From positions 1,302,001 through 1,366,000 of the forward strand of contig NC_011295.1 of NCBI RefSeq assembly GCF_000020945.1: a stretch of 64,000 nucleotides of DNA, read 5' to 3'. The stretch's first letter is position 1; each line of letters starts with the position of its first letter. Made by a program: the position numbers and the translations under genes. Source of the DNA: Coprothermobacter proteolyticus DSM 5265. GTDB lineage: Bacteria > Coprothermobacterota > Coprothermobacteria > Coprothermobacterales > Coprothermobacteraceae. Positions 1 to 64,000 of the stretch are shown one piece after another. The notes beneath the pieces were generated by a model that saw only the letters and a program-made list of their open reading frames with translations, did no database searches and was not told where the DNA came from.

Positions 1-1005
1 GGCTCTATTGATGGTCCAGCCGCGCTTGTGGACACCCCTACCACAATTCCATATGGATATTTTATGAACTCGGTCTCATTGGTTGAAGTGTCCATACTTG
101 ATGAAAACAATGCCACGGTAACCACTTTTTACTCTGAGAGAGGACTGTTAATAGGACATTACAAAGCTGTCTGGAACGGCTTAGGCGAGGACAAGTTTCC
201 TGTGAAGGATGGAAAATACAAATATGTTATAGCTGCTTCTGATTCCGGCATATCGGTAAAAGAACAACAATACGTGTACATAAATGTGGAGACTGCATCG
301 GGCTACATTCAAGTAAAGAACAGTCCAGATACAACTCCCCCATCGTTAACAGTGAATATTCCTGAGGAGTATACCGTTACAAAGTACGTATTCGAACCAG
401 ATCCGGTGTTGGTTCTGAGCGGAAAAACAGAAGCGGGCAACTTTGTGGAGATAAACGGAGAAAATGTCCCCGTAGACAGTAGTGGAATGTTCAAAGCAAA
501 CATCCCACTAACAACACAGGTGAACAAAGTCACAGTAATCGCGCGGAGAAAGGTTTTGGATGAATTAACAGTGGAAACTTGGAAACTCATAACTATCCAG
601 TTGGTTCCACTCAATCTCATTGAACTCCAAGTCGGAAAGCCGCAGTTCAAGGTAAATAATCAAGCCAAAATCTTAGATGCACCACCAATCATAAAGAACA
701 GCCGCACTCTGCTCCCCATTAGGGCCGTTGTTGAAGCCATGGGTGGGCAGGTTAAATGGGACTCTGCTGACAGGCGCGTTGATATAACCTATGAAGGAAA
801 GTCCATAAACCTTTGGATAGGAAAGAACAAGGCTAAGGTTAATGGCCAAGAAGTAATGATCGACCCATCTAACCCCAATGTGGTACCAGAAATCACAAAC
901 AGCAGAACCATGGTTCCTTTAAGGTTTGTAGCAGAATCTCTTGGTTGCGATGTAGAATGGCTACCTGATACAAAGAGCATCAGAATAACATACCAAGCAG
1001 GTTAA
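1..1005 (+). CDS. C-terminal part of a large exported stalk-domain protein (5' end outside window)
   Basis: The frame is open from base 1, so this is the tail of a longer gene; 334 residues are visible. The first ~100 residues resemble a FlgD-type Ig-like repeat (VWNG...GKYKYVI pattern), residues ~110-205 a second bacterial Ig-like domain, and residues ~215-330 a copper amine oxidase N-terminal (stalk) domain with the paired NSRTLLPIRAVVEAMGG and NSRTMVPLRFVAESLG motifs. Such tails are known on secreted subtilisin-like peptidases and cell-surface proteins of anaerobic Firmicutes, where they are thought to attach the enzyme to the wall. The catalytic part, if any, is upstream and unseen, so I name only the domains. 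A strong terminator follows. Confidence 0.85.
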   Translation, partial: GSIDGPAALVDTPTTIPYGYFMNSVSLVEVSILDENNATVTTFYSERGLLIGHYKAVWNGLGEDKFPVKDGKYKYVIAASDSGISVKEQQYVYINVETASGYIQVKNSPDTTPPSLTVNIPEEYTVTKYVFEPDPVLVLSGKTEAGNFVEINGENVPVDSSGMFKANIPLTTQVNKVTVIARRKVLDELTVETWKLITIQLVPLNLIELQVGKPQFKVNNQAKILDAPPIIKNSRTLLPIRAVVEAMGGQVKWDSADRRVDITYEGKSINLWIGKNKAKVNGQEVMIDPSNPNVVPEITNSRTMVPLRFVAESLGCDVEWLPDTKSIRITYQAG

Positions 1006-1021
1006 AACAACTACTTATAAG

Positions 1022-1048
1022 GGGGCTGGCCGAAAGCCGGCCCTTTTT
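1022..1048 (+). terminator. Rho-independent terminator after stalk-domain gene
   Basis: GGGCTGGC and GCCGGCCC pair (one G-U) around a short CGAAA loop, followed by five T. It begins about 17 bases after the stop codon. Confidence 0.85.
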
Positions 1049-1187
1049 CACCAAGCCTTGTTTAGAAAATCTTTTCCAATATGTAAGTGTTACTTTATGC
1101 AGAGGAGCACCAAACAACAAAAAGTAAGCTAACATACATGTAGGGAATCCACACTCATACACGAGGTGGAAAAAGGAGGGGGACTAA

Positions 1188-2126
1188 ATGTATAAGAGTG
1201 GAAATAAGAGAATGTTTCGGATAACCGCTCTGAGCTGTTTGCTTCTAGTTTGCCTGTCAATGATGGGTTGTACTACACAACAAAGTAAACTGGAAGACGG
1301 ACTTTACTTAGCAAAGTGGGAAGGTTACACAGGCATTACCACAGACGAAAAAGCTATAGCGTACATACCCATAATGAGTGTCGGTACTGAAGAGGACTAT
1401 GAGTACCCCCAACAGTATACACAAGCCGCGTTCAATGTAGTCATGGATGGAGAACCTACCTCTAAAAACGCTTGGATATACTGGCCCACAGATTTCATCC
1501 AGACTTACGGTACAAACCGCCAATACAAATTCTCTTATCTAACAGTGGAGTTATCAAACTTAACAGAAGGCATCCATGAAATAACAAGTGTGAAAGTTGC
1601 AGGAACGAAAAATAATTTCGTTTTCCCAGTCCACTGGATCATTGAAGTGCGAGAGCCATCAGACGCGACACCTTGCCTTAAAGCAGAAGAGCGATCTTGG
1701 CACCCCTTTTTTCTCGATCCCACCAAACTTTTCGGTCTTCGAAACACATGCAGTACGGAAGTGATTGTTGATGGGGTTAGTCCTACTGGCACAGATTTAG
1801 ATGCGAAGATGTATTTACCTCCCGACGCTGCAGCTTCTTCAACGTCTACAGTTAGTACAAACAGGAGAGGACCTTACCAGCAAGTCACGATAGCGCCTAA
1901 CTCAGTAGAATCGATAATAGTCACTTTTTCTCCAAAGACACCTGACAGGGAATTGGCACCTTTTACCCAATTCAATCCATTACTTATTTATCATGTTTCA
2001 GGTGATTCAAGCGAACATTTTGTAACACCTCCTGAACCTGAAGTGTCTACGTGGGCTCCGAAAGACGAAGAAGGTTTTAAGGCAACAGTACAACAGTTTT
2101 CGATCAAGGGCAAAGAGGTCGACTAG
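1188..2126 (+). CDS. Exported lipoprotein of unknown function
   Basis: 312 residues. The N-terminus has basic residues, a hydrophobic stretch and a lipobox ending SMMGC (Cys28), so it should be lipidated and anchored outside the membrane. The start ATG has an AAAGGAGGGGG ribosome site 7 bases upstream. I recognise no domain in the mature part, which is rich in Ser, Thr and Pro. The residues right after the lipid Cys (TTQQSKLEDG) recur in the broken gene at 4380, showing that this is one member of a local family. It is monocistronic as far as visible. Confidence 0.75.
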   Translation: MYKSGNKRMFRITALSCLLLVCLSMMGCTTQQSKLEDGLYLAKWEGYTGITTDEKAIAYIPIMSVGTEEDYEYPQQYTQAAFNVVMDGEPTSKNAWIYWPTDFIQTYGTNRQYKFSYLTVELSNLTEGIHEITSVKVAGTKNNFVFPVHWIIEVREPSDATPCLKAEERSWHPFFLDPTKLFGLRNTCSTEVIVDGVSPTGTDLDAKMYLPPDAAASSTSTVSTNRRGPYQQVTIAPNSVESIIVTFSPKTPDRELAPFTQFNPLLIYHVSGDSSEHFVTPPEPEVSTWAPKDEEGFKATVQQFSIKGKEVD

Positions 2127-2265
2127 CCCTAAAAAGAGCACCAACCATGTGCTATCTTATGTAATAGTCTAAATGCGACTAACCGATGTCTTTTAACAGC
2201 GTTGGGATTTTGCTGGGAGGCCCAGAGACTTCCCAGCGAGTGTATAAACAAGTAAGGGTTTTAAA

Positions 2266-2470
2266 ATGGCGCGTTCGGGACATGTGAAGACAGAGCTTAG
2301 GCACATGCATCATCGCTATCGTGGTTATCCTTCTTGTATTAACTGGACCAGCCTGATACCTGCCGCCAGCACGGGCGCAGGGTGGCTCCGCTGTTAATCC
2401 ATGGGTACAAAAAGGTGTGCTCAACTACCTATTTTGGACGGCCGATCCACAGTGGAGCCCTTCTTTTACA
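2266..2470 (+). pseudogene. Remnant of an exported-protein gene (frameshift plus in-frame TGA)
   Basis: An ATG at 2266 (MARSGHVKT) leads by a frame change near 2290 into a hydrophobic, signal-like stretch (IIAIVVILLVLTGPA), then a TGA at 2354-2356, then an open stretch with PWVQKGVLNYLFW and PSFTVQVEDN up to the convergent nucleoside phosphorylase gene. The layout (basic start, hydrophobic core, then similar spacing) matches the intact exported protein at 53264 and the broken copy at 50207, so I infer a decayed paralog. The similarity is short and could be coincidence. A perfect 7-bp inverted repeat (GCTGGGA, 2212-2218 and 2231-2237) lies just upstream. Confidence 0.35.
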
Positions 2471-2472
2471 GT

Positions 2473-3237
2473 TCAAGTGGAAGACAATTCTAAGCCGCTC
2501 AGAAAAGCGAAGGTCTCCAGTGCTAACTTGATTTCCCTTTCCTCACCCATAGCTGCTGCTCGTTCTCCACTGGCATAGTCGTTGATGCTCTGCTCCAAAA
2601 TTGCCGTCTTTTCAGTTACCACGTTTAGTATAGAAGCCGTTCTGACTTCTCGCAAACGTCCTATGACAAACAAAGCTGCTGTCTCCATATCAGCAGCCAA
2701 TACGCCTCTCTCGCTCCAGTAATTGTCTATTTCATTCTCTCTGTCTGTGTAAAAGCTATCGTGGCTTCTTATGATGCCGCAGTGATGTCTATAGTTCAGC
2801 TCCCTGGCACACTTCAAAATAGCGAACATCACATCAGGATCCGGAACTGCAGGATAACAAGGATCTATATATGTTTTCGATGTGCCTTCATCGCGTACAG
2901 CTGCTTGAGCAATTACAAGGTCGCCCACTTTCATATTGTCCTGAAGGGCACCACAACTCCCAATGCGTATCATCGTTTTTACGCCTGTCTTGTTAAGTTC
3001 TTCAACAGCTATCCCCGTAGAGGGGCCGCCAATGCCAGTAGAAACAATCAACACTGATACCCCTTTGTATTTACCACGAACGCTACAGAACTCGCGGTTG
3101 TATACAAGCTCTTCCACATCATCTAAAAACGCAGCAATGCGTTTAACCCTACCCGGATCGCCCGGTAAAAGAGCATAATTAGCTGACTGATTTCTGCCCA
3201 ACCTGATGTGAGGCTGCAGATCGGTTTCCAACATCAT
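2473..3237 (-). CDS. udp: Uridine/purine nucleoside phosphorylase (PNP_UDP_1 family)
   Basis: 254 residues, normal for the family. The phosphate and nucleoside site motifs are visible: LLPGDPGRVKRI near the N-terminus, STGIGGPSTGIAVEEL, IRIGSCGALQ, and the late DMETAAL segment. It cleaves uridine (or a related nucleoside) with phosphate to base and ribose-1-phosphate in the cytoplasm. I chose ATG 3237 because GGGAAGGTGA lies just before it; a GTG at 3270 that overlaps the TGA of the upstream reductase gene (GTGA) is the alternative and would imply coupling. Cotranscribed with the reductase at 3267. Substrate choice between uridine and purines cannot be fixed by eye. Confidence 0.85.
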   Translation of the reverse strand: MMLETDLQPHIRLGRNQSANYALLPGDPGRVKRIAAFLDDVEELVYNREFCSVRGKYKGVSVLIVSTGIGGPSTGIAVEELNKTGVKTMIRIGSCGALQDNMKVGDLVIAQAAVRDEGTSKTYIDPCYPAVPDPDVMFAILKCARELNYRHHCGIIRSHDSFYTDRENEIDNYWSERGVLAADMETAALFVIGRLREVRTASILNVVTEKTAILEQSINDYASGERAAAMGEEREIKLALETFAFLSGLELSST

Positions 3238-3266
3238 AGTCACCTTCCCTTTTGCTGAGCGTGAGC

Positions 3267-4289
3267 TCACTGATACCTGCCACGTTCATATTGTTTTGGA
3301 TATCCCACGTCCGCCTTTAGGAAATGAGCGGCATACAACGGCCAATAAGGCTGCCTTAAAAGGACCCTACCCAGCAAAACTAAGTCTGCTCTCTGGTTAC
3401 CTATGATTTCTTCAGCCATTTCAGGACTTGTTATTAGGCCTACAGCAGCAGTAGCTACACCCGTTTCCCTTTTTACTGCCTCTGCAAACCCGATTTGATA
3501 GCCTGGATAAAGGTCGATGCGTGGCGACAAGAGCCCGCCCGAGCTACAGTCCACAACATCGACCAAATCCTTCACCATGTTCACGATGGCTATGGTCTCA
3601 TCAATATCGAGCCCACCTTCCACATAATCGGTTGCCGAAACGCGCATGAAAATGGGCATATCCTCTGGAACATTGCTCCTTACTGCCTCCAGAACTTCCC
3701 TGAGAAATCTCACCCTGTTTTCTATTCCCCCGCCGTATTTATCAGTTCTTTTGTTTGATAAAGGTGACAAGAATTCATGGATAAGGTAACCGTGAGCAGC
3801 ATGGATTTCTAACGCGTCAAATCCAGCCTTTACTGCCCTTTTCCCTGCCTCAGCGAAAGCCTGAACAATTTTCTGTATCTCAGCCATAGTTAGTTCCTCT
3901 GGTACAGGGTAGCTGTCACTCCAATGCATGGCTGACGGAGCCACAATGTGTTTCCCCTCGACTTCGCATTTTCTACCAGCATGCCCCAGCTGAACACCTA
4001 TTTTGCATTCAACGCTGTGCACAAAATCCACAATATGCTTCAATGGAGCAATTTGGTTATCATCCCAAAGCCCAAGATCATTAGCCGTGATGCGGCCTCT
4101 TTTCTCCACTGCGGTAGCTTCCTGAAGTATTAAACCCACCCCACCAACAGCCCTAGTAGAATAATGGACAAAATGCCAGTCAGTGGCTAACCCATCTTCA
4201 CCTGCACAGTACATGCACATGGGAGACATCCCAATGCGATTCTTTAAACTAAGTCCCTTAATCTGCAAAGGGGTAAAAAGCTTGCTCAT
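3267..4289 (-). CDS. namA: NADPH dehydrogenase of the old yellow enzyme family (YqjM/NamA type)
   Basis: 340 residues. The FMN-binding TIM barrel is clear: KLFTPLQIKGLSLKNRI at the start, MSPMCMYCA, GRITANDLGLW, QLGHAGRK, and the EIHAAHGYLIHEFLSPLSN segment with SLLSNKR-like signature. The MCMY Cys of YqjM-type enzymes, which tunes the flavin, is present. Such proteins reduce activated alkenes and electrophiles with NADPH. The start is set at ATG 4289, giving MSKLFTP as in YqjM, behind GGAAGAGGTG; an upstream in-frame ATG at 4310 contains the ribosome site and is unlikely. First gene of a two-gene unit with the nucleoside phosphorylase. Confidence 0.88.
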   Translation of the reverse strand: MSKLFTPLQIKGLSLKNRIGMSPMCMYCAGEDGLATDWHFVHYSTRAVGGVGLILQEATAVEKRGRITANDLGLWDDNQIAPLKHIVDFVHSVECKIGVQLGHAGRKCEVEGKHIVAPSAMHWSDSYPVPEELTMAEIQKIVQAFAEAGKRAVKAGFDALEIHAAHGYLIHEFLSPLSNKRTDKYGGGIENRVRFLREVLEAVRSNVPEDMPIFMRVSATDYVEGGLDIDETIAIVNMVKDLVDVVDCSSGGLLSPRIDLYPGYQIGFAEAVKRETGVATAAVGLITSPEMAEEIIGNQRADLVLLGRVLLRQPYWPLYAAHFLKADVGYPKQYERGRYQ

Positions 4290-4379
4290 CATTTGCACCT
4301 CTTCCTTCATGCACTAAACGTGCGTATACCATTATTATGGTGCATAGCTTGCCACTTAGCTATTCGTGATGCTATTTCA

Positions 4380-4623
4380 ATGCGAAGTATTGTTTATAAA
4401 TCTCTCCTGCGTCGGTGCGGGAAAATCAGTGCTCTGTTATGCTTGCTTCTAGTCAGTCCATTGTTCACTTCCTGCACAACAGCAGAAAGTACTTCTGGAA
4501 AACTTGAAGACGGCGTCTAATTAGAAGAATAGGAATGCTACACACAGGAATTGCCACTCCAGACAGAGCTGAAGCACGACAATTAAGGAAGTATAATTAC
4601 AGCTACATAAAAGAAGGTGAGAA
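4380..4623 (+). pseudogene. Truncated, frameshifted lipoprotein gene related to the one at 1188
   Basis: From ATG 4380 a 46-codon frame gives a signal peptide with lipobox FTSC, then TTAESTSGKLEDGV and a TAA at about 4518. In the -1 frame the reading continues as HTGIATPDRAEA up to the next gene. The intact lipoprotein at 1188 has CTTQQSKLEDG followed by YTGITTDEKAIAY, so both halves align in order across the frameshift. This is a decayed paralog; the remainder (about 250 codons) is lost and the next lipoprotein gene starts at 4624. Confidence 0.65.
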
Positions 4624-5007
4624 ATGAAAGCGAAAATTATTTCAGCGGTAATTTTGGTTTTCATGGTAATGAGTCTTGGAGGGTGTAGCAGTTCTGGTGA
4701 ATCAGTTTGCACTGTGGTCCCCATTGATATGAGTGAAGCCCACGCTTTACAGCAGGAAGCAGACCAGGGGTATAACACCAGTTGTCTGAATCCCTTGCAA
4801 GTCATACAAGAGTTTCTAACAAATGAACTGGGAATTGGATCAGCTACCATCCGACGGGAAGACCCGCCGAGCAACGATGCACAGGGCAAAGCTGAATACT
4901 TAGTTGAAGCCAACAACGGGAAAATATATAGATTTCATCTCACCAAACCTACAAGAATCCACCCAACAGGCATATGGGCAGTCGAAAAGTACTGTAAAGA
5001 AAAGTGA
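4624..5007 (+). CDS. Small lipoprotein, function unknown
   Basis: 127 residues with a signal peptide and lipobox MSLGGC (Cys21). GAAGGTGAG precedes the ATG. The mature part contains three Cys besides the lipid Cys (C29, C54, C122 approximately) and a charged C-terminus; no domain is recognised. It sits directly behind the decayed lipoprotein gene, in a patch of lipoprotein genes. Confidence 0.7.
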   Translation: MKAKIISAVILVFMVMSLGGCSSSGESVCTVVPIDMSEAHALQQEADQGYNTSCLNPLQVIQEFLTNELGIGSATIRREDPPSNDAQGKAEYLVEANNGKIYRFHLTKPTRIHPTGIWAVEKYCKEK

Positions 5008-5209
5008 AACTACTTAGGCGCTAATGAAAGCCTTTCTCCCTTTTCTTGAATACGCCTAGCTTTTGAAAATGCCTGAAGCGGTTATAAAAATCCCGCTTAA
5101 TGCTCTGCTCTTAGTAGCAAACTTATTTACCCTTAAGCTTTATGGTGTGAACAAAAAGAAATCCGAAAAAGCTTAAAATAGATAATATCGCAGAAAAGGG
5201 GGTAAGACT

Positions 5210-6178
5210 GTGCTGAGAGTTCTTGTATACGATAATCAGACTTCGAATTTAGAAGAAATGACAGACCCAAAACAGGTACTTACTGCCATAAGTGACACGC
5301 AAAAAACAATTTGGGTCGATTTGACAAAACCCAGTCAAGAGGAAGCAAAGTTACTTGAAGAAGGGTTTCACTTTCACGCAATTGCCGTAGAGAGCGCCCT
5401 GAAGGAAGGAGAAAGACCGAAGTTCTACAGTTACGGAAACTACTCGTTTCTCCTAATGGAAGCGACCGCAGCATCAAACAAAGGAAGTGTTGTCAAACTA
5501 TCGCAGTTTTCAGCATTCATCTCTAAGAACTACTTGGTCACAGTACATCAAAAAGATGTCAATTTCATAGAAGATACCATAAACACTATTAAAAGTGAGC
5601 CCGAATTACTCAATAGGGGTGTCGGTTTTTTGCTTTACAACCTGCTTGATGGACTCATAGCAAACTACTTCCCCATACTTGATAAGATTGACAATAAACT
5701 GAAGACAATTGAAGAACGAATATTTCAGCGACCAAACCAACAAGTGCTAAATGAGATTTTTAAATTGAGGCAAGAAATAAACCAAATGAGAAAGAGCGTG
5801 TCAAACAACCTGGATGTACTCAGCTTAATGATGAGACATGATTCCATGCAATCTTCTGAGGAAAACAGAATGTACCTCATGGACCTCTATGACCACCTGA
5901 TGCATCTTCTGGACATGATTGACATGTACCACGACATGGTTTTCACCTCCATGGATGCTTATCTTTCCAGCGTGTCAAACAATATGAACAACATAATGAA
6001 GGTGCTAACAGCTATAACCACCATAATGATGCCACTCACCGTGATCACTGGTATCTACGGTATGAATTTCGATATGCCTGAATTTCATTGGACATACGGC
6101 TACGTTTGGGCGTTAACACTCATGGCTGTCTCTGTAATTGCCATGACGCTCTTTCTTAGAAGTAGAAAATGGCTATAA
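5210..6178 (+). CDS. corA: CorA-type magnesium/divalent cation channel
   Basis: 322 residues. The long soluble, helix-rich N-terminal domain is followed by two C-terminal membrane helices; the diagnostic YGMN sequence sits at residues 283-286, between helix 1 (TIMMPLTVITGI) and the acidic loop DMPEFHWTYG before helix 2. The protein ends with basic residues (LRSRKWL), as in the family. It forms a pentameric Mg2+ (or Co2+/Ni2+) channel. The start is GTG with AAAAGGGGGT upstream. It stands alone, with about 200 bases of apparently empty DNA on each side. Confidence 0.93.
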   Translation: MLRVLVYDNQTSNLEEMTDPKQVLTAISDTQKTIWVDLTKPSQEEAKLLEEGFHFHAIAVESALKEGERPKFYSYGNYSFLLMEATAASNKGSVVKLSQFSAFISKNYLVTVHQKDVNFIEDTINTIKSEPELLNRGVGFLLYNLLDGLIANYFPILDKIDNKLKTIEERIFQRPNQQVLNEIFKLRQEINQMRKSVSNNLDVLSLMMRHDSMQSSEENRMYLMDLYDHLMHLLDMIDMYHDMVFTSMDAYLSSVSNNMNNIMKVLTAITTIMMPLTVITGIYGMNFDMPEFHWTYGYVWALTLMAVSVIAMTLFLRSRKWL

Positions 6179-6347
6179 ACCATAATTTAAACCGTTTTAT
6201 TGTTAAGTGCTTTTGTCAGGCGCACAAATAGTTTTTGCTTTTCCGGTAATTGCTGCTTAGATATACTGCGGTGTCATGTTCCCGTTTTGTTAAAAAAAGT
6301 TTATTATGACCCATTCTAATGTGTGAATGACATTTGTCTTGAATGGT

Positions 6348-6353
6348 TATAAT
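6348..6353 (+). promoter_or_regulatory. Possible -10 element for azoreductase gene
   Basis: A consensus TATAAT lies 53 bases before the ATG. No good -35 hexamer is visible at 16-18 bases, so this is only a candidate. Confidence 0.35.
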
Positions 6354-6406
6354 TCTAATCGTGAAACAGATAACACTTTGTAAAGCTATGAGGAGGTTGA
6401 AAGAAC

Positions 6407-7012
6407 ATGGCAAAGGTGCTTTATGTCAAGGCTAACCCAAAAAACAACGAGGAATCACGTACATTCAGAATTTCAGAGCATTTTATTAACGAATACAAAA
6501 AAGCTCACCCAGAGGATGAGATAATCGAATTGGATTTGTACAAGGAAAACATCCATTTCTTGTCAAAAGAAGAGATCAACACCATAATGTCTAAAGACAA
6601 ATCCAACCTAAAGGATCATCCAGTTCTCAAATACACATACCAGTTTGCAGAAGCAGACAAATACGTCATAGCAACTCCCATGTGGAACCTAAGCATTCCA
6701 GCCATATTAAAGGCTTACTTTGATTACATCACAGTAACCGGCATTACGTTTAAATACACAGAAAATGGAGCCGTTGGTTTACTTAAGAACAAGAAAGCCG
6801 TGGTTATCATGAGCACAGGTGGCGAATACCTTACTCCGCCTTTTGACCAATGGAACTTTGCAAGCACATACGTAACCACCATGTTTAAGTTCTTCGGTGT
6901 GGAAGATGTTTCCTTAATAGCTGCGCAGCGACTTGACATCATAGGTGAAGACGTGGAGAAGCGGGTTTCCGATGCCATGAAGGAAGCCGAGCAGTTGGCA
7001 AAGCAATTCTAA
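6407..7012 (+). CDS. azoR: FMN-dependent NADH-azoreductase / flavodoxin-fold quinone reductase
   Basis: 201 residues, the usual size. The flavodoxin-2 fold is supported by KVLYVKANP at the start (FMN phosphate loop), the TPMWNLSIPAILKAYFDYI segment characteristic of AzoR, and the STGGEY segment. It transfers two electrons from NAD(P)H to quinones or azo compounds in the cytoplasm. AGGAGGTTG precedes the ATG. Monocistronic, closed by a terminator 30 bases downstream. Confidence 0.9.
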   Translation: MAKVLYVKANPKNNEESRTFRISEHFINEYKKAHPEDEIIELDLYKENIHFLSKEEINTIMSKDKSNLKDHPVLKYTYQFAEADKYVIATPMWNLSIPAILKAYFDYITVTGITFKYTENGAVGLLKNKKAVVIMSTGGEYLTPPFDQWNFASTYVTTMFKFFGVEDVSLIAAQRLDIIGEDVEKRVSDAMKEAEQLAKQF

Positions 7013-7044
7013 GCTAGCAACCGCAAAGCAGAAGCGACTTTTAA

Positions 7045-7073
7045 AGGAGGAGCCTGATGGCTCTTCCTTTTTT
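7045..7073 (+). terminator. Rho-independent terminator after azoR
   Basis: AGGAGGAGCC and GGCTCTTCCT form a 10-bp stem with one G-U and a TGAT loop, followed by five further T. Confidence 0.9.
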
Positions 7074-7120
7074 CGTAATAACAAGTTAACTGAAACTTAA
7101 TTAATGCTTCTCCTTTTCTC

Positions 7121-7149
7121 TTCACATAGTGCCATTAAGCCACTATAAT
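7121..7149 (+). promoter_or_regulatory. Housekeeping promoter of asnA
   Basis: TTCACA (7121-7126), 17-base spacer, TATAAT (7144-7149). This is a near-consensus sigma-A promoter about 40 bases before the coding start. Confidence 0.75.
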
Positions 7150-7195
7150 TGCCTTCATACAAAAAAGTTGGGCATGAGAGAAAGGGGTGCTGGGA

Positions 7196-8257
7196 TTGCA
7201 TACAGGTTTGGAAATGGAAGCGAAGAGCAGACTGAAATTACCACGATCTTACTCCCCCTACCTTGATGTTAGGGAAACAGAAGTAGCCATAAAGCTGATA
7301 AAAGACTCATTTCAAAGGAAATTGAGCAAAGCACTCAATTTGCAGAGAGTATCTGCCCCGCTCATGGTCAATGCCCACACAGGCTTAAACGATAACTTGA
7401 ACGGTGTTGAAAAACCCGTCAGCTTTACCTCAAAAGACGGTAGCCAAGTGGAAATTGTCCAATCTTTAGCTAAATGGAAAAGAGAAGCCTTGCACAGGTA
7501 TGGCTTTCTACCTGGTGAAGGTATTTACACTGATATGAACGCCATAAGACCTGATGAGGTGGTAGACAACCTTCATTCCTTTTACGTGGATCAATGGGAT
7601 TGGGAAATAGTAATCACAGAAGCAGAAAGAAACCTACCATTCCTCAAACGCGTGGTCAGGAAAATATACAGAATAATCAGAGACACTGAACGTGACATAT
7701 GCAAACGTTTCCCTAGTTTGCCAGGCCCTTTTCTGCCTTCAAGGATTCATTTCATCCACAGTGAGGAGCTGCAGAAGATGTATCCTGATCTCTCCCCTAA
7801 AGAACGAGAAGACGCTGTGGTGAAAACCTTTGGGGCCGTGTTTATTATAGGTATTGGCTATCCACTTAAAGATGGGCTTCCGCACGACGGGAGAGCAGCA
7901 GACTACGATGACTGGATCACCATAACAGAAAAAGGTTATCATGGCTTAAATGGTGACATCATTGTGTATTATCCTCTTTTAGACCAAGCCGTGGAACTTT
8001 CTTCCATGGGCATAAGAGTGAATTCTAAGTCCCTACTTGAACAGTTAGAGTTCAGAGGTGAACTTCACAAGAAAGACCTCCCCTATCACAAAAGATTGCT
8101 TAGTGGTGAACTTCCTTTAACCATGGGTGGAGGCATTGGCCAATCACGCCTCTGCATGATTTTTCTTAGAAAAGTGCACATTGGCGAAGTACAAGCAAGC
8201 GTTTGGCCCCAGGAAACAATGGAGGAATGTCTAGCTGCAGGCATCCCTATGCTATAA
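7196..8257 (+). CDS. asnA: Aspartate-ammonia ligase (asparagine synthetase A)
   Basis: 353 residues. The sequence follows AsnA throughout: ETEVAIKLIKDSFQ near the N-terminus, VSAPLMV, NGVEKPVSF, EIVQSLAKWKREAL, the YTDMNAIR and DQWDWE segments of the active site, and a C-terminal GGGIGQSRLCMI motif of class II synthetase folds. It makes asparagine from aspartate, ammonia and ATP. I prefer TTG 7196 (AAAGGGG eight bases upstream); GTG 7187 and ATG 7214 are alternatives. It has its own promoter and is followed 41 bases later by the HdeD-like gene. Confidence 0.93.
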   Translation: MHTGLEMEAKSRLKLPRSYSPYLDVRETEVAIKLIKDSFQRKLSKALNLQRVSAPLMVNAHTGLNDNLNGVEKPVSFTSKDGSQVEIVQSLAKWKREALHRYGFLPGEGIYTDMNAIRPDEVVDNLHSFYVDQWDWEIVITEAERNLPFLKRVVRKIYRIIRDTERDICKRFPSLPGPFLPSRIHFIHSEELQKMYPDLSPKEREDAVVKTFGAVFIIGIGYPLKDGLPHDGRAADYDDWITITEKGYHGLNGDIIVYYPLLDQAVELSSMGIRVNSKSLLEQLEFRGELHKKDLPYHKRLLSGELPLTMGGGIGQSRLCMIFLRKVHIGEVQASVWPQETMEECLAAGIPML

Positions 8258-8298
8258 TAACCAGCATAAATACACACACAAAGGGGAGGCGATTTGTT

Positions 8299-8820
8299 AT
8301 GGAATCACGTTTTGACTGGACCAATTTGCTTATTGGCATTTTGATGATTATTGTGGGCATTTTGGTTTTAACTAATCCAGCAGCTACTATGACTACATTA
8401 GCTATTTTGGTAGGTATTGCAGTCTTAATAAGTGGCGTTATTTTTCTCTTCAAATACAAAGAGTCTACTGCCAACCTAATATACGGAATAATAGCCATAA
8501 TCTTGGGGATTATTCTCTTGACGCGACCAGCCTTTGCTGTAAGCGCTCTAGGATTCATCATCGGCATATGGTTTTTTATTGAGGGTGTGTTAGGACTTAC
8601 CAGAGCTGGCTTCTACAAACTCATAAGCAGTGCAATGTACATCACTAGCATAATCCTTAACGTACTACTCCTAATAGCGGGATTCTTAATCATACTTAAC
8701 CCGTTTGTTGCAGCTTTGTCACTACCTGTCTTAACTGGTATCGCTTTGCTCATTGCCGGCGTGATGCATATTGCCGGAGCGTTTAGTTCTAAGCAGCAAC
8801 CACCATCATTACCTTATTAG
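8299..8820 (+). CDS. HdeD/DUF308-type membrane protein
   Basis: 173 residues made almost entirely of six membrane helices in three pairs. Repeated ILMIIVGILVLTNP, IIAIILGIILLTRP and FLIILNPFVA segments show the internal repeat typical of DUF308. The ATG has AAGGGGAGGCG nine bases upstream. Family members are linked to acid stress in E. coli but the molecular role is not known. It may be cotranscribed with asnA and the methyltransferase that follows 28 bases later. Confidence 0.8.
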   Translation: MESRFDWTNLLIGILMIIVGILVLTNPAATMTTLAILVGIAVLISGVIFLFKYKESTANLIYGIIAIILGIILLTRPAFAVSALGFIIGIWFFIEGVLGLTRAGFYKLISSAMYITSIILNVLLLIAGFLIILNPFVAALSLPVLTGIALLIAGVMHIAGAFSSKQQPPSLPY

Positions 8821-8848
8821 CTTAAGTGCTGCAAAAGTTAGGTAAAAA

Positions 8849-9511
8849 GTGAATTTCTCTAAAGAAAACCTGTTCGACAGATGGGCAAAAAAATACGATA
8901 GAGATGTATTTGAATCTGACCACAATAACGAATACCCTTTTGCCGGCTACAGCAAAGTACTTTCATTTATTTGGGACCGAGTGAATCCTAAGAACGATGC
9001 CAAGATTCTTGACTTGGGAGTAGGTACAGGTGTACTTTCTTCAATGCTTTATGAAGCCGGAAGCAGCATAACCGCATTAGATTGTTCTCCAAATATGTTA
9101 ACAGCTGCCAAAGAAAAGATGCCAGATGCAACCTTTATCCAGTGGGATTTCTCTAACGGGCTGCCCGAACGTTTACTGGAGCAAGCAGGCAATTATGATT
9201 ATGTAATAAGTACGTACGCGCTACACCACTTAAATGAAGAAAAACAGATTGAAATACTCCTAAGTTTGGCCACACTTCTTAAGCCGCAAGGAACAGTATT
9301 CATAGGCGACATATCCTTCGAAAAACGGGTTAATTTGGAAACCTGCAGGAAGCATTACCAAAGCCTATGGGATGATGAAGAATTCTATATCGTAGCAGAG
9401 GAAATTATCAATGTACTTTCTCATGTGTATGAATGCACGTATGATCAAATCTCTTACTGCGCAGGTGTATTAACGTTGAAACCTTTACTTTTACCTTTAA
9501 AGCCGTCATAG
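8849..9511 (+). CDS. Class I SAM-dependent methyltransferase
   Basis: 220 residues. Motif I (ILDLGVGTGVLSSML), the acidic end of strand 2 (ITALDCSPNMLTAAKEKM), and motif for strand 4 (YDYVISTYALHHL) are all present in order. The start is GTG with only a weak GTTAGG ribosome site, consistent with coupling to the gene before it. Substrate unknown; the overall pattern resembles YrrT-like small-molecule methyltransferases. Its end overlaps the convergent gene at 9506 by six bases. Confidence 0.82.
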   Translation: MNFSKENLFDRWAKKYDRDVFESDHNNEYPFAGYSKVLSFIWDRVNPKNDAKILDLGVGTGVLSSMLYEAGSSITALDCSPNMLTAAKEKMPDATFIQWDFSNGLPERLLEQAGNYDYVISTYALHHLNEEKQIEILLSLATLLKPQGTVFIGDISFEKRVNLETCRKHYQSLWDDEEFYIVAEEIINVLSHVYECTYDQISYCAGVLTLKPLLLPLKPS

Positions 9512-9832
9512 ATCACGCAAGTGTTTCTTTAACTTCCTGGTTATGTCGCTAACAATGGCAGCTTTAGTTTTCTCATACCAGCGCTGCATACCTTCATCGT
9601 AAGATATCTTCATAGTCGGTTTGGCACGCATTTCTTCTAACATTTTTGCCTCCAACTTGTATCTCCATTGATCAAGTTCCAGTGCGGAAAGTGCTTTTAC
9701 CAAGCCTTCTGGAGTATTTACCCAAAGCCACCACCGGTCTGGACTGCCCTCTTCCATTGGTAAATCGAAAAACTCTCTATAGTTTTCCGGCATGCCTAAA
9801 AGTGTTTTCACTGCCTCGTCATACTGCAGCAT
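9506..9832 (-). CDS. Hypothetical cytoplasmic protein
   Basis: 108 residues, Trp- and charge-rich, no membrane segment and no recognised domain. The ATG is preceded by AGGAGGTGTGAAGG, so translation is likely real. It is the last gene of the minus-strand unit with the NuoH-like and antiporter-like genes (24-base gap) but nothing in it resembles a hydrogenase or complex I subunit. Confidence 0.6.
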   Translation of the reverse strand: MLQYDEAVKTLLGMPENYREFFDLPMEEGSPDRWWLWVNTPEGLVKALSALELDQWRYKLEAKMLEEMRAKPTMKISYDEGMQRWYEKTKAAIVSDITRKLKKHLRDL

Positions 9833-9856
9833 ACCTTCACACCTCCTATTGTTAGG

Positions 9857-10774
9857 TCATAAAGATGTCAAGACCAGACTAATAAACGACAGAACAACCA
9901 CCAAAGTATTTAAGTACCCCATGAGTTTTGCTGAAGACACCATAGAGACAAGCATGCCAATCAAAGCCGAAGGGACAAAAACCATTAGTACTTTCAGAGT
10001 AGTAACTAAAACAGAGCCGGGGCCCAAGAACAGTAGAGAATAGAGAATCAATCTCACAGCAACGTTCAAAGAAGACGTTAAGAGCTGCATCCCGGCGTAT
10101 TTACTAGCACCCTTATGGAAACTTTCCAAACACTGTTGTCTGAACGGCTGAGTAATGTTTGCAAAATAAACCCCCAAAGAAACAATACCCAGCAACCCTG
10201 CTAAAGGCAGTTTACCAATTAGCCAATCTTTGAAACTAAAAGCACTGGGGCTACTACCACTTAGTATGTCTCCCCACTGCACATTCACGATGTCAGTAAG
10301 TTTAAGCGACCCCACAGTAGCTGCCACAACGAAAGCCACAAGGACCAAAGACAAATCAACAGCCCAAACGTTCCATCCATGAGCGTGCTGGCATTTATCA
10401 GAAGTTTCTACTAACGACTTTGCCGCCAGATTCATAAGCAAAGAGCTGGCAAATAACCCAAAGCTCACAACTAAAAGATCGCCGTGAACTGCCATGGTAG
10501 GCACAGAAGTGAACGGAAGCAGCCATACCAAGAATACAGGCACTGCCAAGGCAAGAATAAACAGGAGGTTTGGTAGCCAACCCAAATCGGTAGAAGGCTC
10601 CTTGAAAAAAGCTACCACATCCGTAAAAGGCTTCCAGAAAGGCACATGCTGGTCGGTTGGCTTACTTAGGTTCCTCAACCACTGAAAAACGCCAACAAGA
10701 AAAAGGCCAACAAACATGTAAAACAGCGGTAGCAGTAAAAGGACAAAGGCACCCAAAATATTCTCTATGGTCAT
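9857..10774 (-). CDS. NuoH/HyfC-like membrane subunit of a complex-I-type ion pump
   Basis: 305 residues with about eight membrane helices. The pattern fits the NADHdh (subunit 1/NuoH, HyfC, EchB) family: GLFLVGVFQW with LRNLSKPTDQHVPFWKPF (amphipathic segment after helix 1), a Lys/Glu-bearing loop (KSLVETSDKCQ), and helices to the end. In complex I and group 4 hydrogenases this subunit connects the redox arm to the antiporter-like subunits. Its ATG overlaps the stop of the antiporter-like gene (ATGA), indicating coupling. No NuoB, C, D or I partner is encoded nearby, so the redox partner is elsewhere or missing. Confidence 0.7.
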   Translation of the reverse strand: MTIENILGAFVLLLLPLFYMFVGLFLVGVFQWLRNLSKPTDQHVPFWKPFTDVVAFFKEPSTDLGWLPNLLFILALAVPVFLVWLLPFTSVPTMAVHGDLLVVSFGLFASSLLMNLAAKSLVETSDKCQHAHGWNVWAVDLSLVLVAFVVAATVGSLKLTDIVNVQWGDILSGSSPSAFSFKDWLIGKLPLAGLLGIVSLGVYFANITQPFRQQCLESFHKGASKYAGMQLLTSSLNVAVRLILYSLLFLGPGSVLVTTLKVLMVFVPSALIGMLVSMVSSAKLMGYLNTLVVVLSFISLVLTSL

Positions 10775-12540
10775 AGGTTATCACCTTCTTTTGGAAACTC
10801 ATCAGAGTCATGATCTGCAGCAGGCAAATCAGGAGAACTTTCTTCGCTATTGGAATTGGTAGATCCGCCTGCTTCCTCGCTAGAGCCAAAACTCCATACC
10901 AAGGCTGCCATGAGCACTGCCGCTATCAGAATGGCGAAAACGTACAAACTATTCCAACTACCCGCAGCGGTTTGTGTGTTGAAATCAAACACAAAGAATT
11001 CCGACAAGGACTTGAGAGGTTTGCTTAGTAGTTTTTGTAAGCTGGTATTGAAAACACCTAAACCCAGAATTCCGACGCTGATCAAAATGCTTACCAACAT
11101 GCTCACAATGCCTCTTTCGCGAATGCCGCTGGGTTTCTTAACGAGAAGGAAGCTACCAAGATACTTTATCGTGCAAAGTAGTAAACACAAGGTAACTAGC
11201 AGGAGCAAACCAGGAAGCACATAAAGATCCATCTCGAAGAAGGCTGTGTAAATCATGTATAAAGCACCGAACCCAATTAAAGGTGGCAAACCAGTGGCAG
11301 ATAAACCACTGATCAAAGACAAAACACTGGTGTAAGGCATCCTACGCCATAGAGGTAATTGCTCCACTGACTCTTTAGTCTCTTCACCTTCACTAGACAA
11401 GCTATTTTCCGTAGACCAGCCAGCTGCCACATACAAACCAGTCTGGGACAAACTGTGAGCATAGGCCATCATAACAGTACCTATGAATGCAGCAGGCAAA
11501 TAATCCACTTCCATGGGCATGAAGGGCAATATGATCGCAACATAAGAGAGCTGTAGGCTGGAAATGTAGCTGAGTAAGGTTAGATAATCGTCAGATTTCA
11601 AAGCCTTATGGGTGAAGTATACCGCTCCAGCTATTACCACGCCGCCAATTACCAAACTTCCAACAGGCAAAGAAACCAAAGACCCAAAGTGCGAAAGCCA
11701 TTCTGCTCCGGTAAACAAAGACATGGATAACATACCGAAAAGCCCTGCCTTGGTTGTAGCTCCCGAGAGGTAAGCAGCAGCAACAGGATCCACACTTTTC
11801 AATGTGCGTTCCATTGAAAAGTGGAACGGGAACACGCCCATATTACTAAGGAACACCAAGAAAAGAAGCAGTAACCCAAGCACTGACGGCATATTGAAGG
11901 AAGTTAACTTTTCTGCAACAGCGCCATAACTGGAATCCCAACCGTATGCAGAAAGCAAAATGACTGCAACCAAGAACAAGGTTGACCAAAAAACATTACT
12001 AACCAAGCTCGCTTTCACAACATCTTTTTCATGTGTGGTTAATCGCACAATGAAAAATCCAGACCAAAGCATGATTTCCCACGCCAAAAACATGGAAAGA
12101 TAAGTCCTGGAGGTGAGTACTAAGAAGACACCTATGCTGCCAATTAAACTAAGTGCAACGAACTGCTCGATCCAATGTTTCTCCTTGATGTCGAACAAAG
12201 CCAGATAAACTAAGATCAGCGTAACGAGCACTGTGGGCCATAAAACTCTAGCAATACCAGTCCAGATAAAAGATATGTTAGCTTTGTACACAGAAAACTG
12301 AATGTGTTCCGCTGCAATACCCAATTCGTAGAAACAGCCATAGCCCGTAGCAAATAGGCCGATTAGCAAACTTAAAACCCGACTCCAACTCGTACGTATA
12401 ACAGATAACAGCCCAGAGGCCACAGCGCACAGAACAAAAACCAATACAAGTACAGTCATCAGACTCCAACTCGTACGAATAACAGATAACAGCCCAGAGG
12501 CCACAGCGCACAGAACAAAAACCAATACAAGTGCAGTCAT
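10771..12540 (-). CDS. Antiporter-like membrane subunit (NuoL/N, HyfB, MrpA/D family) with duplicated N-terminus
   Basis: 589 residues with about 14-15 membrane helices. The proton_antipo_M core is recognisable: the helix-5 Glu (LAWEIMLWSGFF) and the helix-7/8 Lys segment (AAYLSGATTKAGLFGML) are kept. The later HxxFK-type segment reads AYAHSLSQTGLYVAAG, so the usual Lys there appears to be lost. The C-terminal ~45 residues are a soluble Ser/Asp/Glu-rich tail. Residues 1-27 and 28-54 are almost identical because of an 81-bp tandem duplication. AGGAGGTGA precedes ATG 12540, while the second copy's ATG (12459) has no ribosome site, so the duplicated helix is probably made. Confidence 0.78.
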   Translation of the reverse strand: MTALVLVFVLCAVASGLLSVIRTSWSLMTVLVLVFVLCAVASGLLSVIRTSWSRVLSLLIGLFATGYGCFYELGIAAEHIQFSVYKANISFIWTGIARVLWPTVLVTLILVYLALFDIKEKHWIEQFVALSLIGSIGVFLVLTSRTYLSMFLAWEIMLWSGFFIVRLTTHEKDVVKASLVSNVFWSTLFLVAVILLSAYGWDSSYGAVAEKLTSFNMPSVLGLLLLFLVFLSNMGVFPFHFSMERTLKSVDPVAAAYLSGATTKAGLFGMLSMSLFTGAEWLSHFGSLVSLPVGSLVIGGVVIAGAVYFTHKALKSDDYLTLLSYISSLQLSYVAIILPFMPMEVDYLPAAFIGTVMMAYAHSLSQTGLYVAAGWSTENSLSSEGEETKESVEQLPLWRRMPYTSVLSLISGLSATGLPPLIGFGALYMIYTAFFEMDLYVLPGLLLLVTLCLLLCTIKYLGSFLLVKKPSGIRERGIVSMLVSILISVGILGLGVFNTSLQKLLSKPLKSLSEFFVFDFNTQTAAGSWNSLYVFAILIAAVLMAALVWSFGSSEEAGGSTNSNSEESSPDLPAADHDSDEFPKEGDNL

Positions 12541-12542
12541 CA
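12381..12542. repeat. Tandem duplication, 2 x 81 bp
   Basis: 12381-12461 and 12462-12542 differ at only two positions (T/A near 12397/12478 and A/G near 12452/12533). The repeat is in frame and duplicates 27 codons at the start of the antiporter-like gene. Confidence 0.95.
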
Positions 12543-12773
12543 GCCTTCACCTCCTGCAAAAACTTGCTAGCGCACTACAGTTAAGAATTAATATCGCCCT
12601 ACACTCTTAGCTGTAAGAACTCATTTTGCCACAAGCATTTCCATTTTAAATTACATCTTCACGATCGTTGCTATTCCTGAAGAGGCTATTGAATAAAGCA
12701 AGCTTACACAATGACAAGTGTTAGACCATAGGAATTACCTCCATAGTAGAATGGACTTTGGGAGGTGTTTTAG

Positions 12774-13949
12774 TTGGATAAAAGCTTTTTCGACCAAGTG
12801 GTAGACCGTAAAGGTACCAACTCCAGCAAGTGGGATGGCCTTAAGAACGTTTATGGTACCGATGATGCGATTCCCATGTGGGTAGCGGACATGGACTTTA
12901 GAAGTCCTCCCGAAGTGGTGGAAGCAATTAAAGAGCGGGCTCAGCATGGCATATTTGGTTATACCACCGTAGACGAGCAGTACTACGCAGAGGTAGCCCG
13001 GTGGTGGCAAAGGCGGCACGGCTGGGACGTGAAGCATGATTGGATTGTTACTTCACCAGGTACCATCTCTGCTCTTAGCGTAGCTGTAAGAACGTTTACC
13101 TCGCCAGGAGATGGTATTATCATCCAGCCACCCGTTTACCCACCTTTTGAAAGAACCGTAAGGCTAGCAGGGAGGCAAGTGCTGTACAACCAGCTAATGC
13201 TAAACAACAGTGGTCGTTACACCATGAATTTGGAAGATTTGGATAAACAGTTAAGTCAAGGAGCAAAAATGTTCATTTTTTGCAGTCCACATAATCCCGT
13301 GGGACGTGTTTGGAACAAAGAAGAACTCAAAGAACTTGCAGCCGTACTCAGCAAATATGAAGATGTAGTGATTTTTGATGACGAACTCTGGGCAGATTTT
13401 GTTTTTCCTCCCAACGTTCATTATCCACTCTTAAATGTAGCGCCAGAGCTAGCGAAACGCACAATCACTGCAACATCAGTTAGCAAAACCTTCAATTTGG
13501 CAGGTTTAGAAAACACAAACTTGTTTATTCCGGATGAACAGTTAAGAAAAACATTTGAGGAAGCCATGTTCGCTTTAGCATTGAACAAAACAAATCTGTT
13601 TGCGATTGTGGCTACTAAGGCAGCCTACAGTTGCGGTGAGCCATGGCTTGATTTGCTTCTTGACTATCTGCAGGAAAACTTGCAGTTCATAAAAACATTT
13701 CTACAGGAAAAAATGCCCACGGTAAGTGTAATAGAGCCAGAGGGAACCTATCTAGCGTGGTTTGACATAAGGCAGCTCCATATGAGCTCTGCTGAAGTAA
13801 GCCAGAAGCTACTGCATGAAGGAAAAGTTGCCGTGGAAGAAGGAACCATGTTCGGTCCCGGTGGAGAAGGATTCCTAAGAGTGAACTATGCTATGCCTCG
13901 CACACTACTTAAGCAAGCTCTGGAAGGTATGTCAAAAGCCTTAGCATAG
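12774..13949 (+). CDS. patB: PLP-dependent C-S lyase/aminotransferase of the MalY/PatB family
   Basis: 391 residues, fold-type I. The start motif IPMWVADMDFRSPPEV, SPGTISALSVAV, QPPVYPPF, CSPHNPVGRVW, DDELWADF and the PLP lysine in SVSKTFNLAGL are all typical of MalY/PatB cystathionine beta-lyases. The family splits cystathionine or cysteine conjugates to thiol, pyruvate and ammonia. The TTG start has GGGAGGTGT ten bases upstream. It faces away from the antiporter operon and ends at a strong terminator shared with the sulfur-relay operon on the other strand, itself a suggestive pairing for sulfur metabolism. Confidence 0.88.
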   Translation: MDKSFFDQVVDRKGTNSSKWDGLKNVYGTDDAIPMWVADMDFRSPPEVVEAIKERAQHGIFGYTTVDEQYYAEVARWWQRRHGWDVKHDWIVTSPGTISALSVAVRTFTSPGDGIIIQPPVYPPFERTVRLAGRQVLYNQLMLNNSGRYTMNLEDLDKQLSQGAKMFIFCSPHNPVGRVWNKEELKELAAVLSKYEDVVIFDDELWADFVFPPNVHYPLLNVAPELAKRTITATSVSKTFNLAGLENTNLFIPDEQLRKTFEEAMFALALNKTNLFAIVATKAAYSCGEPWLDLLLDYLQENLQFIKTFLQEKMPTVSVIEPEGTYLAWFDIRQLHMSSAEVSQKLLHEGKVAVEEGTMFGPGGEGFLRVNYAMPRTLLKQALEGMSKALA

Positions 13950-13969
13950 TAGCAATGTAAGGAAATAAA

Positions 13970-14003
13970 AAGGGCTCCTCATCTTTGATGAGGAGCCCTT
14001 CCC
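13970..14003. terminator. Bidirectional terminator between patB and the tus operon
   Basis: GGGCTCCTCATC and GATGAGGAGCCC form a perfect 12-bp stem with a TTT loop. On the minus strand the stem is followed by TTTTTATTT, so it ends the sulfur-relay operon; on the plus strand it follows patB but with a C-rich tail. Confidence 0.9.
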
Positions 14004-14051
14004 CTGCATCTCAACGCACACCAAAACGTTGTGCAAAAAGCTTACCAGCCT

Positions 14052-14339
14052 TTAGCTAATTATCTTAGGATTTTTCTCAATCAGGTCTACAATGCCTTCG
14101 TAGTCCACCACATTAGCGTTTACAGTGCTTGGATCATAACCTCGCGCAATCAAGTCGTCTTTGCAAGCGTAAACATTCACGCCGCGCTCTTTTAGTTCGT
14201 CCACAAGTTCTGGCTTAGCTACAGCATAAAGCACGCCGTCCTGTATGAGTAGCAGATCGTCCCCGTCCATGGCAGCATCAAAGAGCAGCGAGTTCAGCAT
14301 TTTTCCGTTTGGGCTGAATTTCACCATTATTAGCGACAT
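14052..14339 (-). CDS. DsrH/TusB-like sulfur relay protein
   Basis: 95 residues. The small DsrH-type fold is suggested by LLLIQDGVLYAVAK and the following KERGVNVYACKDDLIARG segment. The start is ATG 14339, directly behind AAGGAGGTGCC. In TusBCD/DsrEFH complexes this subunit pairs with the E and F subunits to pass persulfide sulfur. It is the last gene of the five-gene minus-strand operon. Confidence 0.72.
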   Translation of the reverse strand: MSLIMVKFSPNGKMLNSLLFDAAMDGDDLLLIQDGVLYAVAKPELVDELKERGVNVYACKDDLIARGYDPSTVNANVVDYEGIVDLIEKNPKIIS

Positions 14340-14355
14340 CACTGGCACCTCCTTC

Positions 14356-14715
14356 TTAAAACCACAGCACGGTATCATACTCGTGCAAAAGCTTTGGCAA
14401 GTCCTTTTCTGATATGAGTTCAGCATGCCACCTAGGATCGATGTCCTCTTCTTTTATCTTTCGCCAATCCAAGCACTCTTTTACAGCGTAAACCTTTGTC
14501 CCATAACGCTCAATGTACTTAAATGTGGTATTTAGTGGAAGCAAACCAAGATGTTCTGGTTTGGTTTCTTTGTTCAAAGCAATAACCGCGTCGCGTACCA
14601 ACAAAACGGCAGGCTCTATGTCCTCAGCATACATACCAAAGACGCACCTAAATGCCTCATTGACCCAAATGGAGCCCACAGGGGATTGATAGACTGCAAA
14701 CAACACTTTTCTCAT
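14356..14715 (-). CDS. DsrF/TusC-like sulfur relay protein
   Basis: 119 residues. KVLFAVYQSPVGSIWVNEAFRCVFGM followed by VLLVRDAVIAL fits the DsrE/F-like Rossmann-type fold. The start is ATG 14715 behind AGGAGGTGG. It lies 12 bases after the DsrE-like gene and 16 before the DsrH-like one, the order seen in dsrEFH and tusDCB clusters. Confidence 0.72.
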   Translation of the reverse strand: MRKVLFAVYQSPVGSIWVNEAFRCVFGMYAEDIEPAVLLVRDAVIALNKETKPEHLGLLPLNTTFKYIERYGTKVYAVKECLDWRKIKEEDIDPRWHAELISEKDLPKLLHEYDTVLWF

Positions 14716-14727
14716 TCTAGCCACCTC

Positions 14728-15081
14728 CTACACTGCGAAGTTGACGTAGCGATCTGCTGTGGCCAGTAGCGTAGCCATCTCAGGCACGCCGCTAAGCTCA
14801 GCACCTGGCGTAGCCGTTTCAATGTCAAGTCCACGATATTCAAAACAAAGTCCACAGATATGGATCTCTGCTCCCCTGTCAGCCAAGTCTTTGAGCAGAT
14901 TTGGTATATTCCTATCTATTCTGATTGGCCTAACTTTGGTGTTCACGGAAAGCACAGAATCAGCGAATAAAAAGATGGATACCTTGTGACCTTTCTTCAA
15001 AGCCGCATCAGCTATCTTTATAGCGCTATCCATATCCTCATAGCTGTAAGGCGGATTAATTACCTGTAAAACAATGTGCAT
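14728..15081 (-). CDS. DsrE/TusD-like sulfur relay protein
   Basis: 117 residues. The DsrE fold signature includes INPPYSYEDMDSAIKIADAALKKGHKVSIF and the segment HICGLCFEYRG, whose Cys pair lies where the persulfide-carrying Cys of DsrE/TusD is found. GGGAGGG precedes the ATG. Only two bases separate it from the YeeE-like transporter gene, so the two are probably translated together. Confidence 0.78.
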   Translation of the reverse strand: MHIVLQVINPPYSYEDMDSAIKIADAALKKGHKVSIFLFADSVLSVNTKVRPIRIDRNIPNLLKDLADRGAEIHICGLCFEYRGLDIETATPGAELSGVPEMATLLATADRYVNFAV

Positions 15082-15083
15082 TA

Positions 15084-16082
15084 CTAATCCCTCCCGTAAA
15101 GCAACCAGTACATGAACCAGTTACCAAGTATGAAGAATGCAGTAGCCAGAAGAGAACTGATTGCCAAGTGAGGCACACCGCTCAAGAAGTGCCCAATATT
15201 GCAACCTCCGGCCACACCAGCGCCCCAACCCATCAAAGCGCCACCTATGACAGCATACACATAAGCTTTGGGATCTTTCGGGAATCGGATCTTGAACTCC
15301 TTGAAAATTAAAGCAGCAATAAATGCTCCAATGATGATGCCGAAAACTTCCATACCGATCCAGTTATAAGGTGCATCAGTTAAAGTAGCAGTAAATAAGT
15401 TAATCCAACCACCGGTAATACCTAAACTGTAGCTCTGGTTAGACCAGTAAGCCAGCATACCCACAAGACCAATTAGAATTCCACCCACAGTCCAGTGCAT
15501 GGGTGCTTTCCTCTGAGAAGTCTTGGTGAAGAACAAATATGCAAAGATGATCAAAGCAAAAACAATCGCAACAATCCATGGATCGATACCCAGTAAATTA
15601 GCAACTGTTGGGGCTACCTGTCCATCTTTGGCAGCATAAACTCCTGGGTTCTCCATGGTAACAGTGATGGGTTTGCCAAACAGAGCAGTAATGGGTTTTA
15701 GTTTTCCATTTCTAGCAGCTCCGGCAAAAAGGGCGTAAAAAGTGGCAGCAATAATCGCTACGGCATTCCCCTCACCTATTCTGTAAGTAACACCACTAGC
15801 GCAGCCTCCTGCTAGAACCATACCCATACCAAATGCGAAACCACCTACAATCTGAGCAGCAGGAATGAATGCTGATGGGTTCAGCTTAATTACACCTATA
15901 GCAGCCATCAGCTGAAACCCAATGGTTTCCACTGCAATTGCCATTAGTCCTTGTTTCCACAACCAATTGTCTTTAAAATAGCGAACATCTCTAATAGCAG
16001 AGTTAAAACACATTCTAGAGCGCTGAAGCAGGAAACCAAACAGAAGACCAACAATGAGTCCACCAATCAACGTGCCTTGCAT
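15084..16082 (-). CDS. YeeE/YedE-type sulfur (thiosulfate) transporter
   Basis: 332 residues, about nine membrane helices. The three conserved Cys motifs of this family are present: QRSRMCFNSAIRD near the N-terminus, VLAGGCASGVTYR in the middle and GVAGGCNIGHFLSG near the C-terminus, reflecting the internal duplication. Characterised YeeE proteins take up thiosulfate by relaying it along these Cys. AGGAGGT precedes the ATG. Lying between tusA and dsrE, it likely feeds sulfur to the relay proteins. Confidence 0.88.
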   Translation of the reverse strand: MQGTLIGGLIVGLLFGFLLQRSRMCFNSAIRDVRYFKDNWLWKQGLMAIAVETIGFQLMAAIGVIKLNPSAFIPAAQIVGGFAFGMGMVLAGGCASGVTYRIGEGNAVAIIAATFYALFAGAARNGKLKPITALFGKPITVTMENPGVYAAKDGQVAPTVANLLGIDPWIVAIVFALIIFAYLFFTKTSQRKAPMHWTVGGILIGLVGMLAYWSNQSYSLGITGGWINLFTATLTDAPYNWIGMEVFGIIIGAFIAALIFKEFKIRFPKDPKAYVYAVIGGALMGWGAGVAGGCNIGHFLSGVPHLAISSLLATAFFILGNWFMYWLLYGRD

Positions 16083-16128
16083 AGTCGTACCTCCTTTTCT
16101 AAAAGTGATTCACAATTAGCGTGTGCTA

Positions 16129-16368
16129 CTACTTTTTCTTGATGACGATGCGCCATTCGCTGGGGCCAGTTTCTTCAATGCTTAGTACTTCTCCTCCTTC
16201 TTTCGGCGCGCTAGCCGGGATACGTTCCTTAGAGAGTGGGTAATCAATAAGAACCTCTAGAACTTCGCCACTCTTCATACTTTTTAGTTTCCTTCTGGTC
16301 TCCACATCTGGAACTGGGCAAACTTCTCCCCTCATGTCCAACGTGTAATCTGGTTTCACCTCTGCCAA
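16129..16368 (-). CDS. tusA: TusA/SirA-like sulfur carrier
   Basis: 79 residues. The family motif CPVP at residues 17-20 supplies the persulfide Cys (Cys17), within LDMRGEVCPVP. TTG start behind AGGAGGTGT. It is the first gene of the sulfur-relay operon and the direct partner expected for the YeeE transporter (YeeE-YeeD type pairing), handing sulfur to the DsrE-like subunit. Confidence 0.9.
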   Translation of the reverse strand: MAEVKPDYTLDMRGEVCPVPDVETRRKLKSMKSGEVLEVLIDYPLSKERIPASAPKEGGEVLSIEETGPSEWRIVIKKK

Positions 16369-16404
16369 GGTTAAACACCTCCTAAATCGTGAATGGTTTC
16401 TTGT

Positions 16405-16427
16405 ATGGGTTCTTTTGTTGAACCCAT
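16405..16427. promoter_or_regulatory. Inverted repeat in the leader of the tusA operon
   Basis: ATGGGTTC (16405-16412) and GAACCCAT (16420-16427) are perfect inverted repeats around seven bases. The site is 37 bases ahead of the tusA start. It could be an operator or an RNA hairpin; there are no flanking T to make it a terminator. Confidence 0.5.
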
Positions 16428-16589
16428 CTAAACAGTATATTACCAGTTCTTTGGGAAAATATTCTACAAATTAGTACATTCAGCTCAGTGGAATCAAGCA
16501 ATTCTGCAGAAAAACACTAGAACAATGTTTTTAATCACCATATATATAGAAGACGCTACTGTACAATCAAAGCAACTAGGAGGTGCAAA

Positions 16590-17345
16590 ATGGAAAGAGA
16601 TCCCTTGAACGACTATTTGAACGTTGTAAGCAACATCCTTACACAGATTAGCAGTACCCAGCGCGAGAACTTGCTAAAAGCTTCGGACATCTTAGCCGCA
16701 TGCACAAGAAATGACGGTATCATACACACTTTTGGTGTTGGACACTCGCACTTGGTAGCTGAAGATGTGTTTTGGCGGGGAGCAACGCTGGCAAACATTC
16801 ACGCCATCTTAGAACCAAGTTTGACTGGACATCAGGAAATAACAAAGTCAGAGTATTTAGAAAAGGTAGAAGGCATTGGCAGAATTGTCGTTGATTATCA
16901 CCGCATAGCGCCACCAGATGTCCTCATAGTCATCTCCAATTCCGGTAACAACGCTGTCCCTATTGAAGTAGCTAAAGCTTGCCAAGAAAGGGACGTAAAT
17001 GTTATAGCCATAACGTCGACGCAGTATTCAGATTATTTGCGATCTTTGCATTCCTCTGGAAAGAAATTGAAGGATTATGCCACTGTGACCATTGACAACT
17101 GTTGCCCCATTGGCGATGCCGCATTGACTTTTGAAGCCTTGCCCATGGGCGTTGGTGCTTTATCTACTATTGCAGGATCTTTTATAATGCATTCGCTAGT
17201 TGTTCAAACCGTAAAAAACCTTCTTGATGGGGGCTTTACTCCAGATGTCTACTTCAACGGTTCCCTCATGGCGAACAAGCAAGAGGTTGATGAATATAAC
17301 CAAAGTGTAATCGAGAAGTATTTAACAAAAATAAGAAATTTATAA
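16590..17345 (+). CDS. SIS-domain protein (UPF0309 type), first gene of the amino-sugar operon
   Basis: 251 residues with one SIS (sugar isomerase) domain: TFGVGHSHLVAEDVFWRG near the N-terminus and the phosphosugar loop VLIVISNSGNNAVPIE. The segment HSSGKKLKDYATV and the dimer-type tail match the UPF0309 group, which also includes the protein at 20159. AGGAGGTGC precedes the ATG. Likely binds or isomerises an amino-sugar phosphate, given the PTS and NagA downstream; the reaction is not known. Confidence 0.8.
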   Translation: MERDPLNDYLNVVSNILTQISSTQRENLLKASDILAACTRNDGIIHTFGVGHSHLVAEDVFWRGATLANIHAILEPSLTGHQEITKSEYLEKVEGIGRIVVDYHRIAPPDVLIVISNSGNNAVPIEVAKACQERDVNVIAITSTQYSDYLRSLHSSGKKLKDYATVTIDNCCPIGDAALTFEALPMGVGALSTIAGSFIMHSLVVQTVKNLLDGGFTPDVYFNGSLMANKQEVDEYNQSVIEKYLTKIRNL

Positions 17346-17380
17346 CGTGAACTTAGCGTGCATTCGTATTAGAATTACTA

Positions 17381-17464
17381 ATGGAGGTGGGAAAGCAGTG
17401 TAACGCCTCCAAGGAGGTGGATCCTGACACACATATGTGGTTTAACGCCTGCATCGGGGCGTAA
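17381..17464 (+). other. Leader with small open frame and two hairpins before the PTS gene
   Basis: An ATG opens a 27-codon frame ending TAA at 17462, without a clear ribosome site. Inside it CCTCC-AA-GGAGG can fold on itself, and ACGCC ... GGCGT forms a second small stem. It may be chance, or a leader controlling entry into the PTS genes. Confidence 0.3.
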
Positions 17465-17490
17465 TCGATTCACAGGGAGGTGTAGTATCA

Positions 17491-19125
17491 ATGGAAGGTT
17501 ACAGTGTAGGAATTGCATTACTATTAGCACTTTATGGTTACTTTGCCATTCTTGCTCATCTAGGACCTGCATGGCAGTTCGCTGACCCCATTGTTGCCGG
17601 TTTGTTCACTGGACTCATTGTTGGAGACGTTCCTCTTGGCTTAGCCATCGGAGGTACTCTGGAACTCATGTCTTTGGGCTTGTGGACGTACGGCGGTGCC
17701 ACTATTCCCGACTACATGACTGGTGCTATCGTAGGTACAGCTGTAGCTGCATTATCTAATGAGCCCCTTTCAGTTGCCATCACTCAAGGAATCGCTGTCG
17801 CTGTACCTGTCTCATTACTCATGACTCAACTTGACATCTTAGGTAGAACCATTACTACAGTATTTATTCACGGTGCTGACCATTATGCAGAAACTCACAA
17901 TGAAAGAGGTATTGTTTGGATGCACTGGCTAGGTCAGTTGCCTTGGGGATTAAGCCGAGCCATACCGCTGTTCTTTGCTATCTGGCTTGGAGCAGGACCC
18001 ATTCAAAACTTGGTTTCTGTCATTCCTGCTTGGTTGACCAACGGCTTTACCGCCATGGGACACCTATTGCCAGCTCTAGGTTTTGGCATACTGCTTACAT
18101 ACCTGCCACTGCCTAAGTACTGGGGATTCTTCGTTCTTGGTTTTGTCCTATTCGCTTATCTAAAGATGCCACTTATTGGCATCATGCTTGCCGTACTCGC
18201 TGTGGTAGCTATTTACAACTACTTGTCTTCTCGCATTGAGCGAGTAGAAAGCGTACAAGCCGAAGAAATGGGTGAAGAAGAACTTGTTACAGGGCCTCAA
18301 CCCCTGGAAGAAACTAATGTGACACGACGTGATCTGGTAACAGCTATGCTACGGCATAATTTCACTCTTCAGCTGTCTTGGAACTACGAAAGAATGCAAG
18401 CACTCGGCTTCGCTTATTCCATAATGCCAATACTCAAGAAAGTTTATCCCAGCGAAGATGAATACTTCGAAGCCATCAAAAGGCACCTTAATTTCTACAA
18501 CACCAATCCATTTATTGGTTCTCCAACAATTTTTGGGGCCGCTTGTGCTTTGGAAGAACAGAAACAGCCAGAAGTGGCAGACAGCATCAAAGTAGCATTA
18601 ATGGGACCTTTGGCTGGTATAGGAGACACTATTGCGGCCATTCTTATGAAGCCTATCTTCGCGGTGTTTGCTGCCAGCATGGCCTTAAGTGGAAATTGGT
18701 TTGGAGCTGTTCTCATGCTGATCTTAGGATTCATCTATTTCTACGTAATGTTCCCCGGTTTTTGGCTAGGATACAACCAGGGCATAAACTTAGTGAAGAC
18801 TGCAGGCAGCAGAGCACTCACTACCATTACAGACCTTGCAAGCATGTTCGCTTTGGGAGTCATGGGTGGCTTTATTCCATCCATCTTAGCTTCGGTGAAG
18901 ACGCCACTTAAATTTGCTAGAACCGTGGTCGTTGAAGGCAAAACCGTTGAGCAAGTAGTAGAGATACAGACATTCCTCGACCAGCTACTGCCCTATTTAC
19001 TGCCACTGACCTTTGTCTTCTTGGTTTATTGGCTGCTACGTTCCAGAAAATGGAGCATTCTGCAGATACTGTTCCTGTTAGTAGTTATTGGTATTGTGTG
19101 CGGTGCTCTTGGAATCTTAGCTTAA
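17491..19125 (+). CDS. PTS mannose-family permease, EIIC-EIID fusion
   Basis: 544 residues. Residues 1-~265 are the EIIC domain: GLFTGLIVGDVPLGLAIGG and LELMSLG are typical of the mannose/sorbose family IIC. After a charged linker rich in Glu (~250-285), residues ~285-544 are EIID: LRHNFTLQLSWNYERMQALGF, FYNTNPFIGSPTIFGAACALEEQ, LMGPLAGIGDTI and MFPGFWLGYNQG. These are usually two proteins; here they are one chain. It moves and phosphorylates a sugar with the IIA and IIB proteins next to it. AGGGAGGTG precedes the ATG. Confidence 0.92.
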   Translation: MEGYSVGIALLLALYGYFAILAHLGPAWQFADPIVAGLFTGLIVGDVPLGLAIGGTLELMSLGLWTYGGATIPDYMTGAIVGTAVAALSNEPLSVAITQGIAVAVPVSLLMTQLDILGRTITTVFIHGADHYAETHNERGIVWMHWLGQLPWGLSRAIPLFFAIWLGAGPIQNLVSVIPAWLTNGFTAMGHLLPALGFGILLTYLPLPKYWGFFVLGFVLFAYLKMPLIGIMLAVLAVVAIYNYLSSRIERVESVQAEEMGEEELVTGPQPLEETNVTRRDLVTAMLRHNFTLQLSWNYERMQALGFAYSIMPILKKVYPSEDEYFEAIKRHLNFYNTNPFIGSPTIFGAACALEEQKQPEVADSIKVALMGPLAGIGDTIAAILMKPIFAVFAASMALSGNWFGAVLMLILGFIYFYVMFPGFWLGYNQGINLVKTAGSRALTTITDLASMFALGVMGGFIPSILASVKTPLKFARTVVVEGKTVEQVVEIQTFLDQLLPYLLPLTFVFLVYWLLRSRKWSILQILFLLVVIGIVCGALGILA

Positions 19126-19145
19126 AGAGAAAGGAAAAGTGAAAC

Positions 19146-19556
19146 ATGGTAGGAATGTTAATTGTGACCCATGGCAGACTCGGAGAAGGATTATTGGATG
19201 CTATGCAGATGATAGCTGGACCCCAAGAAAAGGTGGATTTTGTATCTTTAAAGGAAGGCGACAGCATCGATGAACTCAAAGAAAGAATCTTAAGTGCTGT
19301 TAAGATGCTTGACGACGGTAGCGGCGTACTGGTTTTTGTAGATATGTTTGGTGCCTCCCCCAGTAACGCTGCAGCTTATCTACTAAACGAAAATGTGGAA
19401 GTAATTACGGGTGTTAATTTGCCCATGCTACTGGAGATAGTAAGCTTTAGAGAAAGTAGCTCTCTTCAAGAGCTTTCAGCTAACGCTATGACTGCGGGCG
19501 TTGAATCCATAAAAAATCTCACCCAACTGCTCAGAGCTTCACTTGAAAACAGCTAA
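19146..19556 (+). CDS. PTS EIIA component, mannose family
   Basis: 136 residues. MVGMLIVTHGRLGEG contains His9, the phosphorylated residue, and VFVDMFGASPSNAA is the conserved Asp-bearing loop. It accepts phosphate from HPr and passes it to the EIIB encoded next. AAAGGA lies before the ATG, 20 bases after the permease gene. Confidence 0.93.
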   Translation: MVGMLIVTHGRLGEGLLDAMQMIAGPQEKVDFVSLKEGDSIDELKERILSAVKMLDDGSGVLVFVDMFGASPSNAAAYLLNENVEVITGVNLPMLLEIVSFRESSSLQELSANAMTAGVESIKNLTQLLRASLENS

Positions 19557-19581
19557 AATTCGCTCAAGGAGGTTGGTATAA

Positions 19582-20076
19582 GTGAAACTACATCTTCACA
19601 TTGACAACAGACTCATACACGGTCAGGTAACAGTTACGTGGTGTTCTTTCTACGGGGCGAATATGATCATAGTAGTAAACGACAAAGTTGCCGTTGACCC
19701 CATACAAAAGATTATGCTGCCTCAAGCTGCCAGGGGTCTTCCTACCAAAGTGTTGGGAGTGAAAGAAGCTATAGATTATTTGAAGACACTAGAAAATCAA
19801 CCTGGTGCAGCGCTAGTCATTGCCAAAACACCTGAGGATGCCTTAGGACTGCTAGACGGCGGGCTGAAGTTTGAATCGGTGAACGTGGGAAATCAGGCGC
19901 CTGTTCCAGGCACAAAGCCTGTGATGGTATTCCCGTGGATAGCAGTAACGTCAGAAGATGCTCAAACATACCAAAAGATTACAGCCTACGGCTATCGCAT
20001 CACTCCAAAAAGGACACCTGCAGACAGAGATATCGATCTAGTGGAAGAGTTAAAAAAGAAGAAGCTGCTGGTCTAG
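19582..20076 (+). CDS. PTS EIIB component, mannose family
   Basis: 164 residues. HIDNRLIHGQVTVTW carries the phospho-His (His13) in the typical RLIHGQV context, and the KIMLPQAARGLP segment also fits. GTG start with AAGGAGGTT upstream. A 13-bp perfect hairpin overlaps its last codons. Confidence 0.94.
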   Translation: MKLHLHIDNRLIHGQVTVTWCSFYGANMIIVVNDKVAVDPIQKIMLPQAARGLPTKVLGVKEAIDYLKTLENQPGAALVIAKTPEDALGLLDGGLKFESVNVGNQAPVPGTKPVMVFPWIAVTSEDAQTYQKITAYGYRITPKRTPADRDIDLVEELKKKKLLV

Positions 20077-20092
20077 TGCCAGCAGCTTCTTT
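20059..20092 (+). terminator. Intra-operon hairpin at the end of the EIIB gene
   Basis: AAGAAGCTGCTGG (20059-20071) and CCAGCAGCTTCTT (20079-20091) are perfectly complementary with a seven-base loop containing the stop codon. Only TTT follows, so it is more likely a partial terminator or an RNA-stability element than a full stop. Confidence 0.55.
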
Positions 20093-20158
20093 ACCCACTC
20101 CATTTGGCGCGGGTTGGGTTTTTATTCGCCCCGTACAAAGAGAAAGGAGAATACTACA

Positions 20159-20869
20159 ATGAAATACTTTCAAGTGATTAAAGATTTGATTCCCTTATTG
20201 GAAAGAGAAGAGGAACACATGAAACAAGCTGGCCACTTGATGGCGCAGAGCATCATGAATGGTGGCATTATACAGGCTTTTGGCAGTGGCCATTCCTATG
20301 CTGCTTCCATAGAAATTGCTGGCAGAGCTGGTGGCTTGCTGCCAGCGAAAGCTGTCATGGAAGAAACCTTCGGGCGTTACGAAACCATTGAAGGTGTAGG
20401 AACAAAGTTCATAGAAAGTTGGGATCTAAGAGAAAAGGACTGTGTAGTGATCATATCAAACTCGGGAAGAAATCCCTTCATTATAGAAATGGCATCCTTT
20501 GTGAAATCCAAGAATGTACCTTTAATCGCTGTGACTGCCTTAGAAGTGAGTAAAAACAGCACATCCAGGCACTCTAGTGGGAAAAGACTATTCGAACTTG
20601 CAGACGTGGTGCTAGATAACCATAGCATACCTGGAGACGCTGCAGTGGAAATAGAAGGACTCTACACAAAAGTGGGTGGTACATCCTCCATTGCTGCAGA
20701 TTTACTTCTGAACCAAACAGTAGTTTTCGCCATCGAGGAAATGCTTGCAAATAACTTTGAGCCACCAGTACTCATGAGTGCAAACATTGACGGTGGCCCG
20801 GAGTTCAACGATAAATTAAAAGAAAAATACAGAGACCTATACGGGTACCGCATCTGGATCAACAAGTAA
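20159..20869 (+). CDS. Second SIS-domain protein (UPF0309 type)
   Basis: 236 residues, homologous to the protein at 16590: AFGSGHSYAASIEIAGRAGG, VVIISNSGRNPFIIE and RHSSGKRLFELADVVLDNHS. Two paralogs in one operon suggest different phosphosugar substrates or a heteromer. AAAGGAG precedes ATG 20159; an upstream in-frame start at 20114 lacks support. Follows the EIIB hairpin. Confidence 0.82.
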   Translation: MKYFQVIKDLIPLLEREEEHMKQAGHLMAQSIMNGGIIQAFGSGHSYAASIEIAGRAGGLLPAKAVMEETFGRYETIEGVGTKFIESWDLREKDCVVIISNSGRNPFIIEMASFVKSKNVPLIAVTALEVSKNSTSRHSSGKRLFELADVVLDNHSIPGDAAVEIEGLYTKVGGTSSIAADLLLNQTVVFAIEEMLANNFEPPVLMSANIDGGPEFNDKLKEKYRDLYGYRIWINK

Positions 20870-20896
20870 AACAGGAGTTTTAGGAGGCACGCCATA

Positions 20897-22060
20897 ATGA
20901 CCATTGAAATTAAAAGTAATCACTATGTGATAAAGACAGACCACTTTTACGCACCAGAGCCCATTGACGGCACTGTCTACATTGAAGTGAACAATTCACG
21001 CGTCGAGCAAGTTTCATTTGAACCACCCGAAAGCGGGGTTGAACTGGTAGATTTAACCGACTACGTAGTAGGGCCTGGTTTTGTCGATGTTCACATTCAT
21101 GGATTCGCAGGCCATGACACCATGGAAGGCACATTGGAGGCCATAGGCAGCATGGCAGAAAAGCTTGCCTCTACAGGTACCACAGCATTTCTTCCTACTA
21201 CCACAGGTGCACCTGTTGAAACACTAAAGCCCATAATGCAGCTTTCTAATAGCTTTGCCCAGGTAAAAGGGGCGAAACCACTTGCACTTCATCTGGAAGG
21301 GCCATTCATTAGCAAGAAAGTTCCCGGTGCCATGGATCCAAATCTATTTAGGCAAGCCAACAGAGATGACATCATGGAGCTTCTTAGTGAAGGCAAGGCT
21401 CTCATGGTTACCATGGCTCCTGAGATTGAAGGACATCTGGACATGATAGAACTTTTCGCCGGGTATGGCGTTAGTGTTTCTTTGGGCCACACGTCCACAG
21501 ACTATGAAACAGCTGCCAAAGCCTATGCAAAAGGAGCGACCTCCATAACACACTATTTCAACGCCATGAGCCCCTTTCAACACAGGCAGCCAGGTCTCAT
21601 AGGTGCGGGTTTACTTTATCCATTCTATTTACAGTTCATCGCAGATGGGGTTCACACGCACATTGCTACCATGAAAATCATGTGCAAGTACGTCAAAGAT
21701 CGGCTGGTACTCATCACTGACGCCACCATGGCAGCAGGTTTAGGGAAACCAGGCAAGTACACTCTGGGGAATAGGACAATAATCGTCGACGAAACCTCAG
21801 CTAGGTTAGAAAATGGAACACTAGCTGGTTCAGTACTTACCATGGATAAGGGCTTTAGAAATCTTATTAACATCGGTGGGCTTTCTCTGCCAGAAGCTTT
21901 CACATGTGCATCGCTACTGCCTGCAAAGTCCATAGGCCTGAAGGATCGCGGAACCATAAAGAAAGGGTCCATGGCTGACATGGTAATTTTGAATAAAGAA
22001 ACGCTCCAGGTGGAAGCCACCATAGGAGAGGGAAATCTCATCTATGCAAGAGCAGATTAG
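20897..22060 (+). CDS. nagA: N-acetylglucosamine-6-phosphate deacetylase
   Basis: 387 residues. Amidohydrolase barrel with all NagA marks: GPGFVDVHIHGFAGHD, LHLEGPFISKKVPGA (metal-binding Glu), SLGHTSTDYETA, THYFNAMSPFQHRQPG, IADGVHTH and the catalytic Asp in LITDATMAAG. It removes acetate from GlcNAc-6-P (or a close analogue such as GalNAc-6-P) delivered by the PTS. AGGAGGCACG precedes the ATG. It overlaps the HAD gene by 17 bases. Confidence 0.93.
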   Translation: MTIEIKSNHYVIKTDHFYAPEPIDGTVYIEVNNSRVEQVSFEPPESGVELVDLTDYVVGPGFVDVHIHGFAGHDTMEGTLEAIGSMAEKLASTGTTAFLPTTTGAPVETLKPIMQLSNSFAQVKGAKPLALHLEGPFISKKVPGAMDPNLFRQANRDDIMELLSEGKALMVTMAPEIEGHLDMIELFAGYGVSVSLGHTSTDYETAAKAYAKGATSITHYFNAMSPFQHRQPGLIGAGLLYPFYLQFIADGVHTHIATMKIMCKYVKDRLVLITDATMAAGLGKPGKYTLGNRTIIVDETSARLENGTLAGSVLTMDKGFRNLINIGGLSLPEAFTCASLLPAKSIGLKDRGTIKKGSMADMVILNKETLQVEATIGEGNLIYARAD

Positions 22061-22916
22061 CAACGACAAGATCTTAGAGGACATAAGGGATAGGCTCAAG
22101 GACGTCAAGAAACTTATCGTTACAGACTTGGATGGCACCTTGCTAAACAATAACTCTGAGCTGCCGCAAGAGTATGTAGAAGAGATAAAGGGCATGCTAA
22201 GTCCAGAAGTGAAGTTAACAATCGCTTCTGGACGAGGCTACCCCTCGGTGAAAACCTTCGCATATAGATTCCCCATAGATGTGCCAGTCATATGCGAAGC
22301 TGGAGCAGTTGTTGTTGACCCCGTTACGGAGGAAATCATTTATCAGCAGTTTATCGAGGAAGATGTAGTAAAAGCTATCATAGACCATTTGGTAAGAAAG
22401 AGATACCGCTGCAACCTTTACCTATATCGGGGCAACAGCATGATTTGCTACAAAAGACCAGAAGTACCTGTGTTTACAGAAAAAGAGCCCGCTCCTGTGG
22501 TAAACACTGATCTTTCTGACATACCACCAGAAGCCATAGTCGGTGTAAGAAAAGTATCCATCATACTTGAGGAAGAGTATCTAAACCAATTAAAAGAAGA
22601 GCTCAGAGAACTTCTCGGTGACAAGATCGATGTTATGCGAGCAGATGATGGTTGTTTGGACATAATGGCAATTGGCGTCACAAAGGGCAGTGCTCTACAG
22701 CACATGTTGCAAATTTGCGGCATCGATCCTGAACATGTCATGGCCATTGGAGACAATGAAAGCGATGCCACCATGTTCGACGTGGTCAAGTTCTCTGTGG
22801 CCGTGGCTAATGCCGACGATTTTACGAAAAGTAAGGCTTCTTTTGTTACAAGTTCCAATGAAGATAAAGGAGTCTTGCTCGCTATAAAGCACTTCTTGGA
22901 GGCACAGAATGATTAA
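22044..22916 (+). CDS. HAD-family (Cof-type) phosphatase
   Basis: 290 residues. Catalytic aspartates lie in VTDLDGTLL (Asp28, Asp30), with TIASGRGYPSV as motif II and AIGDNESDATMF as the metal-binding motif IV; the cap is of the Cof type (C2b). Such enzymes dephosphorylate sugar phosphates. Translation is coupled to nagA (17-base overlap) and to the next gene (8-base overlap), tying it to amino-sugar use, perhaps to avoid phosphosugar overload. Confidence 0.87.
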   Translation: MQEQISNDKILEDIRDRLKDVKKLIVTDLDGTLLNNNSELPQEYVEEIKGMLSPEVKLTIASGRGYPSVKTFAYRFPIDVPVICEAGAVVVDPVTEEIIYQQFIEEDVVKAIIDHLVRKRYRCNLYLYRGNSMICYKRPEVPVFTEKEPAPVVNTDLSDIPPEAIVGVRKVSIILEEEYLNQLKEELRELLGDKIDVMRADDGCLDIMAIGVTKGSALQHMLQICGIDPEHVMAIGDNESDATMFDVVKFSVAVANADDFTKSKASFVTSSNEDKGVLLAIKHFLEAQND

Positions 22917-24213
22917 ATACGGATATTCTCAAAGAACTATTACACCCCCACTGGGAATACAAATGGCAGGATTTCTTGGGCAGAGAAAAGCAGAAGGTGT
23001 TCATGACGATCTTTACGCAAAAGCACTGTATTTGGAATTTGCCGAACACCAAAAGTTTTTCCTCATTGCGCTTGACACACTTGCCGTTTCTCTGGATTTC
23101 TCTCAAGCTGTTACTTCACAACTTGAGAGCCACACAGGCATTCCCAAAGACCATATTCTCATAGCTGCAACCCATACCCATTCAGGTCCTGAAGGGCTTC
23201 AAAGCACAAAACTCCTAACTCCTGATGGAAAAGTGCAGGCTGTGGGAAATATCGACAGCACTCTTTTTGAGTACACGGTGGAGCAGACTGTAAATAGTGC
23301 TTTGGAATCAATGAAAGATGTTAAATCAGGAAAGCTACTGTTTGGAGAATGCCCCTTTACTCAAAGGGTGTTTGGTAATCGCCGAGAGCTTAACACAGAG
23401 GAACTACTACCCACTTTCAAGATGCTAATAATACAGAGTGAAGACGGTAGCAAGGCATTGCTTTATAACTTCGGATGTCATCCCACCGTTTTACACGAGC
23501 AAAATCACTTAATAAGCGCTGATTTCCCTGGAACAGTTGCATCTTTGCTCACTGAGCAGGTAAATAACTTAAAGTTTGCCGTGTTCTTCAACGGCGCAGC
23601 AGGTGATGTCAGCACGCGCTTTTATCGGCAGAAATCCGATTTTGATGAGATAGAACGCGTCGCAAAGGTCGTACAAGACAGCTTGATAAGATGCATACCA
23701 AACACTAAAGAAATTGATTTAGACCCTGATAAGTTCCAAGCCATCACCATACCGGTTCAGTTGAAGATAAAGCAAATGCCACCCATGGATGTTCTTCGAA
23801 ATATGCTAAGGCAGGCACAAGAAGAACTCCAGCGCGCCAGAGCAAGAGGAGAACAAAACCTTCGACCTTGGGAATCAAAGGTTGAAGGCATAGAGAGCTT
23901 AATAAGAACAAGCACTGCTGTAAATGGCGCTCAACTTATCCAAACAGCCTTACACATTCTGGATTTTGGAGAAGTAAGCTTTGTTGGTGTGCCAGGAGAG
24001 TTATTTTCCACATTGGGAAAGCAAATAGAAGAAGCACTAAAACCTAAGAAGGTTTTTGTTGTGGGGTATGCGTCTGATTACATTGGCTACATTCCCGACA
24101 TGAGCGCCTATGATGAAGGTGGGTATGAAACCCTTTCCACCCTGCTGCAGCGTGGAGAAGGAGAAAGGATAGTTGAAATCATAATTGAGGCATTAAGAAT
24201 GCCACCATCATAG
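22909..24213 (+). CDS. Neutral/alkaline ceramidase-like hydrolase
   Basis: 434 residues with no signal peptide. Features of the neutral ceramidase N-domain: ITPPLGIQMAGF at the start, LIAATHTHSGPEG (zinc His residues), LYNFGCHPTVL and FFNGAAGDVSTRF. Bacterial homologs without the C-terminal domain are common and mostly uncharacterised. Inside an amino-sugar operon and overlapping the HAD gene by 8 bases, it may split an amide on a sugar or a glycolipid; that is inference. Cytoplasmic location speaks against extracellular ceramide. Confidence 0.8.
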   Translation: MIKYGYSQRTITPPLGIQMAGFLGQRKAEGVHDDLYAKALYLEFAEHQKFFLIALDTLAVSLDFSQAVTSQLESHTGIPKDHILIAATHTHSGPEGLQSTKLLTPDGKVQAVGNIDSTLFEYTVEQTVNSALESMKDVKSGKLLFGECPFTQRVFGNRRELNTEELLPTFKMLIIQSEDGSKALLYNFGCHPTVLHEQNHLISADFPGTVASLLTEQVNNLKFAVFFNGAAGDVSTRFYRQKSDFDEIERVAKVVQDSLIRCIPNTKEIDLDPDKFQAITIPVQLKIKQMPPMDVLRNMLRQAQEELQRARARGEQNLRPWESKVEGIESLIRTSTAVNGAQLIQTALHILDFGEVSFVGVPGELFSTLGKQIEEALKPKKVFVVGYASDYIGYIPDMSAYDEGGYETLSTLLQRGEGERIVEIIIEALRMPPS

Positions 24214-24247
24214 TTAGCAACCATGTAGTAGCAAGGAGGTAAATACA

Positions 24248-25291
24248 GTGAACGAACAAGAATTTAGAATGTTAGCAGAAATCGAGGAAGTCCCTGAAGT
24301 ACTAAGAAGGCTAATTGATCGGGAATCAGATAACGTTAAGGCAATTGCATCACGCATAAAACAGTATGCTCCAGAGTTCGCCTTGTTATCTGGCAGAGGT
24401 AGTTCAGACAACGCTTGCATTTATGGTCAGTATGCGTTTCAACTCATAGCGAACCTTCCTTCTGCGTTAAGTACTGGTTCTGTGTACACCCTGTACAAGA
24501 ATCCACCTCATATATCCAAAGCTTTGGTAGTAGGCGTTTCGCAATCTGGAGAGACCGACGACGTATGTGAAACCGTAAAGCGTGCAGAAGAAGAAGGCGC
24601 TCTAACCGTTGGCATAGCAAATAACCAAGAGAGTACACTCTATAAACTAGCTGGTGAAAATGCCATCTACATGCAGGCGAACAAAGAGGAAAGTGTGTGC
24701 GCTACGAAAAGCTTTACCGCTTCTATGGCCTCTCTCCTCATGTTAGCTTATGCCTTGGCAGATAAACCCTTAGATGATGTATCGCTCCTTACTTCAGTAG
24801 AAACTATCTTAAGGCATAAAGAGCAAGTATCAGCCTTGGCACAAAGATACATGCTGGCACAGAACCTAGTGATTCTTGGCACAGGTCTTTCATACAGTGC
24901 CGCAAAGGAAACAGCTCTGAAACTTAAAGAGGCTTGTTACATAAATGCATGGGGCATGTCATCTGTGGACTTTTTGCATGGACCCATTGCCATTTTGAGC
25001 CACATGTCGCCCGTTATCATATTTGCACCAGCCGATGCCACATTACCTGCCAGCCTAAACGTCATAGAAAGGATTAAACAGGTGGGAGCACATGTGCTTG
25101 TAATTTCAGACAACGAAGAAGCTTTGAAGCTCGGTGATGCTTGGTTTGAACTGCCCTCTAACCATGACCTGCTCTATCCTTTCTCTGAAGTTACTTTTGC
25201 TCAGCTATTTGCGTTCTATTTGGCTCGCTTAAGAAACATTAACCCGGACAAACCTCGTTACCTAAGCAAGGTAACCCAGGTGGAACTGTGA
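24248..25291 (+). CDS. GlmS-like double-SIS protein (sugar isomerase/deaminase)
   Basis: 347 residues with two SIS domains: LLSGRGSSDNACIYG and VGVSQSGETDDVCE in the first, LGTGLSYSAAKETALKLKEACYINA with DFLHGPIAI in the second. The glutaminase domain of GlmS is absent. This architecture is shared by AgaS and NagB-II type deaminases, so glucosamine- or galactosamine-6-phosphate deamination after NagA is the likely step. GTG start, AAGGAGGT upstream. No separate NagB is seen in the operon, which supports the assignment. Confidence 0.85.
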   Translation: MNEQEFRMLAEIEEVPEVLRRLIDRESDNVKAIASRIKQYAPEFALLSGRGSSDNACIYGQYAFQLIANLPSALSTGSVYTLYKNPPHISKALVVGVSQSGETDDVCETVKRAEEEGALTVGIANNQESTLYKLAGENAIYMQANKEESVCATKSFTASMASLLMLAYALADKPLDDVSLLTSVETILRHKEQVSALAQRYMLAQNLVILGTGLSYSAAKETALKLKEACYINAWGMSSVDFLHGPIAILSHMSPVIIFAPADATLPASLNVIERIKQVGAHVLVISDNEEALKLGDAWFELPSNHDLLYPFSEVTFAQLFAFYLARLRNINPDKPRYLSKVTQVEL

Positions 25292-25302
25292 GGATTGAAA
25301 AC

Positions 25303-26445
25303 ATGAAGATCAATTACGGTTTAGCTGGATTAGGAACCATAGCCAAAACCCACCTGCTTGGGCTTAGGAATTTACCTCTACTGAATGTTCCCGTGGATTT
25401 TAGCATTAACTTGAAAGCACTTTATAGCACTCACCCCATGGAAAACGTGGAAACAGCCAAAAGCTGCGGCTTTGCAGAGATAGTCGATACCATGGAGAAG
25501 CTAGTCTCGCTAGAAGATTTAGACGTAGTAGATATATGCACCCCGAATTTTCTCCACTGCCAGCAAACCTTATTGGCTGCTCAAGCAGGGAAACACATCT
25601 ACTGTGAAAAGCCACTTGCAAACAATAGTGAACAGACAAAGCTCATGGTTGAAGAGGTTCAAAAGAGTAACGTCGTAAATCAAGTAGCATTCGTAATGCG
25701 GTTCAACCCAGCTGTGGCTTCCGCTCATGCTGCCATAAAACAAGGTGTTATTGGTCGCCCTTATGCTTTTCGTGGGGAACTGCTACACTCAAGCTACCTC
25801 ATGCCAGAAAAAGCAATGACATGGAGATTACAAAAGAATAAAAGCGGTGGCGGTGCCTTGGCAGACCTCGGTATCCACTTAATAGACCTGGTTCGGTTCC
25901 TGCTTGGAGAAATTCATTCAGTAAGCTGCTTGACTGACACCATCGTAAAGCAGCGTAAAAACTCAGAAGGCATATTCCAGCAGGTAGATGTAGACGACTG
26001 GGCTTCTTTAAGCTTGCAGGTACAAGGCGACGTTAAGGGAACCATTGAGGCATCCCGGCTCGCCGTGGGCAACGATGCTAATCGTATGTGGATTTACGGT
26101 GACAAAGGCTCTCTGTTTATCGATTTGGACCACAACCCCTACTCCCCCATCTTTTATGATGAAAAAGGGCAACGCATTTACCCAGATTCCCGGTTCTTAG
26201 CTAACGATCCATTCTACAAAAGAATAGTAAAACTTTACCCAAACTCGAAGCTTTCTCAGGGTTTTATGGTAGACACGCACCTGACAAGTTTGCTTTGGTT
26301 CTTAAGCTCGGTAGCAGATGGAAAAATTTTAGATCATACCCCCACGTTTGAAGAAGGCCATCGCGCTCAGCTCGTTTTGGAAGCTGCTTACCAATCCAGC
26401 TCACAAAATGGCTCCTTCGTAGCTGTAAATCCCAATCAACCTTAG
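25303..26445 (+). CDS. Gfo/Idh/MocA family sugar oxidoreductase
   Basis: 380 residues. NAD(P)-binding GLAGLGTIAKTHLLG at the N-terminus, DICTPNFLH, the catalytic-site IYCEKPLA, and GGGALADLGIHLIDL in the C-terminal domain. Such enzymes oxidise or epimerise sugar alcohols and amino sugars. ATG 25303 has GAGGA upstream; GTG 25288, overlapping the previous stop (GTGA), is the alternative. Its presence suggests that the imported sugar is not simply GlcNAc. Confidence 0.87.
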   Translation: MKINYGLAGLGTIAKTHLLGLRNLPLLNVPVDFSINLKALYSTHPMENVETAKSCGFAEIVDTMEKLVSLEDLDVVDICTPNFLHCQQTLLAAQAGKHIYCEKPLANNSEQTKLMVEEVQKSNVVNQVAFVMRFNPAVASAHAAIKQGVIGRPYAFRGELLHSSYLMPEKAMTWRLQKNKSGGGALADLGIHLIDLVRFLLGEIHSVSCLTDTIVKQRKNSEGIFQQVDVDDWASLSLQVQGDVKGTIEASRLAVGNDANRMWIYGDKGSLFIDLDHNPYSPIFYDEKGQRIYPDSRFLANDPFYKRIVKLYPNSKLSQGFMVDTHLTSLLWFLSSVADGKILDHTPTFEEGHRAQLVLEAAYQSSSQNGSFVAVNPNQP

Positions 26446-26462
26446 AAGGAGGTGGAAACAAC

Positions 26463-27116
26463 ATGAGAATCAGATGGCTTGGACATTCATGTTTCCTTAT
26501 TGAAACAGGAAACGTGAAGATACTTACTGACCCTTACAACCCTTCCACTGGCTACAAAGCTTCCTTCCCCGAAGTGGATTTAGTCCTTGTGTCCCATGAA
26601 CACGGCGATCATAACTGTGTTAAAAAAGTAAAAGCGTTCAAAAAAGTGCTTAAAGAAGGTACAGAAGAATTTGATGGGGTAAAGATCACCGCCATTCCCT
26701 ACTTCCACGACAATGCCCAAGGAGCAAAAAGAGGCAAGATCTCTTTGTTCCGCATCGAAGCCGAAAATATGGTTTTGGCATTCTTAAGTGATTTAGGTAC
26801 TCTGCTAACAGAAAAAGAACTCGAAGCGCTGGGCCAGCCTAATGTCATATTTCTACCCGTAGGGGGATTCTTCACAATTGGCCCTGATGAAGCATGGAAG
26901 GTCATTGACCAACTAAAACCTAACATTGCTATTCCCATGCACTACAAGACGAAGTATGCCAGCTTCTTTTTAAAAACTGTACTACGCGATCTTGATGCAT
27001 TCGTCAAAGACCATCCTTATGAGCAACTGGACGTGCTGGAAATAACAAAAGAAAACTTACCAGAACCAACAAAAATAGTCTCTTTGAATTTCAATCCCAT
27101 TTTAGAAAAAGCTTAG
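26463..27116 (+). CDS. Metallo-beta-lactamase-fold hydrolase (UPF0173)
   Basis: 217 residues. HEHGDH at residues 45-50 is the metal site; MRIRWLGHSCFLIETGNVKILTDP and the later PMHYKTKY are typical of UPF0173/YtkL. AAGGAGGTGG precedes the ATG. It is the last gene of the amino-sugar operon; its substrate is unknown. UlaG-type relatives are sugar lactonases, which would fit beside an oxidoreductase, but that is inference. Confidence 0.85.
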   Translation: MRIRWLGHSCFLIETGNVKILTDPYNPSTGYKASFPEVDLVLVSHEHGDHNCVKKVKAFKKVLKEGTEEFDGVKITAIPYFHDNAQGAKRGKISLFRIEAENMVLAFLSDLGTLLTEKELEALGQPNVIFLPVGGFFTIGPDEAWKVIDQLKPNIAIPMHYKTKYASFFLKTVLRDLDAFVKDHPYEQLDVLEITKENLPEPTKIVSLNFNPILEKA

Positions 27117-27200
27117 ACCTTAGGTGATTAACATAATTCTGGTTTAGAATATTACACTGATGTTACCATTGGCAACTTCTATGCAAAGGAGCACTGACTG

Positions 27201-27752
27201 ATGAATCCAAAAGTTAAGTTCTTGACGCTGACCGCGTTGCTTATCGCTGTGGGTGTTCTATTACCCATGGTTTTTCACATACTTTCTTTTGGTGGCCCCA
27301 TGTTTTTACCAATGCACATACCCGTTTTAGTTGCTGGTTTTCTGCTGCCATGGCAGTTTGCCGCACTAGTTGGCATAACCACTCCACTTCTTAGCTTTTT
27401 CCTTACAGGAATGCCTCCAGTGCCCACGGTTTTTACAATGACCGCTGAACTATTCACTTATGGTATTACTACGTCGCTCTTATACAGAAACTTTAAGAAA
27501 AACACGTATGTTTCCATGATCTCAGCAATGCTCATAGGCAGATTGGTCTCTATCTTGGCAAACTGGATTCTTTTCAACTTTGTTCTTGGGCTACCATTCA
27601 AGCTAACAGCTTTTCTTTACAGCATGTTCGTCATAGGTCTACCTGGAATTGTTATTCAAATACTTACCATTCCTCCCTTGGTAACACTATTAGTGCATAG
27701 ACAGGCGAACGTGCACGAGAGAAGCCGAAATCCTGTTACTTTGAAAGGGTGA
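27201..27752 (+). CDS. ECF transporter substrate-binding (S) component
   Basis: 183 residues with five to six membrane helices. The N-terminal LTLTALLIAVGVLLPMVFH and the GPMFLPMHIPVLVAGFLLPW segment match ECF S components that load vitamins or small cofactors onto a shared energising module. AAAGGAG precedes the ATG. No EcfA or EcfT gene is near, so it would use a module encoded elsewhere. Ligand cannot be read from sequence alone. Confidence 0.8.
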   Translation: MNPKVKFLTLTALLIAVGVLLPMVFHILSFGGPMFLPMHIPVLVAGFLLPWQFAALVGITTPLLSFFLTGMPPVPTVFTMTAELFTYGITTSLLYRNFKKNTYVSMISAMLIGRLVSILANWILFNFVLGLPFKLTAFLYSMFVIGLPGIVIQILTIPPLVTLLVHRQANVHERSRNPVTLKG

Positions 27753-27761
27753 AAAACAGGT

Positions 27762-28361
27762 ATGGATCTGAACCAAAAAGCATTCTTTGATAAAGTAGCC
27801 ACCGAGTGGGATAGCAAAAACCACCACGACCCCAGAAAAATAAAGGACATAATGAACATTCTTAAACCTAAGCCTGGTGACCACGTGCTGGACGTAGGCT
27901 GTGGCACAGGTGTGCTAATACCATATCTTCTTGAGTCAATTGGCCCAACAGGTCGGGTAGTCGGTTTGGACTACTCCAAGAATATGCTTCGCCTTGCCAG
28001 AGAAAAGTTTCCAAAACAAACCTATCCGAACGTAGATTTTGTTTTAGCTGATGTCATGGCTTTTGAAACCGATGACCTTTTTGACCTAGTGATTTGTTAC
28101 TCCTCTTTCCCCCACTTTCCTGACAAAGAGGGCAGTATAAAGAAAATGGCAGAGTTGTTAAAGCCGCGCGGAAAACTGGCTATTTGCCACTCTCAGGGGC
28201 GCAATCACATAAACAAGATGCACAAAGACATGGGAGGCGACATGGCAAAAGTAGAACTTCCCAGTGTTGATATAGTGAGTCAGTTCATGGTGGAAGCCAA
28301 TTTGAATGTGCAAATAGCCATAGACGATGATGAAAAGTACGTCTTAGTGGCAGTTAAATGA
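27762..28361 (+). CDS. Class I SAM-dependent methyltransferase
   Basis: 199 residues. Motif I VLDVGCGTGVLIPYL, GLDYSKNMLRLAREKF, and the FDLVICYSSFPHF segment are clear. Nine bases separate it from the ECF S-component gene, so the two may be cotranscribed and the substrate could be related to the transported compound. GAAAGGGTG precedes the ATG. Confidence 0.82.
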   Translation: MDLNQKAFFDKVATEWDSKNHHDPRKIKDIMNILKPKPGDHVLDVGCGTGVLIPYLLESIGPTGRVVGLDYSKNMLRLAREKFPKQTYPNVDFVLADVMAFETDDLFDLVICYSSFPHFPDKEGSIKKMAELLKPRGKLAICHSQGRNHINKMHKDMGGDMAKVELPSVDIVSQFMVEANLNVQIAIDDDEKYVLVAVK

Positions 28362-28425
28362 GTAGTTTATTAGTAAAGAGTTGATATAACCGCCGCATAC
28401 ATGCGTAGATGAAATAAGGCTAAAA

Positions 28426-28509
28426 ACGTTGCAGAATAATATTGCTCAGCCGCGAGGCGATAACTCAAACGGGGCAACGTCCTATGCAACCAAAGAAGGT
28501 AGCGGGACG
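28426..28509 (+). ncRNA. Candidate structured leader RNA (switch-like), class unknown
   Basis: ACGTTGC (28426-28432) can pair with GCAACGT (28474-28480). CGTCC (28478-28482) can instead pair with GGACG (28505-28509), enclosing GCAACC/GGTAGC (28486-28491 and 28498-28503, one A-A mismatch, AAAGAA loop). The two long helices share bases 28478-28480 and exclude one another, as in switches. The inner GCAACC..AAGGTAGC is reminiscent of part of the SAM riboswitch and the 3' part of GEMM, but neither core is complete. Confidence 0.35.
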
Positions 28510-28554
28510 GGAGGAAGAAAAAGAACTTGAACAAAACTGCCTTCATTGGAGAAA

Positions 28555-29031
28555 ATGAAAAAAGTTAACAGAGTGGCATTAGTGGTACTGGTCGTGTCAG
28601 CCTCGATCTTGGTTATCACCTTTATGGCTGTCTCCCTTGGAGGATGCTCAAATTCTGTCACCGATCAAGGTCTAGAGGATTCTATCCCCTTCTTTGGGCT
28701 CGCATCTCGAACGTGGTCTGTTATGGAAGCTTATCTCAATTATTGAGATGTAGCTTATGGCAACGTAGTAAAAACCGATAAGGTAGTTTATAGCGCTTCT
28801 GTATTGCCACCTATTACTTCGGCTACGGATATGACAGAAGCTTTGAGTTTAGTCCAAATCACTGGCCGTTCGGCTGGATTAGGTACAACACTGTCAATTT
28901 TTGGAAAAGATGTAGAGATGCTAAGAGTACTTGATGAAAAGAGCTACACAGAAAAGCATTCGCTTGGGATTTTCCTAAAGCGTTATAATAGATTTAACCA
29001 TTTAAAAAATTTGAGATTTTTTAGGGGGTGA
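28555..29031 (+). pseudogene. Lipoprotein gene interrupted by one in-frame TGA
   Basis: ATG 28555 (or TTG 28546, with GGAG nearby) starts a signal peptide with lipobox VSLGGC. After 63 codons a TGA (28744-28746) interrupts the frame, but the same frame is then open for 95 more codons to a TAG/TGA stop at 29029-29031. A single substitution could therefore have broken it. No domain is recognised. It could still yield a short lipoprotein. The TGA is not plausibly selenocysteine, since the neighbouring residues match no redox motif. Confidence 0.55.
28984..28989 (+). promoter_or_regulatory. Possible -10 element for the 2-oxoacid oxidoreductase genes
   Basis: TATAAT lies 47 bases before the GTG start, inside the 3' end of the broken lipoprotein gene. 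The -35 region is poor (CGCTTG at 17 bases). Confidence 0.35.
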
Positions 29032-29035
29032 CAAG

Positions 29036-30706
29036 GTGGAAAAGGAACTATTTACCTTCATAGCCGGAGGCACGGCTGGGGCCGGTATAAGAAAGGCAGG
29101 AGCCGTAGCCGGTTACATCTTTACAAGAATGGGCAGAAGAGTTTTCGAAATGGAAGATTACCAAAGTCTTATAAAAGGCGGACACAATTTCGCAGTGGTT
29201 TCCTCAGCTACTTATCCCATAAAAAGCCATTACATGAGAGCAGATTTGGTAGTTGCCACTGACAAGCGCAGCTACGATATGCACAAAGAGCATCTTCGTG
29301 ATGGTGGTATCATGGTTTTCAACTCAGATGCCATGAAAGACGAAACAGTCCCAAACGGTATAGGAATACCGTTTTCTACCATTTCAAAGAAATACACAAA
29401 CTCTGAACTTAGGTTAGGCGTGGGCGCTGTCACAGTCCTTGCCGTAAGTATTGGCATGTCAAAGGACGAATTGGCAGATGTCATCCGCGAACAATACAGA
29501 GATGCTGAAAACAACATCAACTTCGCCATGGAGATCTATGATGCCGCAGCTCCACAGCTTTTTGGAAAATTCGCACTGAAGAAAACTAATGAGAAACCAC
29601 TTCCCATGATCAGTGGCAACGAAGCCATCTCACTAGGCGCTGTAGCTGGCGGTCTAGATTTCTTCTTTGCCTATCCCATGACACCTGCTTCTTCCATACT
29701 GCATTTCTTGGCTGCTCATGCGAAAGAGTTCCAAATTGGTGTAATGCATCCTGAAAGTGAGCTGGCTGCCATAAACATGGCGCTGGGTGCTGCCAGCATG
29801 GGGCTAAAAACCATGGTGGCTTCAAGTGGAGGTGGCATGGCACTCATGGAGGAAGCATTCTCACTTTCCGGTATGGCAGAAGTACCTGTACTTGCAGTAC
29901 TTGGTTCTAGGCCTGGTCCTTCCACAGGTGTGCCTACTTACACAGAGCAAGGAGACCTGCGCTTTGCCATAAACCAGGGGCATGGAGAATTTCCTCGGGT
30001 GGTGGCTTCCCCTTACAGCATGGAAGAAGCTTTTTACCTTGCCGCTGAAATGCTTGGTCTGGTACAGGAATTCCAAACTTTGGGCATTTTGCTAACCGAA
30101 AAACATCTTGGTGAAAGCCGCATGACCGTGGATATAGACCCCACTAAAGCATATTGGGCAGAGCCTATCATGTATCAGGGCGGTGACGAGAAGTATTTGA
30201 GGTATAAGATAACAGAAGATGGCATATCTCCTCTGCTTTTCCCACCTTCTGACCAAGTGATAAAGTTTACCAGCTATGAACATGATGAATACGGCGTTTC
30301 CACCGAAGACCCACAGATGATAGCGAAAATGCATGAAAAACGTGCCAAAAAACAAGAGACACTGGTGCAGAAGCTTATGCAGATGCACACCGTAAACGTA
30401 TTTGGACATGGTGAACCAGTCATCTTTACCTACGGTTCCACAACCATGTCAGTGCTGGAAGCACTGCAGTGTGCTAATTTGGAAGCAACAGTGGTTCAGC
30501 CTATTTACTTAGAACCGTTCCCTACGTGGGAATTTGAAAAATTCAAAAATGTTAACCCCATCGTAGTAGAGCAAAGCGTTATGGGAGCTTTTGAAACCCT
30601 GATAAAAGAGAAAACGGGCATAAAAGCTAAAGCTTCCATTAGGAAATACGACGGAAGACCCTTTGATCCAGAAGAACTCGCCCAGCAAATAAAGGAGGTG
30701 ATATAG
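29036..30706 (+). CDS. 2-oxoacid:ferredoxin oxidoreductase, gamma-alpha fusion subunit
   Basis: 556 residues. Residues 1-~180 are the gamma (POR) domain (FIAGGTAGAGIRKAGAVAG, EDYQSLIKGGHNF); residues ~195-556 are the alpha domain with the pyrimidine-binding part (GNEAISLGAVAGGLDFFFAYPMTPAS and HPESELAAINMALGAA). This layout is known for KorA/OorA-type enzymes that convert 2-oxoacids plus CoA to acyl-CoA, CO2 and reduced ferredoxin. GTG start with AGGGGGTG upstream. The beta subunit gene follows after one base. In a peptide fermenter the likely substrates are 2-oxoacids from amino acids. Confidence 0.92.
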   Translation: MEKELFTFIAGGTAGAGIRKAGAVAGYIFTRMGRRVFEMEDYQSLIKGGHNFAVVSSATYPIKSHYMRADLVVATDKRSYDMHKEHLRDGGIMVFNSDAMKDETVPNGIGIPFSTISKKYTNSELRLGVGAVTVLAVSIGMSKDELADVIREQYRDAENNINFAMEIYDAAAPQLFGKFALKKTNEKPLPMISGNEAISLGAVAGGLDFFFAYPMTPASSILHFLAAHAKEFQIGVMHPESELAAINMALGAASMGLKTMVASSGGGMALMEEAFSLSGMAEVPVLAVLGSRPGPSTGVPTYTEQGDLRFAINQGHGEFPRVVASPYSMEEAFYLAAEMLGLVQEFQTLGILLTEKHLGESRMTVDIDPTKAYWAEPIMYQGGDEKYLRYKITEDGISPLLFPPSDQVIKFTSYEHDEYGVSTEDPQMIAKMHEKRAKKQETLVQKLMQMHTVNVFGHGEPVIFTYGSTTMSVLEALQCANLEATVVQPIYLEPFPTWEFEKFKNVNPIVVEQSVMGAFETLIKEKTGIKAKASIRKYDGRPFDPEELAQQIKEVI

Positions 30707-30707
30707 T

Positions 30708-31562
30708 ATGCCTGATGACCTGACCACTTATGCAGAAAACACATGGTGTCCAGGATGTGGTAACTTCGGCATTTTCAATGCGTTCAAGAATGCTGTTAGA
30801 AGATTAGAACAAGAGGACGGCATAAGCAGAAATAACATTCTCATCACCGCTGGAATAGGTTGTCACGCAAAGATTTTCGACTACTTGGATCTGTCAGGTT
30901 TTTATTCCCTACATGGCAGAGAAATAGCCACAGCTCAGGGCATGAAACTGGCTAACCCCTCGGTTACCGTTGTTGCTTTTGCCGGTGATGGTGACGCTTT
31001 CGGGGAAGGCATCGAACACCTCATTTTTGCAGCCAAGAGAAACGCTGATATAACAGTAATAATACATGATAACGGCGTTTACGGTTTAACCACAGGGCAG
31101 TTCACTCCTACTTCGCCAGAAGGTTTTAGAGGACCGTCCACACCTTTTGGTAGCCCAGAAGAGCCGCTTAATCCAATAAAGCTCATGCTTAGCGTAGGAG
31201 CCACCTTTGTTGCGCGGGGTTTTTCAGGGAAGCTTAAGGAACTTACGGATGTTTTCTACCAAGCTATGAAGCACAAGGGCTTTTCTTTCGTTGACGTGCT
31301 CCAGCCGTGCGTTTCCTTTAACGATACTTACAAGCTCTACAACAGCAAAGTAGAAATCTTACCGCAGCCAGTTAGTACAGTGGAAGAAGCCATGAAACTT
31401 GCAGAGCAGACAGAAAAGCTTCCCATCGGGATTTTCTACCAAGTAGAGCAGGTTCCAACTTACCATGAGAGATTACTTGGAGATTTAAACATTGCTACCC
31501 AGAGAGCTCCCAAAGAACAGCGCTGGGAATCCATTAGAACCTTGCTGCAGCAGAGCACCTAA
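30708..31562 (+). CDS. 2-oxoacid:ferredoxin oxidoreductase, beta subunit
   Basis: 284 residues, usual length. CPGCG (Cys14, Cys17) and Cys52, with a later Cys in QPCVSFND, supply the [4Fe-4S] cluster; GDGD at 93-96 followed by HDNGVYGLTTGQ is the TPP/Mg site. FTPTSPEG is also typical. AAGGAGGTGATAT precedes the ATG, which lies one base after the alpha-gamma gene. Works in the cytoplasm with ferredoxin. Confidence 0.94.
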   Translation: MPDDLTTYAENTWCPGCGNFGIFNAFKNAVRRLEQEDGISRNNILITAGIGCHAKIFDYLDLSGFYSLHGREIATAQGMKLANPSVTVVAFAGDGDAFGEGIEHLIFAAKRNADITVIIHDNGVYGLTTGQFTPTSPEGFRGPSTPFGSPEEPLNPIKLMLSVGATFVARGFSGKLKELTDVFYQAMKHKGFSFVDVLQPCVSFNDTYKLYNSKVEILPQPVSTVEEAMKLAEQTEKLPIGIFYQVEQVPTYHERLLGDLNIATQRAPKEQRWESIRTLLQQST

Positions 31563-31578
31563 TTTGCACAAAGAATAA

Positions 31579-31634
31579 GGGTTCTTACCTCCTGCAAAAG
31601 GAACGTACAATCTTTGTAAAGGAGGTAAGAACCC
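31579..31634 (+). promoter_or_regulatory. Hairpin that buries the ribosome site of the M24 peptidase gene
   Basis: GGGTTCTTACCTCC (31579-31592) is the exact complement of GGAGGTAAGAACCC (31621-31634), which contains the ribosome site for ATG 31637. TGCAAA and TTTGTA extend the stem inward. No T-run follows, so it is not a simple terminator. Confidence 0.7.
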
Positions 31635-31636
31635 AT

Positions 31637-32722
31637 ATGAATCAGAAGCGTTTAGAAAAAGTACTGGAAGGGATGACCCAAGCTGGTCTATCCCAAATGA
31701 TCATTTCCGACCCCACAAACATTTTCTACCTCACAGGTAAGTGGATAAACCCAGGAGAACGGATGTTGGTACTCTTGATCAGAAGTGAACAAATCCCCAC
31801 ACTTTTTGTAAATGAACTGTTCCCTATCAGGGAAAAACTTGGTCTGGATGTGGTAACCTACAACGATTCTCAGGATCCCATTGCTTTACTCTTACCCCAC
31901 ATTGCCCCTGACAAGCCTCTAGGGGTTGACAAGAACTGGCCTGCCCGTTTCCTTATAGAGCTCATGCACCAATCCCCTATTCCCATAAAGGATTTTGTGG
32001 ACATCTCCAGTATTGTTGATAGTGTACGTGCCATAAAGGATGACATGGAACAACAGCTTATGAGAGAAGCATCACATATAAACGACCAAGCCATGGAAAG
32101 GGTTTTGCACCTAATTCCCAATTTGCATACAGAGAAAAAGGTGAGTCGCTTGCTGCTGGACATTTACGAAGAACTAGGAGCAGATGGATATTCCTTTGAA
32201 CCCATTATTGCTTACGGCCCTAACGGCGCTGACCCGCACCACGAAAGTGATTCAACTACTTCGTTAAAGGAAGGCGATAGTGTCATCATTGATATTGGCT
32301 GCCGTAAGAATTTCTACTGCTCAGATATGACTAGAACAGTTTTCTACAAGAAAGCAGACGACTTGCAAAGGAAAATTTACAACATCGTTTTGGAAGCAAA
32401 TCTAAAGGCCATTGAAACTGTGAAACCAGGCGTAAGATTCTGCGACATCGATGCAGCGGCTCGCAATCACATTGAAAACTTCGGCTTTGGTGGTTATTTT
32501 ACTCATCGCACAGGTCACAGCATCGGTCTGGATGTACATGAAACTGGCGATGTATCTTCAGTCAATACGGATATAGTACAGGAAGGTATGATCTTCTCTA
32601 TTGAACCGGGCATCTACCTGCCCGGTAAGTTCGGCGTTCGCATTGAAGATTTAGTATTGGTAACACCAACTGGCTGCGAAGTGTTAAACCATTTCCCCAA
32701 GGAGCTCCAAATAGTAGACTGA
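31637..32722 (+). CDS. pepQ: M24 metallopeptidase (Xaa-Pro aminopeptidase/dipeptidase)
   Basis: 361 residues. N-terminal creatinase-like domain (SQMIISDPTNIFYLTGK), then the pita-bread fold with all five metal ligands: VIIDIG and CSDMTRTV (two Asp), HRTGHSIGLDVHE (His), FSIEPGIYL (Glu) and VRIEDLV (Glu). It releases residues next to proline from peptides in the cytoplasm. The ribosome site GGAGGT is locked in a 14-bp inverted repeat, suggesting translational control or RNA processing between this gene and the oxidoreductase genes. Confidence 0.93.
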   Translation: MNQKRLEKVLEGMTQAGLSQMIISDPTNIFYLTGKWINPGERMLVLLIRSEQIPTLFVNELFPIREKLGLDVVTYNDSQDPIALLLPHIAPDKPLGVDKNWPARFLIELMHQSPIPIKDFVDISSIVDSVRAIKDDMEQQLMREASHINDQAMERVLHLIPNLHTEKKVSRLLLDIYEELGADGYSFEPIIAYGPNGADPHHESDSTTSLKEGDSVIIDIGCRKNFYCSDMTRTVFYKKADDLQRKIYNIVLEANLKAIETVKPGVRFCDIDAAARNHIENFGFGGYFTHRTGHSIGLDVHETGDVSSVNTDIVQEGMIFSIEPGIYLPGKFGVRIEDLVLVTPTGCEVLNHFPKELQIVD

Positions 32723-32806
32723 ACCCGTTCAGTAAATGCTTTCTGTTAAGCTTCTTGTTCGAGAGTATAGTTAAAGGGGAAAGATGTAAATAGGAGGTGT
32801 TGCATT

Positions 32807-34132
32807 TTGGATGTCTTAGATTTACTTTCCAGCCTGGTTTCATTTCAGACTGTAAATGACCCAAGCAAAGGTGAGATGCCTTCCAGGGAGTGCCCCGCGT
32901 TTGTACAAAGCACTCTGCAATCTTGGGGCATTGATAGCGAGATAATCGAGCACAATGGCGCCTATGCTGTTGTTGGTGAAATAGGCGAAGGCTTGCCAAA
33001 AGTCATGGTCATGGCACATTTTGATGTAGTACCTGTAAGTAAAGATGAATGGCACTATGAACCTTTTAAATTGACCGTGGAAGGCGATAAAGCCTACGGC
33101 AGAGGTTCCGTGGATGATAAAGGCAACGTCGCCTCCCTCATGTTTGCCCTAAAAGAGCTCAAAGAAAAACCACTAAACGGCAAAGTACTGTTTGCCTTCA
33201 CAGGTGATGAAGAAACTGGAGGAGCCACCGCTCTGTACATTGCAGAGAAACTCCATGAGATTAATAAACTGCCTTCTTTCTTGATAAATGCGGATGGTAC
33301 AGGCATGATCCCCATAGTTCGAAGGAGAAAAGGTTTTAGCGTAACCATTTCTGTCCCTACTGCAAAGAAAATGACAAAGGGCAAGCTTGAAGAACAAACC
33401 TTTGAGATTCGTACACCCGTTGTGGAAACGAGACATGCTGCCTACTTCTTGCCGGGCGTGGACACCCACCCTTTAATAGCTGCGTCTCAGTTCCTACGCG
33501 AAACTGATTACGAAGCTGTCTCCCTCACTGGAGCCTTTCTCAAATCCAACGTGGTACCGGGAACAGTCACTCTAACATACGTAAAACCAGAGCAGGGAAC
33601 GCAGTCAGAAGTAGAAGTAGATGAAAACCTAACAAAGCTTATAAAAGCTGTTGTCCCTTTAGTAAGAGCTCCCATAAAAGCTGAAAAATACAGCGATTTT
33701 GGTGTCTCCATAACACCCAATATGTATACCTTTGATGGCGAAAGGCATTCTCTTTCCTTGGATATTAGAGCCATGAGCCATGACAATCAGGACATTGAAC
33801 GTACCTTAAAAGAGGTGCTTTCTTATAATCTGCCTGACGCCGAGGTAGACTTTGGCAACAAGGAAAAAGCTGGCTTCCTCTTTACAGATCCCAAAGAACC
33901 ATTTGTTCAAACAGTACTCCAGGTTCTAAAGGAAAACGGAGAACGTGCCAAGGCAGTTGAAGGTGCAGGCGCAGCAGACTCACGCTACTTCACACCCCTA
34001 GGTGTGAAAGCTATCGATTTTGGACCCAAAGGCGGGAACGTGCATGGACCCAATGAATACGTTGAAGTATCTTCACTGAAAAAACTACCTCACGTTTACG
34101 TGCAAATTATTGATAAACTTCTAAGCTTGTAG
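32807..34132 (+). CDS. M20 family metallopeptidase (ArgE/DapE/CPG2/dipeptidase type)
   Basis: 441 residues. VMAHFDVVP (metal His-x-Asp), GRGSVDDKGN (bridging Asp), FTGDEETGG (catalytic Glu pair) and VHGPNEYV near the C-terminus (last His) are all present, with a dimerisation domain in the middle. Probably a di- or aminopeptidase in amino-acid fermentation. TTG start with AGGAGGTGT upstream. Ends at a terminator. Confidence 0.9.
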   Translation: MDVLDLLSSLVSFQTVNDPSKGEMPSRECPAFVQSTLQSWGIDSEIIEHNGAYAVVGEIGEGLPKVMVMAHFDVVPVSKDEWHYEPFKLTVEGDKAYGRGSVDDKGNVASLMFALKELKEKPLNGKVLFAFTGDEETGGATALYIAEKLHEINKLPSFLINADGTGMIPIVRRRKGFSVTISVPTAKKMTKGKLEEQTFEIRTPVVETRHAAYFLPGVDTHPLIAASQFLRETDYEAVSLTGAFLKSNVVPGTVTLTYVKPEQGTQSEVEVDENLTKLIKAVVPLVRAPIKAEKYSDFGVSITPNMYTFDGERHSLSLDIRAMSHDNQDIERTLKEVLSYNLPDAEVDFGNKEKAGFLFTDPKEPFVQTVLQVLKENGERAKAVEGAGAADSRYFTPLGVKAIDFGPKGGNVHGPNEYVEVSSLKKLPHVYVQIIDKLLSL

Positions 34133-34156
34133 TAAAAAAGCCATACCACATTTTGT

Positions 34157-34193
34157 GGAGCCAGCCAAAGCAACACTCCTGCTGGCTCCTTTT
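34157..34193 (+). terminator. Rho-independent terminator after M20 peptidase gene
   Basis: GGAGCCAGC and GCTGGCTCC form a perfect 9-bp stem with a 15-base loop, followed by TTTT. Confidence 0.85.
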
Positions 34194-34197
34194 GCAT

Positions 34198-34203
34198 TAC
34201 AAT
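34198..34203 (+). promoter_or_regulatory. -10 element of a probable leaderless gene
   Basis: TACAAT ends six bases before ATG 34210, putting the expected transcription start on the ATG. No convincing -35 element. Confidence 0.5.
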
Positions 34204-34209
34204 ACTGCT

Positions 34210-34860
34210 ATGTGGTGGTTCTTGATTGGTTTGGCAGTGGGCATAGTCATCCTACTGTTCTTCAGGTTGGCTTTTGAGCGAGACCTAGAAAGAACACGAA
34301 GAGAACTCTACCAGCAATATGAAAACCAGTTACGTGAAAATCAACTCCGCGCGGAAGCATACTGGAAGGCGCAATTTGAAGACTGGAAAAGCCGAGAAAT
34401 AGAGACCTTGAAGCAGTCCATAGATCAGCAGTATAAAGCAGCCCTGGAACAGTGGAAGCTGGAAGTGGAAGAAGAAATTAGGCAAGATGCCACTAAACGT
34501 AGCAAATCAGTCATGCTGGGTCAAATAACAGAGCATCTGGTACCTTTTTTGCCTGACTTCAAGTACAACCCAAAAGACGCTCGCTTCTTAGGAACGCCCG
34601 TGGATCTGATCGTGTTTGACGGCCTTAGTGACGGACAGTTGAAACAGGTTGTGTTCATTGAAGTGAAAAGTGGTAGTTCTAAACAACTTACTCAGCGAGA
34701 AAGACAAGTTCGCGACATCATCTTGGACAAGCACGTTTGCTGGGAACTATTCTACCAACCGTCCACAGAGTTACTCACACAAGAAAACCAGATCACCTTC
34801 GACATTGACATTTTCAGTGATACGGATAATGACGCTGGCGAGAATCCTACGGAACTATGA
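34210..34860 (+). CDS. Membrane-anchored Holliday-junction-resolvase-related nuclease
   Basis: 216 residues. One N-terminal membrane helix (WWFLIGLAVGIVILLFF), a long Glu/Arg/Gln-rich coiled coil (~25-105), then a restriction-endonuclease-like core: FLGTPVDLIVFDG (Asp) and VVFIEVKSGSS (ExK) followed by LTQRERQVRDII. This layout matches archaeal-type Hjc-related endonucleases annotated as Holliday junction resolvase related. No ribosome site; a -10 hexamer ends six bases before the ATG. Overlaps the convergent GerMN gene by 14 bases. Confidence 0.75.
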   Translation: MWWFLIGLAVGIVILLFFRLAFERDLERTRRELYQQYENQLRENQLRAEAYWKAQFEDWKSREIETLKQSIDQQYKAALEQWKLEVEEEIRQDATKRSKSVMLGQITEHLVPFLPDFKYNPKDARFLGTPVDLIVFDGLSDGQLKQVVFIEVKSGSSKQLTQRERQVRDIILDKHVCWELFYQPSTELLTQENQITFDIDIFSDTDNDAGENPTEL

Positions 34861-35716
34861 CCTCTTCATTCCTTGTTATTTCGCTGGGCAGTCCAAAATG
34901 GCCCCAATATTCTTCTATGGAATATCCGTCTATTTCGCCTTGTGTCTTACCTTCAATACTGAGCTTTACCCTTTGAATTTCTGAAAATTCAGTCAATGTA
35001 TTGCCTATGGCGTTAATACTCATAGCTTCGCCACCAGCAGACACAGGACAGTATTTGTAAGCCTCTGTTATCGCTTCCCGGCTTAAATCCACATAAGCTG
35101 TACCGTTTTCCACAGTAAACCCCAGTATGCGAGTGGTTGGAGGTAATGGCATACCCATACTTAAATCTTCGGGTCCCTCAATAAGTGATTCTAAAGCTCT
35201 AAGCGGCTTGTTCTCGTCCACCACATAATGCTCTTCAGCTTTAACAGCCCAGTCAGGATCGGCCACAATGAAATAAACCTTCACAGGAACCAGCTTTACA
35301 GGTATGGACCTATCACGGTTATACTCTTTAACCAGGTTCAGAAAGGTGTCGGTCTTATCACCCAAAGCAGCTCTAATCACATCCACAGCTGATGCAGTAG
35401 TACTTTTCAGTTCCGAAGCAATAGCGCTCTCAGCCAACCCCTCCTGTGTCAAAGCCTTCCTTTGCGAAAGCTCAGCCTTCAGTGCGAGCTGCACCACCTC
35501 TTGCTGCGTTGCAGTAAGCTCCAACTCTTTGGAAATGTTGTTGACATAAATAGAATCCATGTTGGACAAGTAACCAGGCTTTATGCTGGAACCGAAAAAC
35601 CCCGTGCCATATCTGGAATACAAGAAACCCGCAGCAAAGCCAACTACGACAACCAAGATTACTATTAATATCCAGCGTGCCGCACTCCCTCTCACGCTAC
35701 TGCTTTTCTTTGCCAT
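34847..35716 (-). CDS. Membrane-anchored GerMN-domain protein
   Basis: 289 residues. Basic N-terminus, one membrane helix (ARWILIVILVVVVGFAAGFLY), then a helical region and a C-terminal GerMN domain (~165-280): VKVYFIVAD, PLRALESLIEGP, TRILGFTVENGTAYVDLSREA and INAIGNTLTEFSEIQRVKLSIEG. GerMN domains occur in sporulation and lipoproteins of Firmicutes and bind wall or protein partners. The start is ATG 35716 behind GGAGGTGC; the longer frame to 35797 has no ribosome site. Divergent from the HD gene. Confidence 0.8.
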   Translation of the reverse strand: MAKKSSSVRGSAARWILIVILVVVVGFAAGFLYSRYGTGFFGSSIKPGYLSNMDSIYVNNISKELELTATQQEVVQLALKAELSQRKALTQEGLAESAIASELKSTTASAVDVIRAALGDKTDTFLNLVKEYNRDRSIPVKLVPVKVYFIVADPDWAVKAEEHYVVDENKPLRALESLIEGPEDLSMGMPLPPTTRILGFTVENGTAYVDLSREAITEAYKYCPVSAGGEAMSINAIGNTLTEFSEIQRVKLSIEGKTQGEIDGYSIEEYWGHFGLPSEITRNEEVIVP

Positions 35717-35783
35717 GGTGGTGCACCTCCAACGCATTAGATAAAAACTACAGAACTTGCAGCCTTTCTCTCTCTTGTTACAG

Positions 35784-35789
35784 TAGAAT
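35784..35789 (+). promoter_or_regulatory. -10 element of a probable leaderless gene
   Basis: TAGAAT ends six bases before ATG 35796. No clear -35 at 16-18 bases. Confidence 0.45.
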
Positions 35790-35795
35790 ATTAAC

Positions 35796-37193
35796 ATGAA
35801 CTTAATTGAACACTACGGCCTTAAAGACGTCTATCTAACCGTCATACCAAAGCTAAATCGGGACAAAGAAGCAGGAACTCTGTGGAGCCATTCCTTGGAT
35901 GTGGCGGAGCGTTTTAGAGAGCTCACTGAAAAACTATGGCGTCCGCCTGTGGGCCCAGACGCTCACCGTGTTCTACGTTACAGCCTTGATATGATGCAGA
36001 GTTTAGTGTACCTACATGATGTAGGTAAAATCGATGCACGTTTCCAAGAGCAGTTGAAAAACGGCGAGCTCATCTCCAGACACACTCTTTTGGGCTTGAA
36101 TCTTGTGGTAGACGCCGCAGAAAAGCTTTCACAAAACTATCCGAAGGACTTTAGACCCACGCTGGTTTATCTAACATCCTTGGCCACCACGCTGCACCAT
36201 GCTCCACTAATGAGAACCACCTTTACTAATGTTAAAGAACACCCTGACGCAAGCCTTTTGCCTGCGCACCTAAGAAGTTTGTGGGAAGAAGAGCTTAGCC
36301 AAACCATAAATCGTCTTAAACAATACAGAAAACAACTTATGATAAGCGGGTGGGAACTTCACTGGGTCTACACCTATCTCAATGGTCTTGTAGCTTTGGC
36401 TGATGAAACCTCCAGCGCTCATTATCCTTTGACCTTTTCTCACACATTCTACGTAGACTATCAAGTACCTGATCAGCCCTGCACCCATGAAGTCGGTGTA
36501 TACGCTCCACAGTTATGGGCAAGACAGCTAAAGAAAGGCGTCCTTACTCCATCAGTTAGCGAAGCATTCCGATTGATGCAACCACGCATTTACACCAGCT
36601 TCTATGACATACTTCCTTTTACAATGGGCTTAGGAAAGTACAACGTAAGAATGCTCAGCTTGCTGGGCAGTACCGTTTACACCCCAAGAAAAGACTGGGC
36701 AGCATTGTTCTCAGACCTATTTAGAGCCCGAGTTATTATCACAAACCCGGCAAGGGGCCCTATAAACATTGTGCGTGCCGAGGATTACGAGAACAAACTC
36801 CCCTATTACTTACAAAGCAACGATGAAGAAACAGACGAAGTAGACGAATGGACTGTGGTTACACAAGACTACAACGACTTAGTGCCGCCATATGATTGGC
36901 TATCACTGGTGAAAAAAGTTTGGAATCAACTTGGAGAGTACGCACTAATGAACATGGGAGTGCATAACATCAAACAGCCATTTATTAAAGCTGACGTAAT
37001 CCAACCCAAAGATCACATTCACAATTTAAGAAAACAGCTCCCTGAGCACATAAAGCTTTGGCCCAAGGTCCCGTTAGAAACCTTGGTTAACAAACTTGCC
37101 AGCACCCCAGTCCCACTTTATGAGGCGACCAAGGGCGCCATCATTAATGAATCCCACATACTGCTTAAGCAAAGTAACCGCGTAAGCAGGTAG
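35796..37193 (+). CDS. Stand-alone Cas3''-like HD-domain protein
   Basis: 465 residues. The first ~210 residues carry an HD pattern closest to the Cas3'' nuclease: His32 (LWSHSLDVA), His74-Asp75 with Lys78 (YLHDVGKIDARFQEQL), His96, His134-His135 (TTLHHAPLM) and Asp203 (LADETS). The FQ after HDVGK is typical of Cas3 HD domains. The remaining ~250 residues match nothing I know and contain no helicase motifs. There is no CRISPR array or other cas gene in the window. No ribosome site; a -10 hexamer lies six bases upstream of ATG. Confidence 0.65.
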   Translation: MNLIEHYGLKDVYLTVIPKLNRDKEAGTLWSHSLDVAERFRELTEKLWRPPVGPDAHRVLRYSLDMMQSLVYLHDVGKIDARFQEQLKNGELISRHTLLGLNLVVDAAEKLSQNYPKDFRPTLVYLTSLATTLHHAPLMRTTFTNVKEHPDASLLPAHLRSLWEEELSQTINRLKQYRKQLMISGWELHWVYTYLNGLVALADETSSAHYPLTFSHTFYVDYQVPDQPCTHEVGVYAPQLWARQLKKGVLTPSVSEAFRLMQPRIYTSFYDILPFTMGLGKYNVRMLSLLGSTVYTPRKDWAALFSDLFRARVIITNPARGPINIVRAEDYENKLPYYLQSNDEETDEVDEWTVVTQDYNDLVPPYDWLSLVKKVWNQLGEYALMNMGVHNIKQPFIKADVIQPKDHIHNLRKQLPEHIKLWPKVPLETLVNKLASTPVPLYEATKGAIINESHILLKQSNRVSR

Positions 37194-37212
37194 CAAAACA
37201 GTTTGCTTTAAT

Positions 37213-37337
37213 TTACTGTCGCCGCTTATAAACATAGTCATAAAGCCCTTTTTCTTTCAACCACTCAAGGACGTCCGACGCCAGCCATTCTAGTGGCACA
37301 GCAGGCTCTTTCGGATTAAGAAAGTTCTTTTGTTAGC
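37213..37337 (-). pseudogene. Possible C-terminal remnant of an unknown gene
   Basis: On the minus strand a 41-codon open stretch with coding-like composition (EPAVPLEWLASDVLEWL ... YDYVYKRRQ) runs to a TAA at 37213, with a TAA immediately before it and no start. It may be a leftover gene end; it is too short to identify. Confidence 0.25.
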
Positions 37338-37366
37338 TAAACACTCAGTAGGTACGTGGACCAAAA

Positions 37367-37963
37367 TTACCTTAGTTCTTTCTTCATTCTATGGAAGTGG
37401 AGAACCACTTCCTGAGTCAAATTTACTGAAAACGTTCTTTCTATTCTATAACCGCGCTTTTGGTAAAAACGAACTGCATTTTCGTTTTCTGTTTCCACGT
37501 CCAGGCAGATAAACTTCGCACCGCACGAAACTGCGTCCTCTTCAGCGCGCTTCATTAATGCTGTGCCTACACCCCGTGTTTGCACTTGCTGATAAACAGC
37601 CAAGAAGGCTATGTAATAGTCTTCACGCGAAATTCTACTAACCTGTGCATCCAATTTGAGAAGTGCTGGCAGGGCTTTGAAAAACTGAAGTCCCAAGTGC
37701 TTGATCATGAGGTAACCGGTACTCAGCTGTTCGTTCTGTTTAGTTTGCCAATCGTAGCCCACTACCAATCCAAGGATGTCATCACCATCTTGAGCAAACA
37801 AGCAATGAGAGAAGCTGAACAAATTCCTATCATGCTCGTACAACAGCTGCAAAAGCTCCACTGCCCTTTTTTCTCCGAACAACTTTGAGAAAAATGGAGC
37901 TGCAAGTAGCACCAGCTCAGAGAAATGGTTCTTGTCTTCCAAAGTTCCTTTCCTGACAACCAT
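37367..37963 (-). CDS. GNAT-family N-acetyltransferase
   Basis: 198 residues. The acetyl-CoA site is visible as FLAVYQQVQTRGVGTALMKRAEEDA (QxxRGxG-type loop), followed by LDVETENENAVRFYQKRGYRIE, the usual end of a GNAT fold. GGAGAAGTTG precedes ATG 37963. Substrate unknown. Divergent from the radC leader, with a palindrome (37989-37998) in the shared upstream region. Confidence 0.85.
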   Translation of the reverse strand: MVVRKGTLEDKNHFSELVLLAAPFFSKLFGEKRAVELLQLLYEHDRNLFSFSHCLFAQDGDDILGLVVGYDWQTKQNEQLSTGYLMIKHLGLQFFKALPALLKLDAQVSRISREDYYIAFLAVYQQVQTRGVGTALMKRAEEDAVSCGAKFICLDVETENENAVRFYQKRGYRIERTFSVNLTQEVVLHFHRMKKELR

Positions 37964-37988
37964 CAACTTCTCCAGTGTTTGTTAACTA

Positions 37989-37998
37989 ATACTAGTAT
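37989..37998. promoter_or_regulatory. Perfect palindrome between GNAT and radC genes
   Basis: ATACTAGTAT, a 10-bp perfect palindrome, lies 26 bases ahead of GNAT and about 24 ahead of the radC -10 element; possible operator. Confidence 0.3.
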
Positions 37999-38021
37999 GA
38001 GAGCTAGATAGTCTGACCATA

Positions 38022-38027
38022 TATAAT
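38022..38027 (+). promoter_or_regulatory. -10 element of the radC leader transcript
   Basis: TATAAT ends six bases before ATG 38034, so the transcript should begin on or next to that ATG. Confidence 0.55.
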
Positions 38028-38033
38028 TGAAAC

Positions 38034-38084
38034 ATGCTGCTTCTAGGCGCACATACTTTTTCAAAAGGGCTATTTGTCCTGTGA
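38034..38084 (+). CDS. Leader peptide MLLLGAHTFSKGLFVL overlapping radC
   Basis: 16 codons starting six bases behind TATAAT and ending in TGA that overlaps the radC GTG start (GTGA). The arrangement implies a leaderless short frame whose translation delivers ribosomes to radC. The peptide is hydrophobic and matches nothing I know. The alternative is that radC starts at TTG 38027 in the other frame, but that would add 18 residues not seen in RadC proteins and place the start inside the -10 element. Confidence 0.5.
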   Translation: MLLLGAHTFSKGLFVL

Positions 38085-38788
38085 GTAACCCCAATTACAA
38101 AATTCCGATAAAGGAATGGATTGTTTCTGAACGCCCCAGAGAGCTGCTTCTTTCTAAAGGACCTGAGCACCTGCCTGATGCAAAACTGCTCGCTATCATA
38201 CTACGTACGGGCAATAAAGAGGAAACAGCGGAAGATTTGGCACGACGCCTGCTGAACACCTTTGGTGGCTTCACTGGACTGTACCGAGCCAGCGTAGAAG
38301 AACTTCTACAAATCAAGGGAATGGGAAAAGCCAAAGCCGCTCAAGTAAAGGCGGCATTGGAAATAGGTAAGCGGTTTCTCCAAAATGAAACTGTGGAAGA
38401 AGCAAGAATTACTACCCCTGAAGATGCCATCGAGTATGCAGCACGTTATTTCTCTTCCATGCTAATGAACGAAGGTAAGGAACACTTCTGGATACTGCTG
38501 CTAGATAGGAAGAATCGCCCCATAAAACACGTAGAAATCAGCGTAGGCAGTTCAATACAGACCACGGTTGACCCTAAAGAAATATTGAAACAGGTAAGCT
38601 TGACTTCAGCTCAAGCGCTCATTTTGATACATAATCACCCCAGTGGAGATCCTAGTCCCAGCCGAGAAGATGTGGCAGTGACAAAACAACTAAAGCAAGC
38701 CTGCGAATTGGTAGGCGCTCAGCTTCTTGACCACATCATTGTGGGCAAGAACCAGCATGTAAGCTTAGCCCGAGAAAAGTTGATTTAG
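38081..38788 (+). CDS. radC: RadC family JAB-domain protein
   Basis: 235 residues. Start region IKEWIVSERPRELLLSKGPEHL, a helix-hairpin-helix (LLQIKGMGKAKAAQVKAALEIGKR), then the MPN/JAMM domain with LIHNHPSGDPSPSREDV (metal His and Asp residues) and final DHIIVG. The true biochemical role is unresolved; it was once linked to repair. The GTG start overlaps the stop of a 16-codon leader. No ribosome site at a good distance, so translation is probably coupled. Confidence 0.88.
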   Translation: MSNPNYKIPIKEWIVSERPRELLLSKGPEHLPDAKLLAIILRTGNKEETAEDLARRLLNTFGGFTGLYRASVEELLQIKGMGKAKAAQVKAALEIGKRFLQNETVEEARITTPEDAIEYAARYFSSMLMNEGKEHFWILLLDRKNRPIKHVEISVGSSIQTTVDPKEILKQVSLTSAQALILIHNHPSGDPSPSREDVAVTKQLKQACELVGAQLLDHIIVGKNQHVSLAREKLI

Positions 38789-38832
38789 AAGTCCCACAGC
38801 TTTTTACATGGTGTAGGTGCTACTTTACTATA

Positions 38833-38845
38833 TGTATGGTATACA
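38833..38845. promoter_or_regulatory. Inverted repeat in the promoter of the dinB operon
   Basis: TGTAT-GGT-ATACA is a perfect 5-3-5 inverted repeat that sits where the -35 would be, ten bases ahead of TATAAT. It could be a repressor (SOS-type) site; it does not match the Bacillus LexA box. Confidence 0.4.
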
Positions 38846-38851
38846 ATTGTT

Positions 38852-38860
38852 TGCTATAAT
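38852..38860 (+). promoter_or_regulatory. Extended -10 promoter of the dinB operon
   Basis: TGCTATAAT is a full extended -10 element. It ends six bases before ATG 38867. Confidence 0.65.
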
Positions 38861-38866
38861 ATGGTT

Positions 38867-39085
38867 ATGACAGTCATGGTGCTTTACCATGGTGCAGAAT
38901 TTAAGCCTTTAGCTTTCAGAGACGGGCAACGCTGGCAAAAAGTAAAAACCTTGCAGCAAAAATGGCAGCAACCGCAGGGTAATCGCCAGCTTTACCACTT
39001 CGTAATATCCACAGAAGAAGACCAAATCTGGGAACTCGTTTACCTGTGGCCCGACGGTTATTGGAGAGGATGGTGCTTGCCATGA
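38867..39085 (+). CDS. Small protein encoded upstream of dinB
   Basis: 72 residues (74 if ATG 38861 is used). Trp- and Gln-rich; WELVYLWPDGYWRGWCLP at the end. It resembles the small DUF6504-type proteins found beside Y-family polymerase genes, but by impression only. Its TGA overlaps the dinB ATG (ATGA), so the two are coupled. No ribosome site; expected leaderless from the extended -10 promoter. Confidence 0.6.
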   Translation: MTVMVLYHGAEFKPLAFRDGQRWQKVKTLQQKWQQPQGNRQLYHFVISTEEDQIWELVYLWPDGYWRGWCLP

Positions 39086-40254
39086 GATGGATCATGCACG
39101 TGGACATGGACGCCTTCTTCGCCAGCTGCGAACAAGCCATCAATCCAAAACTAAAAGGTAAACCCATTGGAGTCATGGCTGACCCCTATGGCAGAGGGAA
39201 AAAACGCTCCGTCATAGCTGCAGCATCTTACGAAGCTAAACGCAAAGGCGTAAAAGCTGGCATGCCTCCCAAGGAAGCTTTTAACCTTTGCCCTGACCTT
39301 ATTCTGGTGCAAGCTCATCCATCATTCTACGGTTACGTGCATAACCAAATGCTCAAATACGCAAGAAGCATTTCTTCTGAGGTAGAAAATTACAGTATTG
39401 ACGAATTCTTCATGACTTACTACGGCAAAGATCCAGATAAGGTAGGTGAAGAAATCAGAAGATACGTAAAGAAGCAGTTTGGTATTACTTGTTCCGTAGG
39501 CATTGCTCCGGGAAAAATCTTAGCAAAAATGGCAACAGAGGAAGGCAAACCTGATGGACTCACTTGGTGGAAACCACAGGCCATACCCAGTGTTTATAAG
39601 TACTTGCCCGTATCAGCCATACCAGGCATAGGTTCCCGCAGAGAAGCTCTACTCAATAAAAATGGTATATATACCTTAGAAGATTTAGCCTTAACGCCAA
39701 AACCCATAATCAAAAACCTTATGGGCATACTTGGCGAGTACTACCAAAAAATCGCTCAAGGCATTGACGAAACGCCTCTTATTACTCAGGAGTCACCTTT
39801 AAAAAGCATTACTCGCAGTGTTACTTTGGACGCAAGCACCTTAAGCCCACTGGTAGTAGAAGCAGTGGGACGTCTGCTTTGCGATTCTCTTGGTAAAGGT
39901 TTGGAAGAAATTAACTCCCGTGCAAAAGAACTTTTCATATTTTTACGCTACGATGATATGAGTGCAGAATCAACAGGCATGAAACTGGAATTTTACACTA
40001 ATGACCCCGACGTAATTTTTCATAACTTCAAAATGCTAAACAAAGAACTCAGACCGTATAAGCAAGGCGTACGGTTGGTTGGCGTAGGCATGACTGACAT
40101 AAGGCAGCACTACACCCCTAGCCTTTTCTACCAAGAAAAACCAAATCCATTAAAGCCCGTAGTAGAAAAGATACGCCAGCGTTATGGTTACGACAGCATC
40201 ATACCTGCTAATTTGCTACTGGCAGAGCCTTACACCAGCATTATTGCCGAGTAA
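39082..40254 (+). CDS. dinB: DNA polymerase IV (Y family)
   Basis: 390 residues. HVDMDAFFASCEQ (Asp8, Asp10) and YSIDEFF (Asp107, Glu108) are the catalytic motifs; MPPKEAFNLCPDL, GIAPGKILAKMATE and the HhH-type PVSAIPGIGSRREALL also fit, followed by the little-finger domain. It copies across damaged bases. ATG 39082 overlaps the stop of the small upstream gene. A weak beta-clamp site may lie at the C-terminus but I do not see a clear one. Confidence 0.93.
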   Translation: MRWIMHVDMDAFFASCEQAINPKLKGKPIGVMADPYGRGKKRSVIAAASYEAKRKGVKAGMPPKEAFNLCPDLILVQAHPSFYGYVHNQMLKYARSISSEVENYSIDEFFMTYYGKDPDKVGEEIRRYVKKQFGITCSVGIAPGKILAKMATEEGKPDGLTWWKPQAIPSVYKYLPVSAIPGIGSRREALLNKNGIYTLEDLALTPKPIIKNLMGILGEYYQKIAQGIDETPLITQESPLKSITRSVTLDASTLSPLVVEAVGRLLCDSLGKGLEEINSRAKELFIFLRYDDMSAESTGMKLEFYTNDPDVIFHNFKMLNKELRPYKQGVRLVGVGMTDIRQHYTPSLFYQEKPNPLKPVVEKIRQRYGYDSIIPANLLLAEPYTSIIAE

Positions 40255-40299
40255 ATACGGCTCTTTAACCATACTTACGGACTGAACCTGCTCGGCAAT
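40243..40299 (+). repeat. Inverted repeat at the end of dinB
   Basis: ATTGCCGAG (40243-40251) and CTCGGCAAT (40291-40299) are perfect 9-bp complements 39 bases apart. The 3' arm has no T-run; a looped RNA end or decay remnant is possible. Confidence 0.4.
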
Positions 40300-40497
40300 G
40301 AATTGAATGGGTTGGAAACCAGTTCACACAAGCCATTATTTTGATTGTTTCAATTATCCTGGAGAGAGTTCGAAAATGGACACTAGATACTTATGCTTTT
40401 ATCCAGTGAATTAAAATCGCACAAGTCCTATACAAAAAAACCACTCCTATTAATCTGCGCTTAATCAAACTCAGCATAGCTACAACACTGAATAGTG

Positions 40498-40503
40498 TAT
40501 AAA
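40498..40503 (+). promoter_or_regulatory. -10 element of a probable leaderless gene (pgaD)
   Basis: TATAAA ends six bases before ATG 40510. No clear -35. Confidence 0.4.
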
Positions 40504-40509
40504 CAAACC

Positions 40510-40917
40510 ATGAATAAATTACAAACAAGCAAAAATAAAGAATTAACAATCTTGAATAAGGTCATTAACGTTTCTTCCACTTCTTTGGCTTGGGCTCTAA
40601 TATTAGGCGTTGTAACATGGGTTATAGGTGCCCTCGGATGGTATGCTGTTGGTACTATCTGGAATCAGCATCTTTTTGTACCTCAAAGCGTTAGAAGTAC
40701 AGCTGTTACCGTACTATTACTAAGTGCTTGGCTCCTTATTTTGTTTGCTTTATTCTCGGCATGGAAAGCTTACAACCAAAATCGATATTTTAGAAACAAC
40801 AAGAGGAGTATAGAGCCTTTAAGATCCGCTAATAAACCTATTGAATGGGCAGAAATTACTATTGACCCTGAAGAGGGGAACTTTCTAAAAAGCGAGCAAG
40901 TGAGCAATGAGTCTTAA
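40510..40917 (+). CDS. pgaD: PgaD-like membrane protein
   Basis: 135 residues with two membrane helices (~25-50 and ~70-95) and a basic loop, WKAYNQNRYFRNNKR, after helix 2, which is the mark of PgaD. PgaD is the small partner of the PgaC synthase of poly-beta-1,6-GlcNAc and, in E. coli, senses c-di-GMP with it. It overlaps pgaC by 11 bases. No ribosome site; -10 hexamer six bases ahead. Confidence 0.65.
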   Translation: MNKLQTSKNKELTILNKVINVSSTSLAWALILGVVTWVIGALGWYAVGTIWNQHLFVPQSVRSTAVTVLLLSAWLLILFALFSAWKAYNQNRYFRNNKRSIEPLRSANKPIEWAEITIDPEEGNFLKSEQVSNES

Positions 40918-42172
40918 CTACTGGCAACTTTTTAGTTATTACGTATTTCTATTCCCACTCGTTATGAGTGTTGTGTACGCTGTTGGCGGAGTTTATTTTT
41001 GGTTCCGCCGTGAAAAACGTTCTGAGGCAACAGAACGTACAATCCCAACCGAACAATGGCCTCACGTTACAATACTTGTACCTGTCCACAATGAAGGCGC
41101 AACCATACAAGATACCATGCAGAATCTTAGCAGTTTGGATTATCCAGATTACGATGTGGTCTTCATAGATGACAACTCGGTCGATAATTCTGCTGACATC
41201 ATCAGAGAGCACTTAAAAACTGCTCAGAACTTTCATCTCATCCATTTGAGCAAGAACGTGGGGAAGGCAGCTGCTTTGAATAATGCCTTGACTAGAATTG
41301 GCGACACGCCCATTGTGGTAGTGCTAGACGCAGATACCACGTTGAAAAGTGACGCTTTAAAATGGCTAACTTTACCTTTCACTTACCAACCACGCCTTGG
41401 TGCTGTTACAGGTAATCCCGTAGCAAGGAATAGAAAGAACCTTCTTGAGAAAATTCAGACAGCTGAATTCGCCTCCATTATTGGACTACTTAAGAGGTCT
41501 CAAAGGGTCATGGGGAGAGTGCTTACAGTATCAGGTTGCGCTACGGCATACAGAACAGACGTTCTTATAAAAGTGGGCGGTTTTTCTAGTAATTCTGCTA
41601 CTGAAGATATTGACATAACATGGAAATTACAAAAAGCTCATTACGAAGTATGGTTTGCTCCAAAAGCAGTTGCGTACATAGAAGTACCTGCGTCTTTTAG
41701 TTCTTACTGGAAACAAAGAGAGCGTTGGGCTTTAGGTGGATGGCATCTGCTAAGGACGCACAAAGACATCTTTCAACGTTGGGAGCACAGAAGACTTTGG
41801 CCCATATACGCTGAATTCTTTCTCAGCTACATTTGGTCATTACTGTTCGTTTTTGGCACCGCTACGTGGATTGTTACTTCAATATTTCTGGCCGAGCCCG
41901 CAGGGCTTAATCCAGTACCCGCATGGACTGGAGCAGTCCTAATTTTCGCATGTTTATTCCAATTTGGAGCAGCACTTTTGGTTAATCGCCAATATGACAA
42001 AACGCTTTGGCGAGCTTTCTTCTATGTACCTTGGTATCCACTGTTCTTTTATGTTATAAACGCTTTAACAGTGGTTTGGACAGCACCAAAAGGGCTAATG
42101 GGAAGCTTAAATAATGTAGGGAAGTGGCAAAGCCCTGCGAGAAAAACAGTGAAGCCCTTAGTACAAGGGTAA
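40907..42172 (+). CDS. pgaC: PgaC-type family 2 glycosyltransferase
   Basis: 421 residues. Membrane helix, then GT2 domain: ILVPVHNEGATI, VVFIDDNSVDNSA (first Asp), VVLDADTTL (DxD), SATEDIDITWKL (ED) and QRERWALGGW (QxxRW), then three to four C-terminal helices. This is the layout of PgaC/IcaA, which polymerises UDP-GlcNAc and threads the chain through the membrane. With the PgaD-like gene it forms a minimal synthase; PgaA and PgaB homologs are not adjacent. Confidence 0.85.
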   Translation: MSLNYWQLFSYYVFLFPLVMSVVYAVGGVYFWFRREKRSEATERTIPTEQWPHVTILVPVHNEGATIQDTMQNLSSLDYPDYDVVFIDDNSVDNSADIIREHLKTAQNFHLIHLSKNVGKAAALNNALTRIGDTPIVVVLDADTTLKSDALKWLTLPFTYQPRLGAVTGNPVARNRKNLLEKIQTAEFASIIGLLKRSQRVMGRVLTVSGCATAYRTDVLIKVGGFSSNSATEDIDITWKLQKAHYEVWFAPKAVAYIEVPASFSSYWKQRERWALGGWHLLRTHKDIFQRWEHRRLWPIYAEFFLSYIWSLLFVFGTATWIVTSIFLAEPAGLNPVPAWTGAVLIFACLFQFGAALLVNRQYDKTLWRAFFYVPWYPLFFYVINALTVVWTAPKGLMGSLNNVGKWQSPARKTVKPLVQG

Positions 42173-42559
42173 ATATTTGAATACTTTAATAAAACAGGTC
42201 ACTCCATGAACGGCAGTAGCTTGGGTTTCAAAGCAGTGTAACCATATTGGCTACCCCATCAGCTCCATTGCTACTGCTTCAAACTATACATATACATATA
42301 GCCTATACCAAGAATCATGAAGAACTCAGAGTCTAATGTTACACACTGAACTTCAAGATCATTAGTATCCCCTTTTTAGCTAAAACAACTTTGTCTGTAA
42401 TATTTCATAAAGTAGCCAAAACACAATAGAACACCACGAGAGGGTTTGCAAAGTTTCGTCAAGTAAAAAACTTCCGTAAAGTACACACGTATTCTTGCAT
42501 ATAGATACCCAGTCAACAATGTTAAAATACATTTCATCCGGACCCACAGGAGGGGTGTC
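42173..42559 (+). other. Gap between pgaC and the chemoreceptor gene
   Basis: No gene is supported. It holds a perfect 8-bp inverted repeat (GCAGTAGC, 42213-42220; GCTACTGC, 42270-42277), an AT-rich stretch of TATACATATACATATAG (42284-42300), and the ribosome site CAGGAGGGG of the next gene. No clear promoter was identified. Confidence 0.4.
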
Positions 42560-44557
42560 ATGAAGACAAAATCTTTGAAGCTTAAACTATCGCTAACCAT
42601 AGTAGTAACAGCACTTATCCCGTTATTGCTTCTTGGTGTTGTTGTAGCCTACCGCACTGCTGGCAACATTAGGTCCTTAGTAAGCAACCAGTTGCAGACT
42701 CAAAATGCAGCAGATGCTTCTAGTATTCTCGCGTTTACCGATATTCATGGTTATTTAGCTTCTTATTTAGCCTCTAGCGATAGCGTAATAAGCTTGGCAG
42801 AAAGCGGCGACTTCACTATCCTCCAACAAGTACTGGCCATGTTCGATACAGCTCTAAAAGAATATCCATCCACAATGAACGTCTACGTCGGCACTAAAGA
42901 TGGATTGATGTTCATACGACCTGAGCAAGAACTGCCAGCTGATTTCGACCCTCGCACCAGACCTTGGTATGAGGAAGCAATTGCAAACCCAAACAGCTAC
43001 ATCGTAACAGAGCCCTACACAGACGCTGGCTCTAAGAAAACGGTTATTTCAGTAGCTAAGGCGATCTCGTCTAATGGCGAATATGTAGGAGCAATAGGAA
43101 TTGACTTCGAAATCAACAAGGTTGTAGAAGAGATTTTTGGCGACACAGGTGACACCCAGAAATACTTGATCAATGGAAGTGGCAAAGTTTTACTAGCCAG
43201 TAAAAATGCCTCCATAAAGGCTGACACTGACTTGAATACTGAGAACTTATTCAAACAGGTCCAGGAAGCCTCTTCCAAAGGAGGATTGTTCGAGTTTTCA
43301 TACAAAGGCAACAACAGTTACGCGTTGGCAATGCAACTGCCCAATGGTTGGTATTTTCTTTCCCTAGTACCTCGCACAGTGGTATCTCAGCCCATAAGCT
43401 CCATAATATTCACAACTCTGATAATTGGTGCTCTTGCTCTCATCTTTGCAATTCTGTTAGGATTCATATCAACCCAGAACATGCTTATTAAGCCAATTGA
43501 AAAGCTTAGAACAAGCGTATCAGCAGTCGCAAAAGGAGATTTAACGTCAACAGTTGAAGTAAGTAGCAAGGACGAGATTGGAGAAATGGCTCAAGACATC
43601 AACACCATGATTCAGGCGCTGAACGAAATAATGACTACTAGTACTGAAGCTGCAAGAAAGTTATCAAACGCTGCAACGAACTTAGCAGCTCTCACAGAAG
43701 AAACGAGCGCTTCAGTAGAAGAAGTCACAGCACAGTCCGGTGAAGTTGCAACAAACGCCGAAGCCACATACAGAGCCATTGAAGACTTTACAGGAGGCGT
43801 GGATCAGGTTTCTAGAACAGCACAAAGCATAGCTTCAGATGCTCAGAATCTTGCTCAGCAAACAGGGAATATTAGACAATCGGCTGAAGAAGGTCAAATG
43901 CGCATTGCCCAAGTAGTAGAGAACTCTGAAAAAGCGCTCCAAAATACAGACAGAACAGATAGAACCATGCAGAAACTAACAGAAGATGCCAAGAGTATTA
44001 GCTCCATAGTAAAAACCATAAATCAAATTGCTGAGCAAACAAATCTACTTGCGTTAAATGCTGCCATAGAAGCCGCTAGAGCTGGAGAAGCTGGAAAAGG
44101 TTTTGCAGTAGTCGCAGATGAAATAAGAAAACTAGCAGAGAAGAGCCAGCAAGCAACCGAAAACATTGCCCACATACTTGACATCATCCAGAAGAGAATT
44201 TCAGCAGTAAGTGGTTCTGTTGGTGAAAACCTTTTATCTGTACAGGAAGCCGTACAAAGGGCAAGAGAAACACAACAGCAATTCTCTACTATTCTCCAAG
44301 AAGTAATAAAAGTAGCATCCACAGCAGAAAGCTTTGCTGCAAGTGCGGAAGAACTTAGTGCGTCTACGGAAGAATTAAATGCTGCAGCTGACACAGCGAT
44401 TAAGCCAGTGCAAACAATTGCTGACCAAGTGCACCAAATCAGTGAAGTCTTGAAACAGCAATCGCAGGCAGTATATCAAGTAGCTCAAGAGGCATCCTCT
44501 ATTGAAGAATTAGCAAACCAGCTAAGGCAAATAGCGGAAAAGTTCGTGCTGCAGTAA
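42560..44557 (+). CDS. Methyl-accepting chemotaxis protein with dCache sensor
   Basis: 665 residues. N-terminal membrane helix (~10-30), extracytoplasmic double-Cache-like sensor (~35-275; [22 protein letters not shown] is typical), second helix (~280-300), HAMP ([31 protein letters not shown]) and a long coiled-coil signalling domain with the hairpin tip [34 protein letters not shown] precedes the ATG. Ligand unknown; Cache receptors often bind amino acids. No che genes are nearby. Confidence 0.92.
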
Positions 44558-44581
44558 GCATAACTTGAGCAATTGCATGCA

Positions 44582-44614
44582 AAGAAGGGGCAGCATTTCT
44601 GCTCCTTCTTTTTT
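44582..44614 (+). terminator. Rho-independent terminator after MCP gene
   Basis: AAGAAGGGGCAG and CTGCTCCTTCTT pair over 12 bp with one G-U and a CATTT loop, followed by TTTT. Confidence 0.9.
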
Positions 44615-44681
44615 GCTGTCCATGTTCTTTTCTTCACTTCCGTATTAGACTTTTTATTATGTATGCAGGAGGTGGAAGGTT

Positions 44682-45428
44682 TTGGACATGGGCTTTTGCA
44701 TAAAACCAGCAGGCGATTCTGCGCTTTTAGTGCAACTAGGCAATAAAATTTCACCAGAACTAAATGCTAAAGTTAGGGCGCTCAACGTAGCACTGCAGCA
44801 TAATCCCATTGAAGGCGTCATTGAAACTGTGCCAGCGTATTGCTCACTGCTGGTGTGTTTTGATCCTCTTAAGTTGGAACCGGCAACGCTTGAGAAACAC
44901 CTTGAAAGAGCTATGGAAACTACCTGCGAGGGAAACATTTCACAGCCATCAGTGACTGTGATACCAGTATGCTATGGCGGCGATCTTGGACCAGACCTTG
45001 AGTTTGTTTCTGCCTACTGCAAGCTTGACCCCGAAGAGGTCATAGCACTGCACAGTGCACCGAACTATCTCATTTACATGCTGGGTTTCACTCCCGGCTT
45101 TCCATACTTAGGAGGCATGGATCCGCGCATTGCCACGCCACGTTTGGAGAATCCGAGGATCAAAATCCCTGCTGGCTCCGTAGGCATAGCAGGAGAACAA
45201 ACTGGTATCTATCCTGTGGACAGCCCTGGTGGTTGGCGCATCATCGGGCGCACACCCGTTAACATATATGATCCTTTCAGGACCCCGCCAGTACTGTTCA
45301 GCGCTGGCAATTACATAAGATTCCAAGCTATTACAGCTGAACAGTATCAAACCATTAAAGAACAGGCCAAAATCGGTGCTTACAAAGTTCGAACATATAA
45401 CCTTGAAGAGGAGAAAGGTATGCTGTAA
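44682..45428 (+). CDS. pxpB: 5-oxoprolinase subunit PxpB (KipI-like)
   Basis: 248 residues. LLVQLGNKISPELNAKV at the start, IPVCYGGDLGPDLEFV, LIYMLGFTPGFPYLGGMDPRI and GSVGIAGEQTGIYPVDSPGGWRIIGRTP are the family signatures. With PxpC and PxpA it opens 5-oxoproline to glutamate using ATP. TTG start eight bases after AGGAGG. First gene of pxpBCA, useful for recovering pyroglutamate from peptides. Confidence 0.93.
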   Translation: MDMGFCIKPAGDSALLVQLGNKISPELNAKVRALNVALQHNPIEGVIETVPAYCSLLVCFDPLKLEPATLEKHLERAMETTCEGNISQPSVTVIPVCYGGDLGPDLEFVSAYCKLDPEEVIALHSAPNYLIYMLGFTPGFPYLGGMDPRIATPRLENPRIKIPAGSVGIAGEQTGIYPVDSPGGWRIIGRTPVNIYDPFRTPPVLFSAGNYIRFQAITAEQYQTIKEQAKIGAYKVRTYNLEEEKGML

Positions 45429-45431
45429 CAA

Positions 45432-46484
45432 ATGCCTACGTTTTTTGAAGTTGTTTCACCGGGTTTTCTAACCACTGTACAAGACAGTGGCCGTTTTGGT
45501 TACCGAAGCATTGGCATGCCCGTTACAGGAGCTTTGGACCAGTACAGTTATAAAGTAGCAAACTTACTCGTCGGCAATGATGAAAGCGCTGCCTGTTTGG
45601 AAATTACTTTACTAGGACCCACTCTTAAGGTACATGGCTCAGCCGTCATTGCTCTAACTGGTGCACTGTTTCAAGCTACGTTAAATGAACAGCCCTTACC
45701 ACAGTGGCAGGCAGTTGAAGTTAAAGAGAACGACATCATTACAATATCGGAAACAAAAGTCGGTGCAAGAGGATACCTGGCAGTAGCCGGGGGATTTTAC
45801 GTGCCCATGGTAATGGGTAGCAGGTCTACCTACATCCGTGGCAAGATTGGTGGCTTTCAAGGCAGACCCCTCCAAAGTGGAGACAAACTGGAAATTGGCT
45901 CGCCTTCAAAAGAACCATCGCAGTATGTAGGCAAGCTTATTCCCATGGAGTACGTTCCAAAGTACGTTATAAACGCTGATAATGACATCATCACATTACG
46001 CGTTATTATGGGACCACAAGATGATTACTTTTCCAAAAAAGGAGTGCAAAACTTCCTCAATAGCACGTACATAATTACTGCTGACTCCGACCGCATGGGT
46101 TACCGCTTGGAAGGCGAACGCATAGAACATATCAGAAAAAACCACACCCAGATCATATCCGATGGCATTCCACTCAGCGCTGTGCAAATACCAGGTGATG
46201 GCATGCCCATTATCATGCTCGCTGACGGACAAACCACTGGAGGTTATCCCAAGATAGCCACAGTCTGCTCAGCTGATCTTCCCCTCTTAGCTCAGGGTAA
46301 GCCAGGAAACAAAGTTCAGTTTGTGGCAATCAGCATGGAAGAAGCCGTTTATCTTCTAAAAGAGCAAGAAGATAAGCTTTGCAAGCTCCGGCTTGTGCTT
46401 AGCCCTAATGCTTCCGCTAGTGCCAAGCATTTCCGTGTGGCAGTGGGCAATCGGTATTTCGATGTATGGGTGGAAGAACGCTAA
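45432..46484 (+). CDS. pxpC: 5-oxoprolinase subunit PxpC (KipA-like)
   Basis: 350 residues. VVSPGFLTTVQDSGRFGYRS at the start, PVTGALDQYSYKVANLLVG, and DRMGYRLEGERIEH with DGQTTGGYPKIATV later, all typical of the PxpC/biotin-dependent carboxylase-like family. The ATG lies three bases after the pxpB stop, with a GAGGAGAAAGG further upstream, so translation is probably coupled. Confidence 0.93.
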   Translation: MPTFFEVVSPGFLTTVQDSGRFGYRSIGMPVTGALDQYSYKVANLLVGNDESAACLEITLLGPTLKVHGSAVIALTGALFQATLNEQPLPQWQAVEVKENDIITISETKVGARGYLAVAGGFYVPMVMGSRSTYIRGKIGGFQGRPLQSGDKLEIGSPSKEPSQYVGKLIPMEYVPKYVINADNDIITLRVIMGPQDDYFSKKGVQNFLNSTYIITADSDRMGYRLEGERIEHIRKNHTQIISDGIPLSAVQIPGDGMPIIMLADGQTTGGYPKIATVCSADLPLLAQGKPGNKVQFVAISMEEAVYLLKEQEDKLCKLRLVLSPNASASAKHFRVAVGNRYFDVWVEER

Positions 46485-46506
46485 GTAATGAAAGGAGGAA
46501 CAGCTA

Positions 46507-47292
46507 ATGCCACTCAAGGTTGATTTAAATGCCGATATGGGAGAAAGCTTTGGCGCCTATAAGCTGGGATTGGATAGAGAACTATTAAACCTTGTAACTT
46601 CTGCTAACATAGCGTGCGGGTTCCATGCAGGCGACTACATGGTCATGCAGAAAACAGTAAACATGGCAGCTTCTAAGAATGTGGCAGTGGGAGCCCATCC
46701 CGGTTTTCCAGATCTTCAAGGGTTCGGACGCCGTAACATGCAACTTTCACCTGAAGAAGTGAGAAACTTAGTTATCTACCAAATTGGAGCATTGCAACCT
46801 TTTGCAAGAGCTGAAGGTACGGAGCTGAAACATGTTAAACCTCACGGAGCACTTTACAACATGGCGGCAGTAAATTATGAGCTCGCAAAAGCTATTGCCG
46901 AAGCTGTAAAAAAGACAGTACCTGACGCCATCTTGCTTGCTTTGGCAAATTCAGAAATGGTTAAAGCAGCTAATGATGTGGGCATTAGAGTGACACAGGA
47001 AGTGTTCGCAGACCGTGCCTACAATGAGGATGGCACGTTGGTGCCCCGTTCCATGCCGGGTGCAGTCATAGACGACCCATTGCAAGCCACAGAGCGTGCA
47101 TTAGAAATGGTTCTGGAAGGCAAAGTAACAGCCATAAACGGCAAAGAGATACCCATTGTTGCACACAGTATTTGTGTTCACGGTGACAACCCGAAGGCCG
47201 TAGAACTGGCTTCAAGCATACGTAAGCAACTGGAAAAAGCCCACGTAGAAGTGGTAGAGCTAACCTACGTGCTAAAAGCGGCATATTCGTAA
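46507..47292 (+). CDS. pxpA: 5-oxoprolinase subunit PxpA (LamB/YcsF family)
   Basis: 261 residues. VDLNADMGESFGAYKLG, SANIACGFHAGDYMVM, GAHPGFPDLQGFGRR, VKPHGALYNMA and EVFADRAYNEDGTLVPRS define the family. Catalytic polysaccharide-deacetylase-like barrel of the 5-oxoprolinase. AAAGGAGGA precedes the ATG. Last gene of pxpBCA. Confidence 0.95.
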   Translation: MPLKVDLNADMGESFGAYKLGLDRELLNLVTSANIACGFHAGDYMVMQKTVNMAASKNVAVGAHPGFPDLQGFGRRNMQLSPEEVRNLVIYQIGALQPFARAEGTELKHVKPHGALYNMAAVNYELAKAIAEAVKKTVPDAILLALANSEMVKAANDVGIRVTQEVFADRAYNEDGTLVPRSMPGAVIDDPLQATERALEMVLEGKVTAINGKEIPIVAHSICVHGDNPKAVELASSIRKQLEKAHVEVVELTYVLKAAYS

Positions 47293-47444
47293 CAACCAAA
47301 ATAAAAAGTGGTATTACACAAAACATGTATGTTCTTTCAGACAACATGTGCTAAACTACCTTCAATAAACGGGGGAGTCAACCTAAAAGACAGTGCAAGG
47401 TTCCAAAAAAACTGTGTTGAGCTCCTCTTGGGGGTGAGTAGTTT

Positions 47445-48542
47445 ATGATGAAACGTTCATTTGGACTGTTGGCTTGCCTTCTAACAGTGACTATTTCCCT
47501 ACTTGGCTGCACAGGAACCACAAGTGAAAACACTGTACCGCTGCTGCTGGAATACAACAACGAAGAGAAAATCAGTTATGTGAAAGCTCTGTGGGCACCA
47601 GAAAAAGGCACCGTGGAAATTGGCAAGGACCCCGTGCTTTCCTACCCTAACAACGACAAGCAAGTAGTAGCTCTGCACTGGGAAGGTCCTGACAGTGTTA
47701 CTGTTTTTACCAGAGAAGCTACAACTAACCTTGCACAGATACAAACAAATGGAGTAAAAGTAAATGTGATCAGCTTAGCCAATTCCTTACCAATCTATTA
47801 CGACCCATTGGTCGCATATACCACCAACGAAGCGATCTATGCTGCTGGAGTAGGCGCTGCTGCAACAACTATTTCTAAGATAAGTGCGACTGGCATGCAA
47901 CAATACCAGGTAGCCAACGGAACCTTTTTAGGCTTAGGTGCCATGGACGACAAGATCTACGTGCTGGTGGGGAAACAGCAGCCCTACGTGCCACCCGAGA
48001 CAGGGACAATCCCCGGCTCAGCAACCATGTCAATAATTCTTGATATCATCAACCCTGATGGAAGCATGACGGTAAAGACGGTCACAGACAACTACGATGC
48101 ATCCATATTAACATTGGCAGAACTTGACATACCTTTTGCCAATGGCTGTTTCTACTTAGACAGTTTACGGTTGGATGTAACTTCTACGGAACCAAAACTT
48201 GTTGAAGTAACATCTATTACCAAAGGTCTTAAAACCGTAGGAACTGCCACAAAGCTTGAACCCTTCACATTTTATGAAGAAACGACTTTCCCATCTTACA
48301 CCAAATACAAAGACTATCTTGTAGCCGTCGGACAAACCGTTGGACCGAATGAACTCACCATAGCAGCGTTCAAAAATGATGAACTCGCAGGTTTTACATT
48401 AATCACTCCATACAGCAGGCTTAGACCCATCCCAGAACAATTGAAAACTACTAAAGTATACACATACGACGCTCACGGAAAGCAGCTCAATAGTTATGCA
48501 ATAAACACTCCTGAAAGCGTTGTAGTTCCAATGACTCCGTAA
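47445..48542 (+). CDS. Lipoprotein, paralog of the one at 53992
   Basis: 365 residues. Signal peptide with lipobox SLLGC (Cys22), then a region of short beta-type repeats without a known domain. Its end (YDAHGKQLNSYAINTP followed by VVVP) matches the end of the lipoprotein at 53992 (YDATGKQLNTYSIQTP, VVVP), and LWAPEKGTVEI matches LTWNTKTGTVEM near the start. A third, broken copy lies at 56808. Function unknown; surface location. TTGGGGGTGAG lies before the ATG. Confidence 0.72.
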   Translation: MMKRSFGLLACLLTVTISLLGCTGTTSENTVPLLLEYNNEEKISYVKALWAPEKGTVEIGKDPVLSYPNNDKQVVALHWEGPDSVTVFTREATTNLAQIQTNGVKVNVISLANSLPIYYDPLVAYTTNEAIYAAGVGAAATTISKISATGMQQYQVANGTFLGLGAMDDKIYVLVGKQQPYVPPETGTIPGSATMSIILDIINPDGSMTVKTVTDNYDASILTLAELDIPFANGCFYLDSLRLDVTSTEPKLVEVTSITKGLKTVGTATKLEPFTFYEETTFPSYTKYKDYLVAVGQTVGPNELTIAAFKNDELAGFTLITPYSRLRPIPEQLKTTKVYTYDAHGKQLNSYAINTPESVVVPMTP

Positions 48543-48639
48543 AGGTACAAGCAAAAACAGAGAGATGAATAACACATACTCTTTGAAGAAACGCCTTCAA
48601 TAATGCACTAGAGAAGTAACCTAACCGTGAGAGGAAACA

Positions 48640-48950
48640 GAGAAAAATCTAATACCTGCAATAATCTTAGTTGCAATACCTTTTGTTGCTTGCTTGCTCG
48701 CCGACAATAGACTGCCTGAGTCGGCTCTTCATCACTGGGCGCTTCTGGTTAACCAAACAGCTACAGCAAAAGGTTTTCTGCCGCTTTCTTTCTTCCTTTC
48801 ATAGTACCGGGAATTAACACACTGCACTGCTCATACCAATCGCTGGCCCATTAATGAGAAACATCATGCAGTTCATGGATTATTACCACGGCTTTGCTGC
48901 ACCATTCCTTAAACTGCTCTTTGCATGCTCACGCCAATCAAAGTAAGCTC
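48640..48950 (+). pseudogene. Possible decayed membrane-protein gene
   Basis: Between the lipoprotein and LCP genes one frame gives a hydrophobic stretch (LIPAIILVAIPFVACLLADN, followed by coding-like residues), which breaks by a stop and continues in other frames with FLPFIVPGINTL and DYYHGFAAPFLKLLF. No start or ribosome site. I read it as a degraded membrane-protein gene, with weak support. Confidence 0.3.
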
Positions 48951-48956
48951 ATAAGA

Positions 48957-48962
48957 TATAAT
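48957..48962 (+). promoter_or_regulatory. -10 element of a probable leaderless gene (LCP protein)
   Basis: TATAAT ends seven bases before GTG 48970, placing the transcript start at the initiation codon. TTGAGG abuts the GTG and is too close to act as a ribosome site. Confidence 0.5.
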
Positions 48963-48969
48963 TCTTGAG

Positions 48970-49992
48970 GTGAAAAAGAAATTCAGTTTCGCAAATATTC
49001 TGATCGTCATCAGTTTGGTAGCTGTTTTCTGTGTATCTTTTGTTGGCGGTGTTTATGCTCAGAAAATCTTGCTGCCGAAAACTGGTAGTTTAAGCATTTC
49101 AGACATCTTGGGCTCTGCCACAAACACATTGTCAAGCATGACAGGTTCGAAAAATGACCAAGTTTGGCTCTTAGCTGGGCTCGATACGGTAGGTAAGATG
49201 AACCAAGGTGGCTCAGTGGGTCATAACGACACGCTCATACTGGCATTCATACACGGTTCTACAGTGAATTTGCTTTATATTCCCAGAGATTCTTTGGTCG
49301 ACATACCAGGTGAAGGCATAACAAAGCTCACGCATGCCTCCATGTATGGTCAGGGGCAAACATATGGTGGTTTGAGCAAACTGGTGCAAACAATTAAGGA
49401 TAATTTTGGAGTGACCGTTGATCATTACGTAGTTGTGAATTTCACAACCATAACAGAGATGGTGGATTTAATGGGTGGACTCACAGTGGATGTGCCGCAA
49501 AGATATTGCTATGAAGGTGTCGGTGTTCCCGATTACACATGCCTAAGCCCAGGTACTCACACACTTAATGGCACGCAGTTCTTGGTATACTGGCGTGTGC
49601 GTGACTTTGGCACCACCCACATGTCCGATTTAGATAGAATTTCTAGGCAAATGTCACTGATAACAGGAACTAATCTTAAAGACCAAGTCATTTCTAAGCT
49701 TTCACCATCTTTTCTGTCCAGTGCCGTGAACATATGGAACGACTACGTCATTTCAGATATGAATCTGGTTGAAGTGGCGCAACTGGCTACAAAGATGAAA
49801 AATGCTCACCTTGTTGTGGATGTACTGCCTGGCGATTTTCATGTAAGACACGTTTTTGATCTAAGCGTACCTGTTGATGTTTACAAGTGGGATGCCGGTT
49901 GGCTAAGGAATTGGTACATTACAACTCTGGGAAATGTTGGACAAGCCTTTGCCTCAGGCGTAAATCCAACAGATTTTGGCACTTCCCAATGA
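48970..49992 (+). CDS. LytR-CpsA-Psr (LCP) family protein
   Basis: 340 residues. N-terminal membrane anchor (ANILIVISLVAVFCVSFVGGVYA), then the LCP domain: GHNDTLILAFIHG, LLYIPRDSLVDIPGEGITKLTHA (Arg-Asp of the active site), VVVNFTTITEMVDLMGG and YWRVRDFGTTHMSDLDRISRQ (the YARxR-type motif in altered form). LCP enzymes attach polymers to peptidoglycan outside the membrane. GTG start without a usable ribosome site. Confidence 0.9.
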   Translation: MKKKFSFANILIVISLVAVFCVSFVGGVYAQKILLPKTGSLSISDILGSATNTLSSMTGSKNDQVWLLAGLDTVGKMNQGGSVGHNDTLILAFIHGSTVNLLYIPRDSLVDIPGEGITKLTHASMYGQGQTYGGLSKLVQTIKDNFGVTVDHYVVVNFTTITEMVDLMGGLTVDVPQRYCYEGVGVPDYTCLSPGTHTLNGTQFLVYWRVRDFGTTHMSDLDRISRQMSLITGTNLKDQVISKLSPSFLSSAVNIWNDYVISDMNLVEVAQLATKMKNAHLVVDVLPGDFHVRHVFDLSVPVDVYKWDAGWLRNWYITTLGNVGQAFASGVNPTDFGTSQ

Positions 49993-50206
49993 ATTACCGT
50001 TAGTTCAAATCATTGAGCTTCACATGAACGTTTTATTCGCTCTTTGATCTATCCACCCCATATGTATGTAACATGGCTACACTTGAATGTTTCTATGTGC
50101 AGCAGCAACCCTTTCAAAGATTGCAGGTTATGAAAACACGAGAATAGGTCCGATGAGCGATGGACTCTCCACCGAACCTATTCTCTGTTACCCTTGGTTT
50201 ACTTTT

Positions 50207-50890
50207 TTATTTGCAATTGCAGTCATTACTTGGAATGGCAACACGTTCGAATATTTCTTTATATACTTCTTCTGGACTTGTACCCCAATGCACCAATAGA
50301 TTGGGTTGGCAACTTGTTATCTCGCCCTCCGGTATTTCCTCTAAGGCTGTCCAGAATCATACGTCGTAGTTACCCTTGCTCGCTTCTTCCAAAGATGGGC
50401 TATAAAGCTTGTACCCCAAATAGCCTGATCCTGTTGATGGATGACTTGCCTCAATATCGTCATGAGCTGCCTGAATTTCTATCCAGTTTTGTACTGCACT
50501 TATCTGATCATCGGTCAAGTAATACTTATTTCTGTCCAGCCACGCCTGAGCTTGCTTTATGGTCCAGTCATCACTTGCCGTTACGTTCAAGTCCTCTTCA
50601 AACCACAGTTCTGCTCTTATATAACCGCTGTTTTGTTTCACTTCGAATGTGGGGTTGGTTGATACCGGGTTGGATTTCATAATCTGGTCAACTTCTTCCC
50701 AGCCTTTCGGGTAAGCATAATTGTAGCGAGCAGGCAAAGCAAAAACATAACTGTCATTTTCAGCCAGCTTAGTGGGTGGCATTGGAGCAGCGCTCACTGA
50801 AAGCTCTTCGCTTTCAACCTAATGAACCCACAATCATGATGACCAACAGCAGTCACGTTAATCTTTTTGTACCTATCTTCTTATGCCTCC
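50207..50890 (-). pseudogene. Broken exported-protein gene, paralog of 53264
   Basis: Minus strand. A leader GGAGGCATAAGA (50879-50890) matches the one ahead of the intact gene; a hydrophobic LLLVIMIVGSLG stretch follows without an ATG, then a frameshift near 50830 into the 146-codon open frame that ends at TGA 50357-50359, after which the same frame is open 49 more codons to TAA 50207. WLDRNKYYLTDDQISAVQNW, LEEASKGNYDV and FWTALEEI (after the TGA) align in order with WLAENKSRLTTEEINVAETE, LQEARNGNFTV and LWTDIDRV of the protein at 53264. So it has lost its start, one frame and one codon. Confidence 0.75.
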
Positions 50891-51034
50891 CTGCTCCATG
50901 GATACGGTGTGATTGTACGCCTATGAAGCCTTGTCATCGCATCTGGCGGTTTAATCGTATTGACCAAATTGTTTGCTTGCCCATGGTCTGCATTGATCTC
51001 TTTGTGCATATCCACAGAATGAACAGCAACATAC

Positions 51035-51040
51035 TATAAT
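51035..51040 (+). promoter_or_regulatory. Possible -10 element for the radical SAM gene
   Basis: TATAAT 43 bases before the ATG; the -35 region is weak. Confidence 0.35.
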
Positions 51041-51083
51041 GCGAAGAGGGAGAAGCACAGAACATCCCGCTAAGGAGGGAAAA

Positions 51084-52022
51084 ATGACAATCTTTGGGCC
51101 GATACCATCCAGAAGACTGGGCGCAAGCCTTGGTGTTAATAACATCCCGTACAAAATATGCTCTTACAACTGCGTTTACTGCCAGGTAGGACGCACGCTA
51201 CACATGCAAGTGAAGCGTACCTTATACAGTAATCCATCAGAAGTTTTCGACGAGGTTAAGAAAAAAGTAGAAAGGATAGGGGAAACTCAGCAAAACGTTG
51301 ACTACATATCCATTGTCCCAGACGGTGAACCCACTTTGGACTCAAGCTTGGGTGAACTCATAGAAAGGCTCAAAGATTTAGGCCTACCCGTAGCAGTTAT
51401 AACTAACAGTTCTCTCACCTGGGATAAATCAGTCCAGGAAGATCTTAAAAAAGCTGACTGGGTCAGTGTGAAAATTGATGCCGTCTCGCCTAACACTTGG
51501 AAACAAATAAATCGACCTCATGCTTCCCTTTCCTTGGACGAAATCTTACAGGGCATGCAGGAGTTCGCAGGCTCGTACACAGGAACCTTGTGCACAGAAA
51601 CAATGCTAGTAAAAGACTTAAACGATAATCCAGAAGAACTTACTGCCATTGCAAACTTCGTTAAATCTCGCATAAGCCCTTATAAAGCCTACATCGGAGT
51701 TCCCACTCGGCCACCAGCGGAACCATGGGTTAGCCGCCCGGAACCTGAGTCAATCACTGCCGCTTACGCCATCTTCACAAAAGAGGGCTTAAACGCTGAA
51801 ACTCTAACCGGTTATGAAAGCAGTGGTTTTGTTGTCACCGATAACCCCGTAGAGGAAATACTGGAAATAACAGCCGTCCACCCTATGCGAAGAGACGCAG
51901 TAGAAGACGTACTCAATCGCTTTGGCGTGGGAGAAGAAGTACTCCAGCAGCTCGTAAAAGAAGGAAGAATTAGAAAAGTCCATTATGAGGGTTGGGATTA
52001 TTACATAAGAGTTATGAGGTGA
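51084..52022 (+). CDS. Radical SAM protein
   Basis: 312 residues. Cluster cysteines in a Cx3Cx2C pattern (Cys26, Cys30, Cys33; CSYNCVYCQVG), preceded by IFGPIPSRRLGASLGVNN and followed by VDYISIVPDGEPTLDSSL, as in COG0731-type Fe-S oxidoreductases. The C-terminal ~70 residues (EEILEITAVHPMRRDAVEDVL ...) look like a winged-helix tail. AAGGAGGGA precedes ATG 51084. Six bases from the AIR-synthase-like gene, so the pair probably works together. Substrate unknown. Confidence 0.87.
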   Translation: MTIFGPIPSRRLGASLGVNNIPYKICSYNCVYCQVGRTLHMQVKRTLYSNPSEVFDEVKKKVERIGETQQNVDYISIVPDGEPTLDSSLGELIERLKDLGLPVAVITNSSLTWDKSVQEDLKKADWVSVKIDAVSPNTWKQINRPHASLSLDEILQGMQEFAGSYTGTLCTETMLVKDLNDNPEELTAIANFVKSRISPYKAYIGVPTRPPAEPWVSRPEPESITAAYAIFTKEGLNAETLTGYESSGFVVTDNPVEEILEITAVHPMRRDAVEDVLNRFGVGEEVLQQLVKEGRIRKVHYEGWDYYIRVMR

Positions 52023-52028
52023 AAACAA

Positions 52029-53048
52029 ATGGCAAAGTTCTCCTTTGAAGTTATGCAGGAGTGTGTTTACCCTTTCACTGTAAAGGAAAGCGAAGATCCT
52101 GATGTAATTCTGGGTTCAGCCTTCGGCGAAGACGTTGCTGTTACGCGAGTGGGAGACGATTTGCTGCTCTCACATGTCGACCCCATTGTCGGTGCCGTAA
52201 ATGGTATCGGCTGGCTTGCCGTTCACGTGGCATGCAACGACATTGCAGCAAGCGGTATAAAACCACGGTGGGTGCAGTTATTGGTCATGCTTCCATCGCT
52301 AGACCAGCCTGAGGAGTTAAAACAGATAATGTCAGATGCAGCGAGAGCAGCAGACAGCTTGAACGTTACTATTATAGGAGGGCACACAGAAGCCTCCAAT
52401 GGCCTCAGACGGCCCTTAGTCGCAGCCACTGCACTAGCGCCTGCCTGTGGCAAAAGAGTCGTAAGAACCAGCGGTGCTAAACCAGGGGACATCATCTATG
52501 TAACACGCGGAGTGGGGCTCGAAGGAACAGGCATTCTAGCTTCTGACTTCGCCGTTGAAGCAAGAAAACGCGGCCTAACTGACCAGGACCTAAACGAGGC
52601 TCTAAAACTACTTTCTTCTGTGAGCGTGGTGTCAGAAGCACTGAAGCTTGCAGACCTAGGCGCTACTGCCATGCACGATGTGACACGAGGTGGCATACTT
52701 GAAACATTGTTGGAAATAGCTTCCTGTTCCGGTGTATGCATGGAAGTAGATCGATCAAGAATTCCTGTGCCAGAAGTTGTCAAGCGCTTTGCTAATGCTT
52801 TCGAATTTGATCCACTAAAAATGATTTCCTCAGGCACCTTGGTGGCTACATTACCCCCTGAAATGTGCGAAACAGCCGAAGCGTTATTTGAAAACCAACC
52901 ATGCAAACTCTTTCGTATAGGCGTTGTGACAGAAGGAAGAGGTGTTCTTCTGCGTTCTGGCTCTGAAAGCCACCTTTACACACAAATAGCCTGTGAACAA
53001 GACGAATTAACTCGCATGTGGGCACTTCTAAGACCCGAAGGCAATTAA
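52029..53048 (+). CDS. AIR synthase-related (PurM/HypE-like) protein
   Basis: 339 residues. The PurM-fold marks are GSAFGEDVAVTRVGDDLLLSHVDPIVG, GWLAVHVACNDIAASGIKPRW, VTIIGGHTEASNGLRRP and DVTRGGILETLLEIA. It lacks the selenium-site Cys/Sec of SelD and the C-terminal Cys of HypE, so it belongs to the uncharacterised AIR-synthase-related group. Probably binds ATP. TGAGGTGA precedes the ATG, six bases after the radical SAM gene. Confidence 0.85.
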   Translation: MAKFSFEVMQECVYPFTVKESEDPDVILGSAFGEDVAVTRVGDDLLLSHVDPIVGAVNGIGWLAVHVACNDIAASGIKPRWVQLLVMLPSLDQPEELKQIMSDAARAADSLNVTIIGGHTEASNGLRRPLVAATALAPACGKRVVRTSGAKPGDIIYVTRGVGLEGTGILASDFAVEARKRGLTDQDLNEALKLLSSVSVVSEALKLADLGATAMHDVTRGGILETLLEIASCSGVCMEVDRSRIPVPEVVKRFANAFEFDPLKMISSGTLVATLPPEMCETAEALFENQPCKLFRIGVVTEGRGVLLRSGSESHLYTQIACEQDELTRMWALLRPEGN

Positions 53049-53178
53049 ACATGTAACAGGCAGAAGTATTATGAAAGGCTGTTTCCGCTGCTCGCCGCAG
53101 TTCGAGCAATACATTCTAGGCAGCACGGCGCTCTTTTCACCCATTCTATTCGTAAAGAAGAGCAGTTTCATGAAAAAG

Positions 53179-53187
53179 TGATATACT
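53179..53187 (+). promoter_or_regulatory. Extended -10 promoter of the exported-protein operon
   Basis: TGATATACT is an extended -10 element, about 77 bases before ATG 53264; the transcript would begin near 53194 and carry the GGGGGTGTTGTCCTC repeats. Confidence 0.5.
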
Positions 53188-53191
53188 AGGC

Positions 53192-53385
53192 TTACAAATG
53201 GGGGTGTTGTCCTCGGGGGTGTTGTCCTCGGGGGTGTTGTCGCCCGATGGGAGGCGTAAGATTATGAGAAACGTTAGGTTCTCAAGAGATGGATGGAAGG
53301 TTATGTTGGTTACAGTCATTATTCTTGCTCTTATCCTCACAGGTATGTTTACGCTAAGTTTTAAGCAACCCGCTGTGGCAAAAGC
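53192..53385. repeat. Duplicated leader and signal-peptide cassette, copy A
   Basis: This stretch is nearly identical to 55246-55423 (copy B), including the G-rich leader, ribosome site GGGAGGCG, ATG and the first ~35 codons. Copy B lacks one 15-bp unit. Confidence 0.9.
53200..53244. repeat. Three tandem 15-bp units in the leader
   Basis: GGGGGTGTTGTCCTC at 53200 and 53215, then GGGGGTGTTGTCGCC at 53230. The related leader at 55254 has only two imperfect units. Confidence 0.9.
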
Positions 53386-53974
53386 AGAAGTTGAGAAGAC
53401 TGAGGTAGAGTCATTGGTTAAGAAAGCAGCCCTGATTTTTGCCACTGCAGTTCCACATGATAAAACACTTACATCTAATGCAACAGTTACTGAACTAAAC
53501 ATTACAGATGGCGGCATAGAGGCCATCGTAAACACGGAATGTACCTTTCTCCTCGATTACAAGAGCCCTTATGATGAGCCTCACTTAAAAGGGAAAACAC
53601 AGTGGCTTGCGGAGAATAAGTCCAGACTCACAACAGAAGAGATAAACGTTGCTGAAACAGAAATAAAAATACATGAGGACTGGGTAAAGTGGGAAATGGA
53701 GGTTCCGTTCGGGTCCAGTGCCACTTATAAACTAACTGCTGCGAATTTACAAGAAGCCCGAAATGGAAACTTTACTGTGTACTTGTGGACTGATATCGAC
53801 AGAGTAAAAAACGGCACAGTACAGAACTGGATACCAAACAATATTTTTATACCAACTGACGAAGAAGCAACAAACAGAGCTTATGAAACATTTGGTGACT
53901 ACGTAAAACAACTAACACCAATTTACGCAGAAGCAGAGCAAACCGCGATAGAGAGGTTTGACAGTAAGGACTAA
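53264..53974 (+). CDS. Exported protein, intact member of a local family
   Basis: 236 residues. N-terminal RNVRFSRDGWK followed by a hydrophobic stretch (VMLVTVIILALILTGMF) that may be a signal peptide or membrane anchor; no lipobox. The mature part has no domain I recognise. GGGAGGCG precedes ATG 53264; an upstream ATG at 53198 in the same frame runs through the 15-bp repeats and lacks a ribosome site. Broken paralogs lie at 50207 and, by leader and signal only, at 55302. Followed after 17 bases by a lipoprotein gene, so they form an operon. Confidence 0.75.
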   Translation: MRNVRFSRDGWKVMLVTVIILALILTGMFTLSFKQPAVAKAEVEKTEVESLVKKAALIFATAVPHDKTLTSNATVTELNITDGGIEAIVNTECTFLLDYKSPYDEPHLKGKTQWLAENKSRLTTEEINVAETEIKIHEDWVKWEMEVPFGSSATYKLTAANLQEARNGNFTVYLWTDIDRVKNGTVQNWIPNNIFIPTDEEATNRAYETFGDYVKQLTPIYAEAEQTAIERFDSKD

Positions 53975-53991
53975 ATAAAGGGGGTATTATT

Positions 53992-55137
53992 ATGAAAAAA
54001 GGTAAAGTTTTAAAACGGTTATTTCCCATTTCTCTATGTGCTGTCTTACTTATACTTTCAGTCGGTTGCACCAGTACCACACCCACATCAACCTCCGTTG
54101 AATCGATACCGCTTTTTTTGCGCTACGTTGACGCTGTAAATAATCAGGAACAACTGCTAAAGCTAACATGGAACACCAAAACAGGCACTGTGGAAATGGA
54201 CACATCAACAACGCTAATGTTTCCCAACTACGCAAACGAGAGCAACTTTTGGGTAAGATTGAGTCCTTGGATCGGACTATCCTCGCAACCACCGAAACCT
54301 GTTTCAAATACTGCCATTTACTGGGATGGTTCGGACACTGCCACATTATTCACCACAGAAAAAGATCTTTTCGTCGGACTTCAGGAGAACAATCTTAAAG
54401 CGAATATTGTTAGCCTTACATCTACGTCGATGTGTAACCAGTACTTTAATATGACAAATTGCTATACTACACCAAACAAACTATATACCTTCGAGCAAGA
54501 CCTCTCTAACTCAACTATTTACAGATTCTCATCCACAGAAGCTGTCAAAACGACAGTGAGTGGTTACGCCATGGGCGTTGGCGCAGAAGGCAGCACTACC
54601 TATGTTCTGTCAGCCTCTGAAACACAATCGTCAACCGGACCTAATTCTTTTCTTAATATCCAGTTTATCAACGCTGATGGCTCTCTAATAGAAAAGAAAG
54701 TTGCAAACAGCGAAAGGAAAGAACCATACTCACTTCTGTCTGACGCAGGTGGTTGGGCAGCATTTGCAAACGGCAATTTTTACTCAAACACTGCTAAGGT
54801 AAATGCAAGCTCTGACAGCCCTAAATTTGAACTGGTGCAGTCGTTGGCTGACGCTTTCGAGATTATTTCTACGTCCACATCACTTGGATCATTTGGCGGG
54901 CCTTACCCATCCCCAGCTTTTTACGGATATAAAGGCTACACGATTGTTGTAGGAAGCACATTCAGCCCGGATGAAATTACCGTTGCTTTGTTAAATGACG
55001 AAAAATTGGTCGCTTTTGTGCTGATTACGCCGATTGATACTGCTGAAACAAACTTTGTCACCTACGATGCCACAGGTAAGCAGCTCAATACCTACAGCAT
55101 CCAAACGCCGCTTCAAGTTGTTGTGCCTCAATCATAA
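53992..55137 (+). CDS. Lipoprotein, paralog of the one at 47445
   Basis: 381 residues. Signal peptide with lipobox LSVGC (Cys26), then a beta-rich surface domain unknown to me. Matches the protein at 47445 at both ends and through the middle (ISTSTSLGSFGG is unique to this one). AAAGGGGG precedes the ATG. Second gene of a two-gene unit with the exported protein; ends at a strong terminator. Confidence 0.75.
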   Translation: MKKGKVLKRLFPISLCAVLLILSVGCTSTTPTSTSVESIPLFLRYVDAVNNQEQLLKLTWNTKTGTVEMDTSTTLMFPNYANESNFWVRLSPWIGLSSQPPKPVSNTAIYWDGSDTATLFTTEKDLFVGLQENNLKANIVSLTSTSMCNQYFNMTNCYTTPNKLYTFEQDLSNSTIYRFSSTEAVKTTVSGYAMGVGAEGSTTYVLSASETQSSTGPNSFLNIQFINADGSLIEKKVANSERKEPYSLLSDAGGWAAFANGNFYSNTAKVNASSDSPKFELVQSLADAFEIISTSTSLGSFGGPYPSPAFYGYKGYTIVVGSTFSPDEITVALLNDEKLVAFVLITPIDTAETNFVTYDATGKQLNTYSIQTPLQVVVPQS

Positions 55138-55149
55138 CAAGGTTCTTAA

Positions 55150-55198
55150 GGGGGCTGGCAACCCATGCGTTGTCAGCCCCCGTTTCTAATTTTTTGTT
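55150..55198 (+). terminator. Rho-independent terminator after the lipoprotein gene
   Basis: GGGGGCTGGCAAC and GTTGTCAGCCCCC form a 13-bp stem with one G-U and a six-base loop, followed by GTTTCTAATTTTTT. Confidence 0.9.
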
Positions 55199-55245
55199 GT
55201 TATTCCTAAAGGGCAACAGTTTCATAAAAATGTGGTGCATTCCTT

Positions 55246-55423
55246 TTACAAATGGGGGTGTTGTCCTCGAGGTGTTGTCGCCCGATGGGGGGCGTAAGAT
55301 TATGAGAAACGTTAGGTTCTCAAGGGATGGATGGAAGGCTATGTTGGTTACAGTCATTATTCTTGCTCTTATCCTCACAGGTATGTTCACACTAAGTGTT
55401 AGAACACCCGCTGTAGCAAAGGC
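55246..55423. repeat. Duplicated leader and signal-peptide cassette, copy B
   Basis: Near-identical to 53192-53385 up to codon ~37 of the coding part, then the two sequences diverge abruptly. Confidence 0.9.
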
Positions 55424-55677
55424 GTCTACTCCTGAAAAATCTTCAAGTGCAGTAATATTGGTTGAACAAAAACATTATGCCGAGAGCAGCCATGACTAAC
55501 AACGCCGTAGGCGAAAAAGAAAGAAACGACTTTGGGTCAAATCAAAAACCAGGTTCGGACTTGCGTTACAGAATATTAGATCTGGATACCCAGTACATGC
55601 AAGAACTTACAGGTAACCCTTATAACTTAGTTTATGGTAGGACATGGCTACAGGTGACTCAATACAATCCAGAATAG
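55302..55677 (+). pseudogene. Signal cassette fused to an unrelated, frameshifted sequence
   Basis: ATG 55302 starts the same ~40-residue signal region as 53264 (RNVRFSRDGWKAMLVTVIIL), then ASTPEKSSSAVILVEQKHY and a TGA at 55497. A second frame, open from 55462 to TAG 55677 (KERNDFGSNQKPGSDLRYR, DLDTQYMQELTGN), has coding-like composition and no start or ribosome site of its own, so a frameshift near 55475 is likely. A 65-residue product from the first frame is possible. Confidence 0.55.
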
Positions 55678-55688
55678 AACACGAAGCT

Positions 55689-56831
55689 ATGAGGGCAATG
55701 TTCAAAACTACGTATAAAATTTTAGTCACAGTAGCTTTAGTGCTGTGTATAAGCTGCGCCAGTCCAGTGGCGCATAGATCTGCAGAGCATGAATGGATAC
55801 TATGTACCACCGTAATTTCAGAGGAAAAATCAGGGCAGCGCGAGGCGGCCGTTTTCATTTGGGATGTACAAAAGTTAATTAATAAAGAAGCTCCTGAGCT
55901 CCATCTTTTATGGCATGGATTGCGAGGAGCAAGGCCTGAGGCTGCTTTGTCGCCTGATGTCAAGACGTTGGCGGTTGCCTATTGGAACTATCAAATGGAT
56001 GCTAAAATAACTTCGCTGGTGAATCTCAATACAGGACACATAGAGGATCTAACTAAAACACCAGGTGAAGAGTACGATCTAATTTGGCTAAATCAGAATG
56101 AACTTTTCTTGTACCATGCGCCACATTCACCAGATTTGCCCGATGTTTTGCAGGTATGGAACACAAAGGAGAAAAAACTATTGAAAGAGTTCAAATGGAG
56201 CGATATCTTTGCGCCGCCAAGTGGTGCTATTCCATCTTTCTTTTCTATTGCACCTTCTGCAATTGGTAATGAAATAAAGGTAGTAGGATGGGTAAAAGAA
56301 AATAAGTCGCAGTTCTATTTCTCTAACGAGGAGAACGCCACAGTTATCTACTCGCCAACTTATCCTTATCAAATTGCGTCACTGGACAAACATACCTTAA
56401 AGATCACTTCTACGGTGTCATACCCCGCAGAGATAAACAATCTTCCTTCTCCTCCCAGACAAGACTTGGACTACAATGGAAAAGACATTTATGCTTTCAT
56501 CACACAAGTATCTCCAATAAAAAGCACTTGGGATTCCGCGATAAATGAGATTGTCGTAGTGAAGCAAGGAGAAGATGGCAAGTTTACTAAAATCTATGAA
56601 ATTCCTAACAGTGATAAGGCTGTGACATTCGATTCGGTGCTTTTCATAAATGAGGATTACCTCATCTACAATTTTATGAGTTACAAGAATGGAAATCCTG
56701 TGTATAACATCGGCATACTCAACGTCAAGAACTTCAACCAATGGTCATTTATACCTACATGGCATGGTGAAAACATAATGCTAGTAAACTACAGAACAAC
56801 ACCAGCTGGTTGGTCTCCTGATCTTAAATGA
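55689..56831 (+). CDS. Lipoprotein of unknown function
   Basis: 380 residues from ATG 55689 (MRAMFKTT); ATG 55698 is also possible. Signal peptide with lipobox VLCISC. The mature part shows short WD/beta-propeller-like segments (LWHGLRGARPEAALSPDVK, LAVAYWNYQMDAKITSLV) that suggest a propeller, not proven. No clear ribosome site. The C-terminal end runs into a fragment of another lipoprotein family in a different frame at 56808, so its tail may have been replaced. Confidence 0.6.
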   Translation: MRAMFKTTYKILVTVALVLCISCASPVAHRSAEHEWILCTTVISEEKSGQREAAVFIWDVQKLINKEAPELHLLWHGLRGARPEAALSPDVKTLAVAYWNYQMDAKITSLVNLNTGHIEDLTKTPGEEYDLIWLNQNELFLYHAPHSPDLPDVLQVWNTKEKKLLKEFKWSDIFAPPSGAIPSFFSIAPSAIGNEIKVVGWVKENKSQFYFSNEENATVIYSPTYPYQIASLDKHTLKITSTVSYPAEINNLPSPPRQDLDYNGKDIYAFITQVSPIKSTWDSAINEIVVVKQGEDGKFTKIYEIPNSDKAVTFDSVLFINEDYLIYNFMSYKNGNPVYNIGILNVKNFNQWSFIPTWHGENIMLVNYRTTPAGWSPDLK

Positions 56832-57006
56832 ATTTCCAGAAGGGTCAGTAGCCACGCTTGTAACCCTTGACTTCATAAACCATAACCGTGCTAAGCTGAC
56901 AGAGTTAGCCATAACACGCGATATTCTTCTTAGCTGCAATGCTAAACAGCTCAAAAATTATCCCATAGACACACCTGACAAAGTTATTGTCCCTGATTCA
57001 CCGTAA
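56808..57006 (+). pseudogene. Remnant of the 47445/53992 lipoprotein family with an internal deletion
   Basis: In the +1 frame relative to the gene before it, EGSVATLVTLDFINHN resembles the middle of the family (SATMSIILDIINPD in the protein at 47445), then jumps to NAKQLKNYPIDTPDKVIVPD, which matches the family's C-terminus (GKQLNSYAINTPESVVVP). About 150 codons between are missing. Ends at TAA 57004. Confidence 0.6.
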
Positions 57007-57324
57007 AAGACAAAAAGCTCGGCAAAAGATAGATGCCTGTATCACAGAGCTATGACCAATAAGAAACACTTGGGACTACTCTAAAAATGAGACTACTTTT
57101 CATGAAACAGGAAAAAACGAGGTAAGTCAACTAAGTCGCATATATGTCGCTTTGGTTTCTCGTGAAAAATTTTAAGCAACTGTTCTTTACGCCAATGTGG
57201 CAAGGTGCAACACAGCTACTTCACTTACTCTTTAAAACATGTTATTTTTAATTTGCTCCTTGAGAAGGTAGACAAAGTCAAGACAGGAGTAGGTGCACAG
57301 TTACGAACTAATCATACCTTCTTT
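57007..57324. other. Intergenic region without a supported gene
   Basis: 318 bases. I see no coding frame. AAAAGCTCGGC at ~57011 echoes the A-run and first arm of the terminator at 58158 without a matching second arm. Confidence 0.4.
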
Positions 57325-57885
57325 TCAGATTTTAACTTGGTAGCGCGAATAGATAACATCTAACCAAATAATTAACGCCGCGAACGCACAATACACAATC
57401 AGGCTATCTGGGAACAAAACTACAACAAAACCGATGAGAGCACAGACATAAAACAAATTGATCAATGCTTCCACGTTTTCTTTATATAAAAGAGAAAGTG
57501 CAAATATGTTGAACATCATAGTCGTAGCCCCGTAGCCCACAAAGCAATTTCTGAAAACCTCAACGGTATTTAACGGACCTATAATTCCTCTGTCATTGAG
57601 ATAAGCTATGAGAAACGCAGTTCCCACACCAGCAAAGAAGAGCAATATCATAAATACGAAACCTTTTGCTATCGCTTTGTATTCACTCGCTTCCACAGGT
57701 AATGAATCGGTATAGTTCCTCCTCTCAAAAAGTAGAACAGAATAGATATCACATAAGAATGCCACAATTACTAATGCAATAGTGAAAGCATTAGGATCCT
57801 TGGCAGCTGCATAGGCAGCAAGGCCAACTAATGAAAATCCATTTATTGAAGTAATCCTTCCCTTAAAATCGCCTCTTTTTTCCAT
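57325..57885 (-). CDS. Unknown integral membrane protein
   Basis: 186 residues with about six membrane helices (for example FSLVGLAAYAAA, ALVIVAFLCDIYSVLLF, FVFMILLFFAGVGTAFLIAYL, LINLFYVCALIGFVVVLF). No recognised family. GGGAGGGT precedes the ATG, so it is likely expressed. It is alone on the minus strand. Confidence 0.65.
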   Translation of the reverse strand: MEKRGDFKGRITSINGFSLVGLAAYAAAKDPNAFTIALVIVAFLCDIYSVLLFERRNYTDSLPVEASEYKAIAKGFVFMILLFFAGVGTAFLIAYLNDRGIIGPLNTVEVFRNCFVGYGATTMMFNIFALSLLYKENVEALINLFYVCALIGFVVVLFPDSLIVYCAFAALIIWLDVIYSRYQVKI

Positions 57886-58157
57886 AGACCCTCCCTTTTG
57901 TCAATCCAAATTGTATTTCACTCTTTCTGTGAATCGAAATCAAACAACAGAAATAACAAAAACCTGCAAAACCACACTTGCTGACAATACCTTCTTAAAC
58001 CCAGCACTTTCGCTCGCCCTCACTATTACCCCCTTTATAGGCTCCCCACTCCGAAGCCCATTTAATGGCAAGTTTAACACAGGTCAGTATGAACATAAAC
58101 TACAAGCAGGTGATCCCAACCCATCTCTAAAGGACTCAACCTTCTCAGCGGTTTCGT
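57886..58157. other. Intergenic region without a supported gene
   Basis: 272 bases. A plus-strand frame from 57911 is open but starts without a ribosome site and runs into the terminator of the deacetylase gene, so I reject it. A 44-codon minus-strand frame (LNLPLNGL ...) is coding-like but has no start; nothing firm. Confidence 0.35.
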
Positions 58158-58195
58158 ACAAAAAAGCTCGGCAAAGAATGAATTCTCTGCCGAGC
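58158..58195 (-). terminator. Terminator of the deacetylase gene (minus strand)
   Basis: On the minus strand GCTCGGCA and TGCCGAGC close a stem extended by AGAAT/ATTCT, followed by TTTTTTG. It lies 25 bases after the stop codon. Confidence 0.9.
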
Positions 58196-58220
58196 CGGGT
58201 TATAAACAATTTCTGATTTA

Positions 58221-59183
58221 CTACGGTATCTCGTCTAGGGTGCCAAAACGGTAACCTTGGGCTTTTATGTCTTTAATGAGCTTATCTAGTATCTGAATGT
58301 CATCGGGCGATACAGCATGCAAGAGGATAACCGCTCCATTGTGCAGGCGGCTCATAACCGTGTTATAGGCTTCATCTGGTCCACCTTTTAAGGGTACCCA
58401 GTCTGCCATGGCAATGCTCCAAAAAACAGTTCGGTAACCAAGAGCGTTTGTCACACATAGTGACCTTTCACTGTATTCGCCGCTAGGTGGCCTAAGGTAT
58501 TTCATCTGTTGGTTTGTGATCCCAGCATACATCTGAGCAAGCCTGTTTATTTCATCAGCGGCTTTCTCGTAGCTCACGGTTGGCAAACTCACGTGGTTCA
58601 CCGTGTGGTTCCCCACGATGTGCCCTTCATCTACCATGCGCTTGACTAAAGCAGGCTCGCTCTTTACGAAGGCGCCTGTAATAAAAAACGCAGCTTTAAC
58701 ATCATTGCCTTTAAGGATATCCAGTATATTTGCTGTATTACCTGCTTCATAGCCCTCATCAAAGGTGAGGTAAACCACCTTTTCACTGGTGTTGCCTGTA
58801 AAAATGGCATGGTATTTATCTAACAGCTCTTTTGCCTTAGCTCCAATATCAGGTATTTGGTGGTTGGGTAGTATCCTCATGCCCCATCCGTACTTTGTAT
58901 TATCCAAGGAACCTGGGCAGGCTGTCTCAAGCTCGCTCACTTCCACTGTCTCCTCGGGTGGCGATTCCGTTGGCTCAGTCTCTTCACTAGTGCCTGTAGA
59001 CTGCTCTGAAGGAGTCTCTGTGTGAGGCACTGTTGGCGTAGGCGGTGTAGTGGGCGTGTTATCTACCACGTTGCCACCTGAAGGAGCAGGCTTTGGCGTT
59101 TCTCCAAAATAAGAGCCCAAAGCGAAAGCACCAACCAACAAAGACAAAACTATGAGTGCCACAAGAACCGCTTTCCCTTTCAC
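58221..59183 (-). CDS. pdaA: PdaA-like polysaccharide deacetylase (peptidoglycan N-acetylmuramic acid deacetylase type)
   Basis: 320 residues. N-terminal signal/anchor (AVLVALIVLSLLVGAFALG), a Thr/Pro/Glu-rich linker (~28-85), then the NodB fold: VYLTFDEGYEAGNT (motif 1, metal Asp followed by Glu), EGHIVGNHTVNH (motif 2, His pair), YLRPPSGEYSERSL (motif 3), TVFWSIAMADW and LLHAVS. The order and the FDxGYE and LRPPxG motifs match PdaA more than PgdA. GTG start behind GCGGTGAT. Acts outside the membrane on wall glycan; the linker suggests it spans the wall. Confidence 0.88.
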   Translation of the reverse strand: MKGKAVLVALIVLSLLVGAFALGSYFGETPKPAPSGGNVVDNTPTTPPTPTVPHTETPSEQSTGTSEETEPTESPPEETVEVSELETACPGSLDNTKYGWGMRILPNHQIPDIGAKAKELLDKYHAIFTGNTSEKVVYLTFDEGYEAGNTANILDILKGNDVKAAFFITGAFVKSEPALVKRMVDEGHIVGNHTVNHVSLPTVSYEKAADEINRLAQMYAGITNQQMKYLRPPSGEYSERSLCVTNALGYRTVFWSIAMADWVPLKGGPDEAYNTVMSRLHNGAVILLHAVSPDDIQILDKLIKDIKAQGYRFGTLDEIP

Positions 59184-59251
59184 CTTATCACCGCCTTACC
59201 ACAATACTATACCCAACCCGCATTGCATGGCACATAATTAAGGTAAATGGG

Positions 59252-59257
59252 TATACT
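59252..59257 (+). promoter_or_regulatory. Possible -10 element for msrBA
   Basis: TATACT about 80 bases before the preferred start; TTGCAT at 22 bases is too far for a good -35. Confidence 0.3.
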
Positions 59258-59331
59258 AAGAGTTGATATGGCTAAATTGCATGTTTCAATTTTCGAATTC
59301 TCTTTTTCACATGAAGGAGGCTTTTAAAGCA

Positions 59332-60204
59332 GTGGAAAATAAAGATTTTTCCGAGTTAGAAAGAAAAGTCATGTTCGAGAAAGCCACTGAACTGCCTTTC
59401 ACTGGGGAATACTACGACTTCTTTGAAGAAGGTATTTATGTGTGCAAGAACTGTGGCTTACCTTTGTACCGCTCTCAGGACAAGTTTCATTCTGGATGCG
59501 GCTGGCCAAGTTTTGACGATGAAGTACCAGGAGCAGTCTTACGCCAGCCCGACAAGGACGGAGTAAGAACGGAACTTGTATGCGGCTACTGCGGTGCGCA
59601 CTTGGGACATGTATTCACAGGCGAAGGTTTTACTAAGAAAGATACGCGTCACTGTGTAAACTCAGTTTCTTTGAAGTTTCTCCCCAAAGGCCAAAAACCG
59701 GAAAAGGAACAGATATTCTTTGCAGCAGGTTGCTTCTGGGGCGTAGAACATCTTTTCAAGCAGTGCGAAGGCGTGTTAGACACACAAGTAGGTTTCATGG
59801 GCGGACACACAGACCACCCCACTTACGAGGAAGTTTGCACTGGTACTACTGGGCATGCTGAAACTGTGAGGGTGGTCTACGACACAAAAGTTGACGTGGA
59901 AAACTTAATCAAGTATTTCTTTGAAATACACGATTTTACACAAGTTAATAGGCAAGGTCCAGACTGGGGTAAGCAATACCGCAGTGTGATTTTCTACACC
60001 AGTGAAGAACAAAAACAAAAAGCAGAAAAAATAAAAGCATTACTTTCCCAAAAGTATAAGGTAGCTACCAGCATAGAGAAGGCGTCCACTTTTTGGCCAG
60101 CCGAGGATTACCACCAAGACCACTACGACAAGACAGGTAAGACCCCTTACTGCCACTACAGAAGAGCAATTTTCGGCAAAGACATTCCCATTTCTTTGGA
60201 TTAA
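59332..60204 (+). CDS. msrAB: Methionine sulfoxide reductase MsrB-MsrA fusion
   Basis: 290 residues. Residues ~1-130 are MsrB: two zinc CxxC pairs (CKNCG, CGYCG), SGCGWPSF and the catalytic Cys in TRHCVNSVSLKF. Residues ~140-290 are MsrA: FFAAGCFWGVEHLF (catalytic Cys), GFMGGHTDHPTYEEVC, GHAETVRVVYD and YHQDHYDK. It reduces both diastereomers of methionine sulfoxide, with MsrB first. GTG 59332 follows AAGGAGG by 11 bases; ATG 59311 (three bases before AAGGAGG) is the alternative. No signal peptide. Confidence 0.93.
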   Translation: MENKDFSELERKVMFEKATELPFTGEYYDFFEEGIYVCKNCGLPLYRSQDKFHSGCGWPSFDDEVPGAVLRQPDKDGVRTELVCGYCGAHLGHVFTGEGFTKKDTRHCVNSVSLKFLPKGQKPEKEQIFFAAGCFWGVEHLFKQCEGVLDTQVGFMGGHTDHPTYEEVCTGTTGHAETVRVVYDTKVDVENLIKYFFEIHDFTQVNRQGPDWGKQYRSVIFYTSEEQKQKAEKIKALLSQKYKVATSIEKASTFWPAEDYHQDHYDKTGKTPYCHYRRAIFGKDIPISLD

Positions 60205-60208
60205 CAAA

Positions 60209-60250
60209 ACTCCGACCTTCCTGAACTTTCACAGTTAGGAGGGCCGGAGT
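60209..60250. terminator. Hairpin after msrBA
   Basis: ACTCCG (60209-60214) and CGGAGT (60245-60250) close a long imperfect stem (CCTTCCTGAACT with AGTTAGGAGGG). The minus strand is followed by TTTTG; the plus strand has a C-rich tail, so it is at best a weak plus-strand terminator. Confidence 0.5.
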
Positions 60251-60355
60251 GCCCCGTCCTCATCTTCCCTTTATGGCCTCGCTGTATATTTTAACACAAC
60301 CATAACATTGGCTTTCGGTTAAAATAAACTACGTAAGTAGTTGAAAGGAGGAAAC

Positions 60356-61708
60356 ATGAGCATGCGCATGCCAGAGCCTTATCGAATCAAAATGGTGGAA
60401 CCCATACGCCTTCTTGCGAGGGAAGAAAGGGAAAGAAAACTAAATGAAGCAGGATTGAATGTGTTTTCTTTGAAAGCCGAAGATGTTTTCATTGACTTGC
60501 TCACCGATAGTGGCACTAATGCCATGAGCGATAACCAATGGGCCGGGCTCATGCTGGGTGATGAGTCATACGCAGGATGCAAAAACTTTTACCACCTGCA
60601 GGACACAGCTCAAGGAATTTTCGGCTACAAGTACATTGTGCCTACCCACCAAGGCAGGGGCGCAGAAAACCTGCTGTTTAGCATCCTTGTAAAACCGGGG
60701 CAATATGTGCTTGGAAATGTGCATTTTGACACCACCGAAGCTCATATAACCCTGAAGGGTGGTAAACCCGTTAACTTGGTTATTGACGAGGCTTATGATA
60801 CCTCAACCTACCATCCATTCAAAGGAAACATTGATCTCCAGAAACTTGAGAATTTCATAAAAGAACATGGCACAGACAGTATTGCTTTCATGCTCATCAC
60901 TGTCACATGCAACACCGTGGGTGGACAACCCGTGTCCATGGAGAACATAAAACAAGTGTCAGAAATATGCAGACGTTATGGCATAAGAGTTTTCATCGAC
61001 GCTGCGCGTTTTGCAGAAAACGCCTACTTCATAAAGACCCGTGAAGAAGGCTACCAGGATAAGAGCATACCAGAAATCGTGCGAGAAATGTTCAGTTACG
61101 CCGATGGTTTCACCTTCAGTGCCAAGAAGGATGCTTTGGTGAACATTGGAGGCATGATCGGCATTAAAGATGATGAAGAACTTTACATGAGACTTCGCGA
61201 ATTAGTCATCGTCTATGAAGGTTTTCCCACCTACGGCGGATTGGCAGGCAGAGATTTGGAAGCTATGTCCAGAGGGCTCAGGGAAGTACTCAGCTTTGAC
61301 TACCTACAGTCCCGCATCAGCCAAGTGCAGTATTTGGGTCAACTGCTCTCCGAAGCTGGCATTCCCATCCAAACACCCGTAGGTGGGCATGCCGTGTTCG
61401 TGGATGCAGGTAAAATGCTCCCACATTTGCCATGGGACAGTTTTCCCGGTGTTGCCCTAACAGCAGAACTGTATTTGGAAGGTGGTGTGCGTGCAGTGGA
61501 AATTGGAAGCCTGCTCATGGGCAGGCAAGCGCCAACTGAACTGGTGCGGCTTACCATACCACGCCGCGTTTACACCGACAATCACATGGCATATGTGGCA
61601 GAATGCCTTAGTAACATAAACAAACGCCGTGACCAAGTACGCGGAGTAAAAATCACCTACGAGCCACCCGTCCTAAGACATTTCTTAGCCCGCTTTGAGT
61701 GGGCTTAA
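60356..61708 (+). CDS. tnaA: Tryptophanase (beta-eliminating lyase)
   Basis: 450 residues. The TnaA/TPL family is clear: [71 protein letters not shown], and the PLP lysine in [15 protein letters not shown]. The late segment GVRAVEIGS follows tryptophanase; tyrosine phenol-lyase has GVRSMERG, whose Arg binds the phenol ring side. It breaks tryptophan to indole, pyruvate and ammonia. The start is ATG 60356, directly behind AAAGGAGGA. No TnaC-like leader is visible. Confidence 0.9.
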
Positions 61709-61722
61709 ACACATCTCCTAGT

Positions 61723-61756
61723 GGGGCGTAAGCACACCATGGCTGCGCCCCTTTTT
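61723..61756 (+). terminator. Rho-independent terminator after tnaA
   Basis: GGGGCG-AAGC and GCTGCGCCCC pair with a small bulge, and five T follow. Confidence 0.85.
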
Positions 61757-62006
61757 GTTAATGCCTCTTATGTGGGAACAATTCCGGGGCTGCCCCGCGT
61801 GGCAAACAAGAAACAGAAAAAGCCAAAACTCCTGTAAAAATTGAAACGGTAGTAGCGAAATAAGTGCCAATCTAGTTGTAAAAGAGCCCTGCAGCACAGC
61901 TTTACAATCCACACCTTCTCCTCTTTAAGATATGTATTACTATCTGACCAAGCCCCTTAGCCTTTTCCACTAACTTGTAACACCATCGCACAAAAACACG
62001 GGTTAA

Positions 62007-62249
62007 GTAGGAGACGGGAGTCAGCGACCAAGCTACAAAAAACACTTCTTTGGTGCAGTTCCTTATGAAAAAGCACGCGCTACATCCGGTCTCACTTACC
62101 TTTTTCAAGTCCAAGAGCAGATAAACGAATTTGCGGAATTGTTGAAAAACTACCTAATGTTCAAAGGGAACCATTTAAAGGATTGGGTAGCTTTCAGTCA
62201 AGAGCTAGCACATCGAACTTTCAGTAGAACCAGAAGCGATACGACATGA
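62007..62249 (+). pseudogene. Gene remnant, no start
   Basis: An 80-codon frame between a TAA (62004) and TGA 62247 has coding-like composition (YKKHFFGAVPYEKARATSG, LTYLFQVQEQINEFAELLK, LKDWVAFSQELAHRTF) but no start codon or ribosome site. I cannot name the family. The rest of the 750-base gap (61757-62463) shows no supported gene. Confidence 0.4.
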
Positions 62250-62456
62250 AAGACATGATAGTTTCACAGACAAATGAATTCTCCTAGTTGGCTTCTGATT
62301 TACCATGCCTGGCGAATATACGCAGGGCGTCAGACTAGTAAAATCTAAATTGGAATTCTAAGAAAAATACCAGTTGGTGCACACTGAAAACCGAATAGGG
62401 AGATTTTTCAATTCACCTTCGCACTGCCTATAAATTTCACTACCCAGAATTTTTAA

Positions 62457-63842
<1,386 letters not shown>

Positions 63843-63866
63843 TACCAAAAATGGGAGTGGGGAGCG

Positions 63867-64000
63867 ATGAAGAGGAATACTCGCAGCTACAAATCTAGCG
63901 AGGTAGCCTTAGGATATCTGCTCCTCTCTCCCGTTATCCTTCTGGTTGGCTTTTTGGTTTTGGCTCCGGTCATCGGAACGTTTGTTTCAAGCTTTTACAG
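63867..64000 (+). CDS. ABC transporter permease, MalF type (3' end outside window)
   Basis: Starts MKRNTRSYKSSEVALGYLLL, then the first membrane helix (SPVILLVGFLVLAPVIGTF), as at the start of MalF/UgpA permeases. GTGGGGAGCG precedes the ATG; 24 bases after the binding-protein gene. Only the first 44 codons are visible. Confidence 0.85.
   Translation, partial: MKRNTRSYKSSEVALGYLLLSPVILLVGFLVLAPVIGTFVSSFY

Follow-up and report, generated by a model that had tools for sequence, protein, structure and literature searches.

An 81-bp in-frame tandem duplication of the first-helix region in an antiporter-like subunit gene of Coprothermobacter proteolyticus

The gene for an MbsH'/MbhH/NuoM-like antiporter-like subunit opens with two nearly identical copies of its first-helix region, which raises the question of how the duplication arose and what a membrane protein makes of the additional helix. 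The sequence examined (the window; 64,000 nucleotides, in which coordinates are given unless stated otherwise) is taken from a genome of 1,424,912 bp in one contig, of which it covers bases 1302001-1366000. TRF detected a tandem repeat at 12381-12543 with a period of 81, 2.0 copies and 97% match, for which the binomial chance expectation is about 1e-38. The repeat lies in frame at the 5' end of one 589-amino-acid ORF (12540..10771, minus strand). Copy 1 (CTGATGACTGCA...GGAGT; 12463..12543, minus strand) encodes MTALVLVFVLCAVASGLLSVIRTSWSL and copy 2 (CTGATGACTGTA...GGAGT; 12382..12462, minus strand) encodes MTVLVLVFVLCAVASGLLSVIRTSWSR, each together with the junction codon; copy 2 corresponds to the canonical TM1, where the homologues begin and where the PRK08668 profile alignment starts, at residue 28. 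In the register 12543-12463 / 12462-12382 the units are unlike at 2 of 81 bases, in agreement with the preliminary description: codon 3 is GCA in copy 1 and GTA in copy 2 (Ala/Val), and codon 21 is ATT in copy 1 and ATA in copy 2 (synonymous, Ile). The ORF register 12540-12460 / 12459-12379, which fits the coordinates of that description, shows CTG (Leu27) versus CGG (Arg54) at the junction codon as well; this third difference reflects the duplication boundary rather than a mutation that came later. The flanks immediately outside the units have only one base in common (C). By eye, there is an imperfect likeness (9/13) between the 3' end of the unit and the sequence around the ribosome site; this likeness might have primed slippage. 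An alternative-frame ORF across the repeat (12278-12559, 93 aa) was considered and dropped, as nothing was found to support this frame.

A phase-variable role, as suggested earlier, gains no support from the repeat. The unit length is a multiple of three (81 = 27 x 3), so that a change in copy number never alters the reading frame, and in a TRF scan of nearly the whole 1.42-Mb genome this was the sole near-perfect long two-copy repeat, with no class of such repeats beyond it. Other repeats were seen. The largest tandem duplication found in the genome, about 717 bp with 87% match, lies at G000:C1 70021-71422 (L032 from 11521). In the window, a perfect 15-bp repeat of 2.8 copies (GGGGGTGTTGTCCTC; 53200-53241), which would encode MGVLSSGVLSSGVLSPDG, covers the more upstream of two candidate starts of a 258-aa ORF, at 53198; translation of that ORF may really begin at the in-frame ATG at 53264 (MRNVRF...), which has GGAGG in front of it.

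The age of the duplication was estimated by comparison with relatives, sought in five genomes of the family, with one genome per species. Of the relatives found, the Coprothermobacter MAG UBA10526 is the nearest (91% identity over the protein, 92% at the DNA level); it has a single first helix, a GTG start and the same ribosome site as here (AGGAGGTGAAGGCTG). A single first-helix copy is also present in G001, of the same genus (53% amino acid identity; TTG start), and in G004, of the same family (about 41%). In all three relatives, two of them of the same genus, the single copy aligns to copy 2, and none carries two long-established diverged copies, a situation that the preliminary description had raised. 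The duplication thus arose in this lineage after the split from UBA10526. Divergence between the copies is 2.5% (95% CI 0.3-8.9%) versus 7.9% over the gene for the species pair; the point estimate places the duplication later than that split, as it must be given the single copy in UBA10526. The middle base of codon 3 is C in both genus relatives, and the T in copy 2 is therefore derived. At codon 21 the polarity is less certain because UBA10526 has ATA and G001 has ATT. From these comparisons we take the duplication to be real, fairly recent and natural, and not new on a laboratory scale. The word 'fresh', used of it previously, holds in the sense that it is lineage-specific and younger than the UBA10526 split, but not in the sense of laboratory-recent; a laboratory-derived change is at odds with the gain of two substitutions, at least one of them clearly after the duplication.

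The earlier designation of the product as an ion-pump subunit stands as regards the antiporter-subunit family, but pumping itself is doubtful. The protein matches PF00361 (Proton_antipo_M) with 38.3 bits, above the gathering score of 21.5. Its best family match is the PRK08668 / MbsH' equivalog, at 112.5 bits and below the cut-off of 617 bits; the intact G004 homologue, with a score of 300, is also below that cut-off. Asn233 (11842..11844, minus strand) occupies the TMH7 position, which is Lys in 15/15 homologues outside the genus, and Leu427 (11260..11262, minus strand) occupies the TMH12 position, which is Lys or Glu in the same proportion. Within the genus, Lys of TMH7 is replaced by Asn, and Lys/Glu of TMH12 by Leu or Val, in all three members where the gene was found. 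Among the residues expected of a pumping subunit, Lys on TMH7 and Lys/Glu on TMH12 are both missing here; Glu155 of TMH5 and Lys264 of TMH8 are present, with Gln in place of Glu155 in G001. The protein stops after TMH15 with an acidic tail and lacks helix HL and TMH16. In Mrp and complex I the charged residues of TMH7 and TMH12 are described as essential and absolutely conserved (PMC7419157), and E219/K393 of MbsH and K217/K399 of MbsH' are charged residues at helix kinks (PMC7684303). MbsH carries E219 at the TMH7 place (PMC7684303), which is charged, whereas Asn233 here is uncharged. Loss of the two residues is nevertheless compatible with another transport role.

The neighbouring genes point to a larger operon in the past. 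Downstream lies a NuoH/MbsM-like partner of 305 aa (9857..10774, minus strand), which overlaps the upstream ORF by 4 bp and was assigned by tblastn to the G004 operon and a weak MbsM match; the GEKPFD..E region of the G004 protein is not conserved. It is followed by a gene for a 108-aa protein (9506..9832, minus strand) with 48% identity to the gene closing the intact G004 operon, marking the old operon boundary. Neither this 108-aa protein nor the NuoH-like partner had a match in Pfam or NCBIfam. On the other side is a divergent MalY-type aminotransferase gene (12774..13949, plus strand), a conserved syntenic neighbour. At the syntenic G004 locus, which also adjoins a divergent MalY-type gene, an MBS/MBH-type cluster is present: the operon (L027 4284-13659) encodes Mrp-type, H, NuoH-like, NuoB-, NuoC- and NuoD-like and ferredoxin-like subunits and the 108-aa protein. 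The large redox subunit of G004 (L027 5132-6244) has RICVPEPDVNEAAYC where hydrogenases carry an RxCGxC-like motif, and by eye it looks like an Mbs/Mbx-type subunit rather than a hydrogen-evolving enzyme. Beside malY in the present genome, just the H-like, NuoH/M-like and 108-aa genes remain of a G004-type operon. The genus relatives likewise retain the H/M pair alone (L002 6004-8606 and L026 8403-10957, equivalent to window 9857-12540, minus strand), and the cluster of MBS/MBH-type J, K, L and N redox and Mrp-type subunits is absent at the locus in the window, L002 and L026. Away from this locus, the genome carries a separate Mrp/Mbh-type cluster at about 832-840 kb. Relative to UBA10526, dN/dS was 0.17 for the H-like and 0.21 for the M-like gene, close to the 0.13 of malY. 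Judged from its sequence, the pair has the look of a relict that no longer pumps yet retains some function. Purifying selection shows that it remains functional in some way, and for this reason the new helix may not be neutral.

In an AlphaFold (AF2) model built with 18 sequences in the alignment, copy 2 (residues 27-48; pLDDT about 91-94) forms the first helix of the antiporter-subunit fold. Copy 1 (residues 2-22) is an extra helix of low confidence (pLDDT about 59-65), in part because no homologue has copy 1. The model fold matches antiporter subunits of MBS as well as those of complex I, formate hydrogenlyase, MBH and Mrp (Foldseek, E about 1e-14 for the last four). By homology to NuoL/M/N, whose topology is established, the native protein would have its N-terminus outside and keep inside the Arg-bearing loop that follows TM1. 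One added helix would therefore leave copy 1 either flipped, with its N-terminus in and its Arg outside, or uninserted or cleaved. We favour, as the probable explanation, a natural, lineage-specific event that left a tolerated N-terminal appendage on a non-pumping relict subunit. The tandem duplication would have copied the start codon together with the first transmembrane helix of the MbsH'/NuoM-like subunit. Copy 2 would occupy the native TM1 place, with its N-terminus out and the Arg-bearing TM1-TM2 loop inside, and copy 1 would be an extra hydrophobic N-terminal appendage, inserted in the opposite sense (16 versus 15 helices) or else trimmed or idle. The H-like subunit and its NuoH-like partner would be what survives of a full Mbs/Mrp-type operon at its ancestral locus. 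The extra helix may be tolerated because such a relict lacks the TMH7 and TMH12 charges needed for proton translocation.

A single genome of the species stands behind the repeat, which leaves some room for an artefact of assembly, sequencing or laboratory handling. Such an artefact is nonetheless highly improbable: the copies differ at two sites, one clearly derived with respect to both relatives; for error rates of 1e-5 to 1e-4, the chance of two errors in 162 finished bases is about 1e-6 to 1e-4; and the whole repeat, at 163 bp, would fit within one long read. A real duplication could still yield an ordinary single-helix protein if translation began at Met28, with copy 1 an untranslated or rarely translated leader. 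An ATG does open copy 2, with GGAG just 5' of it, and it is here that the alignments to the profile and to all relatives begin. Copy 1, however, is open and in frame, and its start codon is preceded by a strong Shine-Dalgarno sequence, AGGAGGTGA (12547..12555, minus strand), which is kept in UBA10526. The calculated duplex is -14.6 kcal/mol before copy 1, within the top 0.05% of random sites, versus -5.9 kcal/mol before copy 2, a value matched by 18% of random 25-mers and thus at background level. The claim that a good ribosome site precedes the first copy only is borne out by these values, and with strong pairing at the first ATG and background pairing at the second, the two-helix protein predicted in the preliminary description is the expected main product. 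Main initiation is accordingly expected at copy 1 on the basis of sequence, and a start at Met28 appears rather unlikely.

The additional helix might also have been selected, with an added transmembrane or signal-like segment providing a new topology or partner and selection retaining an unstable repeat. Selection for the helix is conceivable because tandem repeats of about 81 bp are prone to deletion and tend to disappear: survival long enough to acquire two changes would be unexpected under neutrality. Purifying selection on the gene is consistent with this, as is, by eye, an AVA-SG stretch in the helix that resembles a signal peptidase site. On the other hand, the duplication occurs in one genome only, copy 1 is modelled poorly, and one nonsynonymous plus one synonymous change give no selection signal; we consider a selected helix unlikely. 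A broader version, in which an MbsH'-like and an MbsM-like subunit, devoid of redox enzyme and proton-path lysines, form a two-subunit module with a new non-pumping role and the selected duplicated helix changes the N-terminal topology, seems improbable.

The duplication represents a natural single-step case of a membrane protein gaining one helix and meeting the consequent topology problem, and the unduplicated near relative offers a comparison for helix gain. A literature search for helix-duplicating in-frame repeats found none with the terms used. The relict H/M pair matters more than the duplication. Complex I-type modules are thought to evolve through module gain and loss, and here a whole operon in one member of the family can be set against two membrane subunits in the sister genus, lacking the proton-path lysines and under purifying selection.

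MbsH', a subunit of the membrane-bound sulfane reductase in Pyrococcus furiosus (PDB 6u8y chain X; NCBIfam PRK08668, 'NADH dehydrogenase subunit M'), is among the closest known counterparts and shares the TMH1-15 plan and a similar setting, the neighbour here being NuoH/MbsM-like. Unlike MbsH', the present protein has no TMH7 Lys, TMH12 Lys, helix HL or TMH16, and it has an acidic tail and the extra N-terminal helix, at a locus devoid of redox subunits. The G004 H subunit (L027 8196-10058) is similar in sequence (41% identity), in the pattern of its first helix and in its position between malY and the 108-aa gene; it differs in its length of 620 aa, its one first helix, its retained pump residues and its setting within a full operon. 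Complex I NuoM/NuoN and the Mrp antiporter subunits have the same fold (Foldseek TM-score about 0.7) and PF00361 in common with the duplicated protein, but sequence identity to them is 14-19%, and the key TMH7 and TMH12 residues of these subunits are absent from it.
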